Part shown: in pieces, positions 1 through 64,000 of the stretch | Numbering within the stretch: position 1 is the first letter of the stretch | How the letters are laid out: each line of letters begins with the position of its first letter | Source: Magnetococcales bacterium | GTDB lineage: Bacteria; Pseudomonadota; Magnetococcia; Magnetococcales; UBA8363 | Length of the DNA: 64,000 bases | Direction of reading: 5' to 3' | Assembly: GCA_002753515.1 (NCBI GenBank) | Contig: PEAK01000005.1 | Location: forward strand, 1 to 64,000 | Program-made: the position numbers and the translations under genes | The notes under the pieces: generated by a model | Databases searched by the model: none | Told to the model about the DNA's origin: nothing | The model's input: the letters and a program-made list of their open reading frames with translations, nothing else

Positions 1-484
1 CCAACGATTTCCACCTTGCAAGATGTTGACGTCAGACTTTCATACCAAAAAAAATCGGCAATGTCCAGATCAGATCACTACCTCTTTGAATCAGAAATAT
101 TTTTGTCCCGGAACAAATTCACCCTGGAGGGACGTTGCATGCCGTTATTAGAACTTTGACGCCCGAAAGAACGTAGCCAATCCCTTGGCGCTCAGGGTGA
201 TGCCGAACAAGGGCCGCATCCGGCGCACAAGGGTCCATTGCGTTGCTTTTTTTGCTTGGTATGTTCCCCCTTCCCCCTACCCGAACCGTACTGGGATGAC
301 CGGTGAAAATGGAATGAGATTCAAACTTTATTAGTCGCTTTTATAAGGGCATCCCCCCTGACCGCAGCCCATGCAATGATGAATTCTGCGGTTGCCGGTA
401 ACAAGTGCGAAATGCTTGGCATGTCCATTGAAAGGAGACGGCAGAGAGTTTCTTTATTAACAGATTTACCTAGTGGAGTGATGC
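1..484. other. Window edge, no gene recognised
   Basis: No convincing coding frame, RNA gene or repeat was seen in this stretch. It is moderately AT-rich around 20-130 and 300-350. A purine-rich GGAG lies at about 475-478, immediately upstream of the small frame at 485. The region probably carries that gene's promoter, but no clear -35/-10 pair stands out. Confidence 0.4.
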
Positions 485-577
485 ATGGATAATGTGACTT
501 TCTTGGCGATTGGCTTGGTCCTTTATTTCGCAGTTTTGACGTGGCTCTTGTTTCGGGCGGCCAGACCGGGGAATTGA
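485..577 (+). CDS. Small single-pass membrane protein (30 aa)
   Basis: This short frame starts with ATG seven bases after GGAG and ends in TGA. The 30 residues hold one hydrophobic helix (about residues 5-23, rich in L, V, F, A and W) followed by a short Arg-containing tail (FRAARPGN), which by the positive-inside rule would face the cytoplasm. Length and layout resemble the small accessory subunits of membrane complexes such as KdpF, CydX or CcoQ, but I cannot match it to any of them. It is transcribed toward ftsK, with a strong hairpin between the two genes. It could also be a chance frame; the RBS spacing and the complete membrane helix are the only support. Confidence 0.4.
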   Translation: MDNVTFLAIGLVLYFAVLTWLLFRAARPGN

Positions 578-685
578 GCTTTCCAAAACTGCACGACTAA
601 AGCGGGAACCGGGACTTTCCAGGTCAAGCGTTTCTGCTCGCAATCGGCCCGGGCGCAATTTCAGCGCAAGAGAGGCCAGAACTAT

Positions 686-712
686 CCGGGGGGGTCGCCA
701 TGACCCCCCCGG
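686..712. terminator. Strong GC-rich hairpin between convergent genes
   Basis: A perfect 11-bp stem (CCGGGGGGGTC with its complement) encloses a 5-nt loop. It lies 61 bp past the stop of ftsK (minus strand) and about 110 bp past the small plus-strand gene. No T-run follows on either strand, so it is not a textbook intrinsic terminator, but its position between two converging genes fits a bidirectional transcript end. Confidence 0.4.
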
Positions 713-772
713 GTGCGAACGAAGAAAACACGCATGTCGTGCGCCGCATCGCGAATGCAAAACGGCAATCCT

Positions 773-3700
773 TCAATCCCCTTGTTGCCCAAAACTCAAC
801 ACTTCCCGTTTGCCAGCACTGTTGGATGGGGTTACCAATCCCTCTGATTCCATCCGCTCCACGATGCGCGCCGCACGGTTGTAGCCAATCTTGAAATGTC
901 GCTGCACCATGCTGGTGGATACCTTGCGCAATCGCTGTACCAGGGCCACTGCCGGGCGATACAGGGGGTCGTCCTCTTCGATGGGTTCCATGTCATCCTG
1001 ACCGCTTCCAAAAGGCAGATCAGAATCATCATCGTCGTCATCGGCGTGTCGCATGACGGCCATATCGTATTTGGGCGCACCGCTGATGGATTTGAGATAG
1101 CCAACCAGATGATGGACTTCATCATCGGTAACCAGAGGGGCGTGTATACGTTTCAGGTGGGACGTCCCGGGCGGAAGGTACAACCCGTCACCCATGCCCA
1201 GGAGTCGTTCCGCCCCCATGGCATCCAGAATGGTTCGGGAATCGATCTTGGATGATACCTGAAAGGCCAGACGGGTCGGGAAATTGGCTTTGATCAATCC
1301 GGTGATGACATCAACGGAGGGGCGTTGGGTGGCAATGATCAGATGCAAACCCGCTGCACGCGCCATCTGGGCCAAGCGGGCGATGGCGGGTTCCACCTCC
1401 TTACCCACCTGAATCATCAGGTCGGCCAGTTCGTCAATTACAATGACTATCAAAGGTTTGCTATGCAGAGGGATGGGTTCTTCCTGCTCAACAGGCGTCC
1501 CGGTTTCTGGATCGATGCCAATTTTAACCCGTCGTGTCGGTCGCTCCCCGGTTTCCTGGCATTGCAGCATCCTGCGATTGAAGCTATCCAGACTGCGAAC
1601 CCCCACCTCGGACATGAGGCGATAACGATCTTCCATCTCCTGCACGGCCCATTTGAGGAGTTTGGCCGCCTTGTGGACATCGGTGACCACCGGGGCCAGA
1701 AGATGGGGAATGCCCTCATAGATGGATAATTCCAACATTTTTGGGTCCACCATGAGAAAACGTACCTGGTCGGGTCGGGCGCTGAACAGGATGGAGCAGA
1801 TCATGGCGTTGAGTGCGACGGATTTGCCCGATCCGGTCGTGCCGGCAACAAGCAAATGCGGCATCTTTGCCAAATTGGCGACCACCGGGTTGCCTGTGAT
1901 ATCCGATCCCAACGCCACGGCCAGGGGATGCCCGGTCTTTATGAAAACCTCTGATTCCAATATTTCACGCAGATAAACCGTGCTTCGGGTCTGGTTGGGT
2001 ATTTCCACGCCGATGACGTTTTTTCCAGGGATGTTGCCCACCACGCGCACCGATGGCGACAAGATGGATCGCGCCAGATCATCGGAAATCGAAACGACCT
2101 TGGAGGCGCGTAACCCTGGAGCAGGGTCAAATTCAAACGTGGTGACAACGGGACCGGGTATTACGTTGGTGATTTGCCCCTTGATTTTAAAATCAGCCAG
2201 TTTCAACTCCAGCAAACGGGCCTGCTGTGTCAGATAATCCCGGTCGATCTCGTTGTTACCCACCGTCGGCTTTTCCAACAGGTCCAGGGACGGTAAAGGG
2301 AACGATGCGGCCAAACCGCCACCGGTACCAGCCGTTGTTGCATCCGTCTGATCCGCTCGGAACAACGTTTCCCCATTGCCGATGTCCCCTGCACGGGAAG
2401 ATTGATCTTCAAAGTCATCGTCAAAATCGTCCCCCGGAGCCCCAACGTTTTGCTCATCGTTCGGGCCTGGCAACTCAAAATCCATGTCCTGATTTTCAAA
2501 ATCATCACCATCGTCCCTGTCGAAAAAGGGCTGCCTGGTCGTATCGGAGTGCGATGACGCAAAGGGGGTCAAGTCTGGTTGCGGCAAATCGTCAGGATCC
2601 CCCGCTGCCAACGGCAAAACCTCCTCTGAGTGAAATCCCAACTCCCCGGCCCTGTTATCCGCATCAGGTTCGACTGTCCGTTTTTCAGCCAGCGCCTGAA
2701 TGATCCAGGAACCCGACGCAGGCGCCGTTTCCCGGATTGGCTCGGGCGCGGGGGTGTCAAACGATGATCGGGTCATGTCCGTCCCATCCGGTGGGGGCAC
2801 CTCCGGTTCGACCATCATATCCGGTTCGATTTCTCTGGTTTGCTGCAAAGATTCGTCAGCGATGATAAAATCGGACTCATCCCGGGAATGCCGGGAATCC
2901 TGATCCTGTAAAGGGATGGTGTTGAGATCGGGAAACACCTCCTCCCGCTCGGGGAAGGCATCCGTATTGCGGAAATCGCGTGTGGTATCGGCGGATACAT
3001 CATCCAGGGCGGGTTCCTGACGCTCGGTGGATACATCATCCAGGGCGGGTTCCTGACGCCCGGTGTTGGCATTCGGATGGGGATCAAAGGCCATGGGACG
3101 CAACCACTCGGGATTCTTCTCTTCTTTTTCAGGTCTTTTGAGGATCGATGTGACTTTGTCCATCGAATCCGCAACCAATCCCGCAACCGGTGCCAATAAT
3201 TTTCCCGCTGCCAAACGATGGGCGGCAACCTGAGGCTCGGGGGCGTGGTTCAACTGCTCCGTCAATACGGGTTCCACAGGCCGGGTTGCCGCCTCGGCGT
3301 GCGGCTCAGGGGGTATGGGAATCCCTTCCTCATGGGCGGCTTGGAAACCTTTTTCAGGTATTTCGGGAACCTGTAGATCGCGAAAACGGAAAGGCGGTAT
3401 TTCCGTGGCCTTGATGTCACTGACACGGTGTTCGGTGGTGGCGTGGACCGGGTCGCTCTGGAAATCCTCCGGAATGATTTGGGAATCCGTGTCGCTCGTC
3501 GAGCGCCAGGAGAACAGGCCGAACAGGGCAACGACACAATCCTTGATCCATTTCAGCAGATTGAATAACGACAGGCGGGTTAATACCATGAAGGAGAGCA
3601 TGCCCAACATGATCAGGAGCAGCAGCGATCCCCAGTACCCAAGGGTTTGTGTAAGCGCCCGGGTCACCATCATGCCCGCCAAGCCACCCGGCCCGGCCGG

Positions 3701-4105
3701 CATGTAGGTTATCACCTCGCCCTGAAACATGACGGATAAAATAGTGGTCACCGCCGCCAGCAAGGGCAAGGTGCCGATTTGTTCCCAGCTCAGACCGGAT
3801 GAGGTCTGACGCATGGCGAAAAAGGCCGTCAAGGCGAAAAACAACGGGACCCATACGGAGGAGTAGCCAAACAATTGCAGCAGGAAATCTGCCAGATAGG
3901 CCCCGACAACGCCGCCCAGGTTGGTGACCCGGCCATTGCCGGTATTGTTGAAAGAGGGGTCATGCACATTATAGGAATAAAGGGCAATGGTCATATAGGC
4001 TGCGATGCCAAAGAGCAGTACCGCCATACCCTCACGAAAAACCGTCCGACGATTTTCCATGGTTTGTTGTTCCTGTTCATTGGATTTGTTCTGTTTCCGT
4101 CCCAT
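773..4105 (-). CDS. ftsK: DNA translocase FtsK
   Basis: FtsK is a septum-anchored hexameric DNA pump that clears and aligns chromosome termini and activates XerCD recombination at dif. The 1110-residue protein shows four N-terminal membrane helices (within about residues 20-190), a long acidic, Pro-rich linker (about 200-640), then the motor with Walker A GTTGSGKS (about 750), Walker B IVIVIDELADLM (about 890) and a C-terminal winged-helix gamma domain (about 1045-1105) that reads KOPS sequences. The linker carries a 12-residue tandem duplication. A second possible start is Met16. The gene lies 8 bp downstream of the RNase J gene on the same strand, so the two are probably co-transcribed. Confidence 0.95.
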   Translation of the reverse strand: MGRKQNKSNEQEQQTMENRRTVFREGMAVLLFGIAAYMTIALYSYNVHDPSFNNTGNGRVTNLGGVVGAYLADFLLQLFGYSSVWVPLFFALTAFFAMRQTSSGLSWEQIGTLPLLAAVTTILSVMFQGEVITYMPAGPGGLAGMMVTRALTQTLGYWGSLLLLIMLGMLSFMVLTRLSLFNLLKWIKDCVVALFGLFSWRSTSDTDSQIIPEDFQSDPVHATTEHRVSDIKATEIPPFRFRDLQVPEIPEKGFQAAHEEGIPIPPEPHAEAATRPVEPVLTEQLNHAPEPQVAAHRLAAGKLLAPVAGLVADSMDKVTSILKRPEKEEKNPEWLRPMAFDPHPNANTGRQEPALDDVSTERQEPALDDVSADTTRDFRNTDAFPEREEVFPDLNTIPLQDQDSRHSRDESDFIIADESLQQTREIEPDMMVEPEVPPPDGTDMTRSSFDTPAPEPIRETAPASGSWIIQALAEKRTVEPDADNRAGELGFHSEEVLPLAAGDPDDLPQPDLTPFASSHSDTTRQPFFDRDDGDDFENQDMDFELPGPNDEQNVGAPGDDFDDDFEDQSSRAGDIGNGETLFRADQTDATTAGTGGGLAASFPLPSLDLLEKPTVGNNEIDRDYLTQQARLLELKLADFKIKGQITNVIPGPVVTTFEFDPAPGLRASKVVSISDDLARSILSPSVRVVGNIPGKNVIGVEIPNQTRSTVYLREILESEVFIKTGHPLAVALGSDITGNPVVANLAKMPHLLVAGTTGSGKSVALNAMICSILFSARPDQVRFLMVDPKMLELSIYEGIPHLLAPVVTDVHKAAKLLKWAVQEMEDRYRLMSEVGVRSLDSFNRRMLQCQETGERPTRRVKIGIDPETGTPVEQEEPIPLHSKPLIVIVIDELADLMIQVGKEVEPAIARLAQMARAAGLHLIIATQRPSVDVITGLIKANFPTRLAFQVSSKIDSRTILDAMGAERLLGMGDGLYLPPGTSHLKRIHAPLVTDDEVHHLVGYLKSISGAPKYDMAVMRHADDDDDDSDLPFGSGQDDMEPIEEDDPLYRPAVALVQRLRKVSTSMVQRHFKIGYNRAARIVERMESEGLVTPSNSAGKREVLSFGQQGD
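2995..3065 (-). repeat. 36-bp tandem duplication inside the ftsK linker
   Basis: Two near-identical 36-bp units encode RQEPALDDVST-type 12-residue repeats in the FtsK linker. The duplication keeps the reading frame. It lies in the low-complexity linker, where length changes are usually tolerated. Confidence 0.8.
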
Positions 4106-4113
4106 GACGTACC

Positions 4114-5790
4114 CTACATTTCCATGACCAGAGGAATGACAGCCGGCCTGCGGCCCAGTTTTCTTTTAAAAAGCCGTCGAATCGCTCTTTGAGCCAGTTC
4201 CGTGGGGCCGGCCCCTTCGTCATCTGCGAAGTCCATCCCTTTCGGTCCCAGCAGCAACGCCTCTTCCACGGCAGCCTTCGCCTGTTCCAGGAGATCGCGA
4301 TTGTCCTCTTCTGTGACAACGCCACGGGTGAGCAGTTCGGGTCGTTGCAGCATTTTACCACTGCTTTTTTCGACAATCAGCACCACAATGACCATCCCAT
4401 CTTCCGAAAGATGCCGACGATCACGTAATACGATGTCGCTGATATCGCCAATTCCTTTGCCATCGACGAAGGTGCGACCGGAGGGGATGCGACCATCGAT
4501 GACGATGGCATCCTGGTGCAGGACGATCCGATCACCATTTTCCGCCACCAGGGCATTTTCCGGGGCCACTCCCATTTGCATGGCCAATTGGCGATGGCTG
4601 TGAAGGTGGCGTATTTCCCCGTGAATGGGAATAAAAAATTTGGGTCGGGTCAGTGCCAGCATGAGTTTGAGGTCTTCCCGGGGGGCATGGCCGGAGACGT
4701 GGATTGACGGCAGATTGTGTTCGTGAATGACCTCGGCCCCCAAGCGTGACATGCGATTGACCAGGCTCCAGATGGTTTGTTCGTTACCGGGGATGAACCG
4801 TGACGACAGAATGACCATATCATCGGGTTGGATGGTGATTTCCCGATGTTCGCCGTTGGCGATACGGGTCAGGGATGAATTTTGTTCGCCCTGGCTGCCG
4901 GAGGAGAGGACGACGATAGTCTGCCGTGGGTGCTGGGAAAGGGAGCGCACATCGATGATGGTGCCTTCCGGAATGCGTAGAAATCCAAGTGAGCGCGCCA
5001 CTTCTATGTTGGTTTGCATGGAGCGACCGCTGATGACAACTTTGCGATTGATTGCACATGCGGCATCAAAAATTTGTTGGATACGTTGAATATTGGAGGC
5101 AAACGTGGCCACGATGATCATGGCCCGGGCCTTGGCGAATACTTTGGCGAGGGCTTCGGCGACAACCTTTTCAGAAACGGTTGCCCCGGGGCGGTTGATG
5201 TTGGTGGAATCGGACAGCAGGGCCAATACGCCCCCTTCCCCATAGCGTGCCAGGGCGAAGAGATCGGTGGGGCGCTTGTCCACCGGGGTATGATCAATCT
5301 TGAAATCGCCGGTGTGTATAATGGTTCCCAGGGGCGTTTTAATGGCCAGGGCGTAGGAATCGACAATGGAGTGTGATACCTGGATCATGCACAGGTTGAA
5401 GGGACCGACCTGAAATGGTTGCCGGTTGCCACATTCCACCATGGTCGCCCTGTCCAGCAGGCGATGTTCGCGAAATTTGCCGCGCAGCAGCCCCAGGGTC
5501 ATGGCGCTACCGTAGATGGGGCCTTCGACATCCGGCCAAACGTAGGGCATGGCACCCACATGGTCTTCATGGCCATGGGTCAGGACAAATCCCACGACCC
5601 GATCACGATTGGCAATGAGATAACCAACATCGGGGATGATGACGTCGATGCCCGGTGTGTCGTTGCCGGGAAAAGCCAAACCGCAATCAACCACCAACAA
5701 TTTATCGTCAAAGCCATAGACCATTAGATTCATGCCGATTTCGCCAAGACCGCCGAGGGCGATGATCTCCATGGATCCGGTAGCAGTCAT
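4114..5790 (-). CDS. rnj: Ribonuclease J (MBL / beta-CASP nuclease)
   Basis: RNase J is a metallo-beta-lactamase-fold endo- and 5'-3' exoribonuclease of mRNA decay and rRNA maturation. The 558-residue protein has the normal family length. It shows the two-zinc signature HGHEDH (about residues 71-76), a central beta-CASP insertion with VISGRSMQTN, a late HVSGHA motif and a C-terminal dimerisation region. Met7 (MEIIALGG) is an alternative start. It is separated by 3 bp from tatC upstream and 8 bp from ftsK downstream, which suggests one minus-strand transcript running tatA-tatB-tatC-rnj-ftsK. RNase J is found in alphaproteobacteria and many other phyla but not in enteric bacteria, which is a mild taxonomic hint. 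Confidence 0.93.
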   Translation of the reverse strand: MTATGSMEIIALGGLGEIGMNLMVYGFDDKLLVVDCGLAFPGNDTPGIDVIIPDVGYLIANRDRVVGFVLTHGHEDHVGAMPYVWPDVEGPIYGSAMTLGLLRGKFREHRLLDRATMVECGNRQPFQVGPFNLCMIQVSHSIVDSYALAIKTPLGTIIHTGDFKIDHTPVDKRPTDLFALARYGEGGVLALLSDSTNINRPGATVSEKVVAEALAKVFAKARAMIIVATFASNIQRIQQIFDAACAINRKVVISGRSMQTNIEVARSLGFLRIPEGTIIDVRSLSQHPRQTIVVLSSGSQGEQNSSLTRIANGEHREITIQPDDMVILSSRFIPGNEQTIWSLVNRMSRLGAEVIHEHNLPSIHVSGHAPREDLKLMLALTRPKFFIPIHGEIRHLHSHRQLAMQMGVAPENALVAENGDRIVLHQDAIVIDGRIPSGRTFVDGKGIGDISDIVLRDRRHLSEDGMVIVVLIVEKSSGKMLQRPELLTRGVVTEEDNRDLLEQAKAAVEEALLLGPKGMDFADDEGAGPTELAQRAIRRLFKRKLGRRPAVIPLVMEM

Positions 5791-5793
5791 CCG

Positions 5794-6549
5794 TCACAGA
5801 TCCCCCTGGGCCTGGGCTGCAATACGGTCTTTTTCAAGGAATCGACCGATGATGATGGAAATTTCATACAGGATGATGAGGGGAATGGCCGCCATCACTT
5901 GGGAAAAGGGGTCGGGGGGAACCAGCAGACCGGCGATGATAAAGGCCAGAACAATGAAATATTTCCTTTTGGCAACCAGGGAGGCAGTGCTTAAGAATCC
6001 CACTCTGACGAGCAATAACAGGCCCACGGGCATTTCAAAGACAATGCCGAAGGCAAAGAGAAGCGAGAGTACCAGGTCCAGATATTCCCTGACCGATGGC
6101 AGGGATTCGATGGAGGTGGTGCTGAAACTGAGAAAATATTTGAAGATAAGAGGGAAAATGAAGACATAGGCCAGTGTGGCCCCAAAGAAAAACAACACCG
6201 GTGTCATGACAAGAAATGGCAGGAAAACCCGTTTTTCGTTCCTATACAAGCCCGGGGCCACAAATATCCACAGTTGCCAGAGGATGACGGGTACGGCCAG
6301 GAAGAGACCGGCATAGAAAGAGACTTTCATGTAGGTGAAAAAAGCCTCGTGCAGGCCGGTGAAAATCATTTTGGAATTGCTGCCGGTGATTTGCCGCAGT
6401 GGCGCGACCAAAAAGCCGAAGACCTCTTCGGCAAAGGCGTAGCAGCCAAAAAAACCCACCATGACCGCGACGACCGAATAGGTGAGTCGCCGCCTCAGTT
6501 CAATCAGGTGATCGAGTAAAGGGGCTTTATCGTCAAGTTCCTGGGTCAT
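5794..6549 (-). CDS. tatC: Twin-arginine translocase subunit TatC
   Basis: TatC is the polytopic receptor that binds the twin-arginine signal of folded exported proteins together with TatB. The 251-residue protein has the typical length and six membrane helices. The N-terminal HLIELRRRL motif is the conserved cytoplasmic start of the family. The conserved PVILWQLWIFVAPGLYRNEKR segment region follows helix 2. Its ATG overlaps the tatB stop by 4 bp (ATGA), which indicates translational coupling. An exported beta-carbonic anhydrase at 38.8 kb in this window carries an RR motif and is a plausible Tat substrate. Confidence 0.95.
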   Translation of the reverse strand: MTQELDDKAPLLDHLIELRRRLTYSVVAVMVGFFGCYAFAEEVFGFLVAPLRQITGSNSKMIFTGLHEAFFTYMKVSFYAGLFLAVPVILWQLWIFVAPGLYRNEKRVFLPFLVMTPVLFFFGATLAYVFIFPLIFKYFLSFSTTSIESLPSVREYLDLVLSLLFAFGIVFEMPVGLLLLVRVGFLSTASLVAKRKYFIVLAFIIAGLLVPPDPFSQVMAAIPLIILYEISIIIGRFLEKDRIAAQAQGDL

Positions 6550-6914
6550 GATGCTGGGGGGGTATCCGGTTTGGTTTCGCGTGCTGGTGGTGGTGGCGAT
6601 GAGGGTGTACCCGGATTGGCGTGCTTGACATCCGCACCTCCCTTCAGGGTGGGTTCGTGACCGGGTCCTTTCACATCCAGATTTTCTGAAATCCTCGGTA
6701 CTTCATCGGTGTGTGGATTGACTCTCGGCCCTGGTGGGGGATGGCGATCGAAATCATCCAGATTGACGCTTTCCCGAACTTCGGCAACGATACGCCGCAC
6801 CTGGCGCACCGTTTTGGCCAGGGTGCGCGCTACGTCAGGCAGTTGTTCCGGTCCGACGACGAGCAGGGCGACAACGACAATGATTAAAATTTCCATCCAT
6901 CCCATACCAAACAT
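6546..6914 (-). CDS. tatB: Sec-independent translocase subunit TatB
   Basis: TatB partners TatC in the Tat signal-peptide receptor. The 122-residue protein begins MFGMGWMEILIIVVVALLVV, a single membrane helix, followed by the GPEQLP hinge and an amphipathic helix (VARTLAKTVRQVRRIVAEVR). The tail is Pro-rich and polar. It overlaps tatC by 4 bp and lies 30 bp downstream of tatA on the same strand. The Glu in the GPEQLP hinge and the longer amphipathic helix distinguish it from TatA. Confidence 0.93.
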   Translation of the reverse strand: MFGMGWMEILIIVVVALLVVGPEQLPDVARTLAKTVRQVRRIVAEVRESVNLDDFDRHPPPGPRVNPHTDEVPRISENLDVKGPGHEPTLKGGADVKHANPGTPSSPPPPARETKPDTPPAS

Positions 6915-6944
6915 GGCCCGACCTCATCGGCATGTGCAACATGA

Positions 6945-7163
6945 TCACGTTTTTTCTTTTTTTTCCGTCACCTCAGCTTCTACCATTTTGGCCTGAGGTT
7001 GCGGTTCCTTGTCGGCGACTTCGTCTTTTTCATTCATGGCTTCTTTGAAGCTTTTCACCCCCTTACCCAGGTCACCCATGACCTTGGGCAATTTGCCAGC
7101 GCCGAAAACAACGAGTACAATCATGAGGATAATGAACAACTCCGTGGCGTTGAATCCCATCAT
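6945..7163 (-). CDS. tatA: Sec-independent translocase subunit TatA
   Basis: TatA oligomerises to form the protein-conducting element of the Tat system. The predicted protein is 72 residues: a short N-terminus (MMGFNATEL), one membrane helix, the FGAGKLP hinge, an amphipathic helix (VMGDLGKGVKSFKEAMNEK) and a charged tail. I chose the ATGATG at 7163/7160 because an AAGGAG lies 10 bases upstream and the family starts just before the membrane helix. The open frame continues another 28 codons upstream without resembling TatA. It is first in the tatABC order and divergent from mutM. Confidence 0.92.
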   Translation of the reverse strand: MMGFNATELFIILMIVLVVFGAGKLPKVMGDLGKGVKSFKEAMNEKDEVADKEPQPQAKMVEAEVTEKKEKT

Positions 7164-7323
7164 CTCCTGGTATCTCCTTGCAAATGGACCGTAACCAATG
7201 CCTGCTTTCCAGTGGCTTGGGGCGAATCCGACCGGTTGATAGAGCATGAGAGATTACAATATTAGCGAAAGGGACGCAAACCCATCGCGCACAAAAACGG
7301 GATTATTTTATTTCGAGGAGCGT

Positions 7324-8148
7324 ATGCCTGAATTGCCGGAAGTGGAAACCATTTGTCGCGGGTTGGCGCAACGAATCCTTGGGTGCGTGGTAACGGGTGT
7401 GGTGACCCGACGCACCGACTTGCGTTGGTCGGTACCGCATGAAGCGTTGGCGGATCTCCTTCCAGGTGAAACAATTGTGGCGGTCAACAGACGGGCCAAG
7501 TATGTGTTGCTGGTGCTGCCCGTGGGGACCCTCATCATCCATTTGGGAATGAGTGGTTTGCTTCGTGTCGTCCCTGTGGTAGAACCCCCGGGACGCCACG
7601 ATCATCTGGATATCCTGCTGGATGATGGCTATTGCCTGCGTTTGACCGATCCCAGACGTTTTGGTGCCGTGCTGTGGGGTGGTTCGCAGCCCTTGAACCA
7701 CCCCCTTCTCGTTCATTTGGGGCCGGAACCTTTACTGGACTCTTTCAATGGTTCGCTGTTGCACGCCTTGTCCGTCGGTCGCCGGCGACCGGTCAAATCG
7801 TGGATCATGGATTCCCGGGTGGTGGCGGGTGTGGGCAATATTTACGCCGTCGAATCCTTGTTTGTCGCCAACATGCATCCCGGGCGCCCGGTTCATACAC
7901 TCGATGGGGCAGATTGCCAACGTCTCGCCCTCGCCATCAAGGATCGCTTGCGGGCAGCCATCGTACAGGGTGGTACAACCTTGCGTGATTTTCGGCAGAG
8001 CGATGGTCGCCCGGGATATTTCCAGCAATCGTTACGGGTCTACGGGCGCGAGGGAATGCCTTGCCTGGCATGCTCCACACCCATAGAATCCTTGCGCCTC
8101 GGTGGCAGGTCCAGCCCTTTTTGTCCCGTGTGTCAGCCGGGGCCATGA
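7324..8148 (+). CDS. mutM: Formamidopyrimidine-DNA glycosylase MutM/Fpg
   Basis: Fpg removes 8-oxoguanine and formamidopyrimidines from DNA and cuts the abasic site. The 274-residue protein begins MPELPEVET; Pro2 is the catalytic amine after Met removal and Glu3 is also catalytic, which fixes the start at 7324. GAGGAG lies six bases upstream. The C-terminal zinc finger is present as C-x2-C ... C-x2-C (CLAC and CPVC). A conserved VAGVGNIYAVE segment before it completes the helix-two-turn-helix. It is divergent from tatA and sits alone or at the head of a short unit with the response regulator 75 bp downstream. Confidence 0.95.
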   Translation: MPELPEVETICRGLAQRILGCVVTGVVTRRTDLRWSVPHEALADLLPGETIVAVNRRAKYVLLVLPVGTLIIHLGMSGLLRVVPVVEPPGRHDHLDILLDDGYCLRLTDPRRFGAVLWGGSQPLNHPLLVHLGPEPLLDSFNGSLLHALSVGRRRPVKSWIMDSRVVAGVGNIYAVESLFVANMHPGRPVHTLDGADCQRLALAIKDRLRAAIVQGGTTLRDFRQSDGRPGYFQQSLRVYGREGMPCLACSTPIESLRLGGRSSPFCPVCQPGP

Positions 8149-8223
8149 GGCAAATCTGGCCCTTCGCGGCTTGGGGTGATACAGTGTCCCTATGGAATAT
8201 CAACTTGGGTGAGCTTTATAGAC

Positions 8224-8625
8224 ATGAAAATTCTTATTGCCGACGATGACGAATCAAATCGGCTCTTGCTGGCCAAAATACTCCTACCCCTGGGGGATTC
8301 GGACTTGGTCGTCGATGGTCAGGAGGCGGTGGAGGCTTTTGAATTGGCACTCACTGAGGGCGAACCTTATGATCTTGTTTTTCTCGATATCATGATGCCG
8401 GGAAAAAACGGTTTACAGGTCCTGAAATGGTTGCGCGGATTGGAGCAGAAACATGTGTCCGCGGACAGGACGGCCGTTAAAATCTTTATGATCACCGCCC
8501 TGGGGACGGAACAAAATGTCCATGAAGCCTTTGTCGAAGGGAATTGTACCGACTTTTTCATCAAGCCCGTCAACAAACGCATGGTGCTTGAAAAACTGGC
8601 TGACAACGGCATCGTCCTGGAATAA
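8224..8625 (+). CDS. Single-domain response regulator (CheY-like)
   Basis: The protein is a stand-alone receiver domain of 133 residues with no output domain. The acidic pocket (D7-D9), phospho-acceptor Asp55 (FLDIMMPG) and the conserved Lys in FFIKPVNK are all present, so phosphorylation is expected. The start at 8224 places MKILIADDDE at the N-terminus; the open frame extends 16 codons further without a better RBS. No kinase is adjacent. The converging neighbour is the large cyclic-nucleotide-binding protein. The output is unknown; such proteins act by protein-protein contact (flagellar switch, phosphorelay or enzyme control). Confidence 0.85.
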   Translation: MKILIADDDESNRLLLAKILLPLGDSDLVVDGQEAVEAFELALTEGEPYDLVFLDIMMPGKNGLQVLKWLRGLEQKHVSADRTAVKIFMITALGTEQNVHEAFVEGNCTDFFIKPVNKRMVLEKLADNGIVLE

Positions 8626-8682
8626 CCCGAAAAGGTTACCTTTCCCGCATCCCGTCCCAATGTTGTGGAAAACCGTCGGCTT

Positions 8683-11600
8683 TTATTTTTTCAAGGTTCG
8701 GCTCGTTGTTTGTAACAGACGTTGCGTCAACTTGATTAAAAACTGATCCTTCAGTTTTTCCCGGATTTCCGAACCCATGCGCCGCATGAGATCCTGGTCT
8801 ATCCGCATGACAAGAACATCCCCTTGACTGACAACGCTACTGCTACGCTGGGAATTGGTGAGAAAGGCCATGTCGCCAAAAAACTCGCCCGGTCCCAACT
8901 GCGCAATGGCGATACCCCCTTTGACCACGTTGACCTTGCCTTTGATGATGATAAAGAAGGACGTATCCAATGTCCCTTCCCGAATGATCTCCCCGTTGGC
9001 CCGGAAAGAACGAAAACTGGTGCTGAACGCGGCAATGCGTTTTTTCTCGTAGGTGGAGAATTGCGTAAAGAAAGGCAGCTTGTCCATCAAGGCGACCGCT
9101 GTCTCACGACTGACGGCCTTGGCCTCGCCTTCATCGGGAGGTTCGATGACCGTTGTGATGTCTACGGCTGCCGCGCCCACAAGGCGATCCGTGGTTTCCG
9201 TCAAGCGCACAATCTGTCTACTGATGATATGATCTTTGAATTTTTCACGGCTCTCCTGTTCCAATTCATTCATCATGGCCTGGTCCATCCGCAATACCAG
9301 GACGTTTTCACCCGCCTTGATGTTCATGGTACGCGGGGTATTGGTCAGAAAGGAGATTTCGCCAAACATTTCCCCTGGTCCCAGTTTGGCGACAACCGTG
9401 GTATTCTTGGTAACGTGTACGATCCCCTTGACCAGGATGAAGAAAGCGGTATCGTGCGTCCCTTCCTCAACGATATAACTATCCTTTGGAAACATTTTAA
9501 AACTGGCATCGCGTTCGGCGATGCGTTTCTTCTCATATTCGGAAAATCGTGCGAAGAAGGGCAGGCTGTTGACCAACTTGAAGATAATCGCCTGATTGTT
9601 TTTGGCTGCTTCCTGTTGTTTGGTCGCCGGGGCAGGGGTACTTTTGGGTTGCGCAGAGGGTGTTTTCTGCACCGAAGGTGCGCCGATGGTGGTGACGGGT
9701 TCGGCATTGTTATCGGTTGCGGGCCCGGCTCCAGCAAGTAAACGAACAGATTTACTGAATGCTTCCTCGTTGAATTTGGCTTCCAGGGTAATCAGCCCGT
9801 TTTGCGCACGAACGGTGATGGGCAGTGCCACCTTCTCCTGATTTTTACCAGCACCCATCGAGGCCATGGAACGCATGCGCTGTTTGAAACGAAACGCATC
9901 TTTTTCCAGTTCTCCCGATTTTTCCATGCCCAGAACCATCTGACGCAATTCGAGGCGAAAGTTCATGGGGGGCTCGGTGACACCCTTGGGGCGATTACGG
10001 ACGTCAAAGAGTTCCTCGTCCGCCGTTTCCCCCTGGCGAACCGACAGGGTTCCAGCAGCGTTTTCCAAGACCTCCTGAGTGTCGGTGAATTCCTGACGGG
10101 ATGGGATGTTTTGTAGATTGCGAAACAAATTGACCGTCTTCAACACAATTATTTTGGTAAAGGCTGTGAGGATTATGGTGGCATAATCCCGGTCCTTTTT
10201 TTTCTGGATCTCTCCGTAATATCCCACGATGCGTTCGGCCAGATCGTGAAATCCAAACCAGATGCCATTGGGGACACCCTCGGGTGCGGAACCGCCGCGA
10301 GTAACCATGGAAAATTCAGCTTCCAAAAGGGTTCCTTCGCGGTGGACAACACGAACGAGCCCTTTGGGTTCCGCCGGGTCGGGTTGCGATACCTGAATGT
10401 CAGGGATGGCGTCGGGCAATGATTGCAGGCTGGATACCGATGGGACATTCTCGGTTTTGTCACTGACACTGCCCCCTGACGTCCGGAGCGCCACCAAAAA
10501 TGCCAGGAAACTTTTGGTGGACAGGGAATGCAGCGGCTCGTTATTGGTTCCTTGTTGGAAATCAGCCATCAAGGTACCCAAAGGTTTGGTAATGCGCGCT
10601 TCAAATGCCCGATCCAAATATTCGGAGTAGGCGTCATATCGCGTCAGAATCGTTTCCAACTCTCGGTCAGAAATGGGCTGGTCGCTGATTTGGGTGGGAT
10701 CAAAATTGAGTGCATCCCGTTTGGCTTTTTCAATGTTGAGCAAATGACTCTTGACCGCCAGGCGGGCCAGGGATCGGTGCATCAATAGACGAATATTATT
10801 TTTTATGTTTTCTTCCAGCTGTTCCGCCAGGGATTTTTTAATATTTTTATCCTCTGTGGCAGTCATTTCCTTTTTTAAAGATTTGATTTCCTTGGCAAAA
10901 ATCTTTGAGGCAAACGTTCGTTTGGCCTGAGAAACGACATCATTGTATGCCGCCATATCCGTATCTTCGTGTGCCGAACCATTGGCGGGCAAGTGTTGCA
11001 TCAGCATTTCATCCAGGTCATCGGTGAGTACCTGATCCGATTCCTTGATGCCCTGGATAATCGCGGATGCTGCGCTATCGCGGATCGAGTCGGCTTCAAC
11101 CCAGCCCGATAATTCGCTGGAAATGGCATTGAGAAGGCGTAATGTTTCGTGACTGATGCTCATGGAGGATTCGCCACCACCCGAATAAGAGGGGGCCAAT
11201 ACCTCCTTGACGGCCAATTCCAACGCCAGGATGCCAACGCCGTCACGATTGAATTTGTGCAATGCGTGTCCAACCTTGCGTATGACCGTTTTGCGATCCT
11301 GGGCCAGGGCCATGGCCTGGGCGTGGACGGCCAAGCCTTTTTGGATATCATCCCGGATTTGCAGAATGGTTTTTTCACATTCTTTGAGATGGGCATCCTG
11401 GAGTTCCGGGGTGGAGCCGTTGGGGAAGCCCACGTGCGTCACTTGTTGCATCTGGGTCAGCACCGTCAGACCGTAGACGGTGAACATCTCTTCGATGTGC
11501 AGGTGCCGTTCGGAATCGACCGAGACCTCCATGATAATGGGATCCAGGACATCCTTGTTCCAGGTGCGGGCGTCGATGCCTCCTCCTGAACCTGTCAACT

Positions 11601-12297
11601 GGGTGAAAAATCCCCGATCCAAGCGTTGAGAGATTCCCTTTTTCAGGATCAAAATGGGTTTGCTGTCATCCCGGACCAAGCCTTTCGGGCTGGAGATGAA
11701 CATGCCCCATTCGTCATCTCCGGCGGTTTCCAGCATACGAACCTGGAAGTGCATATGCTCTTTATTAATTGCGATAACTATAGGTTTGTCGTGGGTGCAT
11801 TTTTCCAGATCATAGGTGAAAAACCGGCGGGAGCGAACTTCTTCAAGATTCTGTGGCGGCACGGCGCAGGTGATTTTGGCCGGGGGTTGATTTTGACGTG
11901 GTTGCCCTTGGATGTTCTTTTCCTGATCCAGGGTCAAAACCATGCCGCCGGGATGCAGATGAATCCCGATCAACCCTTTGAACATGAACTCGGTGACCGC
12001 TTTTTTCTTCCGGTCGGTTGGGGGAATGATTTCTGAGGATATCTCCCGTTGGCCGGAAAGGGTTCTGACACGATAATCTTTTTCGGCTACCAGTTCGATG
12101 TGGCAGGAGAGTCCTTCCGTTTCGATGGTAACGGGGCAATACAGGTTTTCCAGGGCGAGAATTCCCAACGGTTCTATAGAGAACGTTTCCCCTTTGGCCG
12201 CGCCCCCGGTTTTGCTGGAGGCGGAGGATTTGGCGGTCGGGGATGGTTCACCTTTTCCCTTGGGTGCGGCAGAATCCGCTTTTTTAAACAGACTCAT
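8683..12297 (-). CDS. Large protein with two C-terminal cyclic-nucleotide-binding domains
   Basis: The 1204-residue protein ends in two tandem CAP_ED-type domains, about residues 905-1040 and 1070-1190. Each has the LPFF..F..YEKKRIA entry helix, a G-E-x-F/M-G-E/D phosphate-binding cassette (GPGEMFGEISFL and GPGEFFGDMAFL) and the following helix. The canonical cassette Arg is absent: TNTPRT and TNSQRS place an Arg a little later, so ligand binding is uncertain. About 900 residues before this match nothing I recognise; they are largely soluble and helical, with an S/A/P-rich linker before the first domain. The start at 12297 follows GGGGAG, while the frame runs 32 codons further upstream. Confidence 0.7.
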   Translation of the reverse strand: MSLFKKADSAAPKGKGEPSPTAKSSASSKTGGAAKGETFSIEPLGILALENLYCPVTIETEGLSCHIELVAEKDYRVRTLSGQREISSEIIPPTDRKKKAVTEFMFKGLIGIHLHPGGMVLTLDQEKNIQGQPRQNQPPAKITCAVPPQNLEEVRSRRFFTYDLEKCTHDKPIVIAINKEHMHFQVRMLETAGDDEWGMFISSPKGLVRDDSKPILILKKGISQRLDRGFFTQLTGSGGGIDARTWNKDVLDPIIMEVSVDSERHLHIEEMFTVYGLTVLTQMQQVTHVGFPNGSTPELQDAHLKECEKTILQIRDDIQKGLAVHAQAMALAQDRKTVIRKVGHALHKFNRDGVGILALELAVKEVLAPSYSGGGESSMSISHETLRLLNAISSELSGWVEADSIRDSAASAIIQGIKESDQVLTDDLDEMLMQHLPANGSAHEDTDMAAYNDVVSQAKRTFASKIFAKEIKSLKKEMTATEDKNIKKSLAEQLEENIKNNIRLLMHRSLARLAVKSHLLNIEKAKRDALNFDPTQISDQPISDRELETILTRYDAYSEYLDRAFEARITKPLGTLMADFQQGTNNEPLHSLSTKSFLAFLVALRTSGGSVSDKTENVPSVSSLQSLPDAIPDIQVSQPDPAEPKGLVRVVHREGTLLEAEFSMVTRGGSAPEGVPNGIWFGFHDLAERIVGYYGEIQKKKDRDYATIILTAFTKIIVLKTVNLFRNLQNIPSRQEFTDTQEVLENAAGTLSVRQGETADEELFDVRNRPKGVTEPPMNFRLELRQMVLGMEKSGELEKDAFRFKQRMRSMASMGAGKNQEKVALPITVRAQNGLITLEAKFNEEAFSKSVRLLAGAGPATDNNAEPVTTIGAPSVQKTPSAQPKSTPAPATKQQEAAKNNQAIIFKLVNSLPFFARFSEYEKKRIAERDASFKMFPKDSYIVEEGTHDTAFFILVKGIVHVTKNTTVVAKLGPGEMFGEISFLTNTPRTMNIKAGENVLVLRMDQAMMNELEQESREKFKDHIISRQIVRLTETTDRLVGAAAVDITTVIEPPDEGEAKAVSRETAVALMDKLPFFTQFSTYEKKRIAAFSTSFRSFRANGEIIREGTLDTSFFIIIKGKVNVVKGGIAIAQLGPGEFFGDMAFLTNSQRSSSVVSQGDVLVMRIDQDLMRRMGSEIREKLKDQFLIKLTQRLLQTTSRTLKK

Positions 12298-12429
12298 ACA
12301 GTTTTCTCCCCCTGATACAATTGGGATACCAACAAATTTTTTGTCAAGCATAACACGGTCGACGAAAAAGACCAACAAAAGCCTCAAGGTCACGTTAAAA
12401 AAAATACCATCGAGACCTGGGGAAGTGTA

Positions 12430-12584
12430 ATTCTACTTTGTCACATTTCCAGTTCGGAGTTTGTGGCCTCTGGATTCCCGCTTTTGCGGGAATGACGGTT
12501 ACCTTTTTTCAACGGATTTTCTGCTTCGTCATCCCCGCGAAAGCGGGGATCCAGAGCGTATATTCTAATGTGACAAAGTAGAAG
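12430..12584. mobile_element. MITE family A, copy 1 (155 bp, intergenic)
   Basis: A 155-bp non-coding element has terminal inverted repeats ATTCTACTTTGTCACATT and its complement, flanked on both sides by TA, the usual target duplication of IS630/Tc1-mariner-type transposition. Inside are two REP-like palindromes of the GGGGATCCAG / CCCGCTTTTGCGGG type. A copy at 46068-46222 is identical except for the last base, so movement was recent. No transposase is present in either copy; mobilisation in trans is inferred. Confidence 0.85.
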
Positions 12585-12656
12585 TAAAGAAGGATCTTCT
12601 ACATCAGCCCTGCCAAAGCGTGATTTGATTTCGCTGGACTAATAATCAAGGGGTGG

Positions 12657-15251
12657 TCATGGTGAAAAATGCTTCGCCAGAAAGAGATCGCACTCTTCGG
12701 AGGGTATCGGCTTGGAATAGAAATAGCCTTGAATCTCGTCGCACCCTTTTTCCCTGAGAAAAAGGACTTCTTCCTCGTGTTCAACACCCTCTGCAACGAC
12801 CTGGAGTCCCATTTGTTTCCCCAGGGACAGGATTGTGGAAACGATGGTGCGTGCTTCCGGATCATTGCGAATGCCCTGGATAAAAGATCGGTCAATTTTG
12901 AGTGTTTGGATGGGAAAAATTCTTAAACTGCTCAAGGAAGAATATCCCGTGCCAAAGTCGTCCATGGAGATGCGAATGCCAAGATTTCTAATCTTTTTCA
13001 TGGTCTGGATCGCATTTTCCATGTCCTCCATCATCATGCTCTCGGTAATTTCCAGTTCCAGGTATTGGGGTTCCAAGCCCGATTGTTCCAGGATGGACTG
13101 AATGGTAACGATCAAATCATCTCCCAAGCGTAATTGGCGGGCGGAAAGATTCACCGACATCAACAAGGGGGGATATCCCGTGTCGATCCATGCCTTGTTT
13201 TGTTGACAGGCGATTTCCAGGACGCGTTGGCCAAGTGGGACGATCAATCCCGTTTGTTCGGCGACTGGGATGAATTCACCGGGCGGCACCAAACCTGTGG
13301 CGGGACGATACCAGCGAACCAGCGCCTCCATGCCGACGACCTGACCGGATTCGGCACGAACCTTGGGCTGGTAGTGGACAACAAACTCGTCATGGGTCAG
13401 ACCGATCTTGAGGGATTTCTCCATTTCCAACCGTTTCATGGCGCGAATGTTCATGTCGTCTTCAAAAAACCGGAAGGTTGAACCACCCGATTCCTTGGCG
13501 TGGTACATGGCGATGTCGGCATTGACGATGAGTTGATCCATGGTGTGGGCGTCGTTGGGAAATACGGCTATGCCGACACTGCTGGAAATTTCCGCCACCC
13601 CTTCATCAAGGGCGAAGGGTTTGGACAACTCTTCAAGAATGCGTCGCGCAATATATTCGGCGTAGAATTGATGCGTCAGTTTGGGCAGGATCACGGTAAA
13701 CTCATCACCACCCAGACGGGCGACCGTGTCGCTTTCCCGGACGCAGGAGCTGATTCTCTGCGAGGCATCCCGCAACAGTTTGTCCCCCGCTTTGTGTCCC
13801 ATGATGTCGTTGACTTGTTTAAACCGGTCCAGATCAATGAACATCAACACTATTTCAGAGTTGTTGCGTATGGCCCGGCCGATGGATTGACTCAATCGGT
13901 CATGAAACAGCGCCCGGTTGGGAAGACCTGTGATCCTGTCGTATTCGGCCTGTTCCTTGACTTTCTCCTCCAGTTTCTTTCGTTCAATCAGTCCGGCTAC
14001 GGTAAGTCCCACCGTTTCCAAAAATTCTTCTTCTTCGGGATCCCTTGCATGACCGGGATTGACGTAAAGATTGATGACGCCAATGGTTTCGTCGGATTGC
14101 ACGATCGGCACACAATAATGGCCGTGATCTTCTGTGGAATCGAATTGTAAATGGACCTTGTGATCAACATGTGCGGAAAAAATGGTTTTCCTGGTTTGGG
14201 CCGCTTTGCCACACAGACACGATCCCATTGCAACGTGTTCGCAACGGGTTTGATGTTCTTGCGACAATCCATAATGGACCGCCATGTCCAATGTTCCCGT
14301 TTCGGCATTGATCAAAAATATGGAACCTTTGGGTGCCAGGGAAAACCAGGGAACGGAAACGATGATTTTGATCAATGATTCCAAGAGTTCCATCAAAGAA
14401 AGGCTGGTCAAAGCCGATCTCAACAATTGATTAAATATTTCTTTACTTTCGGCATCACGATATTTTTTGGCTTCAACCCGGGCCTCCATGGCCTTTGCCA
14501 GCTCCCTTTCGTGACGGTATTTACGGCGGAATATGCCAATGACGCCTATAACGACCATCCCGGACAGCCAAAGCAGACCGTGCGTGAACATGAGTTGGTG
14601 TTCAAAGATTTTGCCTTGTGACAAAATCGGGGCCATGGGTAATTTGATGCCGATGCCGCCACGAACATCCCCTTCCCGGTAACCTTGATGCTCATGACAT
14701 TTGAGACAGGCCTTTTTGGTTTCAAGTGGTCGCATGAGCCGCAGATATGGTTGAGCATCATACGTGACAAATGCCAAAGCTTCCGTTATTCCCCGTTCAA
14801 AAGATTGGAGTGTTTCGATCTCCCACGCATCCGGTTCGTTTATGGGGTTAAGAGGTTTGAGACTGGTGATGCGTCCCTGGACGCCGTACAGACCAGTATG
14901 GTCATTCATGATCTGTCGTAACATATAGGCAGGGTTCATCAACGTCAGTTGCCGTCCCGAAGGTGTCACGATATCCCGTTCGGGTATATGGCTTAAATAG
15001 GGATTCGGTGGGGTACGGTCACTGGTTGGCACGTACACACCACCGTGCGATGTGGCCCAATAACGAAATGCCGCATCTTTTTCAAAACTGGCCCGGGCGG
15101 TGATGATGGCTTGCTCCTTGATTCGGGCATTGTTGGTGTGGATCATCCACGTCAACGAACCGCCAGCCAGCAGGGTCCATAGGGCGATACTGGCAACAAT
15201 GAGCCGATCCACGGGAAAATTTTTTTCGATCAAGGAGAACCTCGGAATCAC
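12657..15251 (-). CDS. Membrane c-di-GMP enzyme: DUF3365/haem sensor-GAF-GGDEF-EAL
   Basis: The 864-residue protein joins an N-terminal membrane helix (about 15-38), a DUF3365/Tll0287-like periplasmic sensor with a c-type haem motif CLKCH (about residue 180), a second membrane helix, a GAF domain (about 285-440), a GGDEF domain and an EAL domain. RLGGDEF is intact and preceded five residues upstream by RESD, an inhibitory RxxD c-di-GMP site. EAL is also intact ([25 protein letters not shown]), so both synthesis and hydrolysis of c-di-GMP are possible, presumably tuned by redox or gas binding at the haem. The GAF resembles the second GAF of the protein at 23191-24987. It stands alone, facing away from gspL. 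Confidence 0.88.
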
Positions 15252-15536
15252 GATCAGGTGATGTTATCAAGCAAGTCGGAGAAAAATGAGTAAACCATTC
15301 CATTGATGAATTTTTATTATAGTCTATCCGTCAATCTTGATGAAACGGCCATTCCCACCAATGAGAATATCGCACTTGCGGTCAGGAATCCATTTGCGAT
15401 GCAATGATGGTTTGGCAGTTTTTTTCCAAAATGGCCGATTTTAGTGAGCAGTGGACACCACTTAAGGGACCGATTATTGCATGGCGATCCGCGCAGGGTA
15501 CCTTGGTTTCCTTCGTTAAAACGGCTTTGATGGATT

Positions 15537-16751
15537 ATGCGCCATCCTTTTTACCTGTTCCTTCCAGCACTTGCAGATGAAAAAGTAGTCTTCGTCGGTG
15601 GCGGAGATGGTTTGGGGCATGTACGCAGGGAGCCTGCGGGTGTAGCCGCATTGGCGGCACGGGGACAAAAATGCGTGCTGGTTGTTCCGGGACGCGATGT
15701 CCTGCTCACCTGGGTGGAGCCACCTAAGGGGGCTAAACGCCGGCAGTTGGAAAAAGCAGTGCCATTCCTGCTGGAGGATGATCTTCTCACCCCCGTGGAA
15801 CAATTGCATTTTTCCTTAGGTCGCGTTGCCCCCGATGGTCGCTTGGCGGTGGCGGTTGTCGCCAGGAAGGTCATGGATGCCTGGATGGCTTTTGTCGATC
15901 AGTTGGGTATTCAACCTTACGTGATGATATGTGACACGCTGCTTTTGCCTTTGACGCCGGGGACGTGGCACATTCACCTGGATGAAGGGACCGCATGGGT
16001 GCGACTGGGCGCCAACGATGGTTTCATGATCGAACGCCCCAATCTGCTCACGTTCCTGACCTTGGCCATCAAGCGCACCGAGCTGCCGGAACGTATCCAT
16101 GTCGTCGATTTTTCCCGGGATGTGGCCTTTGGTGATTGGTCGGCGTTGCCGGTGTCGGTGGAACGGGTCGAGAGTCAGAATGACCGGATCGTGGAGATGG
16201 TCGCCGGTGGCTTGGAAACAGGGGGGCTGAATCTTTTGCAAGGTAACTACCGACCGAAAGGATTGTTCGGCGGCGGCTGGAAACAGGTGCGCTGGAGTGT
16301 GGCGCTTCTCGCGGTTTGGCTGACGATACGCATCGTGATCGGTTTTGTGGAATTGGGCTATCTGGAAAAACGGGAAGCGGTGTTGAAAGAACAATCCAAG
16401 GCTGTGTTGACCGGGGTATTTCCCGATATGAAAGTGATTGTCAATCCCAAAGCGCAGATGACGCAACGCTTGGCCGAACTGAAAGGGCGGGAAGGGAAAA
16501 GCAAAAAAGGGGGATTCATGGAATGGTTGACCAAAGTGGGTCTGGTCACCAAGGGGGATGAAGCGTTGTTGTTCAGTCGGGTCAGCTTTCGCGAGGGGAT
16601 CCTGGGGCTGATCGTCAAAAGTCCCGATAAGGAACGCCTGGAACGCCTGGTGGACAGTTTGACCAAACAACATGGTTTGCATGCCGTCCTGCGTAAAACC
16701 GAACGCATTAATGACGGAATCGAAGGGCAGATCGACATTGGGGTGATGTAG
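15537..16751 (+). CDS. gspL: Type II secretion system protein GspL
   Basis: GspL is the bitopic inner-membrane protein that links the secretion ATPase GspE to the periplasmic GspM. The 404-residue protein has an actin-like cytoplasmic half with the PPKGAKRRQLEKAVPFLLEDD segment region typical of GspL, one membrane helix (about 260-280, WSVALLAVWLTIRIVIGF) and a periplasmic ferredoxin-like tail. It is followed after 3 bp by gspM, then gspN, which matches the order at the end of gsp operons. The other gsp genes are not in the window, so the core operon must be elsewhere. No strong RBS precedes the ATG. Confidence 0.85.
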   Translation: MRHPFYLFLPALADEKVVFVGGGDGLGHVRREPAGVAALAARGQKCVLVVPGRDVLLTWVEPPKGAKRRQLEKAVPFLLEDDLLTPVEQLHFSLGRVAPDGRLAVAVVARKVMDAWMAFVDQLGIQPYVMICDTLLLPLTPGTWHIHLDEGTAWVRLGANDGFMIERPNLLTFLTLAIKRTELPERIHVVDFSRDVAFGDWSALPVSVERVESQNDRIVEMVAGGLETGGLNLLQGNYRPKGLFGGGWKQVRWSVALLAVWLTIRIVIGFVELGYLEKREAVLKEQSKAVLTGVFPDMKVIVNPKAQMTQRLAELKGREGKSKKGGFMEWLTKVGLVTKGDEALLFSRVSFREGILGLIVKSPDKERLERLVDSLTKQHGLHAVLRKTERINDGIEGQIDIGVM

Positions 16752-16754
16752 GCC

Positions 16755-17261
16755 ATGGGTGGATTATCGGGAGTACAGGAAACATGGCGTAACCTGGCGG
16801 CCAGGGAGCGACGGGTGGTTGTCATCGGCACGGCGGCGCTCTCGGTGATGTTGGTGTATGCCTTGCTCTGGTCACCGTTTGTCCAAAGTTTGGAAGGGGC
16901 GCGGGCGCGGGTGCAAGCCGCTGTGGACGCTGTAACCTGGATGCGCTCCCAGGCTGCTGAGGCCAAAACCTTGCAAGCGGCGTTGGGCGAGGGCGGGAAA
17001 GTGGCCTTGACCGGGACCCTGTCCGCTTTCATCGAAGAAGGTGCCCGCAAAGGGGGCTTGGCAACCGTCTTGAAAGGGGTGGAACCTTCGGGAAATGACC
17101 AGGTGATCGTCAAATTGGAACAGGCACCGTTTCATGCATTGGTTGCCTGGATGATTGATCTCCACGCCAAAGGGATTGATGCCGTGAGCGCATCTCTGGA
17201 ACGGGACAAGGAGTTGGGTAAGGTCAACGCCCGCTTGGTTTTTGCGCGCACTGGTGGATGA
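16755..17261 (+). CDS. gspM: Type II secretion system protein GspM
   Basis: GspM is a small bitopic protein that stabilises GspL in the inner-membrane platform of type II secretion. The 168-residue protein has a short cytoplasmic start (WRNLAARERR, the usual entry to the helix), one membrane helix (about 22-42), a periplasmic coiled region and a ferredoxin-like end. The length is normal for the family. It starts 3 bp after gspL and overlaps the gspN start by 4 bp, so the three genes are almost certainly translated from one message. Confidence 0.85.
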   Translation: MGGLSGVQETWRNLAARERRVVVIGTAALSVMLVYALLWSPFVQSLEGARARVQAAVDAVTWMRSQAAEAKTLQAALGEGGKVALTGTLSAFIEEGARKGGLATVLKGVEPSGNDQVIVKLEQAPFHALVAWMIDLHAKGIDAVSASLERDKELGKVNARLVFARTGG

Positions 17262-18031
17262 TGGGGATCAAGAGTTATCTGGCACTGGGGGTGTTGAGTT
17301 ATCTGTTCTTTTTGTTGGTTTCCATCCCCGCGAGCCTGCCGTGGTCGTTTCTAAGGGTTGATCCGGGTCTCCTGGTTCTCGATGACATTTCCGGTACCCC
17401 CTGGTCGGGAAGCGTGGGTAAGGTGGTTGTGGTCCATTTCGCTTTGGGACCGCTAACGTGGCGTCTGCATGGCGATACCTTGCTGGATTTGGCACCCCGG
17501 GTCGACTTTTCCTTGGAGGGGGACAAAGGTTTCCATCTGAAGGGATCTGGCATTGCGGCTGCCAGGGAGATGTCCCTCAAGGTCAAAGATTTGACTTTTT
17601 CCAGCCCCATTCCCGCTTTGACCCCAATCATGGTACGTATCCCGGTGGAATTAACCGGACAGGCCGAAGCCTTCATCAAAGATTTGGCCGTTGACAGGAG
17701 AGGGTGGATCGTTGCCATCGACGCGGGTGGCAGTTTGAAGGATGTGACCATTGGCCCGCCTTGGAACAAAGTGTTGGGTGGGTACTCCCTGGAAGCCATG
17801 TTGGGCGTGGATGGGGAGGCCCTGGTGCGCATCAAGGACAAGGAAGGGGCGATTCGCACTTTGTTGGTGGCCAAAATCTTTGCCGATGGCCGCTATCAGT
17901 TGCGCGGTACGTTGAGCGCGAGCAATACCATGGATAATCAATTGGCCAATCTATTAAAAGAATGGATCGGATTCGATCGTGAGCGCATTTTTCCCGTGCG
18001 TGCGGCGGGGCATCTGAATGATCTTCTGTAA
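17258..18031 (+). CDS. gspN: Type II secretion system protein GspN
   Basis: GspN is an accessory inner-membrane-anchored periplasmic protein found in a subset of type II systems. The 257-residue protein has an N-terminal membrane helix (YLALGVLSYLFFLLVSIPAS), the W-S-G-S sequence following a D-x-x-G-T-x-W segment, and a beta-rich periplasmic body ending in Leu-Leu, all usual for the family. Two adjacent ATGs are available at 17258 and 17261; the first overlaps gspM by 4 bp. Its presence suggests a proteobacterial type II system of the GspN-containing kind. Confidence 0.82.
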   Translation: MMGIKSYLALGVLSYLFFLLVSIPASLPWSFLRVDPGLLVLDDISGTPWSGSVGKVVVVHFALGPLTWRLHGDTLLDLAPRVDFSLEGDKGFHLKGSGIAAAREMSLKVKDLTFSSPIPALTPIMVRIPVELTGQAEAFIKDLAVDRRGWIVAIDAGGSLKDVTIGPPWNKVLGGYSLEAMLGVDGEALVRIKDKEGAIRTLLVAKIFADGRYQLRGTLSASNTMDNQLANLLKEWIGFDRERIFPVRAAGHLNDLL

Positions 18032-18046
18032 CAAAGGGAAAATTTC

Positions 18047-18532
18047 ATGAAATGGGGTTTGATTTCCGATACCCACGACCACCTGGTCAATATCCGCAAG
18101 GCCATGGATTTGTTTTCACGTCAGGGGGTTGAGCGCGTCCTGCATATGGGGGATTACGGTTCGCCCAAGTCGGTGTTGGCCATGGAAGGGATGACGGTGT
18201 GGGGGGTGTTGGGCAACAACGATGGCGAAATCGGTGGTTTGAACAGAGCCTTTGCTCACATCGGTGGCACATTATGGGGTCAGGTCGGTGAGTTCGCATT
18301 TTTGAGCGGTAAAGGGGTCGCCTACCATGGTACAATCCCCGCTGTCGGAAATGCCTTGATCGCCAGCGGCGCCTATGACCTGGTCGTTCTGGGGCATACC
18401 CACACCCCACGTGATGAGTGGCTGGGTCGAACCAGGGTGCTGAACCCCGGAACAGCGCACGGCTTTGGTCGTTATGCCACAGTGATGGTCTATGACGAAT
18501 GTGATGGTTCGGCGGGATTGTTCCATTTATGA
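18047..18532 (+). CDS. YfcE/MJ0936-type metallophosphoesterase
   Basis: The 161-residue protein is a minimal calcineurin-like phosphoesterase. The metal-binding motifs appear in order: D-x-H (SDTHDH), GD (HMGDYG), GNND, H in VAYHG, and GHTH. Homologues hydrolyse phosphodiesters in vitro, with unclear physiological substrates. It starts 15 bp after gspN, behind GGGAAAA, so it is probably at the end of the gsp transcript, although it has no known role in secretion. Confidence 0.85.
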   Translation: MKWGLISDTHDHLVNIRKAMDLFSRQGVERVLHMGDYGSPKSVLAMEGMTVWGVLGNNDGEIGGLNRAFAHIGGTLWGQVGEFAFLSGKGVAYHGTIPAVGNALIASGAYDLVVLGHTHTPRDEWLGRTRVLNPGTAHGFGRYATVMVYDECDGSAGLFHL

Positions 18533-18580
18533 TTTTCCACCGAATGTTTGGGAAGGAACCGGGATGGCGATGACGAGACG

Positions 18581-20722
18581 ATGAACAGAAAGCCGCTCTT
18601 TTACGTGGTGGACGACGATGCCGTTATCCGCCTTACCCTGAGTCGGTTTCTGGAAAGGCAAGGGTACGAGGTCTTGTGCCTGGAAACAGGCGAGGCGGCC
18701 CTGGAAGCCCTTTCAGTCACCCTGCCGGATATCATCCTCCTGGACGCCAGGATGCCGGGCCTGGACGGTTTTGCAACATTGGCGCAAATGAAGCGACATA
18801 AAGCGACCGAGCGGATTCCAGTGTTGATGATCACTGGCTTGAATGACGACGAATCCGTGGATCGGGCCTACGAACACGGAGCCTCCGATTTCATCACCAA
18901 GCCCATCCACTGGGCCATTCTGCGTAACCGCGTGACGCATCTGCTTCGGGAGATTGACCACGAACGGCGCCTTTATCTCGCGGCCAGCGTGTTCGACAAT
19001 ACCACCGAAGGGATTGCCGTCACCGATACCAGGGGAACGATTCAGTCGGTCAATCCCGCGTTTACCAGGATCACGGGGTATACTTCCGGCGATATTGTTG
19101 GTCAAAACATGCGTTTGCTACGTTCGGGACAGCATGATGAGGCCTTCTATGCCCAGTTTTGGCAAACCTTGATCACCACAGGCAAATGGCAGGGGGAATT
19201 CAACAACCGACATAAGGATGGTTCCATCATTTCCCAATGGGTGACCATCAGCAGCATCGTCGGGGCCAGCGGCAAGGTGGAAAGTTATGTGTGTCTGTTT
19301 GCCGATTTGACCGCCTTGCGAGAGTCGGAGGCCAATTTTGCGCATCTTGCCGGCCATGACTCCTTGACCGATCTGCCCAATCGCCATTTTTTCCAGGAAC
19401 GTTTGGCCCAGGCTTTGGTGGAAAATCGCGACCGGTCGGCACGCCTGGGGGTGATGGTATTGGATATAGATCGTTTTAAAGTGGTGAACGACACCCTGGG
19501 GCATGACAAAGGCGATCAATTGTTGGTTCGAGTCAGCAGACGCCTGCAAAAGGGACTTCCGCGTTCCATTACCATGGGTCGGTTGGGTGGCGATTCCTTC
19601 GGCTTCATCCTGCCCGGTCTGGATCATTCCCGGGATGCGGCCGACGTTGCGCAATCCTTGTTGGGAATGCTTGGGAAACCTTTCGTTATCGAGGGCGACG
19701 AGGCGTTGGAATTTTATCTGGGGGCCAGTATCGGTATCGGTATCGCGCCGCTGGATGGCATGGATGTCAAAACATTGCTCAAAAATACCGATGCCGCGAT
19801 GTACCATGCCAAAGGGCAAGGTCGTAATAATTTCCAGTTCTATCGAGATGACCTCAACGTTGCTACCATGGCGCGCATGCGTATGGAAAGCAGTTTGCGC
19901 ACCGCCCTGGAAAAGGGGGAGTTCGTCCTCTATTTCCAGCCGCAAGTGGATGTGGCATCAGGGTTGTTGTCGGGTGCCGAAGCCTTGATTCGCTGGCAGC
20001 ATCCAAACCATGGCATGATCGCCCCGGGGGAATTCATTCCCCTGGCCGAAGAGACGGGGTTGATCATACCCATTGGCCAGTGGGCCTTGCAGGCGGCCTG
20101 TCGGCAAATGGCCATCTGGAGAATGAAAGGCTTTCCCCCCGTGCGCATTGCCGTCAACTTGTCCGGGATCCAGTTCAAACAGCCCGATTTCGTCGATCGT
20201 GTCATCCAGGTGGTGCGCGCTACCGGGGTGGAACCGCAATGGTTGGAGTTGGAGTTGACCGAAACCATCGCCATGGGGGATGTGGAGGAAACTTTCGTCA
20301 AGCTGAAAACATTGTCTGACGAGGGGTTCCAATTGGCCATCGATGATTTCGGCACTGGGTTTTCCTCATTGAACTATTTGCGCCGCTTTCCCATCGATAC
20401 GTTAAAAATTGATCGCTCCTTTGTGAATAATTGTGTGGAAAACGCCGATGATGGCAGTATTGTGCGAACCTTCATCGGCTTGGCGCACAGCTTGGGCCTT
20501 GCGGTCGTGGCCGAGGGGGTGGAACATGAAATACAAGGGCAATTCTTGAAAGAAGAGGGGTGTGACGTTATTCAGGGGTTTTATTTCAGCCGACCGCTGT
20601 CCGCAGAAGCCTTTGAAAGCTATATGCAACAGCATCCCGTCAAACCTTCCTTGGCGGTTGTGGGAAAATTTCCCGATGTCCAGGGGAGCGACCGTTTGCC
20701 CAGGAGAAAATGGCACCGATGA
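18581..20722 (+). CDS. Response regulator with PAS, degenerate GGDEF and EAL (c-di-GMP phosphodiesterase)
   Basis: This soluble protein of 713 residues runs receiver (Asp55 in LLDARMPG), PAS (about 140-250), GGDEF-like and EAL. The GGDEF signature reads GGDSF (about residue 335), losing a catalytic acid, and no RxxD I-site precedes it. The EAL part is intact (AEALIRW, ELTETIAM, DDFGTGFSS, AEGVEHE). I infer a phosphodiesterase controlled by phosphorylation, with the GGDEF-like domain perhaps only binding GTP. I chose the ATG at 18581, where MNRKPLFYVVDDD begins the receiver; the frame can also start at a TTG 11 codons upstream. The 3' end overlaps the next gene by 13 bp. Confidence 0.88.
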   Translation: MNRKPLFYVVDDDAVIRLTLSRFLERQGYEVLCLETGEAALEALSVTLPDIILLDARMPGLDGFATLAQMKRHKATERIPVLMITGLNDDESVDRAYEHGASDFITKPIHWAILRNRVTHLLREIDHERRLYLAASVFDNTTEGIAVTDTRGTIQSVNPAFTRITGYTSGDIVGQNMRLLRSGQHDEAFYAQFWQTLITTGKWQGEFNNRHKDGSIISQWVTISSIVGASGKVESYVCLFADLTALRESEANFAHLAGHDSLTDLPNRHFFQERLAQALVENRDRSARLGVMVLDIDRFKVVNDTLGHDKGDQLLVRVSRRLQKGLPRSITMGRLGGDSFGFILPGLDHSRDAADVAQSLLGMLGKPFVIEGDEALEFYLGASIGIGIAPLDGMDVKTLLKNTDAAMYHAKGQGRNNFQFYRDDLNVATMARMRMESSLRTALEKGEFVLYFQPQVDVASGLLSGAEALIRWQHPNHGMIAPGEFIPLAEETGLIIPIGQWALQAACRQMAIWRMKGFPPVRIAVNLSGIQFKQPDFVDRVIQVVRATGVEPQWLELELTETIAMGDVEETFVKLKTLSDEGFQLAIDDFGTGFSSLNYLRRFPIDTLKIDRSFVNNCVENADDGSIVRTFIGLAHSLGLAVVAEGVEHEIQGQFLKEEGCDVIQGFYFSRPLSAEAFESYMQQHPVKPSLAVVGKFPDVQGSDRLPRRKWHR

Positions 20723-21957
20723 TACACGGATTGTTCGGGCTTTTGTCACTGAGCGCATTGGCTTGGCTCATGAGCGAAAACAGACAACGCTTTTCCTGGC
20801 GCCTGCTGGTTGTCGGGTTGGCACTGCAGCTTGGACTTGGTTTTGTCCTGCTCAAGTTTCCACCTTTTCGCGCCCTGTTTTTGATGCTTAACGATGGGGT
20901 GATTGCCTTGCAGGATGCTATCGGGGCGGGGACCGCTTTTGTTTTTGGGTATCTGGGGGGTGGGGCTGCCCCTTTTGCCAAAGGAGAGGGGGGTAGCACG
21001 TTTATTCTTGCTTTTCAGGCATTGCCCCTGGTGCTTCTGGTCAGTGCCCTGTCAGAGTTGTTGTATTATTGGCGGGTATTGCCATGGATTGTCAAAGGCA
21101 TCTCCAAGGTATTGCAGAAAAGTATGGGGATTGGCGGCGCGGTTGGTTTGGGGTCGGCCATGACCATTTTTGTGGGAATGGTGGAAGCCCCACTCCTGAT
21201 CCGCCCCTATCTGGCCTTGATGAGTCGGGCGGAATTGTTTGCGGTAATGACGTGTGGTATGGCAACCATTGCCGGGACCATGATGGTGTTGTATGCCGCC
21301 ATACTGGAACCGGTGATTCCAGGCGCCATGGGGCACATATTGACCGCTTCTGTCATCAGTATTCCGGCTGCCCTGATGGTTTCCTTGATTATGGTGCCGC
21401 AACTGGGGCCGGAGACGGCGGGGGAAGAAATGCCCCGATCAACGGCGGCTGGATCCATGGATGCCATCGCCAAGGGGACCGCCGACGGTGTGACCCTTTT
21501 GGTCAATATCATTGCCATGTTGATCGTGTTGGTGGCACTGGTCTCATTGGTGAATCAAGGTTTATCCGGTTTGCCGCACTGGCAGGGTGAGGTGTTGACC
21601 TTGCAAAGGGTTCTGGGTTGGTTCATGGCTCCGGTGGCCTGGATCATGGGTATTCCCTGGCAAGAGGCCCAAGTGGCCGGGTCTTTGTTGGGGACCAAGA
21701 TCGTCCTCAACGAGTTCATCGCCTATCTGGACCTGGTCAAGATCCCCAAGGGGACTTTAAGTGATGGCAGTCGTTTGATCATGATGTACGCCTTGTGCGG
21801 GTTCGCCAATATCGGCAGCCTGGGCATTCTGATCGGTGGCCTGGGGGTCATGGTTCCCGAACGCAAAGCCGAAGTCGTCTCCTTGGGTTTTCGTTCCATC
21901 GTTGGTGGTACCTTGGCGGCCTGCATGACCGGGACGATCGTCGGTATGATCGTCTGA
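20710..21957 (+). CDS. Concentrative nucleoside transporter (CNT/NupC family)
   Basis: The 415-residue membrane protein matches the CNT family of ion-coupled nucleoside importers: an N-terminal three-helix region, a nucleoside-recognition 'gate' domain, and the C-terminal transport domain with VGMVEAPLLIRPYL, GMATIAGTMM, PVAWIMGIPWQEA and KIVLNEFIAY. The length equals E. coli NupC-type transporters. The start codon lies inside the end of the preceding c-di-GMP gene, which implies coupling but no obvious functional link. An ATG three codons later is also possible. Confidence 0.88.
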   Translation: MAPMIHGLFGLLSLSALAWLMSENRQRFSWRLLVVGLALQLGLGFVLLKFPPFRALFLMLNDGVIALQDAIGAGTAFVFGYLGGGAAPFAKGEGGSTFILAFQALPLVLLVSALSELLYYWRVLPWIVKGISKVLQKSMGIGGAVGLGSAMTIFVGMVEAPLLIRPYLALMSRAELFAVMTCGMATIAGTMMVLYAAILEPVIPGAMGHILTASVISIPAALMVSLIMVPQLGPETAGEEMPRSTAAGSMDAIAKGTADGVTLLVNIIAMLIVLVALVSLVNQGLSGLPHWQGEVLTLQRVLGWFMAPVAWIMGIPWQEAQVAGSLLGTKIVLNEFIAYLDLVKIPKGTLSDGSRLIMMYALCGFANIGSLGILIGGLGVMVPERKAEVVSLGFRSIVGGTLAACMTGTIVGMIV

Positions 21958-21979
21958 TCCGGCTTCAGGATGGGGAAAA

Positions 21980-22246
21980 ATGACTGCGGACAATCTTGGC
22001 TTTGAGGCACTGAAGGAGCTTGGCTCCGGGCAGGGTGCGCCGGACGAGGTGGTCTCCCTGTATCACCAGGCTTTTCAAAAATTCGGCAGCCAGTCGCTTT
22101 GGAATCGTCAGCCAAGCGCATGTCCGACCATTGCGCAAGCGCTGATTGTTTCCGATTGTTTGCGTCGCGAGGGGAATCAAACAACACGTGCCTTTGCCGT
22201 ATTGCTGGAGGATGCGTGCCGTGCCGCTCTCGCAATTGCAAAGTGA
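21980..22246 (+). CDS. Hypothetical protein (88 aa)
   Basis: A small soluble protein that I do not recognise. It is mildly acidic and helical and contains three cysteines. It follows the nucleoside transporter by 22 bp with GGATGGGG upstream of the ATG, so it is probably co-transcribed. No membrane segment or signal peptide is evident. Base composition and codon choice look like its neighbours, which supports real coding. Confidence 0.55.
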   Translation: MTADNLGFEALKELGSGQGAPDEVVSLYHQAFQKFGSQSLWNRQPSACPTIAQALIVSDCLRREGNQTTRAFAVLLEDACRAALAIAK

Positions 22247-22342
22247 CATCCTGCGATTTGCAACATGAGCGAAATGAATTCCCTATGCCGAACAAACCGG
22301 ATATTCTTTAATCGATAACGCCGTAATCATGGAGACACCGTT

Positions 22343-23113
22343 ATGTCGCAGGCCGTAACCTTTGATGACGTCTGGAGAATGTTTCAGGAAGTTTCCGCGC
22401 AAATGAAGGAAACCGACCGTAAATTCCAAGAAATGGTCCGGGAGGACCGTGAGCGAAGGGCGGAACTGGACCGAAGATTCCAAGATACCGACCGCAAGTT
22501 TCAGGACACCGACCGCAAGTTTCAGGACACCGACCGCAAAATCCAAGAAACAGACCAGCAGATTAAGGAGGTTTCCACTCAAATAAAGGAAACCGACCGT
22601 GAGATCAAAGAGACTGGACAACTGATCAAGGAAGTTTCCGCGCAAATGCGGGACACCGACCGCAAAGTCAAGGAGGTCAGCCAGCAGGTTGGCAACTTGG
22701 GTAGCCGGTGGGGGGAATTTGTCGAAGGCATTGTGGCTCCCGCTTGTGAGGCCCTGTTTGCAGCTCGTGGCATATTGGTACGAGAAGTCCATCCACGGAT
22801 AAAAATGGCATTACCCGACAATCGCCACATGGAAATTGATTTGCTGGCGGTCAACGGCAACGTGGTTATTCCCATTGAGGTCAAGAGCCGTTTGCGTGGG
22901 GAAGATGTGCGAGAGTTCATCCAACGTCTGGGGGAACTGAAAGAATTTATGCCACGCTATGCTGATGCTCGGGTGATGGGTGCTGTGGCCGGCATCGTGA
23001 TTGATAGAGATGTCGATCAGTTTGCCATGAATGAAGGGTTGTTCGTCATTGTCCAATCTGGCGATAGCGTCAAGTTGGCCAATGATGGAAAGTTTGTACC
23101 ACGTACTTGGTGA
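22343..23113 (+). CDS. Coiled-coil protein with PD-(D/E)XK nuclease-like domain (DUF3782-like), copy 1
   Basis: The 256-residue protein has an N-terminal coiled coil built from seven-residue repeats (KFQDTDR, KIQETDQ, KVKEVSQ), followed by a globular domain with MEIDLLAVNG ... IEVKSRL. This matches the E-x-D / E-x-K active-site pattern of PD-(D/E)XK nucleases, although such families can be inactive. GGAGA precedes the ATG. A paralogue at 52571-53239 shares the first 15 residues, the last ~40 residues and ~75 bp of upstream sequence, but differs in the number and sequence of heptads. Function is unknown; proteins of this type are abundant in cyanobacteria and magnetotactic bacteria. Confidence 0.75.
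   Translation: MSQAVTFDDVWRMFQEVSAQMKETDRKFQEMVREDRERRAELDRRFQDTDRKFQDTDRKFQDTDRKIQETDQQIKEVSTQIKETDREIKETGQLIKEVSAQMRDTDRKVKEVSQQVGNLGSRWGEFVEGIVAPACEALFAARGILVREVHPRIKMALPDNRHMEIDLLAVNGNVVIPIEVKSRLRGEDVREFIQRLGELKEFMPRYADARVMGAVAGIVIDRDVDQFAMNEGLFVIVQSGDSVKLANDGKFVPRTW
22485..22556 (+). repeat. 21-bp tandem repeats in the coiled coil of copy 1
   Basis: Three consecutive 21-bp units, each encoding a K-F/I-Q-D/E-T-D-R heptad, are nearly identical at DNA level. This suggests recent expansion by slippage. The second paralogue has its own expanded set with a different heptad (QMQETDR/RMQETDR). Confidence 0.8.
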
Positions 23114-23190
23114 GTTGATGAGTCTTTGCGAGGTTCCCTTTGATTATGGACTCGATTATAATGACATTTCAGCATTTTTTGGGTTGCGGT

Positions 23191-24987
23191 TCAGTGCAGG
23201 ATATCTTCAAACTCAGGTTGATAAATCAGGCAATGATTGCGACCGCATTGTTTGACGGCATAAAGGGGCAGGTCGGCTTTGCGCAGCAAGGTTTCGGTGT
23301 CGATGCCGTGTTCCGGGTAGAGACTGATGCCGATACTGGCACCAACGCGGGCCGGGATGTTGTCAATGATGCACGGTTGGTTGATCGACTGGATGATCTT
23401 GCCGGCGACCTTGATGGCATCGTCATTTAAGGAAATATTGGGCAGGATGAGGCAAAATTCGTCGCCGCCCAATCGACCGATGACATCGCTTTCGCGCAGG
23501 CATTCGATGATCCTTTTTCCGACAATCCTCAGCAACTCATCACCTACCTGATGCCCATGCGTATCGTTGACCTTTTTAAAGCCGTCCAGATCGATAAACA
23601 TGACCGCAAGGCGTTCGCTTTTTCGTTTGGCGCGCAGGATTTCCTGATGCAACCGCTCCAGCAGGGCTGCCCTGTTGGGCAACTGGGTCAGGGCATCGGT
23701 GCGGGCCATGCGATTGATTTTTTCTTCCGCCTTCTTGCGTTCAATGATACCGGCCAGGGTATTGGCGAAGGTGACGAGGAAATGCTGTTCATCTTCGTCC
23801 CGATCATGGCCGTGGGCAACGTAAAGGTTGAGAACACCCAATAGCTTGCCGAGAGATTCAATCGGTATGCAAAAATGGCCATGGGGTTTGATGCCATCGA
23901 ATGTGACATCGTGTTTTTCATCTATGGCAGAGCAAAAAACGACCGTCCTCTCTTTGGCGGCGCGACCGCAGAGACAATACCCGTAATCAATTTGTTTACA
24001 GAGTTCCAACAGGGGCGTGGACAGATTTCTCTGCACGGCCAAGTTTAATTTTTTATTGACATCGTCGGCCAGAAAAATACTGCCCTTGGGCAGAATGGTG
24101 AGCCAGGGGACTGAGATGATGATGTCCATGGCGGCTTCCAATTGTTGCTGCAAGGTCATGGCTTGCAACGATGTTTCCAGGAGGGCGGAGATGGCAATCC
24201 TGGACTTGTAATCGCGTTGGTGCTTGATGGATTGTTCGCGATTCTTTTGAATGTCGCGCAACGAGTGAATGCCTAAAGAGATATCCCGCGACATGTTGAA
24301 CAGAATGTGGATTTCATCATCTGAAAAATAATTGGTTTCTTTGGAATAGAGATTCAACGACCCCAATACGTGGTCGTCTGGCAGGATCAGAGGTAATGCC
24401 AGGGATGAGGCATACCCCCGTTTGAGGGCCTCCGAGCGCCAGGGGGCGAATTTTTCATCCGTACTGATATTACGCGACAGTTCCGGTTGTTTGTTGCGAA
24501 TAGCCCGTCCGGTGGGGCCTTGGCCATGCGGGGTATCGGCCCAGGTCAGATTCAGGTGCGGGATATAGCTTTTGTCGAGGCCGCTGTAGGCCATGGGTTG
24601 GATACTTCGTTGTTCGTTATCCAGGGCATAGCCAATCCATACCATGCAGAAACCGCCGCTTTTGACTATGAAATCACAGACCTGAAATAAAAATTGCTCT
24701 TCCGATTCGGCACAGGCCAAGGCTTTGTTGCAACTTGTCAATGTCGAGGTGATGAGTCGCGACCTTTCCAGTTCGTTGGCCAGATCTTTTTCCCTTTTAT
24801 CGCTTTGGGACAGGCGTTCCATGTACTCCAGATGTTCCACATCTTTGATGCCTATCAATGCATTGAAACGTCGACAGATCGAGCCGAGATGCTCTTCAAC
24901 AATGGAAAACCGGTTTTCATAGGAATCAACCAGGGATAATAAAGAATCGATTTTTTTCTCAATGATATCGTTTCTGTCTGGATTCAT
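23191..24987 (-). CDS. Cytoplasmic diguanylate cyclase with two GAF domains
   Basis: The 598-residue soluble protein has an N-terminal coiled coil (about 1-80), a first GAF (about 85-235, with the W-x-G-Y and G-P-T-G-x-A-I-R pattern), a second GAF (about 250-410, with YCLCGRAA) and a GGDEF domain. RLGGDEF (about residue 506) and an upstream RESD inhibitory site are both intact, so it should make c-di-GMP under product feedback. The start at 24987 follows GGGGAG by six bases; the frame runs 16 codons further upstream. It converges with the coiled-coil gene upstream in coordinates. The second GAF resembles that of the haem-sensor protein at 12657-15251, so both may sense a related ligand. Confidence 0.88.
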   Translation of the reverse strand: MNPDRNDIIEKKIDSLLSLVDSYENRFSIVEEHLGSICRRFNALIGIKDVEHLEYMERLSQSDKREKDLANELERSRLITSTLTSCNKALACAESEEQFLFQVCDFIVKSGGFCMVWIGYALDNEQRSIQPMAYSGLDKSYIPHLNLTWADTPHGQGPTGRAIRNKQPELSRNISTDEKFAPWRSEALKRGYASSLALPLILPDDHVLGSLNLYSKETNYFSDDEIHILFNMSRDISLGIHSLRDIQKNREQSIKHQRDYKSRIAISALLETSLQAMTLQQQLEAAMDIIISVPWLTILPKGSIFLADDVNKKLNLAVQRNLSTPLLELCKQIDYGYCLCGRAAKERTVVFCSAIDEKHDVTFDGIKPHGHFCIPIESLGKLLGVLNLYVAHGHDRDEDEQHFLVTFANTLAGIIERKKAEEKINRMARTDALTQLPNRAALLERLHQEILRAKRKSERLAVMFIDLDGFKKVNDTHGHQVGDELLRIVGKRIIECLRESDVIGRLGGDEFCLILPNISLNDDAIKVAGKIIQSINQPCIIDNIPARVGASIGISLYPEHGIDTETLLRKADLPLYAVKQCGRNHCLIYQPEFEDILH

Positions 24988-25586
24988 GACATCTCCCCAC
25001 GCACGCAGTAGCACCCGATAGCAGACATCAATCATTACTCTATATAAAATAAGGATACAGACCCATGATACTAGTTATGGAGTTTCTACAACGCCATTGC
25101 CTGATCGCACGTTATCTTTATTAGTGATCAATTATTCATGTAAAAGTTAGACCAATCCCTGCATGTAAGAAATGAACACTAAAAGGAAGTGGTTCCTCTT
25201 TGCGCAAAAAGTTGATCTGACCCCCATGAACCAATGCTTGAACCGAGGAAACATCTACCGGCACGATGGTAAAGGAATGGAACGAGCAGAATCAAGCCCA
25301 AAATGCAGTAAATTGCACAATAATTTATGGGCACATAAAATTGTATAATCCATAGGATGAGACTGCATGTTCTATAATAAAGTTTAGTATTATTAGTGTA
25401 TGTATAACATCTATTTATCTGTATATTTCGTTTTTGTATTTGGTGAAGACATTGAAAAGAGAGAAATTTACCAACATGATCGAGTCAACCGATGGGAAAA
25501 GCGTCAGAGGTCGCTTCCTGTTGGCATTTAAATTTCTCTACAAAAAATATGTTTCATGGAATTCGACGATTAACGGGAGAAGAAAA
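24988..25586. other. AT-rich non-coding stretch
   Basis: Six hundred bases without a convincing gene. The stretch is markedly more AT-rich than its surroundings, especially 25300-25450. It holds the upstream region of the GAF-GGDEF gene on the minus strand and of the small membrane protein on the plus strand. A frame of 51 codons in phase with the small protein is open from 25434 but lacks a good RBS. I see no repeat, RNA gene or palindrome of note. Confidence 0.4.
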
Positions 25587-25715
25587 ATGCACATAACACC
25601 ATTGTATGAACTAGAAAAAGAACGCAAAATCAACAAGATAGTTTCAATTATTCTGGTGTTTCCCTTGATTGCGGCAGTGGCTACAACGGCTTGGTTGCTT
25701 ACCTCGGCACCGTAA
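25587..25715 (+). CDS. Small membrane protein (42 aa)
   Basis: A 42-residue protein with a charged N-terminal third (YELEKERKINK) and one membrane helix (IVSIILVFPLIAAVATTAWLL). The ATG at 25587 is preceded by GGGAGAAG at proper distance. The longer open frame from 25434 has no such signal. I cannot assign a family. It converges with the HPP gene 34 bp away. Confidence 0.5.
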   Translation: MHITPLYELEKERKINKIVSIILVFPLIAAVATTAWLLTSAP

Positions 25716-25749
25716 ATAGGGGCAAAAAATTCCGCTGACCCGGACATTT

Positions 25750-26286
25750 CTACCAGGTGAGGGGATAACGGCGGGTTTGAGCGAGATTATTGACCAGGAG
25801 TGCCACCAGGAGCATGACCAAAGCCCCGGATAAGGCGGGGACAATGGGATACAGCCATCCCAGGTTGTGGATTTCGGGTGAACCGATAACAGCGATAAGG
25901 GCGGTGGCACCTCCTGGTGGATGCAAGGTGCGGGTCATCTGCATGGTGACAATGGCCAATGAGACGGACAGTGCTGCGGCCAGCCAGAGGGTGTGGCCAA
26001 ACCATTGAAACATGCCCACACCAACCAATCCCGACAACAGGTGCCCCCCCAAAAGATTGCGAGGTTGCGCCAGAGGGGAGGTAATGGCACCGTAGATCAA
26101 GACGGCGGACGCTCCGAAGGAACCGATGATCAATATCAGATCGTGAGGTGCCAGCAACTTTTCGTGCAGCAGGGCAACCAAACCGATACCCAAAAACGAT
26201 CCCAACCATGACCAGAATATTTCTACAGCCGGCATCCTGGGTGGCTTGGGTTCTCCACCGGACATCTTTTTCCAGATTGATTCCAT
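25750..26286 (-). CDS. HPP-family membrane protein
   Basis: The protein (178 residues from the ATG at 26286) has four membrane helices and the family signature LHPPGGATAL. Plant and cyanobacterial relatives have been linked to nitrite transport in plastids, but most bacterial members are uncharacterised. GGGGAAA lies six bases before the chosen ATG; a GTG nine codons upstream keeps the frame open. It stands alone between oppositely oriented small genes. Confidence 0.82.
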   Translation of the reverse strand: MESIWKKMSGGEPKPPRMPAVEIFWSWLGSFLGIGLVALLHEKLLAPHDLILIIGSFGASAVLIYGAITSPLAQPRNLLGGHLLSGLVGVGMFQWFGHTLWLAAALSVSLAIVTMQMTRTLHPPGGATALIAVIGSPEIHNLGWLYPIVPALSGALVMLLVALLVNNLAQTRRYPLTW

Positions 26287-26506
26287 GTCATGTTTCCCCA
26301 ATGATTGTGGCACACCAACCTGTTCAGGCTGAAAGCGTTTTTATTGACTGCCAATCATAATCGTACCTCAACTGACCATGCAACAATGGCCAACGTGAAA
26401 CAATAAATTACTGCGAAGAGTTTTGCTGGATTGCTGCCGGAATGCGCTGTTGGCACGTCCCTTGATGGTAGAGAGATGAGAATTTCTTTAGTCCAAGGAG
26501 ATAGCC

Positions 26507-26842
26507 ATGTTAAATTGTTTGGGAAGTCAAACAGATGCCTCTATCAAACGGGCAGAAATGCCATCTCGTTTCATTGGAATTTTGACACCTTCCGAGTTTG
26601 GCGAAATGGTAGAATACGGCTTTATCCGGGAAATCCCTGAAAATGTCGACAACCCCTTTGAAACCTTGAGCGAGCGGATGACTCCGAAAATAAGTCGCGG
26701 CCACTCGTGTGACGCACTGAACGCGCTCGGGTGTTTCGACCAGCCCACGTTTATTCGTCTGGGCAAGAAATGGCCACAATTGGATACGGTGCGCGCAGGT
26801 CAACACAGCATGCAACCAGTCGAGTTACAGCCCACCCATTAG
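26507..26842 (+). CDS. Hypothetical protein (111 aa)
   Basis: A soluble protein of unknown function. It has a perfect AAGGAG seven bases before the ATG, which argues strongly for translation. No motif was recognised; there are three cysteines in total. It is followed 26 bp later by a membrane protein and then a methyltransferase on the same strand, so the three probably form one unit. Confidence 0.6.
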   Translation: MLNCLGSQTDASIKRAEMPSRFIGILTPSEFGEMVEYGFIREIPENVDNPFETLSERMTPKISRGHSCDALNALGCFDQPTFIRLGKKWPQLDTVRAGQHSMQPVELQPTH

Positions 26843-26868
26843 GGGGGGGTGACAAGGTAGCGGTTGCA

Positions 26869-27264
26869 ATGGAAAAACGCCCCTATTTCGTTCTGGGTGA
26901 CTTGGTTTCAAGTTGCGTAACCGGCGGGTTGACGGCATGGGTGGTTTATCACTCGATTCCTTCGAAAGGGTCGATGATACTTGCCATGGCGGCGGGTATG
27001 GCTGTCGGAATGATAATGGGCATGCTGCTGATGTTTGTGTTCATGCCATTCTTTGGCGCCATGGAAGTGATGTTGCCGGTGATGCTTGCTGGCAAACTTT
27101 CGGGCATGGTGGTGGGGATGGGCTTGGCCATGCACGGATGGTCGGAATGGTCGAGCGGCCTGATCGGGGTGCTATGCGGTCTCGTAGCCTTCGTGTGGAC
27201 GCTCCTGGCCCATTATCGGGTGCAAGGGGTCACGGGCCATGACGGATACCAAAACCCGGGATAA
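26869..27264 (+). CDS. Integral membrane protein (131 aa)
   Basis: Four hydrophobic segments fill this small protein, with glycine- and methionine-rich helices (AMAAGMAVGMIMGMLLMFVF) and few charges. The start MEKRPYFVLGDL at 26869 is chosen because it begins the hydrophobic part; the frame is open 46 codons further upstream over the preceding gene. Its 3' end overlaps the methyltransferase start by 26 bp, an arrangement that usually means coupled translation. Function is unknown. Confidence 0.6.
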   Translation: MEKRPYFVLGDLVSSCVTGGLTAWVVYHSIPSKGSMILAMAAGMAVGMIMGMLLMFVFMPFFGAMEVMLPVMLAGKLSGMVVGMGLAMHGWSEWSSGLIGVLCGLVAFVWTLLAHYRVQGVTGHDGYQNPG

Positions 27265-27853
27265 ATGGGATCGTGCCGCCTCCTTTTTTGATGTCAGTGC
27301 CGCCTGGGGCACTGAAAAAAGGTGGGCTCCTTCTAAAAAAAATCTGTTTTCTTGGATGGATGGCACCATCTTGTTCATGGCGGCCGGAACAGGCCTTGAT
27401 TTTCCCTGCTTTCCACCGGGTCAGCGTGTCACCGCCATCGACATCAGTCCCAAAATGTTGGAGCGGGCGCGTGTGCGTGCCCAACAGTACCCTGGCCATA
27501 TCGAACTCATGGAGATGGATGCCCGCGCCATGACGTTCCCCGATGGCTGTTTTGATCAGGTTTATACCTCCTGTACCTTTTGTTCGGTCCCCGACCCGGT
27601 TTCGGGGCTGAAAGAGATTCGACGGGTGCTCAAACCAGGGGGTATGTTGCGCATGTTTGAACATACCGGTAGCCGTATTTTCCCTTTCAACCTGATGTTG
27701 CATCTGATGACACCCATGAGCCGCATTGTTGGTCCTGAGTTGAATCGCGATACCCTGGGCAACCTGGATCGAGCCGGTTTTGCCATTCAGAGAGTGGAAA
27801 ACCATTTTCTTGATGTCGTCCGCTCCATTCACGCCCAAGCGCCAACCCATTGA
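27239..27853 (+). CDS. SAM-dependent methyltransferase (class I, UbiE-like)
   Basis: The 204-residue protein shows the class I Rossmann methyltransferase pattern: motif I as AAGTGLDFPCFPPG, the acidic end of strand 2 (AIDISPKMLERA), ELMEMDARAMTFPD, and motif IV-V (LKEIRRVLKPGGMLRMFEHT). It is closest in style to UbiE/phospholipid N-methyltransferases, but the substrate cannot be told. It overlaps a small membrane protein by 26 bp, which may place a membrane-bound substrate nearby. treZ follows with only a few bases between. Confidence 0.82.
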   Translation: MTDTKTRDKWDRAASFFDVSAAWGTEKRWAPSKKNLFSWMDGTILFMAAGTGLDFPCFPPGQRVTAIDISPKMLERARVRAQQYPGHIELMEMDARAMTFPDGCFDQVYTSCTFCSVPDPVSGLKEIRRVLKPGGMLRMFEHTGSRIFPFNLMLHLMTPMSRIVGPELNRDTLGNLDRAGFAIQRVENHFLDVVRSIHAQAPTH

Positions 27854-27864
27854 TCCAACCTTTG

Positions 27865-29691
27865 ATGACTACCCGCACACGTTGCCATGACATGCCCTTT
27901 GGGGCCGTTCCCTCGGATTCCGGGGTGACGCGCTTTCGTCTGTGGGCACCCGGGGCGCAATCGGTCGAGCTGTGTTTGTCCAAGGATCGTTCCTGCCCGG
28001 ATCCCTTGCCTTTGATCCGGCAGGAGGAGGGATGGTTTGCCCTGGAAACCAGGGCTGCCGTGGGTCAGCGCTATCATTACCGCATCGACCAGAAATGGAT
28101 TGTCCCTGATCCCGCCTCCCGCTTTCAGCCAAAACATGTACACGGGGAGAGCGAGATCGTTGATCCACACAGATTTTCATGGCCAGATGCCACTTGGTAC
28201 GGGCGACCTTGGCATGAGGCCATCATTCATGAGGTGCATGTGGGTACCTTCAGTTTGCAAGGAACCTACGATGGGGTCAGCGAAAAATTGGACTATCTGG
28301 CCGATTTGGGCGTAACCGCTCTGGAATTGATGCCTTTGGCCGATTTTCCCGGGGGATTCGGTTGGGGCTATGATGGTGTTGCCCTGTTCGCCCCCTGTGC
28401 CCGCTATGGTCACCCCGATTCCTTGAAACGCTTGATCGCGGCAGCCCATGATCGCGGCATGATGGTGCTGCTCGACGTGGTGTACAATCATTTCGGTCCC
28501 GAGGGCAATTATTTGCACTGTTACGCCCCGTCATTCTTTCATCGTAATCGACACACCCCCTGGGGGACCGCCATTCGTTTCGCGGGATTGGCAAGCCATT
28601 GGGTCCGACGTTTCTTTATCGAGAATGCCCTTTATTGGTTGGAAGAATTTCATTTGGACGGTTTGCGTCTGGATGCCGTGCAGGCCATCATGGATCCTTC
28701 GCCAATCCACTTCCTCGATGAATTGCACGCATCCATCCTGGCCGGGCCAGGTCGGGAACGCCATGTCCACCTGGTTTTGGAGAATGGTGACAACGCGGCG
28801 CGATTCCTACAAACGGGTGCGCCCGCCGGGTATCCGGGTGGCCGCGCCCAATGGAATGATGATTTTCATCACAGTATTCACGTGTTGGCGACCGGTGAAC
28901 GGGATGGGTATTACCGGGATTATTGCGCCGCTCCGAGCCAACATTTGGGACGGACCCTGGGCAGCGGTTTTTCCTTTCAAGGGGAATTTTCCGATTACTT
29001 CGGCATGCCGCGTGGTTCTCCCAGCGACCATCTGCCCAGCGAATGCTTTGTCCAATTTTTACAAAATCATGATCAAATCGGCAACCGTCCCCAGGGGGAA
29101 CGGTTGCACGCATTGGTTGCACCCGATGTGATGCGGGCATTGACGGCCCTCTTGTTGCTGGCACCTCAGCCCCCCATGCTGTTCATGGGACAGGAATGGG
29201 GTAGTATCCAACCCTTTTATTTCTTTTCCGATTTGGAACCCGGTCTGTGGCCGGCAATCATTTCCGGTCGGAGCCGGGAGTTCGTCCATTTTTTTCGTTT
29301 GTCCAAAAACGATCCGGTGCCGCACTTTCCCGATCCGACACGGGAGCAAACGTTTCTGGCCTCAAAGCTTGACTGGAATGAGATGCAATCACCAGGGCAT
29401 CAGGAATGGTTGCAGTACCACAAAGAGTTGCTCAAATTGAGGAAAAAGGAGATTTGGCCCCGCCTGGATGCCCTGAAGCCACGTTCGGCTCGGGTCGTGA
29501 CCCGGGAACCCGGTTTTGTGCAGGTCGCATGGTCCTTGGCAGGCGGGGAAACGTTGTACCTGCTGGCCAATCTATCATGCAAACCTCAGAACCTGTCATT
29601 TCCCGCTGGCCGCTGTCTGCATGCCACCGCATCGCTCGACGACACGCCCAAGGGATGGTTCACAGCTTGGTTTCTCGGGGCGAGCGGCTGA
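27865..29691 (+). CDS. treZ: Malto-oligosyltrehalose trehalohydrolase TreZ
   Basis: TreZ releases trehalose from maltooligosyl-trehalose made by TreY. The protein (608 residues from the ATG at 27865; a TTG five codons upstream is possible) has an N-terminal beta-sandwich (VTRFRLWAPGAQSVEL), a GH13 barrel and a small C-terminal beta domain. The nucleophile Asp is in DGLRLDAVQ (about 269), the acid/base Glu in LVLENGDN (about 306) and the transition-state Asp in NHDQIGNR (about 402). treY is not adjacent, so the partner must be elsewhere. Trehalose is likely an osmolyte or storage sugar here. Confidence 0.92.
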   Translation: MTTRTRCHDMPFGAVPSDSGVTRFRLWAPGAQSVELCLSKDRSCPDPLPLIRQEEGWFALETRAAVGQRYHYRIDQKWIVPDPASRFQPKHVHGESEIVDPHRFSWPDATWYGRPWHEAIIHEVHVGTFSLQGTYDGVSEKLDYLADLGVTALELMPLADFPGGFGWGYDGVALFAPCARYGHPDSLKRLIAAAHDRGMMVLLDVVYNHFGPEGNYLHCYAPSFFHRNRHTPWGTAIRFAGLASHWVRRFFIENALYWLEEFHLDGLRLDAVQAIMDPSPIHFLDELHASILAGPGRERHVHLVLENGDNAARFLQTGAPAGYPGGRAQWNDDFHHSIHVLATGERDGYYRDYCAAPSQHLGRTLGSGFSFQGEFSDYFGMPRGSPSDHLPSECFVQFLQNHDQIGNRPQGERLHALVAPDVMRALTALLLLAPQPPMLFMGQEWGSIQPFYFFSDLEPGLWPAIISGRSREFVHFFRLSKNDPVPHFPDPTREQTFLASKLDWNEMQSPGHQEWLQYHKELLKLRKKEIWPRLDALKPRSARVVTREPGFVQVAWSLAGGETLYLLANLSCKPQNLSFPAGRCLHATASLDDTPKGWFTAWFLGASG

Positions 29692-29729
29692 TAGGGAAAG
29701 GATACGTTGGTGCCCTTTTCCAGAGAGCA

Positions 29730-30398
29730 TCACTGATGGCCACGCGTGTTATCATCGGTTCGAGGATCTTGGATACTCCCCGGTGGTTTCAATTGGCGCC
29801 GCTTGCCGGAGCGAATCTCCAGAAAGGGATTGTCAAAGTAAAGTTTTTCGAGAATCTCTATCACCGAATCATCGGGTTCAAAAATGCGCCGTGCCCAGGC
29901 GAATTCCCACAATTGCCAAAATTTCAGTCGGCATTGGTCGTGATCGGTCCCGTTGCCGCTGCCACACAAACAGGATGTTTCCAGATCCATGATCTCTTGT
30001 AATATTTTGGCATTCCCCTCCCTGTCCGTCGCCAGATTTTGCGCTTGAATGGCATTGGGCAGACGGTTGTCCAAATCGGCGAGGGTTCGTCGTAATGCGC
30101 GTGCCAGCGGAATCGCAAAACGACTGTTTTCAATGGCTGTTGTCATTAAAGTATTGGCGATGGCCTGCGAGGCCCGGGGGAAAAAGTCAGGATTGATGCA
30201 ACCCAAAGCCGCCTGGAGTGGTTGAAAGGTCCCTTCTTCCGCCAAATCCATCATCATTTCCATACCCGAGTCGGCCAATATTTCCTGGTCCAACAGCTCC
30301 TCCAATTGCTTGGGAGTTATCCGGTCATATCGTAAACTGCCATCGGATCGGAGTATGATTTCGAGCAGCTTTTTGGCCCTTTCCTCATCGTCCGCCAT
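29730..30398 (-). CDS. Hypothetical protein (222 aa)
   Basis: A soluble, mostly helical acidic protein that I do not recognise. Its middle contains CLCGSGNGTDHDQCR, a three-Cys/one-His cluster that could bind a metal. The first 60 residues are rich in E, L and D. GAGGGCG precedes the ATG. It lies downstream of the GAPDH gene on the same strand (78 bp gap with a hairpin) and converges with treZ. Confidence 0.6.
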   Translation of the reverse strand: MADDEERAKKLLEIILRSDGSLRYDRITPKQLEELLDQEILADSGMEMMMDLAEEGTFQPLQAALGCINPDFFPRASQAIANTLMTTAIENSRFAIPLARALRRTLADLDNRLPNAIQAQNLATDREGNAKILQEIMDLETSCLCGSGNGTDHDQCRLKFWQLWEFAWARRIFEPDDSVIEILEKLYFDNPFLEIRSGKRRQLKPPGSIQDPRTDDNTRGHQ

Positions 30399-30443
30399 CG
30401 GTTTTTTCGCCCTCTTACTTCCGTTCTGGTTGGTGAAGATGGA

Positions 30444-30460
30444 GGGGACTTGAAGTCCCC
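30444..30460 (-). terminator. Short hairpin downstream of the GAPDH gene
   Basis: A 17-base palindrome (GGGGACTTGAAGTCCCC on the plus strand) lies 17 bp beyond the GAPDH stop. A 6-bp G/C-rich stem with a 5-nt loop can form. No T-run follows, so termination may be weak or factor-dependent. Confidence 0.3.
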
Positions 30461-30476
30461 CCCGAAAGAGTGGGTC

Positions 30477-31709
30477 TCACATGTGTTGCGCCACACGGAT
30501 GGTCAATTCGCCAAGAAGATTGGCATAGCTTCCCAATTCATTGTCGTACCATCCAAAAATGGTCGCCTGGGTCACCGGGACCTCCAAGGGTTTTCCCCCC
30601 ATCGCTTGCACAAGCGCCATATCCGATCCTTCGATATGCCGGGGATCAATGGTGACGAAACCGGTACGGGTATGGGTTTCCTGAGCTTCGATGATGGCCG
30701 CCTTGCGGGGATAGCCAATAATGTCCGAGGAGACATTCTGTTCTTCCGAGCATTCCAACCAGGGTTGGTAAATCCCCTGGGCCGCTTTGCGGTAGACATC
30801 CAGGATTTGTTCGCGTTCAATGGGATTTTTCGCACTTTCCGACTGGAAATTGACAGTGAGGACAATCAGGGAGCCGGTGGACGTAGGGATTCGCACCGAT
30901 TCGGCCATAAAGCCGATACGCGCCATTTCCGGTAAAACCAGGCGCAAGGTGTTGGCCGCCCCCGTGGTCGTGAGGATGATGTTGTTCATGACACTCCGGG
31001 TTTTGCGTAAATCGGTGGCGCCCGCTTTGGGGACGGCATCCAAAACTTTTTGACTCGGGGTCGCGGCGTGGACGGTGACCATGGAGGCGGACAAAATGCG
31101 TTTGGCACCAAAATGATCCAACAGCGGCTTCATCAGGAAAGCTAGGCAGGTTGTGGTGCAGGAGGCACCCGAAATCAGGGTGTGGCGACCCGGGTCAAAA
31201 TCGGCTTCGTTGATGCCCTGCACTACGGTCAAGGCATCTTCCGGCATGGGTTGACCCTTGTTTTTTATTTTAAAAGGTGCCGAAAGGATCACTTTCCTGG
31301 CTCCCGATTCCAGGTGACCACGCAGTGCCCCACCCGGGAGATTGGCCGCAGAGGTGGGATCCATGAAAACGCCCGTACAATCAACGACCAGATCCACCCC
31401 ATGCGGACGCCATTGAATATCTTTGGGATTGCGATGGTTGCGCAAAAAACGCACGGGAACACCGTCTAAAGTGGCCGTTCCGCTCGCTTCATCCATATTT
31501 TCAATGACCCGCCCCCCTTGACAGCCATGCAGCCAGACGCCAAGATGACCAAAAGTACTATCCTTCTCAATGGTTTGTAAAATATCAGGCAACCCACGCC
31601 CAACTTCACGGCCAACATTGACGACAATTTCAGAAAAATGTTTTTTGGCAATATGATTCCATAGCGATAATTTGCCAATCCGCCCCATTCCATTGATTCC
31701 AATTTTCAT
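30477..31709 (-). CDS. gap: Glyceraldehyde-3-phosphate dehydrogenase, long variant
   Basis: GAPDH oxidises glyceraldehyde-3-phosphate to 1,3-bisphosphoglycerate. The N-terminal Rossmann GINGMGRIGK, catalytic Cys in SGASCTTTC (about residue 181), HAATPSQ and the closing WYDNELGSYANL are all present. At 410 residues it is about 75 longer than the usual enzyme. The end of strand 2, where NAD-specific enzymes have Asp, reads VVNVGREVG without that Asp, so NADP use or a changed cofactor is possible (inference). The ATG at 31709 follows GGAGAG. It is divergent from the PPC-domain gene. It could serve gluconeogenesis/Calvin-type reduction or glycolysis. Confidence 0.85.
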   Translation of the reverse strand: MKIGINGMGRIGKLSLWNHIAKKHFSEIVVNVGREVGRGLPDILQTIEKDSTFGHLGVWLHGCQGGRVIENMDEASGTATLDGVPVRFLRNHRNPKDIQWRPHGVDLVVDCTGVFMDPTSAANLPGGALRGHLESGARKVILSAPFKIKNKGQPMPEDALTVVQGINEADFDPGRHTLISGASCTTTCLAFLMKPLLDHFGAKRILSASMVTVHAATPSQKVLDAVPKAGATDLRKTRSVMNNIILTTTGAANTLRLVLPEMARIGFMAESVRIPTSTGSLIVLTVNFQSESAKNPIEREQILDVYRKAAQGIYQPWLECSEEQNVSSDIIGYPRKAAIIEAQETHTRTGFVTIDPRHIEGSDMALVQAMGGKPLEVPVTQATIFGWYDNELGSYANLLGELTIRVAQHM

Positions 31710-31935
31710 GGCTGACTCTCCAAAAAAGGCAACAACACCATTATCCATCGGTAATCATCCGAATTGACCAAGCGCGAATCAAGGGTTTATCATGTCTCTT
31801 TCGCTACTATAGAAAATACTGGTGTTGGATCAATTTTTTTAATCGTAGAAGTCACTGAGACGTTCAAGGTGCCAACCCGAACTCCGGGACGTTGGCATGG
31901 CCCAAGGTGAGCCGGATGTTTCTGGAGGTACTGAC

Positions 31936-32364
31936 ATGATGCAGGAAGTCCATTTGGAACGCTATTTCATGGGGCGCCTGGAACATGGGGCCGATCTCAT
32001 GGATGCCCTGAACCAAACCTGTCAACGATTGCAAATCGGTTTGGGCAAGGTGTCCGCCATCGGGGCCGTGCAAAGGGCCGTCTTGGGTTATTACGACCAG
32101 GGTCAGCAGGTCTATCAAACCATCTCCCTGAACCAACACATGGAAATTGTGCAATTGACGGGCAACATTTCCATCAAAGACGACAAACCTTTTGTCCATG
32201 CCCATGTCACCCTGTCCGATGCCACGGGTCGCACTTACGGGGGGCACGTGTTCCCGGGTACCATCGTGTTCGCCTGCGAATGTGTCATTCAAGCGTTTCG
32301 TGGCCCCGTTTTGCAACGGGCGTTGGATACCACCACCGGCCTGCCGCTTTGGCATATGCAATGA
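31936..32364 (+). CDS. PPC/DUF296-domain protein
   Basis: The 142-residue protein is a single PPC (plant-and-prokaryote-conserved, DUF296) domain. Visible family features are the GADLMDALNQ entry helix, a G-x-V-S-A-I-G-A-V strand, HAHVTLSDATG and the GGHVFPGTIVF strand. In bacteria these trimeric proteins are often fused or adjacent to DNA-binding or metabolic genes, but their role is unclear. GGAGG precedes the ATGATG at 31936. It converges with the PPDK-like gene only 11 bp away. Confidence 0.8.
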   Translation: MMQEVHLERYFMGRLEHGADLMDALNQTCQRLQIGLGKVSAIGAVQRAVLGYYDQGQQVYQTISLNQHMEIVQLTGNISIKDDKPFVHAHVTLSDATGRTYGGHVFPGTIVFACECVIQAFRGPVLQRALDTTTGLPLWHMQ

Positions 32365-32375
32365 CTTTGCATGCC

Positions 32376-35300
32376 TCAACTCCGGTTGAGTTCCACGTGT
32401 CGTTCCACCGGGAACCAGCCCTGATATAGCAATCCGCGAAAGCCATCGATGCTGATCGGGTCGCCGCAACGAATGACCCGGTCGGACGTGGTGCTTTTGG
32501 CCATATCTTGCTGTACGATGAGCTCTTCGCAACCGACAATGCAGGTTTTCTCCATTTTGGCCGCGACAATGGCGGCATGACATGTCTGACCACCACGGCT
32601 GGTCACCAAACCTTGGGTCAGGGAAACCTCCTTGATATCATCGGGGACGGTATCGTGGCGGATCAAAATCAATGGTTCCTCGCCGAATTGTTCTTTCATC
32701 CGGTGAATTTGCTCCAGATTGAACACGGCGCGCCCACACAACGCGCCACCCGCAACGCCAATTCCCTGCACAATACGGTTCTCCCGCAAGGTGGGACTCT
32801 CCTGGAAACGATTGTAGGCCGGGGCGCGATTTTTGGAAGTGACCATATCCCGGCTCTGCAACAGGTAAAGATCGTCCCGTTCTGGACCCTCAAAGGTGAA
32901 CTCCAACTCCTGGGGGTTCCAGCGCCGGTCATAGATCAAATGGGTAGCGATGCCATGCAGACGGCAATAAATCTCGGGAAAACACAGCTCCAGACTGGAT
33001 TGGGGGTCGCGATTCTCGTATTCGCATTGATCCAGGGAAATGGGTCGGGTGGTGACCAGACCGTTGACGACATCCTCTCCCTGGTTACCGGTGGTGTAGT
33101 CGCCCCAGAGCAACACCCGGTCCAGTTTGCGATGCGGATGCGCCGTGAACAAAACCCCCGATCCCGACAATCGGTTCAAGTTGCCAAAAATCATGCGTTG
33201 AATCACGGCTGCCGTGCCCCAGGCGTCGGATAGATCCATGATTTGCCTGTATTCTCGCGCTTTGAGGGAGTTCCACGAATCGACCACCTGGCGAATGGCC
33301 CCCAGGAGTTGTTCCATGGGATCATCGGGGATCTGGACGCCGTGATCGCGGGCGGCTGCCAGATAGTCCAGGGTCAGTGCCCGTATTTGCTCGGCATTGA
33401 ATTCCTGTTTCCAGCGTACCCCGGCCTGTTTTTTATGGGCATGCATCAGGTTGGTGAAAATGGTGCGATCCATATCCAGAGTGGCGCACCAGGATTGGAT
33501 GAAACGCCGATAATTATCCCAGGCAAAGTAGGGATTGCCGGTTTTATTGCCCAGGGCTTGCACAATGTCGGTATTGATGCCCACATTGTGAATGGTTTGC
33601 ATCATACCCGGCATGGAAAACAACGCACCGCTACGCACCGATAGCAGCAAGGGTTGCCCGGCATCGCCAAACTTGGCATCGCATTGGGCTTCGATGTGTC
33701 GCAGGTGGGTTTGCAACCGGGCCATGAAATCATCTTTGGCCGGGGGATAGCCTTGAATGACTTCGTGGCAGCGAAAATATTCGGTCGTCAATACCGTTCC
33801 CGCCGGCACCGGCAATTTGTCGCTGGCCAGATCCAGGAGATTGAACCCTTTGGCCCCCAAATGCAGAAGATCCAATGTTTGGCGCCGGGGATCGGTGAAA
33901 GAATGAAACAAACGACCGGGATGATAGTTCATGAGCTGGTTGAGAAGGGGCAGCGGCAGGCGCTGCTCTTGCAACCGCAGCAAGCGCAGCAATCGGGAGA
34001 TGAAACGATCAAAGGCCTGCAAACCAAACGTTTCCGCTACCAGATCGCGCAAAAAGGATTCGCTGATTTGTTCCACGGTAATGGCGGCATCATCAGCGAC
34101 CAGGGGGTGATATTTGGGCAGCAGGGCCGATTTCGGGATCATGGGAATGATCGTGGCCAGGGTATCGCGATGGTGCGTGGTGAAATAGGTGTTGATCAGA
34201 TCTTTGACCCCTTCGGCAAAGCTGCGGAACACGTCCAGATATTGATGAAAGGTGAAATCGTTGAATTCCAGGAAGCGTTGCAACACATCGTTCAGGTTGT
34301 CCAAACGGCGTGAGGAAATGCCATCCAGGCGCAACGCCCGGAGAAAATAGCGGGTGTAACGATGCACCCGGAAAAAGGCGGATCGGGTGATGAAATCGCC
34401 ATGGATCCGTTCCACCAACCCTTCCAATTCCACGGTGGCCAAATTTTCCAGGCGCAGGCTGAGGGAGAGGGCATCAAATTTTTTTTCTGCGTAGCGACCA
34501 TAAACCGAGGGTATGTCGACGGCGATATGTCGTTTTTGATAAATCTCTTCGTGGGCTGGAAATGTTTCATCACTCAGGATGATTTCGTTGAGTGTTTCCA
34601 AGGCGTCTAACAACGCTTCCAGTTTGGCATGTTCCTCCCCGGGTGCATGACCATCGGCGGCGGTCAGGATGCGATGCAAGGGTTCCAAACCGGAAATGCC
34701 ATTGTCCATGGCGGTTTTAAGGGAATCCTCAATGTCGTGGAATCCCAGGTTGTATTTACGATTCAACAAATGGTAGAGACGGATGAGCAGCCAGACTCGT
34801 TCCCGTTCGTGCAGGCTGGCGTTGGGATGTTTCATGATCCACTGTTCCACATCAGTGCTGGGACAAAGCAAGGGCGTCTCCACCCCTGTTGCTTGGCTTT
34901 GATGGAACAGATCCCGGGTGATCTGATGGACTTCGTCAAACCAGGGTCCCCGGGGCTCCAGGCCCGAAAGTATCTGGTCGCTGACCAGTTCGTGCAGGTG
35001 ATCGGGATTGCCGCTTCGCCAATAATGCAGGATCCCTTGGGCCAAGGCGACGATGCGATTGGTGCTTTCGACATGGCACTGTTTGCGTAAAAAATGGATC
35101 AGGAGATCCTGGCGTTGATGGGTTTCATCGAGTTGGGTGGAAACATCACGCAACAATCCCTCGGCACCGATTTCGTTGTAATAGACCGGCAACAGGCGAC
35201 AGAATTGCCGGGCCAGGTTGTAAACGGGACGGATGCCGCTGTTCAATAATTGCGTGATTTCTTTCTGAAAAACATCAGTATCGCGAATCAATACCCCGGT

Positions 35301-36623
35301 CAGTTTCAGATTGATGATCAGGGCGGAAAACAGTGTCGGGCTCCAGGGGGGATTGCGGCGGATCAGGTTGAGCCAGACGCGAATATTGTACAAATGATTG
35401 GGATTGCAGAGTGGTTGCCATTCGGAACTGACCCCGGTGATCCTGCTGTATTGAAAGCCAAAATCCACGGTGCGTTCCAGAAAAATTTCCACTAGGCGAC
35501 TGTTGTCGCGCTTGAAGACTTCATCCCCTAAAATTTCGATGGATTGCAGGGCGGTATGCGGGTAGGCCGCGACGTTGTTCTTGAAAAAAGCGAAGGCTTC
35601 ATAAAAATAAGCGCGCAGCTCATCAAAGCTTTGGCGCATGCGTACCAGGTGACCCAGGGTTTGGTTGATACTGCGTAACGTCGTTTCATGGATCAGGCGC
35701 AGCCCCGGAGTGCGCATGATATGGAACAGAAAGGTCAATTTGGCATTTTGTTCGGCCTGAATGGTTTCGGGAGTGCCCTGGTCCACGATACCGATCTGGT
35801 CAGACACATGTTGGTAACCATGTACGATATCCATAAAGTCGGGCAGGGCGAGCATGGCATCCAAGGTGTGCAACGTGGGGGGCTGGGCACTCCAGTGCTG
35901 TACCTGATTGTTGATCCGCTGCAGGCTTTCATGGCCAATATTCTTGAAGGCATCGCTGTTTGTTCCAGCGAGTTGCACGGGATCGGGCTCAGAGAGCCAA
36001 TAGGTTAGACTGGCTTGCAAACTGGAGAGGCTGTACTGTTTCAGGCTCTCCAGGTCCAGGGTGTTGTCCCCGGCTTTTCTGACTTTGGGCAGCAGGACAA
36101 GCAAACCTCGCCGGATGGAAAAGGGCGATTGTCCCAAGAGGCGCAGATGGTCTGGGGAAAGGGTTGCCAAGTCAGAAAAAATATCCCGAAACGCCGAGCG
36201 GAATCCAGCCATGCGTTCGGGTTGGATCAGGTCGATGGCACGCACCAGACAGGCGCTTAAGGCTTCCAATGCGGGTCGCGTCAAATCGGTACGCACCCCC
36301 TCTCCCTGGGCCTGAAGAAACAAATGGTGAAACAACAGCAAAGATTCCGGTCCCCGATCATGATTCAGGTAGAAACCGATATTCTTTAATACGAATCCTT
36401 TCAATTCCGGAAGGATGACGATCCAGTTGCGAAACGGATGGTTCAGCTCCAGGAGCAATCGGTCCAAAGCGTCCAGGATTCCCTGGTAATCCTGGACTAC
36501 TTCCCGCAATACTTCGTATTGTGGATCAATGGAAATCCCCTCAACCCGGGTTTGCGCCAGATTGGCCAGCAGGGCGGAAGAGGGCGTCGATGGGGCTTCG
36601 GAAGGCCTGGATGGATTGTTCAC
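32376..36623 (-). CDS. Very large PPDK/PEP-synthase-like phosphotransferase without PEP barrel
   Basis: The 1415-residue protein has about 900 N-terminal helical residues of unknown fold, then an ATP-grasp domain of the pyruvate phosphate dikinase/PEP synthase type (from about 915: KGFNLLDL, PVPAGTVLTTEYF, LSVRSGALFSMPGMMQT) and ends with the phosphohistidine domain (TSRGGQTCHAAIVA, His about 1349). The PEP/pyruvate-binding TIM barrel that should follow is missing; only about 65 residues remain. Related architectures (glucan water dikinase, rifampicin phosphotransferase) move phosphate to other acceptors, so I infer a non-pyruvate substrate, perhaps attached to the N-terminal part. The gene is single and divergent from the RatA-like pair. 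Confidence 0.75.
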   Translation of the reverse strand: MNNPSRPSEAPSTPSSALLANLAQTRVEGISIDPQYEVLREVVQDYQGILDALDRLLLELNHPFRNWIVILPELKGFVLKNIGFYLNHDRGPESLLLFHHLFLQAQGEGVRTDLTRPALEALSACLVRAIDLIQPERMAGFRSAFRDIFSDLATLSPDHLRLLGQSPFSIRRGLLVLLPKVRKAGDNTLDLESLKQYSLSSLQASLTYWLSEPDPVQLAGTNSDAFKNIGHESLQRINNQVQHWSAQPPTLHTLDAMLALPDFMDIVHGYQHVSDQIGIVDQGTPETIQAEQNAKLTFLFHIMRTPGLRLIHETTLRSINQTLGHLVRMRQSFDELRAYFYEAFAFFKNNVAAYPHTALQSIEILGDEVFKRDNSRLVEIFLERTVDFGFQYSRITGVSSEWQPLCNPNHLYNIRVWLNLIRRNPPWSPTLFSALIINLKLTGVLIRDTDVFQKEITQLLNSGIRPVYNLARQFCRLLPVYYNEIGAEGLLRDVSTQLDETHQRQDLLIHFLRKQCHVESTNRIVALAQGILHYWRSGNPDHLHELVSDQILSGLEPRGPWFDEVHQITRDLFHQSQATGVETPLLCPSTDVEQWIMKHPNASLHERERVWLLIRLYHLLNRKYNLGFHDIEDSLKTAMDNGISGLEPLHRILTAADGHAPGEEHAKLEALLDALETLNEIILSDETFPAHEEIYQKRHIAVDIPSVYGRYAEKKFDALSLSLRLENLATVELEGLVERIHGDFITRSAFFRVHRYTRYFLRALRLDGISSRRLDNLNDVLQRFLEFNDFTFHQYLDVFRSFAEGVKDLINTYFTTHHRDTLATIIPMIPKSALLPKYHPLVADDAAITVEQISESFLRDLVAETFGLQAFDRFISRLLRLLRLQEQRLPLPLLNQLMNYHPGRLFHSFTDPRRQTLDLLHLGAKGFNLLDLASDKLPVPAGTVLTTEYFRCHEVIQGYPPAKDDFMARLQTHLRHIEAQCDAKFGDAGQPLLLSVRSGALFSMPGMMQTIHNVGINTDIVQALGNKTGNPYFAWDNYRRFIQSWCATLDMDRTIFTNLMHAHKKQAGVRWKQEFNAEQIRALTLDYLAAARDHGVQIPDDPMEQLLGAIRQVVDSWNSLKAREYRQIMDLSDAWGTAAVIQRMIFGNLNRLSGSGVLFTAHPHRKLDRVLLWGDYTTGNQGEDVVNGLVTTRPISLDQCEYENRDPQSSLELCFPEIYCRLHGIATHLIYDRRWNPQELEFTFEGPERDDLYLLQSRDMVTSKNRAPAYNRFQESPTLRENRIVQGIGVAGGALCGRAVFNLEQIHRMKEQFGEEPLILIRHDTVPDDIKEVSLTQGLVTSRGGQTCHAAIVAAKMEKTCIVGCEELIVQQDMAKSTTSDRVIRCGDPISIDGFRGLLYQGWFPVERHVELNRS

Positions 36624-36825
36624 TTAAGATTTCCTTCAAAAACAGTGTTCTGACCGGTTCCACGGGGGCCGTATTTCGGGTCAGGTATTGCCAGAGCGGC
36701 CAGCACCGGAAAAAAATTGGAATTCATGGACCCATGCGCCACATTGCAATATGCTTGGGACCGGACATAGTGCCATGGCGTTCCGTTGACAACAACCGTA
36801 TCCTGATACCATTGCGAACCTTTTT

Positions 36826-37281
36826 ATGCCAAGAATACGCGTCAGTGAGACCCTCCCCTTTTCCCCCAAGCAGATTTATGATCTCGTCGTTGATGTGGAG
36901 CGGTATCCGCAATTTTTGCCCTGGTGTGTCAAGTCGCGGGTTTGGGACCAGCAGGCTAACCAGTTCATGGCGGAATTAACAGTTTCTTTTAAGGGCATCC
37001 GGGAAAGTTTTCAAACATTGGATATTGTGATTCCAGAGAAAAAAGTTGAAATCAATCTGAAATCGGGGCCCTTCCAATATCTTGTCAGCACGTGGATGTT
37101 TTCCGGGGATGCGACGATAACGAAAGTGGAATTTTTTATCGATTTCAAGTTTGACAGTCGCATGAAGGAAATGATCATGGGACCGGTGTTTTCCCAGGTT
37201 TCCAAACAAATGATCAGCGCATTTCGCAAGCGGGCTGTGGCGCTTTATGGACAAGGAGGTGGTAATAATGCCCAGGCGTAG
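36826..37281 (+). CDS. RatA/COQ10-like START-fold protein, first of a tandem pair
   Basis: The 151-residue protein is an SRPBCC/START-domain member close to RatA and mitochondrial COQ10: VSETLPFSPKQIYDLVVDVERYPQFLPWC at the start region, then VSFKGIRESF, and a C-terminal helix (MGPVFSQVSKQMISAFRKRA). COQ10 members bind ubiquinone; E. coli RatA was described as a ribosome-association toxin. The first of two adjacent paralogues, it overlaps the next gene by 14 bp. The long upstream gap is shared with the divergent PPDK-like gene. Confidence 0.85.
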   Translation: MPRIRVSETLPFSPKQIYDLVVDVERYPQFLPWCVKSRVWDQQANQFMAELTVSFKGIRESFQTLDIVIPEKKVEINLKSGPFQYLVSTWMFSGDATITKVEFFIDFKFDSRMKEMIMGPVFSQVSKQMISAFRKRAVALYGQGGGNNAQA

Positions 37282-37699
37282 CACCAGTGTCGAGGTTCTC
37301 TATTCTGCACGACAAATGTTTGATCTCGTTGTGGATATGGATCGTTATCCCGAATTCATACCATGGTTGGTCAGGTCAAAAAAAACGGAAATATCCGCAA
37401 CCGGTTTCAAATCGGAAATGACCTTCTCTTTTAAAGGATTACGGGAAACTTTCTTTACCTACGATGCTATAGAGCCCCCCAATCGCATTACGATTTCCCA
37501 CCTTTCCGGTCCGTTCAGCCATCTGAACAGCGAATGGCGTTTCCAGGATCTGGCGCATGGTTCCAAGGTCGATTTTTTTATCGATTTCAAATTCAGTAAA
37601 AAACTGGTCGATATCGCCATGGGACCCGTTTTCAGCAAGGCGGCCACGTCCATGGTGGACTCCTTTTGCAAAAGGGCTGAGACCATTTATGGCAAATAG
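37268..37699 (+). CDS. RatA/COQ10-like START-fold protein, second of a tandem pair
   Basis: The 143-residue paralogue of the preceding gene keeps the same marks (FDLVVDMDRYPEFIPWLV, MTFSFKGLRETF, MGPVFSKAATSMVDSFCKRA). The start at 37268 has a clear GGAGG eight bases upstream, inside the end of the first copy. The duplicated genes have diverged strongly at DNA level, so the duplication is old. Two co-translated copies suggest a heterodimer or two ligands, but that is inference. Confidence 0.85.
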   Translation: MPRRSTSVEVLYSARQMFDLVVDMDRYPEFIPWLVRSKKTEISATGFKSEMTFSFKGLRETFFTYDAIEPPNRITISHLSGPFSHLNSEWRFQDLAHGSKVDFFIDFKFSKKLVDIAMGPVFSKAATSMVDSFCKRAETIYGK

Positions 37700-37755
37700 C
37701 CCGGTCCATTTGTGATGGTTCCCTCTTTTGTTTCCCCCTATCAAGGATTTTGATG

Positions 37756-38727
37756 ATGAAACCTATTAAAATGTTGTTTCTGTCAAGTTTGGTGGCCCTG
37801 GTACTCTTTCCCACGCTCGTTCGCGCCGAACCAGCGGCACGGGTAGGCGATTGGACCCTGGACTTGACCAAGGTGGATGCCATGCTCTCGGGGCAAATCC
37901 ATGAACTCAGAATGGAAAAGATTGAAGCGGAAGTTCTCGATCATCTCCTGGAGTTGGAAGCCAAAGCCAACAAAATACCCAAGGAACAGGTCGAAGACAA
38001 AATGGCGGCCAAGTTTGTTACCCCTGTAACCGAAGAACAGGTCAACAAATTCATGGAGGCCAACAAGGAAAAGATTCCCGCCAAGGATCCCGCAATCAAG
38101 GAAAAGGTCAAATCCTATCTCGAAGACCAGGCCCGGAAAAATGCCAAGGCGAAATATCATGAGGAAATAGCCAGTAAATACAAAGTTGAAATTTTGCTTG
38201 AGGAACCCCGATACACGTTGACCGGACCGCAGGATTTGAGCCGTGGTTTGGCCAATGCACCCGTAACCATCGTGGAGTTCTCCGATTTTGAATGTCCCTA
38301 CTGTCGTAAGGCTCAGCCGGTGCTGGGGCAGTTAAAGACGGCCTATGGCGACAAAGTGCGCTTTGTGTTTCGACACTATCCCTTGCCCTTCCATAAATTG
38401 GCCCCCAAAGCCTCGGAAGCGTCCATGTGTGCCAACGAGCAGAATAAATTTTGGGAATACCACGACGCCCTGTTTGCCGAATCCCAATCTTTGGCTGAGG
38501 ATGCTTTGAAAGAGTTGGCGAAAAAAGTGGGTCTGGATGCAGCTAAATTTGACGAATGCATCAAGAGCAGCCGCCACGCAGCGCGCATCGCCGCCGATGC
38601 TGCCGAAGGGAAACAGTTGGGTATTACCGGTACGCCAACGTTTTTTGTCAATGGCATTAAAATGGTTGGGGCTGTCCCCTTGGAAAATTTCAAGGAGGTT
38701 ATCGACCGGGAACTGAAACCCAACTGA
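37756..38727 (+). CDS. Exported DsbA-family thiol oxidoreductase
   Basis: A secreted protein of 323 residues. The signal peptide (KPIKMLFLSSLVALVLFPTLVRA) is followed by a helical, Lys/Glu-rich N-terminal part of about 130 residues resembling a SurA-type chaperone segment, then a DsbA thioredoxin fold with active site CPYC (about 180-183) and cis-Pro loop TGTPTFFVNG. The likely role is disulfide formation or isomerisation in the periplasm, as in the DsbA/ScsC/BdbD group. Adjacent ATGs at 37753 and 37756 are both possible; the second fits AAGGA spacing better. Confidence 0.88.
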   Translation: MKPIKMLFLSSLVALVLFPTLVRAEPAARVGDWTLDLTKVDAMLSGQIHELRMEKIEAEVLDHLLELEAKANKIPKEQVEDKMAAKFVTPVTEEQVNKFMEANKEKIPAKDPAIKEKVKSYLEDQARKNAKAKYHEEIASKYKVEILLEEPRYTLTGPQDLSRGLANAPVTIVEFSDFECPYCRKAQPVLGQLKTAYGDKVRFVFRHYPLPFHKLAPKASEASMCANEQNKFWEYHDALFAESQSLAEDALKELAKKVGLDAAKFDECIKSSRHAARIAADAAEGKQLGITGTPTFFVNGIKMVGAVPLENFKEVIDRELKPN

Positions 38728-38797
38728 TAGCCTTGTCAGGTATCTTAGGGACGGGGTGTTGATTCAAAATATTTTTTTTATGATAGGGGTACCCTCT

Positions 38798-39535
38798 ATG
38801 TGTATCGATTCTGTATCACGGCGCAGTGTTCTGGCCGGGGTTGCCGTTGGTTTGAGTGCTATCGTACTGCCCAGGTTGCCTTGGGCCAGTGATCCGCAGC
38901 ACGACAATAAAAATGCAGGCAAAAAAGATTCGGGTCATCCAGCCCCGGCTATCAGTGCCGACCAAGCCCTGCAAATGTTGAAGGATGGCAACAAACGTTT
39001 CGTGGATGGCAAGGCGCAGCACCCGAACCTCACCCCGGAACGCATTGCCGATACGTTTGCCAATGGCCAGCATCCGTTTGCTACCATCATTTCCTGTTCC
39101 GATTCCCGGGTGCCGGTGGAATATGTTTTTGACCGGGGTATCGGTGATCTGTTCGTCATCCGGGTTGCTGGTAATGTGGCCGATACTGATGAGATCGGAA
39201 CTGCGGAGTATGGTGCGGGTCATTTACTGACCCCTTTGATTTTGGTTCTGGGGCATACCAAGTGCGGTGCCGTGACAGCGGTGGTCAAGGGTGACAAGGT
39301 TGGCGGCAGCATTCCCAAACTGGTGGATCAGATCGTTCCCGCCGCAGCGAGGTCCAAAGCCAAGGGATTGGTGGGCGACGAGTTGATTCTGGATGCGATT
39401 CGGGAAAATGTTCGGCAATCCATGCAGGATTTGACTGCCAACAGTGAAGAATTGCAACATTTAGGCAAAGAAGGAAAAATCAAGATTGTCGGGGCGGTGT
39501 ATCGCATCGACAATGGCACTGTGGAATGGTTGTAA
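38798..39535 (+). CDS. Periplasmic beta-carbonic anhydrase with Tat-type signal
   Basis: Carbonic anhydrase interconverts CO2 and bicarbonate. Zinc ligands and partners of the beta class are visible: CSDSR (Cys, Asp, Arg) and GHTKCG (His, Cys). The N-terminus carries SRRSVLAG followed by a hydrophobic stretch and an A-x-A-like end, which fits twin-arginine export; tatABC is in the same window. I chose the ATG at 38798 (AGGGG upstream); the frame is open 14 codons further. With the alpha-class enzyme at 48.0 kb and the SulP transporter at 40.4 kb it points to inorganic-carbon handling at the cell envelope. Confidence 0.88.
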   Translation: MCIDSVSRRSVLAGVAVGLSAIVLPRLPWASDPQHDNKNAGKKDSGHPAPAISADQALQMLKDGNKRFVDGKAQHPNLTPERIADTFANGQHPFATIISCSDSRVPVEYVFDRGIGDLFVIRVAGNVADTDEIGTAEYGAGHLLTPLILVLGHTKCGAVTAVVKGDKVGGSIPKLVDQIVPAAARSKAKGLVGDELILDAIRENVRQSMQDLTANSEELQHLGKEGKIKIVGAVYRIDNGTVEWL

Positions 39536-39556
39536 ACAGTTGCTCCCGAGTATCGT

Positions 39557-39589
39557 GGGGAAGGTGGTTGCTCATGCGACCGCCTCCCC
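39557..39589 (+). terminator. Imperfect GC-rich hairpin after the beta-carbonic anhydrase
   Basis: GGGGAAGGTGGTTGC pairs with GCGACCGCCTCCCC around a TCAT loop, with a few mismatches. It begins 22 bp after the stop. There is no T-run, so the terminator call is tentative. Confidence 0.3.
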
Positions 39590-39686
39590 GGAAGTGTCCC
39601 TGCCGGTTTGCACGTGCAAAGGCGTTTGTGTCCTGAAAAAAGCATGCCTTCAGATGGTATATTTTTCGTATCAGGGAGGGTCTTTC

Positions 39687-39929
39687 ATGCAGAAGAATAC
39701 CAGCGTCACCCTTGGTTCCCATTTCGAGGAGTTTATTTCTCAACAGATTGCCATGGGCCGCTTTGGAACGACAAGCGAGGCCATCCGAGCTGGTTTAAGA
39801 CTCTTGGAAGAACAGGAAATCAAGCTGTCCATCTTGAGACAAGCGCTTCAGGAGGGAGAATCAAGTGGCAGAGCCGATTATTCCCTAAACAAGTTACTCA
39901 GCGAACTCGACGGGGAAAGCGTGTACTGA
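39687..39929 (+). CDS. parD: ParD-like antitoxin
   Basis: The 80-residue protein is a ribbon-helix-helix antitoxin of the ParD/CopG type: TSVTLGSHFEEFISQQIAMGRFGTTSEAIRAGLRLLEE is the DNA-binding half, and the acidic C-terminus would wrap the toxin. GGGAGGG precedes the ATG. Its TGA overlaps the toxin ATG by one base, typical of a coupled toxin-antitoxin pair, and the complex probably represses its own promoter. Confidence 0.9.
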   Translation: MQKNTSVTLGSHFEEFISQQIAMGRFGTTSEAIRAGLRLLEEQEIKLSILRQALQEGESSGRADYSLNKLLSELDGESVY

Positions 39930-40264
39930 TGATGTCTGGTTTTGTCCTCACCAACAAGGCACTGAACGACCTGAAGGAAATCGGGCATTACACGGAACGT
40001 ATGTGGGGCAAGGAACAGCGCAACAACTACTTGTCGATACTCGACCGATGTTTTCAAGACTTGGCTTCAGCCCCACTCAAGGGGCAGGATTGCAACGCTG
40101 TTCGTTCTGGTTATCGGAAACATCCAACCGGAAAGCACCTCGTTTTTTATCGAATGCTTACACAAGACCAAATTGAGATCGTCCGTATCCTGCATGCACG
40201 CATGGACGTGGAGCGTCATTTTGACGAGCGCTGTGCGGAAACACCTGACCAATCTTTAGGTTAA
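39929..40264 (+). CDS. parE: ParE-like toxin
   Basis: The 111-residue protein belongs to the RelE/ParE superfamily: FVLTNKALNDLKEIGHYTERMWG at the start, SGYRKHPTGKHLVFYR and IEIVRILHARMD at the end. ParE members poison DNA gyrase. Two consecutive ATGs follow the antitoxin stop. Chromosomal parDE pairs are commonly stabilisation modules or mobile cargo; nothing around it suggests a larger island. Confidence 0.88.
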   Translation: MMSGFVLTNKALNDLKEIGHYTERMWGKEQRNNYLSILDRCFQDLASAPLKGQDCNAVRSGYRKHPTGKHLVFYRMLTQDQIEIVRILHARMDVERHFDERCAETPDQSLG

Positions 40265-40379
40265 AAACTCATTGCGGCCACCAAGAAGAGCCGCAATGAG
40301 GCTCGCAAATTTTACGGTACCAGATTGGGAACTGTCTGGCAAACCGTTGTCAACGGCTGTCAAGATCTTTCTAATCTTT

Positions 40380-42080
40380 CTATTGGACGAACAAGGGGCG
40401 GTTTTCCCCCCGTCCGAGCCGGTCGTAGATATTGTTCAAGGCTGCCTGCACTGTGGCGAAAATATTGTCCCTGCCTACAAAATCGAGCAAACCCGTGGCC
40501 TGCATCACCAACAATATTTGCCGCTTCAGACCGGAAAAAACGATAACCATGTCGTTCTTTTGGATCCGCTCGACCAGATGACGTACCACCTCTTCGCCCG
40601 ATGCATCCATCTGGTTGATTCCGTCCCCAACCAACAACAAAAACCTGGCACTCGGTTTGGCGGCAACCGCGTTGAGAATCATCTCCTCAAAGTAGGACAC
40701 ATTGGCAAAATAGAGTTGACCATCAAAACGCAGGACAATGATTTGCGGATCGGTGGGCAATTCTGGATGAACAGCCACATCCCGTAACGTCCCATCCGGA
40801 TACAACCCCAAAAGTGCTACCCGAGGGCTCATGGTGCGATACAGAAATAACACAATCGCCAACCCGGCACCGAAAAAGATGCCTTTGTCCAAATGCGGGG
40901 CAAAAGCCATGGATGCTATAAAAGTTGCAATCGCCGCTATGCCGTCATGCCGATTGGCGTGCCAGGCGTGAAGAATGCCCCGCACATTGAGCAAACCCAC
41001 CACGGCCATCATGATCACTGCCGCCAACACGGCCTCCGGGAGGTGATAGAGCAACGGGGTGAGAAAAAGCAATGTGGCCAAAACCATCAAGGAGGTAACA
41101 ACCGAGGAGAAACCACTTTTGGCCCCGCTACCGAGATTGACGGCCGAACGGGAAAATGAACCGGATGTGGGATAGGCCTGTGTCAAACATCCCGCAAGGT
41201 TACCCAGACCCTGACCGATCAACTCCTGATTGGGGTCAATACTGTCCTTGGTGCGCACGGCCATGGCCTTGGCTATGGAAATGGCCTCCATGAATCCTAC
41301 CAGAGAAATGATGACCGCGCTGCTGAACAGACTGCCCACGAGATGCAGGTCAAAATGAGGAATGGCCAGGGCGGGCAATCCTTGCGGAATTTCTCCAACC
41401 ACCTTGCCCCCCATGGCCTGATAACCCAGCAACCAACTGGCAAACGTGGTGACGGCAACGGCGATCAAGACGTTGGGCAACTGCGGCTTATGCTTTTTCA
41501 AGGTCCACATGATGGCGAACGCTAGCACGCCAAAAATCAGTGAGGGGAGGTGGGTGGTGTGCAATTGCTGCAAGACCCCCCAGATGTCCTGCAAAAAATG
41601 GTCACTGCGTCCCATCTTGACACCGAAAATTTTGGAAAGCTGGGAAAGGCCGATAATCAGGGCCGCCGCATTGGTGAATCCCAAGATGACCGGATGCGAA
41701 AGAAAATTGACCACCACCCCCAAACGGAGCAATCCAATCGCCAATTGGACGATACCGATCACAAAGGAGAGCAGGATGGCCAGTGCCACATACTCGTCGC
41801 TCCCAGGGGGGGCCAGCGGCAACAAGGAAGCCCCGGTCAGGAGGGAAACCACGGCCACCGGACCTGTTGCCAACTGCTTGGAAGAGCCAAACAATGCCGC
41901 CACGGCCACCGGCAAAAAGGCGGCGTACAAACCATAATAGGCGGGCAGCCCAGCCAGGTTGGCATAGGCCATGGACTGAGGAATGAGTACCAGTGCCACC
42001 GTGATGCCGGCAATCACATCGGCCTTGATTGCTTCACGGCCCATGGGAAACCATTTCAGAAAAGGAAAAAATTTGTGCAT
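40380..42080 (-). CDS. SulP-family anion transporter with STAS domain
   Basis: The 566-residue protein has the SulP membrane domain (IAGITVALVLIPQSMAYANLAGLP, GPVAVVSLLTGA, NAAALIIGLSQL) and a C-terminal STAS domain (about 440-560). Members move sulfate, bicarbonate or other anions; two nearby exported carbonic anhydrases make bicarbonate a reasonable guess, but the sequence does not prove it. The start at 42080 follows AAGGA; an upstream extension of the frame overlaps the preceding gene and is not expected. It is probably co-transcribed with the small protein gene 40 bp upstream. Confidence 0.88.
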   Translation of the reverse strand: MHKFFPFLKWFPMGREAIKADVIAGITVALVLIPQSMAYANLAGLPAYYGLYAAFLPVAVAALFGSSKQLATGPVAVVSLLTGASLLPLAPPGSDEYVALAILLSFVIGIVQLAIGLLRLGVVVNFLSHPVILGFTNAAALIIGLSQLSKIFGVKMGRSDHFLQDIWGVLQQLHTTHLPSLIFGVLAFAIMWTLKKHKPQLPNVLIAVAVTTFASWLLGYQAMGGKVVGEIPQGLPALAIPHFDLHLVGSLFSSAVIISLVGFMEAISIAKAMAVRTKDSIDPNQELIGQGLGNLAGCLTQAYPTSGSFSRSAVNLGSGAKSGFSSVVTSLMVLATLLFLTPLLYHLPEAVLAAVIMMAVVGLLNVRGILHAWHANRHDGIAAIATFIASMAFAPHLDKGIFFGAGLAIVLFLYRTMSPRVALLGLYPDGTLRDVAVHPELPTDPQIIVLRFDGQLYFANVSYFEEMILNAVAAKPSARFLLLVGDGINQMDASGEEVVRHLVERIQKNDMVIVFSGLKRQILLVMQATGLLDFVGRDNIFATVQAALNNIYDRLGRGENRPLFVQ

Positions 42081-42120
42081 GTGATCAATCCTTAGTCGAC
42101 ATATTAAACCAATAGAACCA

Positions 42121-42609
42121 TCAGGTTTCGCTGGAACCAGCGACCACCAAAGGACAGGGTAGATGTTTACTCCACGCCGGGGGTCGCCGACTCTCCGGGT
42201 CATTGATTAATCCAAAATTTTCAAGAGATTCCACAAGGATACATACGATATCCGAAACCGTCCTGGCATGATGCACCACCGCTTCCCAGGAAAGTTCCGG
42301 CAAAAAAATCAGATGACTTCTTTTGCCGCTTTTGGTGACATCATCCAGAAAACGACTCAAGGCGAGGGGATACGGCTGGGTTTCTGTGCGTAATAAAATT
42401 TCCACTCCCGCATCCAAACGCTCCATCATGGACAAGGCTGTGCGCACAACCCCGGGAGTCGGTTCCAAGGCGAACAAAACCAGCAGAATGTTGCGCCGTT
42501 CGTTGAACACCCCTCTGGCGGAGCCAAATTTCCCGGACTCTTCATGGGGGGTAACTGCGAACATTTTTTCCATGTCTCTTTCAGATACAACCGTGCCTGA
42601 TCTGTTCAT
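42121..42609 (-). CDS. Hypothetical protein, possibly UspA-like (162 aa)
   Basis: The core RRNILLVLFALEPTPGVVRTALSMMERLDAGVEILLRT looks like the first strand and helix of a universal-stress-type fold, and the end (KHLPCPLVVAGSSE) resembles the closing strand of such proteins, but the ATP-binding G-x2-G-x9-G motif is not clear. Length fits. ATG at 42609 has little RBS; a second ATG at 42573 follows AAAGAG. It sits directly upstream of the SulP transporter, so it may regulate it or respond with it. Confidence 0.55.
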   Translation of the reverse strand: MNRSGTVVSERDMEKMFAVTPHEESGKFGSARGVFNERRNILLVLFALEPTPGVVRTALSMMERLDAGVEILLRTETQPYPLALSRFLDDVTKSGKRSHLIFLPELSWEAVVHHARTVSDIVCILVESLENFGLINDPESRRPPAWSKHLPCPLVVAGSSET

Positions 42610-42613
42610 TTAA

Positions 42614-42820
42614 CTAAACCAACGCCAAACCCTCCATGGATGCGATATGGAATCCGCTTTTTCTGGGGATCTTTTGGTCAAGAGCCAATTCCTCCATGAA
42701 TGCAAAAACGAGAATGATAAAAAAGGTGCCCTTGCCGTAGCGGATACCGATTTCTGTTGGGTTGTTGCATCCATGTTGGTTCTTTCCAGGGGTTGCTCCA
42801 GGGTATTGACAGGATTGGAC
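42614..42820 (-). pseudogene. Possible small gene with a frameshift at a run of six Ts
   Basis: On the minus strand a frame begins MSNPVNTLEQPLERTNMDAT and stays open, but after a run of six Ts (complement of about 42719-42724) its sequence turns Trp-rich and unlike a protein. The adjacent frame at that point continues FFIILVFAFMEELALDQK and ends two bases before the next gene's start region. A single-base slip would join both halves into a ~68-residue protein. Support is only compositional. Confidence 0.25.
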
Positions 42821-43106
42821 ATGGCAATTGTTTCCCAAGCGCTTGATTTGTTTTGAGTGCTGGTCAACCCCACCTATCGCACAGAGCGCGCCACAAGGAA
42901 AATATATTCATTATTAAATAGATAGGTGAGAAATGACTCTCTGTCCCCCTCTTTATTTATTGCATTTTGCAATAAATAAAATCGCTCAACCCAGGGATAT
43001 TTATTTGTATATTGCTGATAAATATAAAAATATATATATCATTGCCAAAGATAATCAATTATTGCAAAATGCAACAATTCCCATTTTGGCCACCTGGAGT
43101 TTTCCC

Positions 43107-44504
43107 ATGCGACAATCCTCACTACAATACAAAGTGATCCTGGGATACACCATCATCAGTACCATGACCTTGTGTTTGAGCTTGTTCTCATTGGTTGAAT
43201 TACGCACGGTCTCTCTGCAACTCATCTCTGGGGAGCAGGTATATCTTCTGTTAAACAATGTCTTGGAAATGCGACGTTTTGAGAAGAATTATTTTCTATA
43301 TCATCAACAAAAAGACCGAGAGTACTGGCAGGATTATATTAAAAATGTTGTAAATGGCTTGTATGAAATGCGCAATGATCAATTTGAACCACTAATAAAT
43401 AATATTTCTAAATATTCAGACCTTGTTCAACATGGTGTTGACAACTCCACGGAAGAAACCATCCGTGGTCTTGGAAAAGAGATTGTCACATCAGCGGAAG
43501 AAAGAGCGGCAACGGAACGAATTCAAATACATCAGGCTTTGGAGAAACATCAATTCGTACTGGTGGCGGCGATGATCTCGGTAATATTGGTGATCCTGGC
43601 GCTTGGCCGTTTGGTATCCCGTTGGATCGTCCTACCCTTGAAACTCATGGAGGACAGCATGATAGGGGTGGTTAATGGGCAGTTCACTTCCATCCACATC
43701 CACTCCAATGATCGGGAGATCTTGTCATTGACCAAGGCTTTCAACCTTGTATTGCAGGAGTTGCAGCAACGACATAAACATCTTCTGCGTTCGGAAAAGC
43801 TGGCGGCGTTGGGAACGCTATTGTCCGGAGTGGCCCACGAGCTGAACAATCCCTTATCCAATATTTCCTCCTCTTGTCAAATCCTTAACGAGGAGGTGGA
43901 GAGCGATGATCTGGAGTTCCGCAGAGAGTTGCTCTCCCAGGTTGATGAGCAAACACGCCGCGCCCGTGATATTGTACGCTCCCTCCTTGATTTTTCCCGT
44001 GATCGGGAGTTTAAAAAATCCTCGTTCCTGTTGGCACCGTTGATCGCGGAGGTCATCCGCTTCAGCAAAGGCAATTTACCCAACCGTATCCAGGTGCGTA
44101 CGGAAATCCCGGAGCAGATTATCTTGCATGGGGACCGGCAGCGCCTGCAACAAGCCTTCATCAACCTGTTGAAGAACAGTGCGGACGCCATCCCGGATTC
44201 TGGAAATATCCTCATACGCGCCCTGATGCCCAATACAACCCAATTACCTACATTGGGGCGCTGTCGTTCCCCCTGGGTGGACATTGTCGTGCAGGATACG
44301 GGTACGGGAATTGCCGAGGAACATGTGTCGCGAATTTTTGACCCTTTTTTTACCACCAAACCGGTTGGAAAAGGCTCAGGATTGGGGCTTGCAGTTGTTT
44401 TCGAGGTGATTGAGGAACATGCGGGAGATATCGTCGTCGAAAGTCAAATCGGTCAGGGGACACGGTTTATCATCCGCTTGCCAGTGCAAGAGCGCTGCGC
44501 ATAA
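43107..44504 (+). CDS. Membrane sensor histidine kinase (NtrB-type core)
   Basis: The 465-residue kinase has two membrane helices (about 9-30 and 150-170) around a helical periplasmic sensor of about 120 residues, a HAMP-like linker, a dimerisation domain with GVAHELNNPLSN (phospho-His) and a full ATPase domain (NLLKNSADAI, VQDTGTGI, FFTTKPVGKGSGLGL). The start at 43107 follows TGGAG; the frame extends 58 codons upstream through AT-rich DNA that looks non-coding. The response regulator starts 22 bp after its stop. The stimulus is unknown. Confidence 0.9.
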   Translation: MRQSSLQYKVILGYTIISTMTLCLSLFSLVELRTVSLQLISGEQVYLLLNNVLEMRRFEKNYFLYHQQKDREYWQDYIKNVVNGLYEMRNDQFEPLINNISKYSDLVQHGVDNSTEETIRGLGKEIVTSAEERAATERIQIHQALEKHQFVLVAAMISVILVILALGRLVSRWIVLPLKLMEDSMIGVVNGQFTSIHIHSNDREILSLTKAFNLVLQELQQRHKHLLRSEKLAALGTLLSGVAHELNNPLSNISSSCQILNEEVESDDLEFRRELLSQVDEQTRRARDIVRSLLDFSRDREFKKSSFLLAPLIAEVIRFSKGNLPNRIQVRTEIPEQIILHGDRQRLQQAFINLLKNSADAIPDSGNILIRALMPNTTQLPTLGRCRSPWVDIVVQDTGTGIAEEHVSRIFDPFFTTKPVGKGSGLGLAVVFEVIEEHAGDIVVESQIGQGTRFIIRLPVQERCA

Positions 44505-44526
44505 TCCAATTCATGGGAGCCATGGC

Positions 44527-45897
44527 ATGTCCAAAGCCGGTACACTGCTCATTGTGGACGATGAACCCATTGCAGTACGCAACCTGACCCACATCATGCG
44601 CAAAGAGGGGTACAAAACCACCTCTGTGGACAATGGACCGGAAGCACTCGCCCTGGTTGAGCGGCAGGCGTTTGATGTCGTACTCACGGATTTGCGTATG
44701 GAAGGGGCAGACGGTATCCAAATCTTGCACGCAAGCAAAAAACACTCCCCGGATACCGAGGTCATCCTGATCACAGGTTTTGCCACCCTGGAATCGGCAG
44801 TGGAATCCATGCGTGAGGGTGCATTTTTTTATATCGCCAAACCATTTCGCCTGGAAGAAGTTCGAAAGGTGGTCAGCGAAGCCATGCACAAGGTCTCGCT
44901 ACGAAGGGAAAACCACGCGCTCAAGGAACAGTTGCAACGTATGAAGGAAAGCGGTTCCATTATCACCCGCGACCCTTCTATGCTCAAACTGATGGCGACC
45001 GTTCAACAGATCGGACCCAGTGGTTGCAACACCCTGATCACCGGGGAAAGTGGTGTCGGCAAGGAATTGATCGCCCGCACCCTGCATCAGTACAGTGGTC
45101 GCCCCCAAGGTCCGTTTGTCGCCGTCAATTGCGGTGTTTTCACCGAGGATCTTTTATCCAGCGAATTGTTTGGACATGAAAAAGGTGCCTTTACCGGGGC
45201 GTTAACCGCCAAGGCGGGATTCATGGAAGCGGCACAGGGGGGGAGTTTGTTTCTGGACGAAATTACCGAGATGGGACCGTCGATGCAAGTCAAACTCCTG
45301 CGAGCCATTCAGGAACGAGAAATCATCCGCGTAGGTGGAACCCGCCCGATTCATATCGATGTACGCTTTATCGCGGCAACCAACCGCAATTTGGCAGAAG
45401 CCGTGGCCTTGGGAAAATTCCGTCAGGATCTTTATTTCCGCCTCAATGTGATCACCCTGGCCATCCCCCCCCTCAAGGAGCGGCGCGGGGATATCGCCTT
45501 GCTCGCGGAACATTTTTTCAGGAGGGAATCAGCGCGCATGGACCGACGTGTGCGTTCCATTACCCCGGAAGCCATGGCTTTGCTGCGTGAGTATGAATTC
45601 CCCGGAAATATCCGTGAACTGGAAAACGTCATTGAACGTGCTGTGGCTTTGTGCAATGAAGAAGCGATTACCCCCCAACACCTGCCCGATGAATTGCGGT
45701 TTCAAGTGATCAAAACGTTTCGCAATCGTGGCGACCGGGCTCCCACCCTGGAGGAGTTGGAGACCGATTACATCCGCTGGGTGTTGGATGAAACCGGTGG
45801 CAACCAGACCATGGCGGCGGTTATCCTGGGTATTGACAGGGTTTCCTTGTGGCGCAAGCTGAAGAAGTTTCGTTTGCTTGGTGACTCTGAACGGTAA
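44527..45897 (+). CDS. Sigma-54-dependent response regulator (NtrC family)
   Basis: The 456-residue protein has a receiver (Asp55 in LTDLRMEG), a central AAA+ domain with Walker A GESGVGKE, the sigma-54 contact loop GAFTGA and SLFLDEITEMG, and a Fis-type helix-turn-helix at the end (NQTMAAVILGIDRVSLWRKLKKF). It should activate sigma-54 promoters when phosphorylated by the kinase 22 bp upstream. GGGAG lies nine bases before the ATG at 44527. The regulated genes are not evident in the window. Confidence 0.92.
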   Translation: MSKAGTLLIVDDEPIAVRNLTHIMRKEGYKTTSVDNGPEALALVERQAFDVVLTDLRMEGADGIQILHASKKHSPDTEVILITGFATLESAVESMREGAFFYIAKPFRLEEVRKVVSEAMHKVSLRRENHALKEQLQRMKESGSIITRDPSMLKLMATVQQIGPSGCNTLITGESGVGKELIARTLHQYSGRPQGPFVAVNCGVFTEDLLSSELFGHEKGAFTGALTAKAGFMEAAQGGSLFLDEITEMGPSMQVKLLRAIQEREIIRVGGTRPIHIDVRFIAATNRNLAEAVALGKFRQDLYFRLNVITLAIPPLKERRGDIALLAEHFFRRESARMDRRVRSITPEAMALLREYEFPGNIRELENVIERAVALCNEEAITPQHLPDELRFQVIKTFRNRGDRAPTLEELETDYIRWVLDETGGNQTMAAVILGIDRVSLWRKLKKFRLLGDSER

Positions 45898-45976
45898 CGC
45901 TTACTTCGATATTTTGGTCAAGGCGGTCAAGAATCGTCCCCAACCGTCTGAAGAACCTTACCATAGATCCCCAGAG

Positions 45977-46397
45977 TCAGTGCCCGCCAATGAGGAGCCT
46001 TGCCAGCGCAAACATGGAACCGATAATCAATGCCGTCTGACCAATGAACATTCCAGCAACCCACTTAATTCTACTTTGTCACATTTCCAGTTCGGAGTTT
46101 GTGGCCTCTGGATTCCCGCTTTTGCGGGAATGACGGTTACCTTTTTTCAACGGATTTTCTGCTTCGTCATCCCCGCGAAAGCGGGGATCCAGAGCGTATA
46201 TTCTAATGTGACAAAGTAGAATTAAGAATATCAGCTTTGGATTCGTCAATGTCTCGCTTGGTAGCCAGTTCATCAAGGCGTGCATCTTGAGCTACCTTGA
46301 TCGTGTCAGACAGGGCTTCAGCCTGTACTTCGTCAAAACCGGCGGCCTTCAGGCGTTTGATGGCAGCGTAAGTGTCAAATGCAACGGCGTTTCCCAT
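45977..46397 (-). pseudogene. DUF1640-like coiled-coil membrane protein, split by MITE A
   Basis: From 46397, behind AAGGAGG, a minus-strand frame encodes MGNAVAFDTYAAIKRLKAAG and a helical region typical of DUF1640 (CCDC90-like) proteins, then runs into MITE A and stops six codons inside it. Removing the 155-bp element (46068-46222) and one TA rejoins the frame to 45977 and adds KWVAGMFIGQTALIIGSMFALARLLIGGH in two parts around the junction, a C-terminal membrane helix as expected. The restored protein is 87 residues. In its present state the product lacks its anchor, so it is probably non-functional. Confidence 0.75.
46068..46222. mobile_element. MITE family A, copy 2 (155 bp), inside a gene
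   Basis: This copy is identical to 12430-12584 apart from the last base. Its ends are perfect inverted repeats ATTCTACTTTGTCACATT and complement, and both sides carry TA. The insertion interrupts a small DUF1640-like gene whose two halves fit in frame when the element and one TA are removed, which directly confirms the element's boundaries. Confidence 0.92.
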
Positions 46398-46626
46398 GAC
46401 AGATCCTCCTTAAGAGAACTCTACCCCATCATAAGAGAAATCACAATGCACAGGTTTCCACGATTTGGCCCTCTTCCATATTGTGCGCGGCCATAGCTGA
46501 ATTTCTTCACCTTATCTTCCCAAAGCTATTCAGGCATGATCTCTCGATGGGTCGGATTGTATTATTCGGGATGATCGCCGTTCTCGCCCCTCACGGCGGT
46601 CATTCCCCGGCCCAGAACAGGGACGC

Positions 46627-47961
46627 TCAGGGGTTATTTTTTTCAAGATCGGTCGCGTGATCCGCTATATGGATTTGCTGGAGGAATCCATGAACGCTCA
46701 AAGGTTTGTGGACATCCTCCAGATGGGGTGGAAAGATGATGGCGCAACATCCCGCTCCCAGAATGCAAGACAAACCGCCAAGGGTGAAAGCAAAAGAAAA
46801 TAAGCCCATGTCCCCCAAAATACCACCCAGGATGGGGAACAGCAGGCCACCCACTCCAAAGGCGAAAAAAATCAGGGAATAATTCTGGCTAACGGAGTTT
46901 TTACCAAATTCGTCGGCGGTCAGGGCGGGAAAGAGGGCAAAATTGCCGCCGAAGTTAAAACCGATCAATGCGGTTCCCAGATAGAGGGCGTTTTCATTGC
47001 CGACCATGGAGGGAAAGGAAAATAACACGGCCCCTTGGGTGATCATCATGAGTAGAATGGCTCGTTTGCGACCCAGCCAATCACCTATGATCCGCCAAAC
47101 AATGCGACCGAAGCCATTGGCCAAACCAAAAAATACCGCTTGGGCGGTAGCGGCGATGGTGCTGGCCTGAGCGGCGCCATATCCCGAGCGTTGCAGTGCT
47201 TCCAAGGGGTAGAGTTGCATCAAGCCAATGGCCAAAAGTCCGGCGCCGGCGCTGAGGGTGAATGTCAGGAAAATAAGGTAGAATTGCGGGGTATGGAGCA
47301 TTTCAATGATTGAAAAATCTTCATTTTTCATATCCAACGGGGATGATGGCGGCATACTATCGACTGGCGGTGACCAAAGGTTGGAAGGCATGTGCATCCA
47401 GGTGGAGCCGGAATAAATCAACAGGAAAAAGGCTAATCCATAAATTATCAAGGTGTTGGCCAATCCCCACCGATGGAGCAGTCCTCCCCAGTCACCAGCC
47501 ATTTCCACACCGACGAGGACCCCCATGCCAAAGAACAGGACGGCAATACCCGTGATAAAATTTTTGTGATCGGGAAACCATCGCATTCCCACGGAAATGG
47601 GGACGCAATAGGTTATTCCCAATCCGGCACCACCAATAATACCGACCCCGATCAGCACCGGCCAAAAGCCGAATCCTTGCAGGAGGCCGGCAAGGAAATA
47701 CCCCAATCCCAACGTCGATCCGCCGATCCGTGCCATACGGTGTGGCCCGATGATCAAAAGGCGTCTATTGGAAAAGAACAGGACGATGGTGAAACTGGCC
47801 AGGGTTACGGCAAAGATGATCTGCGTGTCCAATTTGCTCCAACCGGTGGCGAGCAAATTCGGGGTGAATATCGACCAGGAATAAATGGTTCCCAGGCACA
47901 GTTGGATCAGGATGGCACCCAAAACCACGAACCAACGATTATTCACTTTTTCCTGCGACAT
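46627..47961 (-). CDS. MFS transporter (OxlT/organic-anion type)
   Basis: The 444-residue protein has twelve membrane helices and the marks of the OxlT-like MFS group: VVLGAILIQLCLGTIYSWSIF at the N-terminus region, GGAGLGITYCVPISVGMRWFPDHK after helix 4, and a mid loop of about 40 polar residues. Relatives carry oxalate/formate, lactate or other small organic anions; the substrate cannot be told. GGTGAGGG sits at the ATG. It is probably the last gene of a minus-strand run with the alpha-carbonic anhydrase 76 bp upstream. Confidence 0.85.
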   Translation of the reverse strand: MSQEKVNNRWFVVLGAILIQLCLGTIYSWSIFTPNLLATGWSKLDTQIIFAVTLASFTIVLFFSNRRLLIIGPHRMARIGGSTLGLGYFLAGLLQGFGFWPVLIGVGIIGGAGLGITYCVPISVGMRWFPDHKNFITGIAVLFFGMGVLVGVEMAGDWGGLLHRWGLANTLIIYGLAFFLLIYSGSTWMHMPSNLWSPPVDSMPPSSPLDMKNEDFSIIEMLHTPQFYLIFLTFTLSAGAGLLAIGLMQLYPLEALQRSGYGAAQASTIAATAQAVFFGLANGFGRIVWRIIGDWLGRKRAILLMMITQGAVLFSFPSMVGNENALYLGTALIGFNFGGNFALFPALTADEFGKNSVSQNYSLIFFAFGVGGLLFPILGGILGDMGLFSFAFTLGGLSCILGAGCCAIIFPPHLEDVHKPLSVHGFLQQIHIADHATDLEKNNP

Positions 47962-48037
47962 CCCTCACCCCCTGATCAGACAATGAATGACAACACTATT
48001 TCCCGTTCCTCCTCCAAGAGTTACTCCCATTGGAACG

Positions 48038-48805
48038 TTAACGCAATACCGTTCGGGCGTTGACGGGTTGAACCGGTCGGTTGTTGGCATGGCGCATGAG
48101 AGTTGAAAAAACTTTGACCTGTTCATCGGAGACGGGAACCGCTTGTTTGAGAACCAACCAACGTACCCCTTCCGTGCAGGGTGGGGTCGTCAGGGAACCA
48201 TTATAACGAAAATATTCCCGGTTGACAGGCAACATGGATTCCGCAAAGAAGGGTGCGATCAGGGGATGGGGGCCATCGGCTTTGGTGGGGAATTCCCGCC
48301 ACAGGTATTCCAAAGCGGGGTTGGTTGCTCCCCCCTGCATCATGACGGCGACCACGGCCAAGTTGCCCGACAAATCGGCATGGACGAAATGGGCTTCCAT
48401 GGCATAGAGGGTATTGTCAATTTGGTTTTCAGCAGGGGCGTGGAAATGGAATTGTTTAAGTTCAAAGGTGTTGTTATCGAGCCGAATGGCTGCGGTTTTG
48501 GGGGGGAAGTTGACCTGAATGGTATGCCCATTGTTGATGATTTCCGTTGCCTGAGCATTGCTGTAGGCAAAATCAATGGGGGGAAGCTTGGCTTCGATGA
48601 AGTTTTGCAAATGGATGGGTGATTGGTTGACTCCATGGGCGCAGGTACCATATCCGGGGTTCAAGGATCCCCAGTGTTCCGGACCGGTGGCCCCGGCATA
48701 ACCCCAATGTGAGCTTAAATGTCCGACATCCTTGCCGCTGGCTTGAGCCACCGGGTAACTGCCGATTGCAAGGATTGCCGCAGCCAGAAAAATGGTTCTG
48801 ATCAT
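48038..48805 (-). CDS. Exported alpha-carbonic anhydrase
   Basis: An alpha-class carbonic anhydrase of 255 residues with a Sec signal peptide (MIRTIFLAAAILAIGSYPVAQASG). The three zinc His are in FHFHAP and EAHFVH; SPIHL and LTTPPCTEGVRW are further class marks. It should work in the periplasm. The start overlaps the NUDIX gene by 4 bp. A second exported carbonic anhydrase of the unrelated beta class lies 9 kb away, so the envelope seems to be served by two enzymes. Confidence 0.93.
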   Translation of the reverse strand: MIRTIFLAAAILAIGSYPVAQASGKDVGHLSSHWGYAGATGPEHWGSLNPGYGTCAHGVNQSPIHLQNFIEAKLPPIDFAYSNAQATEIINNGHTIQVNFPPKTAAIRLDNNTFELKQFHFHAPAENQIDNTLYAMEAHFVHADLSGNLAVVAVMMQGGATNPALEYLWREFPTKADGPHPLIAPFFAESMLPVNREYFRYNGSLTTPPCTEGVRWLVLKQAVPVSDEQVKVFSTLMRHANNRPVQPVNARTVLR

Positions 48806-49233
48806 AGGTCACCTCCAGGAGTTGGCGTGGGGTTTTCAATCCCCAAATGCTTGAGAATGGGATGGTCGGCGGGGGGGAACAACAAACTGGACATGTCCTT
48901 ACGATCAAACCAGGCGAACCGATGGACTTCGATGGCCTTGGGATCACCGTCGAAGCGGGTACACCGATAGATCACCATCAGCAGGTGAAACGTTTCGTAG
49001 GGGTGGGATACGAAATACCAGGGTTCGGGATCCAGGAGGGTAATGTCCAACTCCTCTTTGAGTTCCCGAATCAAGGCCGCTTCGGGCGTTTCTCCCGGCA
49101 AGAGCTTGCCGCCCGGAAATTCCCAATGCAGGGGAAAACTATCGCCGGGTCGGCGCTGGCTGAGCAAGGTCCGACCGGAGGCGTCCTGGATCAAGGCGGC
49201 GGCGACGACGACAACTGCAACGGACTGCGTCAC
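48802..49233 (-). CDS. mutT: NUDIX hydrolase, MutT-like
   Basis: The 143-residue protein carries a complete NUDIX box (GGKLLPGETPEAALIRELKEELDI as G-x5-E-x7-R-E-x2-E-E) preceded by LHWEFPG, typical of MutT 8-oxo-dGTP pyrophosphatases. With MutM at 7.3 kb it would make a GO-type defence against oxidised guanine, though MutT-like NUDIX enzymes vary in substrate. It overlaps its neighbours on both sides by 4 bp, so hypothetical gene, mutT and carbonic anhydrase are translationally coupled. Confidence 0.85.
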   Translation of the reverse strand: MTQSVAVVVVAAALIQDASGRTLLSQRRPGDSFPLHWEFPGGKLLPGETPEAALIRELKEELDITLLDPEPWYFVSHPYETFHLLMVIYRCTRFDGDPKAIEVHRFAWFDRKDMSSLLFPPADHPILKHLGIENPTPTPGGDL

Positions 49234-49691
49234 GGGAAAAATTTCCCAAGCCAGCCGCCCCGTTTGTTTTCAACGTTCACTTGGCATGTAGACTGAGTCC
49301 AACCCGGCACTGCCTCAGGCTCGACCTGGGAGATGATCCACCACGGCACGATGCCACCGCCGCCACCACAGCCGCATCCGGCGCGGCGCGGGTGGAAAAT
49401 CTTGATTAATTCCGGGTTGTCCCGGGATTGCACATAGACCATGGTGGTCCATACCCCTTTCTCTTCCTTGAGAATTTCATCCAGAAGATATTCCAGATGC
49501 TTGCGGGCACGACCACCATCAACCTGTTCCGAGTGTTCCCCGGTGGCGGGTTCATTGAGATACCATGGACCCAAGGCTTCCATTTCAACCGCCAACATTC
49601 TGGCATCGTCAAGCCGCACCAATCCGTCAAAAGGGCCGCTGATCCGATCACGAAACGCTGCACTGTGTGTTTTGGTTGCCTGTTGCACCAT
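49230..49691 (-). CDS. Hypothetical protein with a Cys/Gly-rich motif (153 aa)
   Basis: A soluble protein of unknown family. Its most distinctive part is RRAGCGCGGGGGIVPWWIIS near the C-terminus, where two cysteines in a Gly run could bind metal. The first 90 residues are acidic and helical. It overlaps mutT by 4 bp and begins the operon. Coding is supported by the overlap and by codon use. Confidence 0.65.
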   Translation of the reverse strand: MVQQATKTHSAAFRDRISGPFDGLVRLDDARMLAVEMEALGPWYLNEPATGEHSEQVDGGRARKHLEYLLDEILKEEKGVWTTMVYVQSRDNPELIKIFHPRRAGCGCGGGGGIVPWWIISQVEPEAVPGWTQSTCQVNVENKRGGWLGKFFP

Positions 49692-49772
49692 CGTCTGGGA
49701 ATCCTTTGAAAAAAACTTCGTTTATGATTCCAGGCGCTTGCGACAACATTCAACCATTACAATGGACGGGCT

Positions 49773-49979
49773 TTAGTGGCACAACATGCCCGATCGATCC
49801 GATTGTTGGGCAAGGAGGTTGCGCGGTACCAAGGCCCAATGGAGGGGCAGCCTGGGCTCGGGTGGTTTTTTTTCGACGTCTTCCACCAGAAGCATCCATT
49901 CTAACATATCTTCATATTCCGGTTCCATGTCACCCAACCAGGCGAGGCGGTCCGATCGTTTATCCAGTTTTTGTCCCAT
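49773..49979 (-). CDS. Small acidic hypothetical protein (68 aa)
   Basis: A short, Asp/Glu/Trp-containing soluble protein (DMEPEYEDMLEWMLLVEDVE) with no recognised domain. GAAGGA lies about ten bases before the ATG. It is on the same strand as the following operon, 81 bp upstream. It may be real but could be a chance frame. Confidence 0.45.
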   Translation of the reverse strand: MGQKLDKRSDRLAWLGDMEPEYEDMLEWMLLVEDVEKKPPEPRLPLHWALVPRNLLAQQSDRSGMLCH

Positions 49980-50259
49980 GTTTTATGTATCCTTCATCCA
50001 TCGATTACGATTTGATGTGGTGCGGACGACTCCGTACCCATCTGCTCTGCAATAATTCCGTTCCTGAAAGACTCTTTCAAAAAATGTGCCAACAAAAGCG
50101 GTTGGATTTTCAGGTTAATGGACATTTGTAATACATTGATATTTAACAATGTTTTTTAATATCTAGAAAAAAATTCAATAATTGGTCTGGCGCCATGGAT
50201 CGTCATCGTTTATGTTATCGGCATTTTGCTGCTGACGTAATACTACAGGTCCGGCACAT

Positions 50260-51477
50260 ATGACCGATCACCCCACACCACAGAACCAGCCGAGGATGTT
50301 GCCTGGATTCCGTTTCGCAACAACGGCATGCGGCATCAAGGCCAATGGTCGCCCCGATCTGCTTTTGGTTGCCATGGAACCGGGTACGGTGGTGGCGGGG
50401 GTCTTCACCCAAAATCAGGTGGTCGCCGCGCCGGTTGTTTTGTGCCGCCAACGCTTATCACAGGGGTTGGGACGTGCCCTGATCGTCAATTCTGGTAATG
50501 CCAATGTCGCCAATGGCCCCCAAGGGATGCAGGCGGCCCTCGAAATCACCCGACTCGCCGCCAAGCTGCTGCAAATTCCCGAAGAAACCGTTTTCATGGC
50601 CTCCACCGGCGTTATCGGGGAACATTTTCCCATGGAACGTCCCCTGGCGGCTTTGCCACATCTGGTGCGGACGCTGTCGGATCAAACCCCCTGGTTGACG
50701 GCTGCCGAAGCCATCATGACCACGGATGCCTACCCCAAAATAGCCATGGAACAGTTCCAGGTGCGTGGCCAACCGGTTCAGGTGCTTGGAATCGCCAAAG
50801 GGGCCGGGATGATCCACCCCAATATGGCAACCATGTTAAGCTTTGTCTTCACCGATGCGGTTGTCGCGGCTGATGTGCTGCAGCACCATCTGCACCAGGC
50901 CGTGGCGCGTTCCTTTAATCGCGCCGTCGTCGATGGTGACACCTCAACCAACGACACCGTCATGGTTTTTGCCTCGGGTAAGGGGAAGGTCGCAATCGAC
51001 CCGGCGGATGAGTCCGCCTCGAATGCCTTCGGGAGCGCCCTGGAATCGGTGTGTGGTCAACTGGCGCGTGCCATCGTCGCCGATGGGGAGGGGGCCTCGA
51101 AATTCGTCACCATCGAAGTCAGCGGTGCCGCAACCCCGGACCAGGCGCGTACCGTGGCGTTGACCGTCGCCAAAAGTCCCCTGGTTAAAACCGCCTTCGC
51201 CGGTTCCGATCCCAATTGGGGGCGTATCCTGGCCGCAGTCGGTTATTCCGGCATCCCCCTCCAGGTTGAGCGGATCGCCATTTTTCTGGACCAGGTACCC
51301 ATTGTTTCCGGCGGAGTGCGTGATCCCGATTATCAAGAAGAACAGGGTGCCGCCGTCATGGCCCGGAAAGAGTTCACCGTTCGTATTCACCTGGGTATGG
51401 GACAAGCCTCGGAGACCATCTGGACCTGCGACTTGAACCATGCCTACATCACCATCAATGCCGACTACCGCTCATGA
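50260..51477 (+). CDS. argJ: Glutamate N-acetyltransferase / amino-acid acetyltransferase ArgJ
   Basis: ArgJ recycles the acetyl group from N-acetylornithine to glutamate in cyclic arginine synthesis, and in many bacteria also acetylates glutamate from acetyl-CoA. The 405-residue precursor is self-cleaved before the nucleophilic Thr in the ATML motif (Thr191, GMIHPNMATMLSF). Other signatures are the STGVIGEHFPM loop, DGDTSTNDTV and SDPNWGRILAA. It has the normal length. The start codon of yrfG overlaps its stop by 4 bp. Confidence 0.95.
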   Translation: MTDHPTPQNQPRMLPGFRFATTACGIKANGRPDLLLVAMEPGTVVAGVFTQNQVVAAPVVLCRQRLSQGLGRALIVNSGNANVANGPQGMQAALEITRLAAKLLQIPEETVFMASTGVIGEHFPMERPLAALPHLVRTLSDQTPWLTAAEAIMTTDAYPKIAMEQFQVRGQPVQVLGIAKGAGMIHPNMATMLSFVFTDAVVAADVLQHHLHQAVARSFNRAVVDGDTSTNDTVMVFASGKGKVAIDPADESASNAFGSALESVCGQLARAIVADGEGASKFVTIEVSGAATPDQARTVALTVAKSPLVKTAFAGSDPNWGRILAAVGYSGIPLQVERIAIFLDQVPIVSGGVRDPDYQEEQGAAVMARKEFTVRIHLGMGQASETIWTCDLNHAYITINADYRS

Positions 51478-52154
51478 GTCCGCCCACCCGTCCTGCTTTG
51501 CCACTTCCCTGGCAGCGCATTGAAACCATTCTCCTGGACATGGATGGGACACTCCTGGATCTCCACTTTGACAATGTCTTTTTTCGCGAAACAGTCCCCC
51601 AGGCCTATGCGGAAAAAAATGCGATTTCATTTGCTGCCGCCCAAGCCGAAATCCTCGCCAGTTATCGCTCCTGGGAGGGAACCTTGGCGTGGTACGATCT
51701 GGACCATTGGTCTGGAACCTTGGGGATGGATGTTCCGCACTTGAAAGAGCGGGTGGCGCATTTGATCTCTTTTCGTCCCCATGTGGTGCCGTTCCTCGAC
51801 AAACTGAAACAGCAACACCGTTCGGTTACCCTGGTGACCAATGCCCATCCCTATGCGGTCGCCTTGAAATTTAAAAAAACCGGGCTGAACGATTGGATTA
51901 ACACCGTCTATTGCAGCCACGATCTGGGCCACCCCAAAGAGACTCCTGGATTTTGGCAGGCCTTGCAACGGGCAACCGGTTATAACCCTGAAACCACATT
52001 GTTGGCCGACGATGTGGAAAGCGTCTTGGAAATGGCGCAAGAGCAGGGGATCGCTCATCTCATCCACATGGCCGCTCCAAGCTCGCAGTTGCCACCACGC
52101 TTTTCGCAACGTTTTGTATCGATTGTTGATTTCCGGGAGATTATGCCCAACTGA
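51474..52154 (+). CDS. yrfG: HAD-family GMP/IMP nucleotidase YrfG
   Basis: The 226-residue protein is a haloacid-dehalogenase-type phosphatase. Motif I is LDMDGTLLDL, motif II TLVTNAHP, motif III the Lys in LGHPKETPGF, motif IV LLADDVESV. The N-terminal PWQRIETILLDMDGTLLDLHFDN region matches YrfG-type nucleotidases. It overlaps argJ by 4 bp; the pairing is probably for expression, not pathway. Confidence 0.87.
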   Translation: MSPPTRPALPLPWQRIETILLDMDGTLLDLHFDNVFFRETVPQAYAEKNAISFAAAQAEILASYRSWEGTLAWYDLDHWSGTLGMDVPHLKERVAHLISFRPHVVPFLDKLKQQHRSVTLVTNAHPYAVALKFKKTGLNDWINTVYCSHDLGHPKETPGFWQALQRATGYNPETTLLADDVESVLEMAQEQGIAHLIHMAAPSSQLPPRFSQRFVSIVDFREIMPN

Positions 52155-52225
52155 TTTGACTTGGCATAATCTTTGATTTGCTTTAATGAAGCTAATGAAT
52201 CCCAAGCACCAAGAGGAGTGAAACG

Positions 52226-52417
52226 ATGTCTTTGGAACTTCATGAAATTCAAGAAAAAATCGACTTTCTCAAGAAAAATCCCAACGTATTCGCCATCGTC
52301 AGGAGTCACAGTGGTGTCAGAGATTTGACCGATCTGCGGGCCCTCAACGCCAGCGCCCTCAACCGTTTGAAACGGTACGTGGATTATTACTATGGGATTC
52401 TGACGTTCCCCAATTAA
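52226..52417 (+). CDS. Hypothetical protein (63 aa)
   Basis: A small soluble helical protein (EIQEKIDFLKKNPNVFAIV near the start), not recognised. GAGGAG precedes the ATG by nine bases. A 7-bp-stem hairpin (CCGCGAT/ATCGCGG) follows 20 bp after the stop and may end transcription. It lies between yrfG and the second DUF3782-like gene. Confidence 0.6.
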   Translation: MSLELHEIQEKIDFLKKNPNVFAIVRSHSGVRDLTDLRALNASALNRLKRYVDYYYGILTFPN

Positions 52418-52436
52418 CACGTCTTGGTAAGGTGAC

Positions 52437-52453
52437 CGCGATACCATCGCGGT
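52437..52453 (+). terminator. Short GC-rich hairpin
   Basis: CCGCGAT and ATCGCGG pair around an ACC loop, 19 bp after the stop of the 63-residue gene. There is no T-run. It may act as a weak terminator or be part of the neighbouring repeat fragment. Confidence 0.3.
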
Positions 52454-52457
52454 TCCG

Positions 52458-52494
52458 AACCACAAACCAACACGGAAAACGTAGTTTTCCAGCG
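52458..52494 (+). repeat. Fragment of MITE family B
   Basis: Thirty-seven bases resemble the left arm of MITE B: an AACC(A/G)CAAACCAACACGG-type start followed by a GGAAAAC/GTTTTCC palindrome. The REP-like core and the right arm are absent. It is either an end left by deletion or a degraded copy, 77 bp upstream of the second coiled-coil/PD-(D/E)XK gene. Confidence 0.45.
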
Positions 52495-52570
52495 ATTGAA
52501 AAATGAGTTCCCTATGCCAGATAAAACGGGTATCTTTCTGTTGATAACGCCGTGAACAGGGGACACCGTA

Positions 52571-53239
52571 ATGTCGCAGGCCGTAACCTTCGATGATGTT
52601 TGGAGAATGTTTCAGGAGACAGACCGTAAGTTTCAGGAAATGGTCCGAGAAGACCGTGAGCGCAGGGCAGAACTTGATCGCAAATTCCAGGAAACCGACC
52701 GGCAGATGCAGGAAACCGATCGTAGAATGCAGGAAACCGACCGGCAGATGCAGGAAACTGATCGTAGAATGCAGGAGACCGACCGCTTGGTTAAGGAGGT
52801 CAGCCGGCAGGTTGGCAACCTGGGTAGCCGGTGGGGTGAGTTTGTCGAAGGGATCGTGGCCCCCGCCTGCGAGACCCTGTTTGCCAAGCGGGGCATCCCG
52901 GTACATCGTGTCTCGCCCCGGGTCAAGGCAATAAGCCTGGATGGCAGCCGCCGCATGGAAATTGACCTGATGGTGGTCAACACCGACAGCGTTGTCCTGG
53001 TGGAGGTCAAGAGTCGCCTGACCGCCGAGGATGTCCGTGATCATCTGAAACGGGTGCGCGAGTTCAAAGAGTTCTACGAGGGCGAAGGTGGTGCGAAGGT
53101 GATGGGTGCTGTGGCCGGTATCCTGATTGATAACGATGTGGATCAATTCGCCATGAACGAGGGGCTGTTCGTCATCGTTCAGTCTGGCGACAGCGTCAAG
53201 TTGGCCAATGACGGAAAGTTTGTACCACGTACCTGGTAA
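52571..53239 (+). CDS. Coiled-coil protein with PD-(D/E)XK nuclease-like domain (DUF3782-like), copy 2
   Basis: The 222-residue paralogue of the gene at 22343. It shares MSQAVTFDDVWRMFQE, the VGNLGSRWGEFVEGIVAPAC hinge, MEID ... VEVKSRL with the nuclease-like acidic/Lys pattern, and the end GDSVKLANDGKFVPRTW. The coiled coil is built from five QMQETDR/RMQETDR heptads encoded by near-identical 21-bp units. The sequence from ~70 bp upstream is also conserved between the two loci, so a unit larger than the ORF was duplicated. It directly precedes the DGR locus; any link is unproven. Confidence 0.75.
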   Translation: MSQAVTFDDVWRMFQETDRKFQEMVREDRERRAELDRKFQETDRQMQETDRRMQETDRQMQETDRRMQETDRLVKEVSRQVGNLGSRWGEFVEGIVAPACETLFAKRGIPVHRVSPRVKAISLDGSRRMEIDLMVVNTDSVVLVEVKSRLTAEDVRDHLKRVREFKEFYEGEGGAKVMGAVAGILIDNDVDQFAMNEGLFVIVQSGDSVKLANDGKFVPRTW

Positions 53240-53306
53240 ACGCAACGGTGTGCTTACAAACGAACAAAGATCGGTTTTGCCAAATCTGAAACAGTTGGCA
53301 GCATTG

Positions 53307-53456
53307 GCCTTGATCATTGTTTCGGCCATGCGTTGGCGAACTTCAGGATTCCCGCAGTCGCGGGCATGACGAGCAAATTTCGTGTTGTACCCAATGCAGT
53401 CATGCCCACGACAGCGGGCATCCAGGAGCGGGGGTGGCCGAAACGATGATCAAGGC
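53307..53456. mobile_element. Inverted-repeat element, family C (150 bp)
   Basis: A 150-bp element has near-perfect ~22-bp terminal inverted repeats (GCCTTGATCATTGTTTCGGC and its complement with one mismatch). It contains two REP-like palindromes (CCCGCAGTCGCGGG and CCCACGACAGCGGGC). No coding capacity. It lies between the coiled-coil gene and the cyclase-NACHT target, 67 bp upstream of the latter, and so could affect its expression. Target duplications are not clear. Confidence 0.65.
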
Positions 53457-53523
53457 TTGAACACGCTCTGATCTTTCAGATCGTGATGATAAGGGGTATT
53501 TTTATAATTCAGGAAAAAATTTC

Positions 53524-56500
53524 ATGCAACCCGAATCAGTGCCCGTTCCGGTTGTCTTGGTGGATATGGAAGGTTTCAGTCCACTGAAACCAGACGAACA
53601 GAGCGCTGTGGTTGCCCGTCTGCAAGAGGCCCTCACCCAAAGCATCAAGCTGCTGATTGGATTTACCAACCCCAAGGCGATCATTCGCCATGGTACCGGG
53701 GATGGTTATTATCTTTTTCTGGAACATTATCCAACCCCTGTGGCCATGCGTTTTGCCCTGAATCTGGAAAATATCCTTCGAGACGATAATGCCAACCATC
53801 CGAACTATCCGTTGCGGTTACGGGTGGGTCTCACTCTGGGCCGTGTTGGGCTTCAGGGGGATCAATATTTGGGAGAGGTTTTGACTGAGGCGGCACGGTT
53901 GATTGACCACGAATGGATCAAGGGGCTGCTGAAGGAGCGCATAGAGAATCCTATCGTCCTGCTGGCATCCCAATTTTTTTGGGATAACTGGCAAAACCAT
54001 GAACTGCGCACCGATCCAGCGCTCGCTTATCCCGAGGAGCGTCCCTGGATTTGCGCCGAATTGACCGTCAAGCATGGTGAAGTCCTGTTGGCCCATGTGC
54101 AGACGGATGCAGGAGTGTTTCAATCTATCCAGAAAAAGGCACCGGTGGATCAAGGGAGTACCTCGGTCCCTGATCTGACCCCGTGGTTGAAGGAACTGCT
54201 AGACTACACCCGCAATATTCAGATTATTGGCATTGGCTCGGGTGAAGGGAGCGGACAAAAGGCTTATCTTTATCCCATAGAACAACTCTACACCCCATTG
54301 AAAAGTCGCAATCCCCTTGGTGCGGTTGATTCCATGGATGGGGAGTTGCGTACTGGTATTAGGATTCCTGGGGATGGTCCCGGGAGCGATATGGCTGGGG
54401 TATCCTTGGCCGATCTGCTGCCGAAACACAAACGACTCTTCATCGAAGGCGATCCCGGTTCAGGAAAAACCACTTTTTTGCATCTGGCCGCCGCCATGCT
54501 TGCCAAGGATTTGCTGGATGAAAGAGGGGTTGCAAGCGAAAGTTGGCGCAAACGCCATCTGGGTATGGACGATACAAAAGAAGCCCCCAAGCCTCTTTTC
54601 CTCAAGTTGTCGGAGCTGGCCGTGCTGCTGGCCAAGGAGAGTACACTGACGAAAAAGGACGACCGCTTCCGGCTATTGGAGCTTCTCCAAGGTACGCGAG
54701 GGGCCGATCAGGATCCTGCCTGGAGTCATCATTGGCAATCGTTGCTTGAAGCGGGGAACGTTCTTCTGTTGTTGGATGGCTTGGACGAGGTGGCGGATGA
54801 AACCATCAGGGAACGGGTGTTTGCCATTTTTTCGGATGCTGATGAACATTGGAGAAACAGCCAGATTGTGGTTACAAGCCGTCCTTTTGGCGCGGAGAAA
54901 CTCACGAAGATGGGATTTCATCGTGCGGTGATCGAACCCTTCGGTGCGGGAGAGACGCGGGAATTCATCAACTGTTGGTCGGCGGCCTTGTTTGGCCATG
55001 CTATTGGCAAAAGGCCTACGGGTGTTGCAGGAGAAAAAGCCGATGCTATGGAGAAAGCCATCCTCAACCGTCCCGCCATCCGCAAGCTTGCGGCCAATCC
55101 GGTGATGCTGACCTGTCTTTGTGTCGTGCATTGGAACAGGGGGCAATTACCTGAGGGACGGTCGCGTGTGTATGACGTGGTGATCGACTGGCTGTTGGGT
55201 AGTCGGGAGGTTATTCGCAACGCGCATGGCTATCATAAGCGCTTTGCCATGGAGGCTTTTTCTGCCATTGCTTTTGCCATGATGGGGGGGAAGCAAGGGA
55301 ACAAACAGACGATTCTTGATCTGAAAAAAGCGGTAGATATCGTCGATCCCTTTGTTTCACGCTATTTTTCTGAGATAAATCCGAATCAACGGGAGGATTT
55401 TACGCGCAAGTGGCTGCGTTTTGAAGGCGTTTACAGCAACATTTTGGTGGAGAAAAACACCAACGGGTTCAGCTTTTGGCATTTGACCTTCCAGGAATAT
55501 CTGGCGGCTAAAGAACTAGCCAGCATGCGTGATGACAAAAACAAGGGTTGGTGGCCTGTAGTGGCCAGTCGCTTGGAAAATGTTCAGTGGCGGGAGACAG
55601 TGGATCTCTTCCCTGGAGTGTTGTTGGATGGAAACCTCAGGTTTCGTGTCGATGACCTGTTGACCTTTGTTATGGAACGCTACAGCGGAAGTGGCTTGGC
55701 CAAGGTTGCTTGCAAGGCTGGCATCATGAACCGCATTTTAGAGCCGACCAAGGTTTACGGCTATAGGCCCGATGCTGTGACCCAAGAGCAATACCAGCAG
55801 GTGCTCAAGCAGGCTATGGCGATTTTCACCCTGAAGGGGGCCGCCCAGGTGCCCATCAAGGATCGCCTGCTTGTGGCGGAGGCCCTTGGTCAGGGAGGTG
55901 ACCCGCGTCTTGCTGAGGATCGATGGCGGGAAAACCTGATCAAGGTACCCGGTACAGATATCGCCCTGGGAAAATATTTGGTGACGGTGCAGGAATACCA
56001 GCGCTTTGTCGAGGATGGTGGTTATGACAACCCCGACCATTGGTGGGAGGAGCGTGCCTGGACCTTCCGCCAAGCCGAGGGATGGCAAGAGCCAAGCGAT
56101 TGGGCCAACCAATTGGATCACCCCAACTGGCCGGTGACGGGCGTTTCCTGGTATGAAGCGTCAGCCTATTGCCGTTGGCTCCAGACACAGAGAAATGTAG
56201 AGTTTTTTTTGCCTGAGGAAGAAGACTGGAAAACAGCGGCCACTCCTGCCCAAGGTAAATACTCCTGGGGCAACGCAAAGCCTACTCCAGAGTTGGCCAA
56301 TTACGACAAGAGCAAAATAGGCCATGCTACTCCGGTGGGGCTTTATCCCGATGGCAATGGTCGGTATGGTCATTGCGATTTGGCGGGTAATGTCTGGGAA
56401 TGGAGCGCCGCTTCATGGATGGACTCCGATTTTTCTGACGAGAATATTCAAAAGTACGGACCACCGCAGGTGGTCAGGGGCGGGTCCTGGGACTACCCGG

Positions 56501-56604
56501 TCGAGGACTTCCGGGCCGCCATGCGCTTCAGGAACCATGCCGTCTCCCGCAGCTGCTTCCTGGGCTTTCGCGTCGCTGCCCCCGCCAGCACGGTTGATCC
56601 TTGA
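53524..56604 (+). CDS. DGR target 1: nucleotide cyclase-like-NACHT-FGE-sulfatase protein
   Basis: The 1026-residue protein is an NLR-like STAND ATPase. The N-terminal domain (about 5-190) is class III nucleotide-cyclase-like and keeps both metal-binding Asp (VDMEGFS, D14; GTGDGYY, D60). The NACHT domain has Walker A GDPGSGKT (309-316) and Walker B LLLLDGLDEV (about 414-423). After a helical region, an FGE-sulfatase/C-type-lectin-like domain (about 800-1020) contains GNVWEWS and RGGSWDY. The last ~39 codons are a DGR variable repeat (56476-56592). I infer a sensor whose ligand surface is diversified and whose binding triggers oligomerisation and perhaps nucleotide signalling. AGGA lies upstream of the ATG. 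Confidence 0.85.
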   Translation: MQPESVPVPVVLVDMEGFSPLKPDEQSAVVARLQEALTQSIKLLIGFTNPKAIIRHGTGDGYYLFLEHYPTPVAMRFALNLENILRDDNANHPNYPLRLRVGLTLGRVGLQGDQYLGEVLTEAARLIDHEWIKGLLKERIENPIVLLASQFFWDNWQNHELRTDPALAYPEERPWICAELTVKHGEVLLAHVQTDAGVFQSIQKKAPVDQGSTSVPDLTPWLKELLDYTRNIQIIGIGSGEGSGQKAYLYPIEQLYTPLKSRNPLGAVDSMDGELRTGIRIPGDGPGSDMAGVSLADLLPKHKRLFIEGDPGSGKTTFLHLAAAMLAKDLLDERGVASESWRKRHLGMDDTKEAPKPLFLKLSELAVLLAKESTLTKKDDRFRLLELLQGTRGADQDPAWSHHWQSLLEAGNVLLLLDGLDEVADETIRERVFAIFSDADEHWRNSQIVVTSRPFGAEKLTKMGFHRAVIEPFGAGETREFINCWSAALFGHAIGKRPTGVAGEKADAMEKAILNRPAIRKLAANPVMLTCLCVVHWNRGQLPEGRSRVYDVVIDWLLGSREVIRNAHGYHKRFAMEAFSAIAFAMMGGKQGNKQTILDLKKAVDIVDPFVSRYFSEINPNQREDFTRKWLRFEGVYSNILVEKNTNGFSFWHLTFQEYLAAKELASMRDDKNKGWWPVVASRLENVQWRETVDLFPGVLLDGNLRFRVDDLLTFVMERYSGSGLAKVACKAGIMNRILEPTKVYGYRPDAVTQEQYQQVLKQAMAIFTLKGAAQVPIKDRLLVAEALGQGGDPRLAEDRWRENLIKVPGTDIALGKYLVTVQEYQRFVEDGGYDNPDHWWEERAWTFRQAEGWQEPSDWANQLDHPNWPVTGVSWYEASAYCRWLQTQRNVEFFLPEEEDWKTAATPAQGKYSWGNAKPTPELANYDKSKIGHATPVGLYPDGNGRYGHCDLAGNVWEWSAASWMDSDFSDENIQKYGPPQVVRGGSWDYPVEDFRAAMRFRNHAVSRSCFLGFRVAAPASTVDP
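56476..56592 (+). other. DGR variable repeat VR1
   Basis: The 117-bp segment aligns without gaps to the template repeat at 58108-58224. Twenty-one positions differ; 12 of these are at the template's 24 adenines. Nine differences are at non-adenine sites, seven of them clustered in five consecutive codons (template P-A-A-H-L-R against V-E-D-F in the target). It encodes the end of the FGE-type domain, positions where DGR lectin-like targets show their binding residues. Confidence 0.9.
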
Positions 56605-56630
56605 TTGGTTTGGTTTTTGATCTTTGTCGG

Positions 56631-56655
56631 GTCCAGGGGGCGTAGCCCCCTGGAC
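56631..56655 (+). promoter_or_regulatory. Hairpin downstream of VR1 (DGR target-recognition type)
   Basis: An 11-bp perfect stem GTCCAGGGGGC/GCCCCCTGGAC with a GTA loop lies 38 bp after VR1. The same hairpin follows VR2 at 59710-59734, embedded in a near-identical ~70-bp block. In characterised DGRs a hairpin/cruciform just downstream of the VR is needed for efficient retrohoming, so I assign that role by analogy. It may also act as a terminator for the target gene. Confidence 0.75.
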
Positions 56656-56664
56656 TTGCAAAAT

Positions 56665-56827
56665 GACACGATTTTGTCATTCTTGGGCTGTTTTTGTCAT
56701 TTTACTTGACAAAACAGGCAAATTTCCTTAGATTTTGTCAGTTATGTGTCACTTTGGCGATTGATTTGTCACTTTTAGAGTGACAAAATGACAAATCAAG
56801 AAGGAAATTGTCACTTTGTATCTGTCA
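56665..56827. promoter_or_regulatory. Array of TTTGTCA/TGACAAA motifs upstream of the HTH gene
   Basis: About nine copies of TTGTCA(T/C) or its complement TGACAA occur in both orientations over 160 bp, up to and across the start of the HTH gene. A similar array flanks the other side of the cassette (59346-59480). The likely reader is the HTH protein encoded here, as autorepressor or organiser. No other replication gene is present, so an origin is unlikely. Confidence 0.65.
56706..56734 (+). promoter_or_regulatory. Candidate promoter for the HTH-avd-TR-RT cassette
   Basis: A perfect -35 TTGACA is followed after 17 bp by TAGATT, matching four of six -10 positions. TTTGTCA motifs overlap the -10, so binding there would block polymerase. 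The distance to the HTH start is about 80 bp. Confidence 0.4.
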
Positions 56828-57481
56828 TTGACCGAAGCGGCCATTGTTTTGGGAAAGACGCCGCGTCAGGTGCGTTATCTCATCAAGAACGGGATGTTAA
56901 AGGCGAAGAAGGAAAAGGGGTGTTGGGTTATCGACAACGGAGATTTACCCCTTTCCACAGCCCAACGCCAAGCCATGGCCCGACGTGCCGAGACCGCGCA
57001 AAATGCCATGGCCGAAGCCACAGCACCTTTGCAAAAAGCGGCCTCCCTGGAATCTGCACCCGCAGAAGCGAAAACCACAGACGGCGAAAAGGAGAAAAAA
57101 CCCTACTCTGTCACCGATCTGAGGGCCTTCACCCTGGGGGCGGAAATTTATCGCGAGATGGACAATGATCTTGGGAGGGAAAATCCGGCCAGGCTTTGCC
57201 TTTTTGATGCCCTGAAAAAGCTTTGCCGGGGGTGTCATGCCTTTCAGCCACCACAAAAGGAGGCTCGCTTTACCGAGGCACGAGAGGCGGCAGCGGATGC
57301 AGTTGCCATTTTGCTTTTGGAAGGCGAGGCCCATGATCCCCAACGAATGCTCCTGGCCAATCGCATCGAAACCGAACTGATTCCCAAGCTGGCGGCTTTG
57401 GCTGCCGGTCAGGAAAAACGGGCGCGCAAGAAGCAGCATGGCAGTCTTAGTGGCTTTTTTCCCGGCACCTTTGGGGAGTAA
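56816..57481 (+). CDS. HTH DNA-binding protein of the DGR cassette
   Basis: The 221-residue protein begins with an excisionase/MerR-like helix-turn-helix (LSLTEAAIVLGKTPRQVRYLI, then GCWVIDNGDLP), followed by an Ala/Glu-rich linker (about 60-100) and a C-terminal helical domain of about 120 residues (FTLGAEIYREMD, ARLCLFDALKKLCRG, AREAAADAVAILLLEGE). The TTG start is chosen because it places the HTH at the N-terminus and AAGAAGGA lies ~10 bases upstream; a nearby ATG at 56788 is in another frame. Its TAA overlaps the avd ATG (TAATG). It probably binds the TTTGTCA array. The C-terminal part may contact the DGR machinery, but this is inference. Confidence 0.7.
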   Translation: MYLSLTEAAIVLGKTPRQVRYLIKNGMLKAKKEKGCWVIDNGDLPLSTAQRQAMARRAETAQNAMAEATAPLQKAASLESAPAEAKTTDGEKEKKPYSVTDLRAFTLGAEIYREMDNDLGRENPARLCLFDALKKLCRGCHAFQPPQKEARFTEAREAAADAVAILLLEGEAHDPQRMLLANRIETELIPKLAALAAGQEKRARKKQHGSLSGFFPGTFGE

Positions 57482-57970
57482 TGCGACCCGCCCCCCTGTA
57501 TGGCGACACCATGCGTCTCGCCGCCCTGATTCTCCGCGTGACCGAAGCGCCAACGTTCAGGCAATCGCCATTGGGGTGGCGCTTGCAGGAGGGGGTGTTG
57601 CGTCTTGTGGATCATGTGGTACTGGCGTTGGCCGGACAGGAGCGGCAACAGCGCATCGCTGCTGCCGATGCCGAACTGCAAACTTTGCGGGCTCACTGTT
57701 TTCTTGCCCTGCAAATGGCCTTGATGGAGGAAGATCTTTTTCTAAACCGCACCCAGCACGGGAAACGTAGTTTCCCGGCGTCATCCCCGCGAAAGCGGGG
57801 ATCCAGAAAGTCAGGGAAGGTAGAAAAGTCCTCTGGATCCCCGCTTTTGCGGGGATGACAATAACTACACATTCCAAGATAGCTGCGGTTTAACAGTGGC
57901 CGAAGCGGCGCAAAAAGTGGGTCGGCAGTTGGGTGGATGGCGTAAAAAAGGGCAGGCCAAATCTGCGTGA
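57481..57970 (+). pseudogene. avd: avd (DGR accessory protein), split by MITE B
   Basis: Avd is a small helical-bundle protein that forms a ring, binds the reverse transcriptase and TR RNA, and is required for mutagenic retrohoming in studied DGRs. The first 88 codons (to LMEEDLFL) are intact and start one base into the HTH stop. A 146-bp MITE then interrupts; the frame runs on to a stop at 57858 with 37 foreign residues. If the element and one TA are removed, codon 88 joins TVAEAAQKVGRQLGGWRKK and ends at 57970, giving 113 residues with the LGGW C-terminus usual for Avd. As it stands, the last helix is lost, so function is doubtful. Confidence 0.8.
57745..57890. mobile_element. MITE family B, copy 1 (146 bp), inside avd
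   Basis: The element has short inverted ends AACCGCA / TGCGGTT, TA on both sides, and an inner pair of CATCCCCGCGAAAGCGGGGATCCAG-like palindromes in inverted orientation (positions 57778-57860). A second copy lies in the opposite orientation at 59485-59631. It has no transposase. Joining its flanks restores the avd frame, which fixes the borders. Confidence 0.88.
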
Positions 57971-58107
57971 TGTCGCATCGGTTACCCTCTGGATGTGCCC
58001 CGGCGACGCAGAAAACTTGCCACCCAGGGGAAGGGAAGCTATCCTGAATCGGGGACGCTTCGAATGAAGAATTTCGCTATCGCCATGGACATCATCATGA
58101 ACTCCCA

Positions 58108-58224
58108 AGGGGCGGGTCCTGGAACAACCCGGCTGCGCACCTTCGCGCCGCCATGCGCAACAGGAACCATGCCGACAACCGCAACGACAACCTGGGCTTT
58201 CGCGTCGCCGCCCCCGCCAACACG
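58108..58224 (+). other. DGR template repeat (TR)
   Basis: A 117-bp non-coding copy of the targets' last 39 codons, between avd and the reverse transcriptase as usual. Read in the VR frame it is rich in AAC codons (eight), the classic design that lets adenine mutagenesis reach up to 15 amino acids per codon without creating stops. It has 24 adenines; 12 are changed in VR1 and 10 in VR2. A stop (TAG) follows directly after the homology. An unrelated open frame across it is not a gene. Confidence 0.9.
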
Positions 58225-58351
58225 TAGGACATCCCCGCCGTGCAGAAGCATCCCCGGTGCCAGCCATGTGCGCCGAAACATTCCATGCCCGCCCGTTCCC
58301 GTAAGCGCCAAGCGCTGAGCGTCCGGGCGGGCTATCATCTCATGACAGATC
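58225..58351 (+). ncRNA. Structured spacer between TR and reverse transcriptase (DGR RNA)
   Basis: The 127-bp spacer can fold: GCCCGCCCG (58287-58295) pairs with CGGGCGGGC (58324-58332), and a nested AGCGC/GCGCT hairpin (58304-58316) fills the loop. In the Bordetella phage DGR the spacer 3' of TR is part of the template RNA and is needed for cDNA priming and RT binding. I assign this role by position and structure; transcript ends are unknown. The stem ends 19 bp before the RT start and may also mask its RBS. Confidence 0.5.
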
Positions 58352-59344
58352 ATGCGTCGCATCGGCAATCTTTTTGATGCGATCCTCTCTCCGGGCAATC
58401 TGTGGCGGGCTTGGCAGGAGTTCGCCAAAGGAAAACGCCAGCGCACCACGGTGGCTGATTTTGAATGGCGAGCCCCACAGGAGGTTTTGTGTCTGCATCA
58501 GCAATTGATGGCGGAAAACTACCGTCCCCAGGGCTACCGCCTCAAGATGATCCACGAACCCAAACGCCGCCTGGTGGCCGCTGCCCCGATACGCGACCGC
58601 ATCGTCCATCATGCCATCTATCGGATTCTGTCACCGCTTTTGGACCCAGGGTTGATTCGCGAAACCTGGGCTTGTTTGCCGGGGCGCGGCAGTCATCGGG
58701 CGCAGATTGCCTGCATGGGGGCCATGCGGGATTATCCCTGGCGGCTAGCCCTGGACATACGGCACTACTTCCCCAGTATCGACCACGCCATTCTCCTGGA
58801 AAACGTCATGGCACGGTGTATCAAGGATCGTCGCCTGCTCGAACTGCTCAGGAAAATCTGTCAAAGTGGTGATGGACTCTATCGGCAGCCGGGAATTGGG
58901 GAATTTTTGGGATTTCCGTCTGATTTTCCTCCGGCAGGCTGTGGTTTGCCCATTGGCAATCTGACCAGTCAGTGGCAGGCCAATCATTATCTTTCCGGCC
59001 TGGATCATCATGTGAAGCGCATCGTGCAGATTCCTGCTTATCATCGCTACATGGATGACATGCTCTTTTTTGCCCACTCTAAAAGCCAGTTGCAGGAGAC
59101 CCGTGTTTTGGTGGCGGAATGGCTCTGGGAGCAGCGCCGTCTGAAACTGAAGCATCCCAACGTTGCTGTTCATTCCACCAAGCAGCCTATGACTTGGTTG
59201 GGCAAACGCATTTCTACTTCTGGCATCAACCCAAGCCGTCGGCTGATCCGTAAAATGCAGTGTCGCATGACCGAACTGATCCGCCAGGGTGATGAAGAGA
59301 CCATTCGCCATGCCGTTGCCTCCTACCGTGGGGTACTGCTGTAG
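58352..59344 (+). CDS. DGR reverse transcriptase
   Basis: The 330-residue enzyme copies TR RNA into adenine-mutagenised cDNA. The palm is intact: LALDIRHYFPSIDH (motif A-like Asp), GCGLPIGNLTSQWQAN with the DGR-typical IGNxTSQ in place of the QGxxxSP of retroviral and group II enzymes (about residue 202), and the catalytic YMDDM (about 233). The length is normal for a DGR RT, with no maturase or endonuclease domain. It is preceded by TR and the spacer and followed by the right-hand TTTGTCA array. All catalytic residues are present even though the avd gene is broken. Confidence 0.93.
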   Translation: MRRIGNLFDAILSPGNLWRAWQEFAKGKRQRTTVADFEWRAPQEVLCLHQQLMAENYRPQGYRLKMIHEPKRRLVAAAPIRDRIVHHAIYRILSPLLDPGLIRETWACLPGRGSHRAQIACMGAMRDYPWRLALDIRHYFPSIDHAILLENVMARCIKDRRLLELLRKICQSGDGLYRQPGIGEFLGFPSDFPPAGCGLPIGNLTSQWQANHYLSGLDHHVKRIVQIPAYHRYMDDMLFFAHSKSQLQETRVLVAEWLWEQRRLKLKHPNVAVHSTKQPMTWLGKRISTSGINPSRRLIRKMQCRMTELIRQGDEETIRHAVASYRGVLL

Positions 59345-59345
59345 A

Positions 59346-59480
59346 TAAAGAATGACAAACTGTTTTTTAGAAGTGACACTTTGTCAGTTTGTCATCCTCA
59401 GAGTGACACATGGGATGACAAATTGTCATTCGTAGGGATTATTTTGTCAGTTTGTCACCTTTTGAATGACATTTTGTCAG
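59346..59480. promoter_or_regulatory. Array of TGACA/TTTGTCA motifs downstream of the RT
   Basis: About eleven copies of TGACA/TGTCA, mostly as TTTGTCA or TGACAAA, occur in both orientations in 135 bp directly after the RT. With the array at 56665-56827 they bracket the core cassette. More isolated copies occur at 59660-59705 next to the VR2 hairpin. Candidate operators for the cassette's HTH protein. Confidence 0.6.
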
Positions 59481-59484
59481 TTTA

Positions 59485-59631
59485 AACCGCAGCTATCTTG
59501 GAATATGCAGTTATTGTCATCCCCGCGAAAGCGGGGATCCAGAAAGTTAGAGAAAGGTGTGTAGACTCCTTGGATCCCCGCTTTCGCGGGGATGACGCTA
59601 GAAAACTACGTGTCCCGTGTTGGTTGCGGTT
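59485..59631. mobile_element. MITE family B, copy 2 (147 bp)
   Basis: This copy is inverted relative to the one in avd and has the same AACCGCA/TGCGGTT ends, TA on both sides and the same two REP-like palindromes. It is inserted between the TGACA array and the VR2 hairpin block. The two copies differ at more than a dozen positions between and beside the palindromes, so they are not a fresh duplication of one another. Confidence 0.85.
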
Positions 59632-59709
59632 TAAACGGACAAAATCAGGCGGAAAACGTCAAATTTGTCACTTTTACGGACAAAAAACGGCTTTTTTCGT
59701 CATTTTGAA

Positions 59710-59734
59710 GTCCAGGGGGCTACGCCCCCTGGAC
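59710..59734 (-). promoter_or_regulatory. Hairpin downstream of VR2 (DGR target-recognition type)
   Basis: The same 11-bp stem and GTA-type loop as at 56631-56655, in the orientation of the minus-strand target gene, 38 bp after VR2. The surrounding ~70 bp differ from the VR1 block at only a few positions. The matching spacing and orientation support a role in retrohoming. Confidence 0.75.
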
Positions 59735-59760
59735 CCGACAAAGATCAAAAGCCAACCCAA

Positions 59761-62700
59761 TCAAGGATCAACCGTGCTGGCGGGAGCGGCGACGCGAAAG
59801 CTCAGGGTGTCGAAGCGGTTGACTGCATGGCTCCTGTAGCGCAAGGCAGCGCGAAGAAACGCAGCCGGGTTGTCCCAGGACCCGCCCCTGACAGGGCGAA
59901 CATTTCCATCGTCTGTGCTGACAACGGGATCTTGAGCCGGTGAACTCCCACTACGTTTTCGGTAAGCGTTTCTATCCCAATCATCCTGGCACCACTCCCA
60001 GACGTTACCTGCCAGATCGAGATGACCGAAGGGTCCACGACCAGCGGGATAGTGTCCCACCAATGATGGTTTGCCGTTGTTCCTGCCCATGTCAAAACAG
60101 GCCAACTTTTTTGTAGGTTCTTTATCGCCCCAAGGGTAACGGAGACTCTCCTTACCCCGTGCGGCATACTCCCTTTGCGCCTCGCTGGGTAGAAAAATTA
60201 TCTGACCCGACTCCCGGGTGAGCCAGGCACAAAAAGTCATGGCATCATGCCAATCTACCCCTACTACCGGTTGTCGGGGGTCGGCAAATCTTTGCTCGCG
60301 CCAATAGCCAGGTTCCTGGTGTTTTGCCGCTTTGAGAAAAAGAGCATACTGTTGGTTGGTCACCGGCATTTCCGCCAAATAGAAGGGCGAGAGGATGACC
60401 TGATGTTCCGGTTTCTCGTCGTCGTCTCCATTGTTGTCTCCCATGGTAAAGACTCCTCCAGGTACTGGCAACAAACGCAGACCCGGCATGGGTTCCAGAA
60501 TGAGTAAGTCGATACTTTTCCGAATAATCCCTGTTGGGGTACCCACAGATTTATCACGGGGGGGCGATTTGATTTTCAGTGAAGGGCTTTGTTTGATATC
60601 TCTTTCCCCGTTCAAGTGTTGCACAAGTTGGGTAACAACTTTTTGCAGATCGTTTGAGCGCCCATCCACCTGGATGAGGTTTTCCCATTTGACGAGCGAT
60701 GCTGGATCTACCGGACTATCTGGCAACAACAGGGTGAACAACCGACAATGGTTACCTAAATACATCAATCCATCCTCGGTATCCGCCTCCGCAAGCGCAT
60801 GTCCATTCCCAGCCAGAAAAAGGATAAAACGGCATTTTTGCCGAATCTCATCCAAATGTTGCAGCCAGTCATGAACAGCCCAGTCCCGTTCATTTTTCGG
60901 CCAGGGATGCCATCCCGCCCGGGTTGACAATAGAGAAGCCAGTTGATCGGCGACCGTTTCATCCACAGGGGCATGGATCAAGAGCAGGTCGAATTTCTTT
61001 TTCGTACCCTCCGTATCCTCCCCCAGAAGACCCTTTGCCAGTCCAGAGACGTTGGGGTTGGCATGCCCTTTAAGAGTTGCCGCCGCCTGTAGCACATCGG
61101 GGTCAGTCACCCCGTTGAGCAAGCGCAATAGTGCTGTTAGTTCTCCAACCTTAGTTTTGTTATCCTTGAGTGAGGCAACAAACACGGAATAATCAGGTTG
61201 CACCGCCTCGGTCAGCATGGTCCGCATCAGTTCGTTGCGGCTTTCCTCCAGGATACCCGGTAACAACCGCTTCATCATCGGCGCAAACAGCCTGTATCCC
61301 GGGATGGCGACCAGCAACAACAACACTTCCCGCCACCAGTTCTCATCCGCCTGCCCAGCCAGAATATTCAACAACCCATCACCTTCCGACATGACCACAT
61401 GCCGTGCCGCCAAATATTCCTGCAAACCCAGGTGCATGAAGCCGTATTGTTTCTGTGCGTATTCGATGAAAATACCGGTATCCCGGTTGAGCCACTCCAA
61501 AATGGCAAGTCCTGTCGGGGCATCCTTCTTTCCTGCAAGTTGTTGTTCGGCAAAATTGGCAAACTCCAACTGTCTGACATTATCCCGCCGTTTTTCTTGG
61601 TGAAGTTTCCAGGCCAAAGGTTGCAGGATATCCATGGCTGCTTGCAAATCCAATAACGGCTCCACGTCTGCTTGCTCGCGACGCCACTTGTTCAGCATGA
61701 TCTCCAGGCATTTTTGGTAAAATGCCGCCCGGTTTCTCGGAATCTCTCCCCCCCTGAGGACGACCAGGCACAGCAAGGTGAGCAGCAAGGGATTGCCCAT
61801 CAATAGCTTGATGCGTTGGTCAGCAAAGGCTGTTTTATCCATGGTACCGAGCAATCGCAGGGAACGGTTCTTTGCCTCTGTTGCTTGCGCATCGCCCATA
61901 TGTTTGCAGGCTTCGTCAAACCAGACGTGAACGAATTCCTCTACCCGTTGTCCGTCCAGGGGTTTGACATCCAAAGGAAAAAAATTCTCTAATCGTACGT
62001 TACCTTCATACCCCGCATAACGGCAGGAGACGATAGCGTAGATGTTTCTTTCCTGAAAGCCAACCAACTGGCCAGCGATACGTTCTGCTACCCGAGCCCG
62101 CAACTTGGAATCGGCAATTTCATCCAAACCATCAAACAGCAACAACAGATTGCCCGATTCCCAAAGATTACGTTTGAACTCCCCTGGGAAACGCCCGCCG
62201 GATAATTCCCGCAATTCCTTGTTGATGTAATGGATTAATGGCTGATGCAAATATTCCTCGGTAAAATGACGCAACCTTAGAAAAATCGGTTTCATGCCGT
62301 GGGGTAGAGCCAATTGTTCTGATCCTTGCTTGAGGCAAAGATGGAGGATTTTTTTCAGGGAGGTCGTTTTGCCCGCCCCCGGTTCACCAAACAACACCAC
62401 GCATTGCCTGAGCTTTCCATCTTTGTCCTTGAAGATATCCTTCAATTCCACATCGCCAAAGCTTTGTTCCCTGGCTTTATCGCCCAGACTCTTTGTGAGT
62501 CTACTTTCAAGATCGACGCCGAAGGCCCGTTGCGAGATACGTAGAGGGATGAAGACCCGCTCTAAATCCAGTGAAATATCACCCCCCTCCACCCCCAACA
62601 GCGACACCTGGCTAAATTTGGCCAATGCCCAATCTGAATAAGTGCTTTTCTTTGTGTCCTCAATAATCTTTTCTTGTTTGGGTTGTGGCTTATTGGCTAG

Positions 62701-63186
62701 TTCGCGGATGCGATGATTTAAATTCTTGAAAATTAGCTTTTGTTCAACTTCTGACATCTGTTCCAACGTTCGTTGCGGTGTGGCGAACCCCTGAAGGGAG
62801 GTCAGTTTTCTGGTTTCATCCGTATTGGAAAGGGTAAAAGGGAAGCGGGTCTCTTCGGCATCTGAAGGGCTAACAAAGACGAGAAGAATTGTTAGTGTCT
62901 TCTTTTCCCAAGCATCAACAAGTGGCGGCAACTCCTTTTCCCAAATAAAATCGGAGGCCAGGAAGGCTTGCGATATAAAAAGAACAGCGACATTGGCCTC
63001 ACGGATAGCTTGGTTGATTTCTACTTCCCATTCGTGTCCCGTTTTGATGCCGCCGTCATGCCAAACAGTGGCCAACCCTTCCCGTTCCAATGTCTTGGCA
63101 AAAGGAAGGAAGCCTTTCAATATCTTGGCATCGGCATGGCTGTAACTTATGAAAACTTTTGCGTTTGGCATGTCCGGGGTATCCAT
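59761..63186 (-). CDS. DGR target 2: TIR-NACHT-FGE-sulfatase protein
   Basis: The 1141-residue protein is a second NLR-like receptor. A TIR domain (about 8-130) begins KVFISYSHAD and keeps the acidic residue of the SDFIWEKEL helix (E85), the position of the catalytic Glu in NADase TIRs. NACHT follows with Walker A GEPGAGKT (about 268-275) and Walker B LLLFDGLDEI (about 345-355). A further alpha/beta domain (about 720-860, FDLLLIHAPVDE) may be a second TIR-like fold. The FGE-sulfatase domain (about 900-1141) ends in VR2. I infer ligand-triggered NAD depletion or signalling. The gene starts 28 bp after glyS on the same strand; Met6 is an alternative start. Confidence 0.87.
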   Translation of the reverse strand: MDTPDMPNAKVFISYSHADAKILKGFLPFAKTLEREGLATVWHDGGIKTGHEWEVEINQAIREANVAVLFISQAFLASDFIWEKELPPLVDAWEKKTLTILLVFVSPSDAEETRFPFTLSNTDETRKLTSLQGFATPQRTLEQMSEVEQKLIFKNLNHRIRELANKPQPKQEKIIEDTKKSTYSDWALAKFSQVSLLGVEGGDISLDLERVFIPLRISQRAFGVDLESRLTKSLGDKAREQSFGDVELKDIFKDKDGKLRQCVVLFGEPGAGKTTSLKKILHLCLKQGSEQLALPHGMKPIFLRLRHFTEEYLHQPLIHYINKELRELSGGRFPGEFKRNLWESGNLLLLFDGLDEIADSKLRARVAERIAGQLVGFQERNIYAIVSCRYAGYEGNVRLENFFPLDVKPLDGQRVEEFVHVWFDEACKHMGDAQATEAKNRSLRLLGTMDKTAFADQRIKLLMGNPLLLTLLCLVVLRGGEIPRNRAAFYQKCLEIMLNKWRREQADVEPLLDLQAAMDILQPLAWKLHQEKRRDNVRQLEFANFAEQQLAGKKDAPTGLAILEWLNRDTGIFIEYAQKQYGFMHLGLQEYLAARHVVMSEGDGLLNILAGQADENWWREVLLLLVAIPGYRLFAPMMKRLLPGILEESRNELMRTMLTEAVQPDYSVFVASLKDNKTKVGELTALLRLLNGVTDPDVLQAAATLKGHANPNVSGLAKGLLGEDTEGTKKKFDLLLIHAPVDETVADQLASLLSTRAGWHPWPKNERDWAVHDWLQHLDEIRQKCRFILFLAGNGHALAEADTEDGLMYLGNHCRLFTLLLPDSPVDPASLVKWENLIQVDGRSNDLQKVVTQLVQHLNGERDIKQSPSLKIKSPPRDKSVGTPTGIIRKSIDLLILEPMPGLRLLPVPGGVFTMGDNNGDDDEKPEHQVILSPFYLAEMPVTNQQYALFLKAAKHQEPGYWREQRFADPRQPVVGVDWHDAMTFCAWLTRESGQIIFLPSEAQREYAARGKESLRYPWGDKEPTKKLACFDMGRNNGKPSLVGHYPAGRGPFGHLDLAGNVWEWCQDDWDRNAYRKRSGSSPAQDPVVSTDDGNVRPVRGGSWDNPAAFLRAALRYRSHAVNRFDTLSFRVAAPASTVDP
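59773..59889 (-). other. DGR variable repeat VR2
   Basis: The 117-bp 3' segment of the TIR-NACHT gene aligns without gaps to TR. Sixteen positions differ, 10 of them at template adenines. The others are mostly third-codon-position changes plus one codon (CAC against TTT) changed at all three positions. The altered codons map to the same AAC/GAC positions as in VR1, with different residues. Confidence 0.9.
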
Positions 63187-63214
63187 GATAAAGATACAGG
63201 CCTTTCACTTTTGG

Positions 63215-64000
63215 TCACAAACGGCTGATATCGGCCACTTTGTAGAAGGCGCCGCGTACCCGGGCAAGTAATGCCAAACGATTCAGTCGCTTGCCCATGT
63301 CCGGGTCCATGACCATGATCTGATCAAAGAACGTGTCGATCCCTGCCCGTAAACCGGCCAGATGACCAAGGGCGTGGGCATAGTTGCCGTGCTGAATGGC
63401 GGCATCCACCTGTTGTTCGACTTCGACCAAACGCCCGAGGAGTTCGCCTTCGGCGGGTTCGGTGAATTGGGCAGGATCCAGGGGGTGGTGTTGCCAATTT
63501 TCCGTAGCCTTGGAAAGAATGTTGGCAATACGTTTGTTGGCCGCCACCAGTGCCCCGTAGGATTCCATCGTTCTGAACTGGTTGAGGGCGACGATACGTT
63601 CGCGTATATCGTAACAATCATCAAGCCCCAATGTTTGCACCGCTTCGATCAGGTCGTAGTCAAAGCCGCTGGTTTTAAGGTGGTTTTGCAAGCGTCCATC
63701 AAAAAATGCCGTCAAATTGTCCACTGTCTGCTGCCGATTGTTGGTCAATACGCCTGGTGCGAAGGCATCGTAGGCCGATTCCATCAGGGTAACCCAATGG
63801 AACCGGACACCACCATCGTCCAGCAACATGCGAATGATGCCCAAAGCGGCACGACGCAAAGCAAAGGGATCTTTGGTGCCAGTGGGGACCAGACCGATAC
63901 CGAAGCATCCCGCCAGGGTATCCAGTTTGTCGGCCAGGGAAACCAGGCGGCCCTCCAGGCTTTCCGGCACGCTGTCCGCCGCACCCATGGGCCGGTAATG
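63215..64000 (-). CDS. glyS: Glycyl-tRNA synthetase beta subunit (C-terminal part)
   Basis: GlyS is the large subunit of the alpha2beta2 glycyl-tRNA synthetase that charges tRNA-Gly in most proteobacteria. The frame is open to the window edge and reads HYRPMGAADSVPESLEGRLV, a conserved GlyS segment, then DPFALRRAALGIIRML and a C-terminal anticodon-binding region ending VRGAFYKVADIS. The window holds about the last 260 codons. The preceding part and the alpha-subunit gene glyQ, normally upstream, lie outside. It is unrelated to the neighbouring TIR-NACHT gene. Confidence 0.93.
   Translation of the reverse strand, partial: HYRPMGAADSVPESLEGRLVSLADKLDTLAGCFGIGLVPTGTKDPFALRRAALGIIRMLLDDGGVRFHWVTLMESAYDAFAPGVLTNNRQQTVDNLTAFFDGRLQNHLKTSGFDYDLIEAVQTLGLDDCYDIRERIVALNQFRTMESYGALVAANKRIANILSKATENWQHHPLDPAQFTEPAEGELLGRLVEVEQQVDAAIQHGNYAHALGHLAGLRAGIDTFFDQIMVMDPDMGKRLNRLALLARVRGAFYKVADISRL

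Follow-up and report, generated by a model that had tools for sequence, protein, structure and literature searches.

A MITE with IS701-type ends interrupts a CCDC90/DUF1640-like gene in a Magnetococcales bacterium and encloses CGTC-tagged palindromes

Introduction

According to the accessible text of De Palmenaer et al. 2008 (PMC2266710), elements of the IS701 family are 1400-1550 bp long, duplicate 4 bp of target DNA, and carry ends of the consensus ---YACT-Y--YR. The CGTC-REPs are short palindromes that the available sections of their survey (PMC3733652) define by a CGTC tag, a stem of 8-9 bp, and a loop of 4-5 bp; the same sections describe them as being without a dedicated transposase (Di Nocera et al. 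2013, PMC3733652). In the part of the openly accessible literature combining the terms MITE and IS701 that was consulted (subscription papers and ISfinder thus lie outside it), we found no description of an IS701 MITE, and the word IS701 is absent from the review PMC10969869.

Here, we describe a 153-bp insert, designated MITE A, which splits a CCDC90/DUF1640-like gene. The insert is very probably a type II MITE, in which only the ends match an autonomous element, and would be moved in trans by an IS701-family transposase. Its core is a pair of inverted CGTC-REPs.

Results

The interrupted gene

The reading frames of the window (the whole stretch of 64,000 nucleotides that was analysed) and an intact orthologue in G001, a genome of the same genus, bear out the initial annotation that the gene is split by a MITE (Table 1). 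Joining the flanks restores the frame, ...ESKADIL-KWVAGMFIGQTALIIGSMFALARLLIGGH, exactly as had been read before. The product now has 64 residues with the end ...DILNSTLSH, and the C-terminal hydrophobic segment is absent. The CCDC90-like model PF07798 matched the intact G001 orthologue with an E-value of 1.6e-07 and 31.8 bits, and the truncated window copy with 24.4 bits, against a curated cut-off of 33.5.

Table 1. Features of the interrupted gene, of the inserted element, and of related elements. Coordinates are those of the window except in the last row.
Feature	Coordinates	Strand	Remarks
CCDC90/DUF1640-like gene, interrupted	45977..46397	minus	ATG at 46397, TGA at 45977
N-terminal piece of the gene	46222-46397	minus	
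C-terminal piece of the gene	45977-46068	minus	one TTAA is part of the insertion
MITE A, 153 bp, non-coding	46069..46221	plus	identical to the copy at 12431-12583
Left terminal inverted repeat	46069..46085	plus	TTCTACTTTGTCACATT, 17 bp
Right terminal inverted repeat	46205..46221	minus	17 bp, perfect
Target duplication TTAA, left copy	46065..46068		single TTAA in G001
Target duplication TTAA, right copy	46222..46225		
CGTC-REP unit 1 in MITE A core	46112..46134	minus	
CGTC-REP unit 2 in MITE A core	46166..46188	plus	inverted to unit 1
Second MITE A copy, identical	12431..12583	plus	no frame spans the rejoined site
Target duplication GTAA of second copy	12427-12430 and 12584-12587		
MITE B copies	57744-57891 and 59484-59632		148-149 bp, ends AACCGCAGCTATC/AACCGCAACCA, TA-flanked
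MITE ends in G001:C85	3072 and 3208		

At an E-value of 0.001, the small CCDC90/DUF1640-like protein had 36 matches in its own genome, both pieces of the broken gene included; the family is thus large. It is strongly expanded in this genome (G000) and also large in several relatives. Because so many paralogues exist, the loss of the window gene was probably tolerated, that is to say, it was probably neutral.

A second CCDC90/DUF1640 gene of the same genome also contains a MITE A (L225 / G000:C106:29247-29399). This element follows the motif KRDI and lies within about a codon of the aligned place of the window insertion; the frame of its gene continues through the element and gains about 46 residues. 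Redundancy of the family, together with a common TTAA-rich motif, may explain why two of its genes were hit.

Structure and copies of MITE A

MITE A is short and non-coding, has perfect terminal inverted repeats, and lacks a transposase; with the flanking bases included, the inverted repeat comprises 22 nt at 100% complementarity. With up to 3 mismatches allowed, the window contains 4 matches to ATTCTACTTTGTCACATT, compared with 0.07 expected from shuffles; for TTCTACTTTGTCACATT, with up to 2 mismatches allowed, the own genome contains 145 matches, compared with one for the reversed control. The two window copies, which had been thought to differ by one base, match at 153 of 153 positions, and the base in question is part of the duplicated target, which is GTAA at 12430 and TTAA here. 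No Rfam family reached the gathering threshold within the window.

The element is flanked by a perfect 4-bp NTAN duplication in 29 of 33 distinct own-genome insertions. In a smaller set of 32 own-genome copies, for which one flank pair was listed from two contigs, 28 had a perfect 4-bp duplication, and the duplicated unit was TTAA in 15 of those. Readings taken directly from sequence comprise the element, its ends, its copy number, the 4-bp duplication, and the empty site of the relative described below.

One further copy (L404 / G000:C18:8521-8673) lies in a frame that resembles, by eye, a putative type I restriction methylase, possibly of the HsdM type, with an NPPFG motif. In 2 composites, a MITE B is nested in a MITE A (L047 / G000:C45:45250-45577, 328 bp, and L049 / G000:C98:105585-106057, 473 bp), and both have perfect 4-bp outer duplications.

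IS701 elements with the same ends

The MITE A end fits the IS701 consensus at 7 of 7 fixed positions. Within the same order, genome G044 contains a 1529-bp element that has both 17-bp ends exact, is flanked by a duplicated ATAG, and encodes a transposase matching the IS701 model NF033540 with an E-value of 3.8e-97. A related element of 1525 bp in G013, of the same order, matches NF033540 with an E-value of 2.5e-100; one of its ends has one mismatch, and the two copies of its duplication agree in 3 of 4 bases. Protein matches to the G013 IS701 at an E-value of 1e-20 or better were present in 4 of 48 genomes of the order, 2 of them as fragments.

IS701 elements with MITE A-type ends are present in other phyla as well as in relatives. 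The genome_contigs collection was scanned for TANTTCTACTTTGTCACATT, which matched in at least 100 stretches, and ends were paired if they lay 60-3000 bp from each other and had no more than 2 mismatches. Among the stretches listed, at least 38 end pairs were found; the 4-bp flanks were identical in 26 of the 38 and not identical in 12, all from other genomes, and 30 of the 38 pairs, again among the matches listed, had a TA in the middle of the flank on both sides. In each of 4 listed pairs (L274, L282, L284, and L346), which span 1516-2817 bp, IS701 matches lie between the ends, and the 3 of their proteins that were scanned all match NF033540.

In the own genome, numerous contigs break off some 121 bp into elements with TTCTACTTTGTCACATT-type ends, as expected if the assembler collapses a long repeat. 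These contig ends fall into types A (8 places), A' (8), C (10), and B (10 contigs in a sample in which 2 contigs were listed twice). Type B encodes EVVRQLEERHRKRQISIDLAYIKQRVTQESASG, which is identical to the C-terminus of the L274 IS701 at 22 of 33 residues (score 100; best of 500 shuffles, 39). These IS701 C-terminal codons adjoining such ends are a reading of the DNA itself, as are the IS701 elements of other genomes that share the ends. Type C, one of the 2 own right-end types, encodes no recognised IS701 tail, and pairing of the 4 types into whole elements was not achieved. Since the own assembly has no match to DDE_5 (PF13546) and no IS701 coding sequence, the mover is visible there only through its ends; an intact own-genome IS701 element was searched for and not found, and seems to have been collapsed where contigs end.

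A plasmid search with the type-B end gave nothing beyond a 26-bp match within a gene for an ABC transporter, and this was disregarded. In viral contigs, 3 stretches contain the end sequence; all 3 ends lie within reading frames of phage-like character, no second end was found, and they were taken as chance matches.

CGTC-REP units within the MITEs

The 2 units of the MITE A core read CGTC-ATCCCCGC-GAAA-GCGGGGAT and have the tag, the stem, and the loop that define CGTC-REPs; the core folds with a z-score of -7.3. By a strict pattern, all 8 units of the window lie in such frames, 4 in MITE A and 4 in MITE B. The core of MITE B likewise contains 2 CGTC-REPs, with their tags outward, and 37 end pairs of MITE B were found in 848 kb, mostly 148-149 bp in length and with TA at both borders.

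The own-genome DNA scanned, 848,155 bp with the window included, contains 119 CGTC-REP units at up to 3 mismatches. Nearness was defined as at most 160 bp from MITE A ends (up to 3 mismatches) or 130 bp from MITE B ends (up to 6 mismatches). On at least 1 side, 116 of the 119 units are near an A or B end, compared with 759 of 20,000 random positions (3.8%); 3 units are near neither. By eye, these 3 (G000:C1:44110 and C45:78724-78801) sit in an apparent third inverted frame with ends CTTGATCATCGTTTCG. No free unit was found in the 848-kb own-genome sample.

Two MITE B copies (G000:C45:90924-91072 and 91539-91687) lie 615 bp apart, and their identical flanks suggest a local duplication. An IS630-type element is present within another MITE B copy (L057, on G000:C84, around 5224). 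Assignment of MITE B to the own IS630 copies was considered and found unsupported: this IS630 has itself inserted into a MITE B, and the end of it that can be seen is a different one.

The same ends in other hosts

In a fold test that comprised 26 elements from genome_contigs beside the window element and covered neither the full-size elements nor several short ones (for example, L281, L298, L327, and L350), the cores of 18 of the 26 non-window elements folded more stably than shuffles, with z-scores of -3 or lower; the other 8, several of them from Achromatium with z-scores near 0, had no such stability. In the gamma-proteobacterial genome G048 (L258), 1 of 76 matches spans the whole element, and matches to its GTAG-tagged core occur at many sites. 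Of the 46 matches in a KSB1 genome, the majority take in all or almost all of the element, and a separate group matches the core only. Elements with these ends also occur in G002, of the same genus as the window; their visible subterminal sequence is type-B-like and contains no palindromes. Given these palindrome-free elements and the weakly folding cores in Achromatium, palindromic cargo between IS701-type ends is common and not required.

Palindromes as possible cargo

Since the core of MITE A is a CGTC-REP pair, we infer, for direction and cause alike, that the element spreads these palindromes as cargo. We tentatively extend this reading as follows: (i) CGTC-REPs may have spread in this lineage as MITE cargo between at least 2 types of ends, IS701-type with NTAN and TA-flanked; and (ii) one conserved 17-bp IS701 end may wrap whatever palindrome the host carries, namely, a CGTC-REP in Magnetococcales, a GTAG pair in the gamma-proteobacterium, and hairpins in Desulfobacterota and KSB1, so that transposons would act as interchangeable palindrome vehicles.

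Doubtful, in our judgement, is the alternative that CGTC-REPs are not cargo and instead have a mobility of their own with MITEs as preferred landing sites, or enter MITEs by gene conversion. Such a history would fit a core unit that is common to frames A, B, and apparently the third, with different spacers and orientations, and it would fit the G048 palindrome, present at many places with its framed element covered by a single match; the MITEs of G002 and Achromatium, which have these ends and no such palindromes, point the same way. It is, however, at odds with the position of nearly all own-genome units near A or B ends, with the apparent third frame around the remainder, and with the missing free units in that sample.

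Age of the insertion

The intact orthologue in G001 (C156:6169-6429) encodes 87 residues and is 95% identical in amino acids over all 87. Screening for an empty site, which the initial annotation had proposed as a check, identified it in this orthologue, with a single TTAA and an intact frame: the G001 sequence ...GATATTC-TTAA-GTGGGTTGCTGG... corresponds to ...GATATTC-TTAA-(MITE)-TTAA-GTGGGTTGCTGG... in the window. The DNA beside the site is 98% identical (1140/1167) on one side and 87% (1203/1384) on the other.

Exactly 153 bp is the length of 28 MITE A copies. Compared with the window copy, 6 of the 28 show no difference in any letter and 17 have at most 5 differing positions; 10 reach scores of 140-142 of 153, and the score of one is 122. 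The best MITE A match in G001 is 92% identical, and the subfamily to which the window copy belongs was not detected in that genome. Copy identities and the empty site, taken together, support a recent burst of one MITE A subfamily and do not prove present activity. The earlier view of the event as recent therefore holds in the form of fairly recent, and the gene break is an ordinary, fairly recent MITE insertion.

It is highly improbable that the insertion is instead old and fixed in the lineage, with a recent look produced by gene conversion that homogenised the copies. That reading gains from the fact that G001, a 75%-complete genome, supplied the only close uninterrupted orthologue among the 31 genomes searched, the next-best matches being at most 70% identical and taken as paralogues; it has to contend with that same orthologue lacking the insert beside 1167 bp of 98% identical DNA, with the perfect 4-bp duplication at the window site, and with a relative in which the window subfamily was not detected.

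Target site and proposed mobilisation

The insertion had been placed at a TA. The TA is indeed central in the target, and the duplicated unit is the 4-bp NTAN rather than TA. An active transposase of a TA-targeting type had also been predicted for this genome; the TA-targeting type does not agree with the duplication, and an active transposase is plausible, although the assembly yielded no IS701 coding sequence and shows only the outer ~121 bp of full-size elements at contig ends. An IS630/mariner-type mover, which the initial annotation had favoured, is not supported, because the duplication is 4 bp and the ends follow the IS701 consensus.

That MITE A is an IS630/mariner-type MITE inserted at TA can scarcely be entertained: although every NTAN target has a central TA, which allows the flanks to be taken for a TA duplication, and although the own genome contains both IS630 (PF13358) matches and a genuinely TA-flanked MITE B, the bases on either side of the TA are duplicated too (29/33), the 3 PF13358 matches, on C27, C84, and C108, lie in stretches (L056, L057, and L058) without a MITE A end, and the full-size elements with these ends, 4 pairs from genome_contigs plus 2 in relatives, encode IS701 and none IS630. 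This candidate was rejected.

In the preferred reading, mobilisation by IS701, a transposase of this family would bind the 17-bp ends TTCTACTTTGTCACATT and insert MITE A at a 4-bp NTAN target, which at the window site would be TTAA; host repair would then duplicate the 4 bp. The window insertion would have cut the CCDC90/DUF1640-like gene ahead of its C-terminal hydrophobic segment. The in-genome IS701 copies would presumably be intact and would have done the moving. Against this reading stand the own assembly without IS701 coding sequence, the type C ends, the end types that did not pair into whole elements, the imperfect G013 duplication, and the 12 end pairs of other genomes with unequal 4-bp flanks.

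Comparison with known systems

The interest of the locus lies in the combination of mover and cargo: MITE A packages a widespread palindrome for which a mover was previously not known. It thereby offers a candidate mechanism for the spread of CGTC-tagged palindromes, a question left open in the accessible text of the 2013 survey (PMC3733652). The exact end sequence can be used to find IS701-type MITEs across phyla, with the caution that NTAN duplications can easily be mistaken for TA ones.

Compared with the IS701 family as described in the available parts of PMC2266710, MITE A is alike in the end consensus and the 4-bp duplication, and its autonomous partners in G044 and G013 are IS701-like in size (1400-1550 bp) and in the transposase model NF033540; MITE A differs in that it has no transposase and that only its ends are common to the full-size elements. 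MITEPye1 of Paracoccus yeei, according to the accessible text of PMC11578231, was likewise assigned to an IS family by its matching ends, but that family is IS1182.

QMITE2 of Coxiella burnetii (PMC5896051, PMC10969869, in their accessible sections) resembles MITE A in having a REP palindrome inside a MITE, and we count as a likeness that its shorter copies resemble bare REPs. By contrast, its tag is GTAG rather than CGTC, its duplications are 7-11 bp, and those sections state no link to IS701.

The closest counterparts of the MITE A core are the CGTC-REPs themselves, including dRS3 of Neisseria, which share the form GTCATYCCCGC-loop-GCGGGRAT, the CGTC tag at one end, and the occurrence in inverted pairs (PMC3733652, available sections). 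The tags of MITE A face inward, which is the TT arrangement that the same sections report as rare for CGTC repeats. Unlike the CGTC-REPs as published there, the units of MITE A and MITE B are framed by transposon ends.

Follow-up and report, generated by a model that had tools for sequence, protein, structure and literature searches.

Paired targets of the STAND-CLec type have been described for DGRs of clade 5D, namely DGR 3 and DGR 6 of Thiohalocapsa PB-PSB1 (Dore et al. 2024, PMC10907252). In these systems, one DGR serves two targets, each of which has a STAND NTPase between its N-terminal domain and a diversified CLec/FGE domain at the C-terminus, and the diversified CLec domains were proposed to be antigen sensors. 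Versions with TIR N-termini and loci with DGR parts damaged by MITEs have also been published (PMC10907252). The DGR of the phage BPP-1 comprises an RT, Avd, TR, VR, IMH and a hairpin downstream of the VR, and has a single phage receptor target and no STAND proteins (Guo et al. 2011, PMC3240598). In DGR-linked ternary conflict systems with FGS domains, a diversified FGE-type domain is coupled with domains for signalling or effector functions; cNMP cyclases are among these, and some of the cyclases are predicted to be inactive (Kaur et al. 2020, PMC7159879). Finally, antiviral STAND and bacterial NACHT proteins combine an N-terminal effector, a NACHT NTPase and a C-terminal sensor.

Here we describe a locus from a Magnetococcales bacterium (positions 53524–63186 of the 64,000-nt window, i.e., the whole stretch of DNA analyzed), in which a DGR core composed of an HTH gene, avd, TR and RT is located between two inward-facing STAND genes, T1 and T2 (Table 1). 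Like the clade 5D systems, it has one DGR and two targets, each with a STAND NTPase and a single C-terminal CLec domain (a comparison by target architecture), and it shares with them a TIR N-terminus and MITE-like damage. The initial annotation had noted that DGR-diversified NLR-like proteins have been reported in other bacteria. The locus differs from the clade 5D cases in its inward-facing targets, different effectors, HTH gene, TTTGTCA iterons and placement in a Magnetococcales island. All the DGR parts listed above for BPP-1 have counterparts here, but to our knowledge, the BPP-1 DGR is not associated with an HTH gene or iterons like those described here. A diversified FGE-type domain joined to effector domains is shared with the ternary conflict systems; no vWA, MoxR or VMAP component was recognized in this locus. 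Unlike that of the antiviral STAND and NACHT proteins, the sensor is a diversified FGE domain, and the role in defence is putative. No DGR paper naming Magnetococcales was found in the literature compared. As far as this literature shows, the facing pair with different effectors is new as a conserved unit, and the same applies to the HTH gene with its iterons, the inversion of the core, the presence of the DGR on an island for which empty sites are known, and its occurrence in Magnetococcales.

Table 1. Features of the DGR locus and its island, with positions in the window.
Feature	Position	Strand	Description
Target T1	53524-56604	+	1026 aa; cyclase-homology domain 53524-54153, NACHT about 54409-54981, FGE about 55960-56577
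VR1, end of T1	56476-56592	+	117 bp; 82% identity to TR
DNA hairpin downstream of VR1	56631-56655	+	GTCCAGGGGGC-GTA-GCCCCCTGGAC
Left TTTGTCA iteron array	56673-56795		7 copies; upstream of HTH gene
HTH protein gene	56816-57481	+	221 aa, TTG start; HTH, then predicted four-helix region
avd, interrupted	57481-57858	+	5' part to 57743, then MITE-coded residues up to stop
MITE-like element within avd	57743-57893		151 bp; inverted-repeat ends
Displaced avd 3' end	57894-57970	+	VAEAAQKVGRQLGGWRKKGQAKSA; matches C-terminus of four intact Avd orthologs
TR	58108-58224	+	117-bp alignment with both VRs
TR-RT spacer	58225-58351	+	conserved structured RNA (consensus fold)
DGR RT	58352-59344	+	330 aa; IGNLTSQ, YMDD
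Right TTTGTCA iteron array	59353-59670		8 copies; between convergent RT and T2 ends
Second MITE-like copy	59482-59634		in right spacer
DNA hairpin downstream of VR2	59710-59734	-	same hairpin type as after VR1
VR2, end of T2	59773-59889	-	117 bp; 86% identity to TR
Target T2	59761-63186	-	1141 aa; TIR 62827-63156, NACHT 61912-62403, degenerate TIR-like 60652-60963, FGE 59788-60471
Island, ~10.8 kb	52417-63217		between gph with small conserved neighbour (ends 52417) and glyS end

The RT motifs are those of DGR-type enzymes, and the best solved relative of the protein is the BPP-1 DGR RT (8ub7, E = 2e-38), with group II RTs far behind (E = 1.5e-17). Mismatches between the repeats are concentrated at TR adenines, 12 of 21 for VR1 (p = 4e-5) and 10 of 16 for VR2 (p = 8e-5). 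A chance origin of the VR–TR similarity was rejected, and plain gene duplication without DGR action is ruled out by the adenine-confined VR changes in related loci. The initial annotation had proposed an RT with IGNxTSQ and YMDD motifs, a TR with two 117-bp VRs, and T1 and T2 on opposite strands with their VRs facing inward around HTH-avd-TR-RT. All of these elements were confirmed, and every part of the core was found, but avd is not intact, being split by the MITE-like element. The TR–RT spacer is predicted to form a conserved RNA, the consensus fold of five loci showing compensatory changes in six pairs; an Rfam search of the window gave no match. A search for RT homologs found no second DGR RT in the source genome. 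Among viral contigs, the search for relatives of the locus yielded one distant RT relative only and no relative of the HTH protein.

Both targets follow the STAND/NLR-like plan, i.e., an effector, a NACHT domain with Walker motifs and a C-terminal sensor. Based on Pfam, T1 contains NACHT (E = 9e-8) and FGE (E = 8e-36) domains, and T2 contains TIR_2 (E = 3e-17), NACHT (E = 8e-8) and FGE (E = 1e-46) domains, which agrees with the annotation of two NACHT proteins with different N-termini and a shared C-terminal FGE-type domain. The Walker motifs are GDPGSGKTT and LLLLDGLDE in T1 and GEPGAGKTT and LLLLFDGLDE in T2; EruA-type NACHT models match weakly, far below the cut-off. The FGE ends show homology to TvpA, a variable protein of a DGR (2y3c, E = 7e-19), and also match FGE structures in the PDB. 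The AlphaFold model of the FGE tip had a pLDDT of 40, which is too low to place the variable residues. The TIR domain of T2 resembles ThsB-type TIR models (E = 9e-14), and a further TIR-like stretch, degenerate and located between the NACHT and FGE domains, fell below the cut-off (E = 0.003). The initial annotation had mentioned cyclase-linked STAND proteins. For the N-terminus of T1, homology is indicated by a profile match to a class III cyclase (PDB 3mr7, E = 7.5e-9), with the Pfam match below the cut-off. Both metal-binding Asp residues and the Arg residue are retained, but the position of the catalytic Asn is occupied by Thr, and cyclase activity is therefore uncertain.

Magnetococcales MAGs are the nearest relatives that carry a name. 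RT homologs with 78–85% identity were found in three genomes of the same genus (G005, G006 and G007) and in G026 of another family. In all four loci, FGE-ended targets face inward around HTH-avd-TR-RT. The facing layout is thus present in five of five loci and is a stable feature of one DGR subfamily. The remaining DGR loci of the order in which FGE targets are visible (G020, G022, G002, G007 C39, G008 and partly G035) all lack it, their targets lying on the RT strand. The eight paired VRs of the four relatives, each scored against its own TR with the IMH mark left out, showed 104 changes at adenines and 5 at other bases; this comparison covered one genome per species. The paired targets keep different N-terminal effector types in the relatives. 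N-termini have been exchanged (cyclase-homology domain versus metallophosphoesterase), and some relatives' targets are TIR-FGE proteins without NACHT, such as the right-hand target of G006, whose VR is frameshifted. G006 C6 retains a facing pair although nothing but an HTH remnant is left of the core. When its VRs were compared with the C9 template, adenines accounted for 17 of 21 and 17 of 22 changes, which suggests action in trans or a recent loss of the core.

A hairpin of the type GTCCAGGGGGC-n-GCCCCCTGGAC, where n is two or three bases and the outer pairs vary, is located behind the paired VRs of each of the five loci, but never behind TR. The hairpins noted earlier in the window are real, and in the source genome they occur only at VR1 and VR2. 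Near the 3' end, all VRs have AGC where TR has AAC, which is the expected IMH mark. Three VR-like copies without an intact hairpin belong to a solitary metallophosphoesterase-NACHT-FGE gene of the source genome, a TIR-FGE gene of G007 and an FGE gene of G006. These copies showed 43 non-adenine versus 41 adenine changes (Fisher 3e-14 versus the hairpin VRs in intact loci). Well-maintained VRs all have a downstream hairpin, and those without it have drifted, in agreement with the need of the BPP-1 DGR for a hairpin downstream of VR (PMC3240598).

The locus is part of an inserted island. In G007, G002 and G003, which belong to the same genus, gph-argJ and glyS are adjacent, with 73–214 bp between the matching ends, while the window carries 10.8 kb at this gph–glyS site. 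The other loci of the subfamily adjoin different genes. In G026, the RT is 80% identical, compared to 53% for ArgJ and 52% for GlyS, which indicates that the island crossed between families by horizontal transfer. With the core as reference, the upstream target is of the T1 type in three loci (window, G005 and G006) and of the T2 type in the other two (G007 and G026), so that two of the five loci have the core in the reverse orientation with respect to the targets. Recombination between the ~190-bp inverted VR-hairpin repeats would give such an inversion. The GC skew points weakly to T1 as the target co-directional with replication, a signal too weak to use.

The motif TTTGTCA was found in 15 copies in the two spacers (632 bp) and in 12 copies in the rest of the window. 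It is similarly concentrated in the relatives (8 of 9, 13 of 16, 12 of 16 and 11 of 14 copies), and no such concentration was found in the other DGR loci of the order. Iterons on both sides of the core are confined to loci that possess the HTH gene. The HTH protein is 70–85% conserved in the four sister loci, and its full-length form was found only with this DGR subfamily, in 5 of 48 genomes of the order and in the same 5 of 398 genomes of the phylum sample. Its match to Pfam HTH_17 was weak and below the cut-off, and the structural model contains an HTH followed by helices. An Avd-like second bundle was considered and rejected: Foldseek returned Avd (4dwl) and S23 proteins at E of about 0.3–1, and profile comparison with Avd gave no similarity. 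Since two genes converge on the right array, a place where one would not look for a promoter, we hypothesize a role for the HTH protein and iterons at the VR ends besides regulation. A more specific proposal, which we regard as unlikely, is that the HTH protein is a new DGR component that binds the iterons beside the VR hairpins and recruits or gates the retrohoming complex, with core flips through the VR repeats swapping the co-stranded target. If this were true, the HTH protein, iterons and core flipping would set unequal, switchable diversification rates for the two effectors.

Based on the above results, we consider it likely that the locus is a mobile DGR island in which one template serves to diversify two NLR-like STAND proteins, with an engine that is probably off in this genome. 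RT and Avd would reverse-transcribe the TR–spacer RNA, introducing mutations at adenines. The product would then replace either of the inward-facing VRs, each marked by its IMH end and the downstream DNA hairpin, and in this way residues on the FGE/C-type-lectin tip of two receptors would be rewritten. A ligand bound to the tip may cause NACHT oligomerisation, after which the N-terminal domain would be switched on, giving output through TIR in T2 and through the cyclase-homology domain in T1 (metallophosphoesterase in some relatives). By analogy with STAND defence proteins and with the antigen-sensing role proposed for diversified CLec domains (PMC10907252), the diversified tip would be a sensor of phage or other ligands that triggers NACHT assembly and output, and the system may have an antiphage role.

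The initial annotation had proposed that one engine diversifies both targets. This is well supported for the locus family, as seen from the adenine bias in the four relatives, but the present copy is probably non-working. The MITE that cuts avd at 57743 has inverted-repeat ends, and the genome contains at least 40 near-full-length copies of it, including an identical one; the last ~25 codons of avd continue out of frame. The product contains 88 native and 37 MITE-coded residues and matches bAvd/DivGenRetAVD weakly. In the four relatives, avd is intact, its products match bAvd at 1e-8 to 3e-11, and the C-terminal VGRQLGGW lost here is invariant (4/4). An intact accessory protein, by which DGRs are recognized, was thus not found in this locus. 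The two VRs of the window differ from TR by 20 adenine and 15 non-adenine changes, the IMH mark left out (Fisher 3e-7 versus intact loci). VR1 sites 29, 31, 36 and 39 and VR2 site 31 fit an older TR state that the relatives still show, so the last writing of the VRs in the window preceded the change in TR. About eight of the 15 non-adenine differences (VR1 26, 34, 79 and 102; VR2 33, 66, 88 and 105) are unexplained by any relative's TR. Because avd is split by the MITE and both VRs are drifting, retrohoming has probably slowed or stopped in this lineage, and with the engine disabled, T1 and T2 would now be fixed versions. The MITE may not have been what first stopped homing. It looks young and the VR drift looks older, so it may be either the cause or a later arrival.

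It is quite improbable, in our opinion, that the DGR is still active here, with the non-adenine differences produced by changes in TR and the truncated Avd working or being replaced in trans. Some of these differences do trace to a change in TR, but re-homing would have wiped the older TR states, and the sites unmatched by any relative's TR are left over. The RT, TR, IMH marks and hairpins are intact, and the genome represents one consensus, so an intact variant may exist in the population; on the other hand, a single DGR RT was found in the source genome, and the Avd C-terminus lost here is conserved in every relative. As for the facing order, it is quite possible, although we lean slightly away from it, that it has no function. 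The pair would then be an inverted duplication of the target end kept by descent, and the flips would be chance recombination between inverted repeats. The loci do share descent, as judged from RT identity (75–85%), duplications and transposon-driven shuffling are seen in the Thiohalocapsa DGR loci (PMC10907252), and target orientation was irrelevant in the BPP-1 prophage (PMC3240598). On the E. coli chromosome, however, orientation shifts editing 7- to 44-fold, and targets that run with replication are those with the better homing (PMC12875486). Opposed targets would therefore differ in rate, and at any insertion site of the island, one member of such a pair would always be fast and the other slow. 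In addition, the layout has been kept in five loci of two families despite core inversion and N-terminus exchange, and the facing pair persists even where the core is lost (G006 C6). A role of the paired targets in kin recognition or another surface or stress response, instead of phage defence, was offered as an alternative for DGR-diversified STAND systems (PMC10907252). It seems rather unlikely to us here, given that the TIR-STAND architecture is typical of defence and, by analogy, the TIR domain of T2 is of the ThsB-like kind.

Magnetococcales are mostly single free-swimming cells. The published case of DGR-diversified NLR-like proteins is tied to multicellular bacteria (PMC10907252), and the present locus places such receptors in Magnetococcales, on an island that moves between families carrying its own template and engine. 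Intact versus broken avd, and VRs with versus without a hairpin, provide a natural comparison for the fate of VRs once retrohoming stops. The opposed pair can also be used to examine the recent finding that the efficiency of a DGR is set by how its target is oriented with respect to replication.

Between the facing T1-type (T1 itself being cyclase-homology/NACHT/FGE) and TIR-FGE targets on contig C6 of the Magnetococcales genome G006, an HTH remnant is all that is left of the DGR core. Changes in the VRs at this locus are still mainly at adenines. At further, more distant DGRs of the order (L098, L099, L102, L104 and L106), the FGE targets are co-directional with the RT, the HTH gene is absent and TTTGTCA motifs are few.

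The solitary metallophosphoesterase-NACHT-FGE gene on another contig of the same assembly as the window may be a former distant DGR target, since 14 of the 32 differences between its VR-like end and the TR are at A sites. The VR-like end is present but lacks the hairpin and the iterons.

An inverted-repeat MITE-like family of 151 bp has at least 40 near-full-length copies across this genome. The DUF3782/PDDEXK-type gene includes a coding region of 21-bp tandem repeats (QETDRQMQETDRRM).

Locations of the features discussed
Feature	Location	Setting
DUF3782/PDDEXK-type gene	52571-53239	Inside island, adjoins T1
MITE-like copy	57743-57893	In avd
MITE-like copy	59482-59634	In right spacer
MITE-like copy (example)	C74:5628-5778	Elsewhere in same genome
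Metallophosphoesterase-NACHT-FGE gene	C97:9679-13203 (L034:1679-5203)	Solitary, same genome
Facing T1-type and TIR-FGE targets	L096 (G006 C6:103400-108600)	

Order-wide, many large Magnetococcales proteins carry the T1-type N-terminal cyclase-homology domain (L048-L062). This domain family extends beyond DGR loci in Magnetococcales.

Follow-up and report, generated by a model that had tools for sequence, protein, structure and literature searches.

A MITE inserted into the avd gene of a DGR in a Magnetococcales-like bacterium

The window (the whole 64,000-nucleotide stretch of DNA that was analysed) carries the DGR of a Magnetococcales-like bacterium, and a MITE is inserted into the avd gene of this DGR. 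The element is present in many copies in the genome, close relatives have the same cassette with an uninterrupted avd, no other avd was detectable in the genome, and both VRs adjacent to the cassette are stale. We consider it likely that the MITE arrived recently in the one avd found, when the DGR was already idle yet remained under selection, and that the silence of the DGR thereby became genetic. The locus comprises the following features, in window coordinates.

56476 to 56592, + strand: VR1, at the 3' end of a NACHT/FGE target gene (53524-56604), with 9/90 non-A mismatches to the TR
56816 to 57481, + strand: HTH protein gene, its stop overlapping the avd start by one base, kept in four relatives
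57481 to 57744, + strand: 5' portion of avd with its native codons 1-88, from the ORF reading and the profile of relatives' Avds
57745 to 57890, + strand: IS630-type MITE, 146 bp, from the TA on both sides, the many copies and the RNA fold
57745 to 57858, + strand: 37 foreign codons and a stop contributed by the MITE, forming the end of the shortened ORF and predicted to be disordered
57893 to 57970, + strand: 3' portion of avd (25 codons plus stop), no longer in frame with the 5' portion, with a 29.6-bit profile match
58102 to 58226, + strand: template repeat (TR), from the VR/TR comparison
58227 to 58351, + strand: TR-RT spacer, conserved with four relatives
58352 to 59344, + strand: DGR reverse transcriptase (RT), 330 aa, its end coinciding with the relatives' RT ends
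59483 to 59633, - strand: second MITE copy, more diverged and inverted, downstream of the RT, from sequence comparison
59773 to 59889, - strand: VR2, at the 3' end of a TIR-NACHT/FGE target gene (59761-63186), with 6/90 non-A mismatches to the TR

The present avd ORF (57481-57858) encodes 125 residues, of which 88 codons are native and the following 37 are foreign, being read from a palindromic repeat. This 146 bp palindromic element lies inside codon 88 and has TA on either side (57743-57744 and 57891-57892). Excision on paper of the element together with one TA (148 bp) gave flanks that encode 113 residues with a stop at codon 114, the joined 3' part reading TVAEAAQKVGRQLGGWRKKGQAKSA. An earlier note, made from the letters of this DNA, had described a TA-flanked MITE, the restoration of the frame at codon 88 upon its removal and a current frame ending in 37 foreign residues; the first was confirmed to the base, the paper excision gave the second and ORF translation the third. 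The restored 3' sequence that it quoted is indeed the in-frame continuation, but the true tail is six residues longer.

A profile built from the Avds of four relatives recovered both halves of the gene in the genome, the 5' half at 155 bits over profile positions 1-90 and the 3' half at 29.6 bits over positions 87-112. Since one profile matches both halves and the DNA between them is a multicopy repeat, the two pieces are not a chance pairing. When aligned to the four relatives, the insertion forms a block without counterpart, with the gap set a few codons early by the aligner. Misassembly across the repeat would not have given flanks that form one gene in the correct order. As start codons for the 3' piece, the frame offers only CTG, GTG, GTG and TTG, and we argue for no product from it.

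MITEs derived from IS630/Tc1-mariner elements duplicate a TA target, carry short inverted ends, encode nothing and occur in many copies. The element in avd has all four of these properties. We counted at least 41 copies in the 4.3-Mb genome, each of 133-150 aligned bases, a lower bound with 40 of 254 candidates scored. The avd copy is identical to one on contig C74 over 150/150 positions (100%) and 99% identical to one on C98. Most of the 30 copies that were fetched start with TAAACC and end with GGTTTA, and as RNA the element folds at -83.7 kcal/mol (z -10.2). One 21-base end, TAAACCGCAGCTATCTTGGAA, is common to the MITE and to DNA adjoining the C-terminal end of a DDE_3 transposase gene at the edge of contig C84 in the same genome. 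Unlike the known family, the parent element is seen here only as this contig-edge fragment, the gene being a C-terminal piece cut off by the edge of the contig; the shared end points to a transposase with the same ends as the probable source of mobility. Across the genus, 6 of 8 genomes (this one counted) have MITE matches at E 0.001, with many in G001 and G007 and one weak match in G005, the closest by RT. A promoter or terminator carried by the MITE was rejected, as no site resembling either fell within it.

RT matches were found in 22 of the 41 genomes searched, this one included. G005, G006 and G007 of the same genus and G026 of the same order share this cassette (RT identity 78-85%), and in all four its order is VR gene, HTH, avd, TR, RT, VR gene. 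In each of these relatives avd is uninterrupted and 113-115 residues long, with no MITE match at the locus. The earlier note had named an Avd naturally ending near codon 88 as evidence against its reading; none of the four close relatives (0/4) has one. An avd of this kind occurs in 4 of 8 genomes of the genus and is split only in the window genome, while the Avds of three more distant DGRs have 113-117 residues. A search of viral contigs for the empty-junction pattern gave no match. The cassette in G026 (L058, contig C115; 80% RT identity) belongs to a different family of the order, and its occurrence there suggests lateral transfer.

Apart from avd, the cassette is whole. The RT matches RVT_1 at E 5.6e-11 and the TR adjoins it, as in other DGRs; it is the only DGR RT in the genome. 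A truncated RT was ruled out, as SYRG(V/M)LL and a stop end the RT in all five close loci. The suggestion that RT and TR are still intact despite the break in avd was thus upheld, the RT running to the same end as in relatives and both the TR and the TR-RT spacer being whole. The HTH-avd-TR-RT block sits between two convergent target genes and between long inverted repeats that contain the VRs (56473-56667 and 59699-59892; 195 bp, 85% in the window). Relative to the targets, the block has the reverse orientation in the loci L057 and L058, so that this core may flip. TGACAAA/TTTGTCA motifs recur on both sides of the cassette (56665-56800 and 59350-59480), in stretches that match the relatives' flanks. 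The locus resembles the DGR of Bordetella phage BPP-1 (avd-TR-brt) in its gene order avd-TR-RT, in the four-helix Avd fold predicted for a relative and in the VR-TR differences at A only among relatives. It differs from the phage system in lying on a bacterial contig with two convergent TIR/NACHT-FGE targets, in the HTH gene that precedes avd and in the interruption of avd itself.

The whole Avd of a relative was predicted to form helices at residues 5-20, 30-50, 55-78 and 84-112 (pLDDT 92.9). This model matched BPP-1 Avd (4dwl) with a TM score of 0.81-0.89, and DGR ribonucleoprotein chains were matched too. The fold is also similar to the S23-family entry 2rld and to Xcc0516, and the assignment as Avd was therefore decided by gene position: the BPP-1-like four-helix bundle of the relative's model is encoded directly ahead of TR and RT. 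Family membership judged from sequence alone is weak, the truncated ORF scoring 15.8 bits against Pfam bAvd (PF22296), below the cut-off of 40. Codon 88 falls five residues into helix 4 of the predicted bundle. In the predicted truncated protein helix 4 is gone, helix 3 is prolonged to residue 94 and the chain beyond is disordered, with pLDDT under 50 for residues 96-125. In the reconstituted BPP-1 DGR, inactivation of bRT, Avd or TR brought repair to ~1e-9, lowest without avd, according to PMC12875486. From the predicted loss of helix 4 and this effect in BPP-1, we infer a loss of Avd function in the window DGR.

We then compared each VR with its own TR and counted the differing non-adenine sites as a clock. 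In the window these number 9/90 for VR1 and 6/90 for VR2 (together 15/180), and change remains most frequent at adenines (12/22 and 10/22). The corresponding counts per VR in relatives are 0/88 and 0/88 (L056), 1/91 and 1/91 (L057), 0/90 and 0/90 (L058), 0/90 and 0/74 (L059), 2/93 (L060), 2/91 (L061) and 1/93 (L062); the second VR of L059 has a 2-nt gap in the alignment and was counted on its 91 aligned columns only. Across these seven uninterrupted DGRs, 11 VRs differ at 7/979 non-adenine sites, that is, nearly only at TR adenines, against 15/180 in the window (Fisher p 3e-8). Left out of the count were a third, distal VR of L059, a VR-like stretch on C97 of the window genome and a weak one on C7. 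When a dense cluster of changes in VR1 is counted as one event, staleness falls to 8/165. Exchange of the TR from another lineage was rejected as the cause, both window VRs fitting their own TR better than the TRs of four relatives. The non-adenine drift of both VRs from the TR thus indicates that some time has passed since the present TR was last copied into either. The distal VR of L059 has 14/90 non-adenine differences although its avd is whole, so an uninterrupted avd does not keep every single VR from going stale. On C97 (L071; 13094-13190), a paralogue of the first target gene has its VR-like end, with several non-adenine changes, far from the cassette. The association of VR staleness with the insertion comes from one genome, the one that carries the insertion.

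The earlier note had suggested that the insertion may have frozen the DGR. Both adjacent VRs being stale, the freezing itself is supported; the MITE as its cause is not, given the identity with the C74 copy and the absence of relaxed selection on avd, HTH and RT. For the RT we counted 46 synonymous and 28 nonsynonymous changes on the window branch and 47 and 28 on that of G005, and for avd 14 and 6 compared with 10 and 6; neither the avd halves nor HTH nor RT have an excess of amino-acid change on the window branch. Had avd been neutral since the VRs went stale, ~21 nonsynonymous changes would be expected where 6 were seen (P 1e-4). Without the VR1 cluster, a conservative clock, 12 would be expected (P 0.04; 0.14 once ambiguous sites are counted), and the case for avd having outlived the staleness weakens if that cluster was one event. 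Since the MITE is identical to the C74 copy and avd has not decayed, the staleness probably predates the insertion. We favour a recent insertion into an already idle DGR, and infer the order as staleness first and insertion second. An old insertion that itself silenced the DGR, with VRs drifting afterwards and the C74 and C98 copies as its recent daughters, would also account for the stale VRs, and the identity of two copies dates the younger one only, so that the older, donor copy could be the one in avd; the selection counts and the test against neutral avd speak against this account, and we regard it as unlikely.

On the favoured reading, a MITE of the IS630/Tc1-mariner type would recently have inserted at the TA in codon 88 of avd, the only one found in the genome, after mobilisation in trans by a transposase whose ends it shares. 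The Avd product would lose the fourth helix of its bundle and gain a disordered tail, and the RT without its partner would leave mutagenic retrohoming off, with HTH, TR, spacer and RT still intact. The neighbouring VRs would by then have long gone un-rewritten, the insertion most likely meeting an idle DGR under selection and then making its silence genetic. It is hard to credit that the truncated Avd, with 88 native and 37 foreign residues, still serves the RT: its frame is open and the start and HTH overlap are intact, but Avd ends at 113-117 residues in 4/4 close and 3/3 distant relatives, helix 4 is predicted lost and the tail disordered, and the VRs are stale. Supply of Avd in trans from elsewhere in the genome is very improbable as well. 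The check for another avd that the earlier note had proposed found no second one with the four-sequence profile, nothing else scoring better than E 0.2 in an assembly that is 97% complete rather than 100%, and the single DGR RT also argues against this source. What could favour it is a C-terminal Avd-like relic on C129 (L033, 1498-1560), which matches over only ~21 residues and derives from an Avd of the L060-type DGR; no second RT was found in the genome to go with it.

Damage to DGR components by transposons and MITE-like repeats has been published before. In the multicellular bacterium Thiohalocapsa PB-PSB1, as described in PMC10907252, MITE-like arrays and transposons took the place of RT and TR at DGR loci or disrupted them. 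The targets of these DGRs are putative antigen sensors; degenerate loci have intact ones as neighbours, further DGRs of that genome are intact, and intact and broken variants coexist. The window shares with these loci the disruption of DGR parts by MITE-like elements. It differs from the losses of RT and TR in that account, as one MITE here splits an accessory gene of the only DGR found and leaves RT and TR whole. Among the titles listed for DGRs together with MITEs, with pseudogenes and inactivation, or with insertion sequences and accessory parts, none was on a MITE in avd, and no paper in the literature searched joins DGR with Magnetococc terms. The coexistence of intact and transposon-interrupted DGR components in single aggregates, also reported in PMC10907252, lends some weight to a segregating insertion, in which intact and interrupted avd alleles occur together and some cells have an active DGR. 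Part of the population may lack the insertion; the staleness of both adjacent VRs in the window consensus speaks against such segregation, which we hold to be rather unlikely. A more speculative proposal, which we think quite improbable, is that the MITE acts as a switch on bacterial immune-type hypermutation. Avd alone would be lost to lock useful sensor variants, RT and TR would stay under selection, the intact allele of sister cells could restore diversification, and the stale but conserved state before insertion would be a first, regulated locking step.

Under the reading of a recent insertion into an idle DGR, the window locus offers a knock-out of avd that arose naturally, in a DGR that has kept RT and TR whole and has TIR/NACHT sensor-like proteins as targets. 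Close relatives with an uninterrupted avd can serve as its controls, and the non-adenine VR-versus-TR count provides a simple molecular clock for the last firing of a DGR; the two together make the case more useful. Here that clock tells the loss of activity apart from the loss of the gene.
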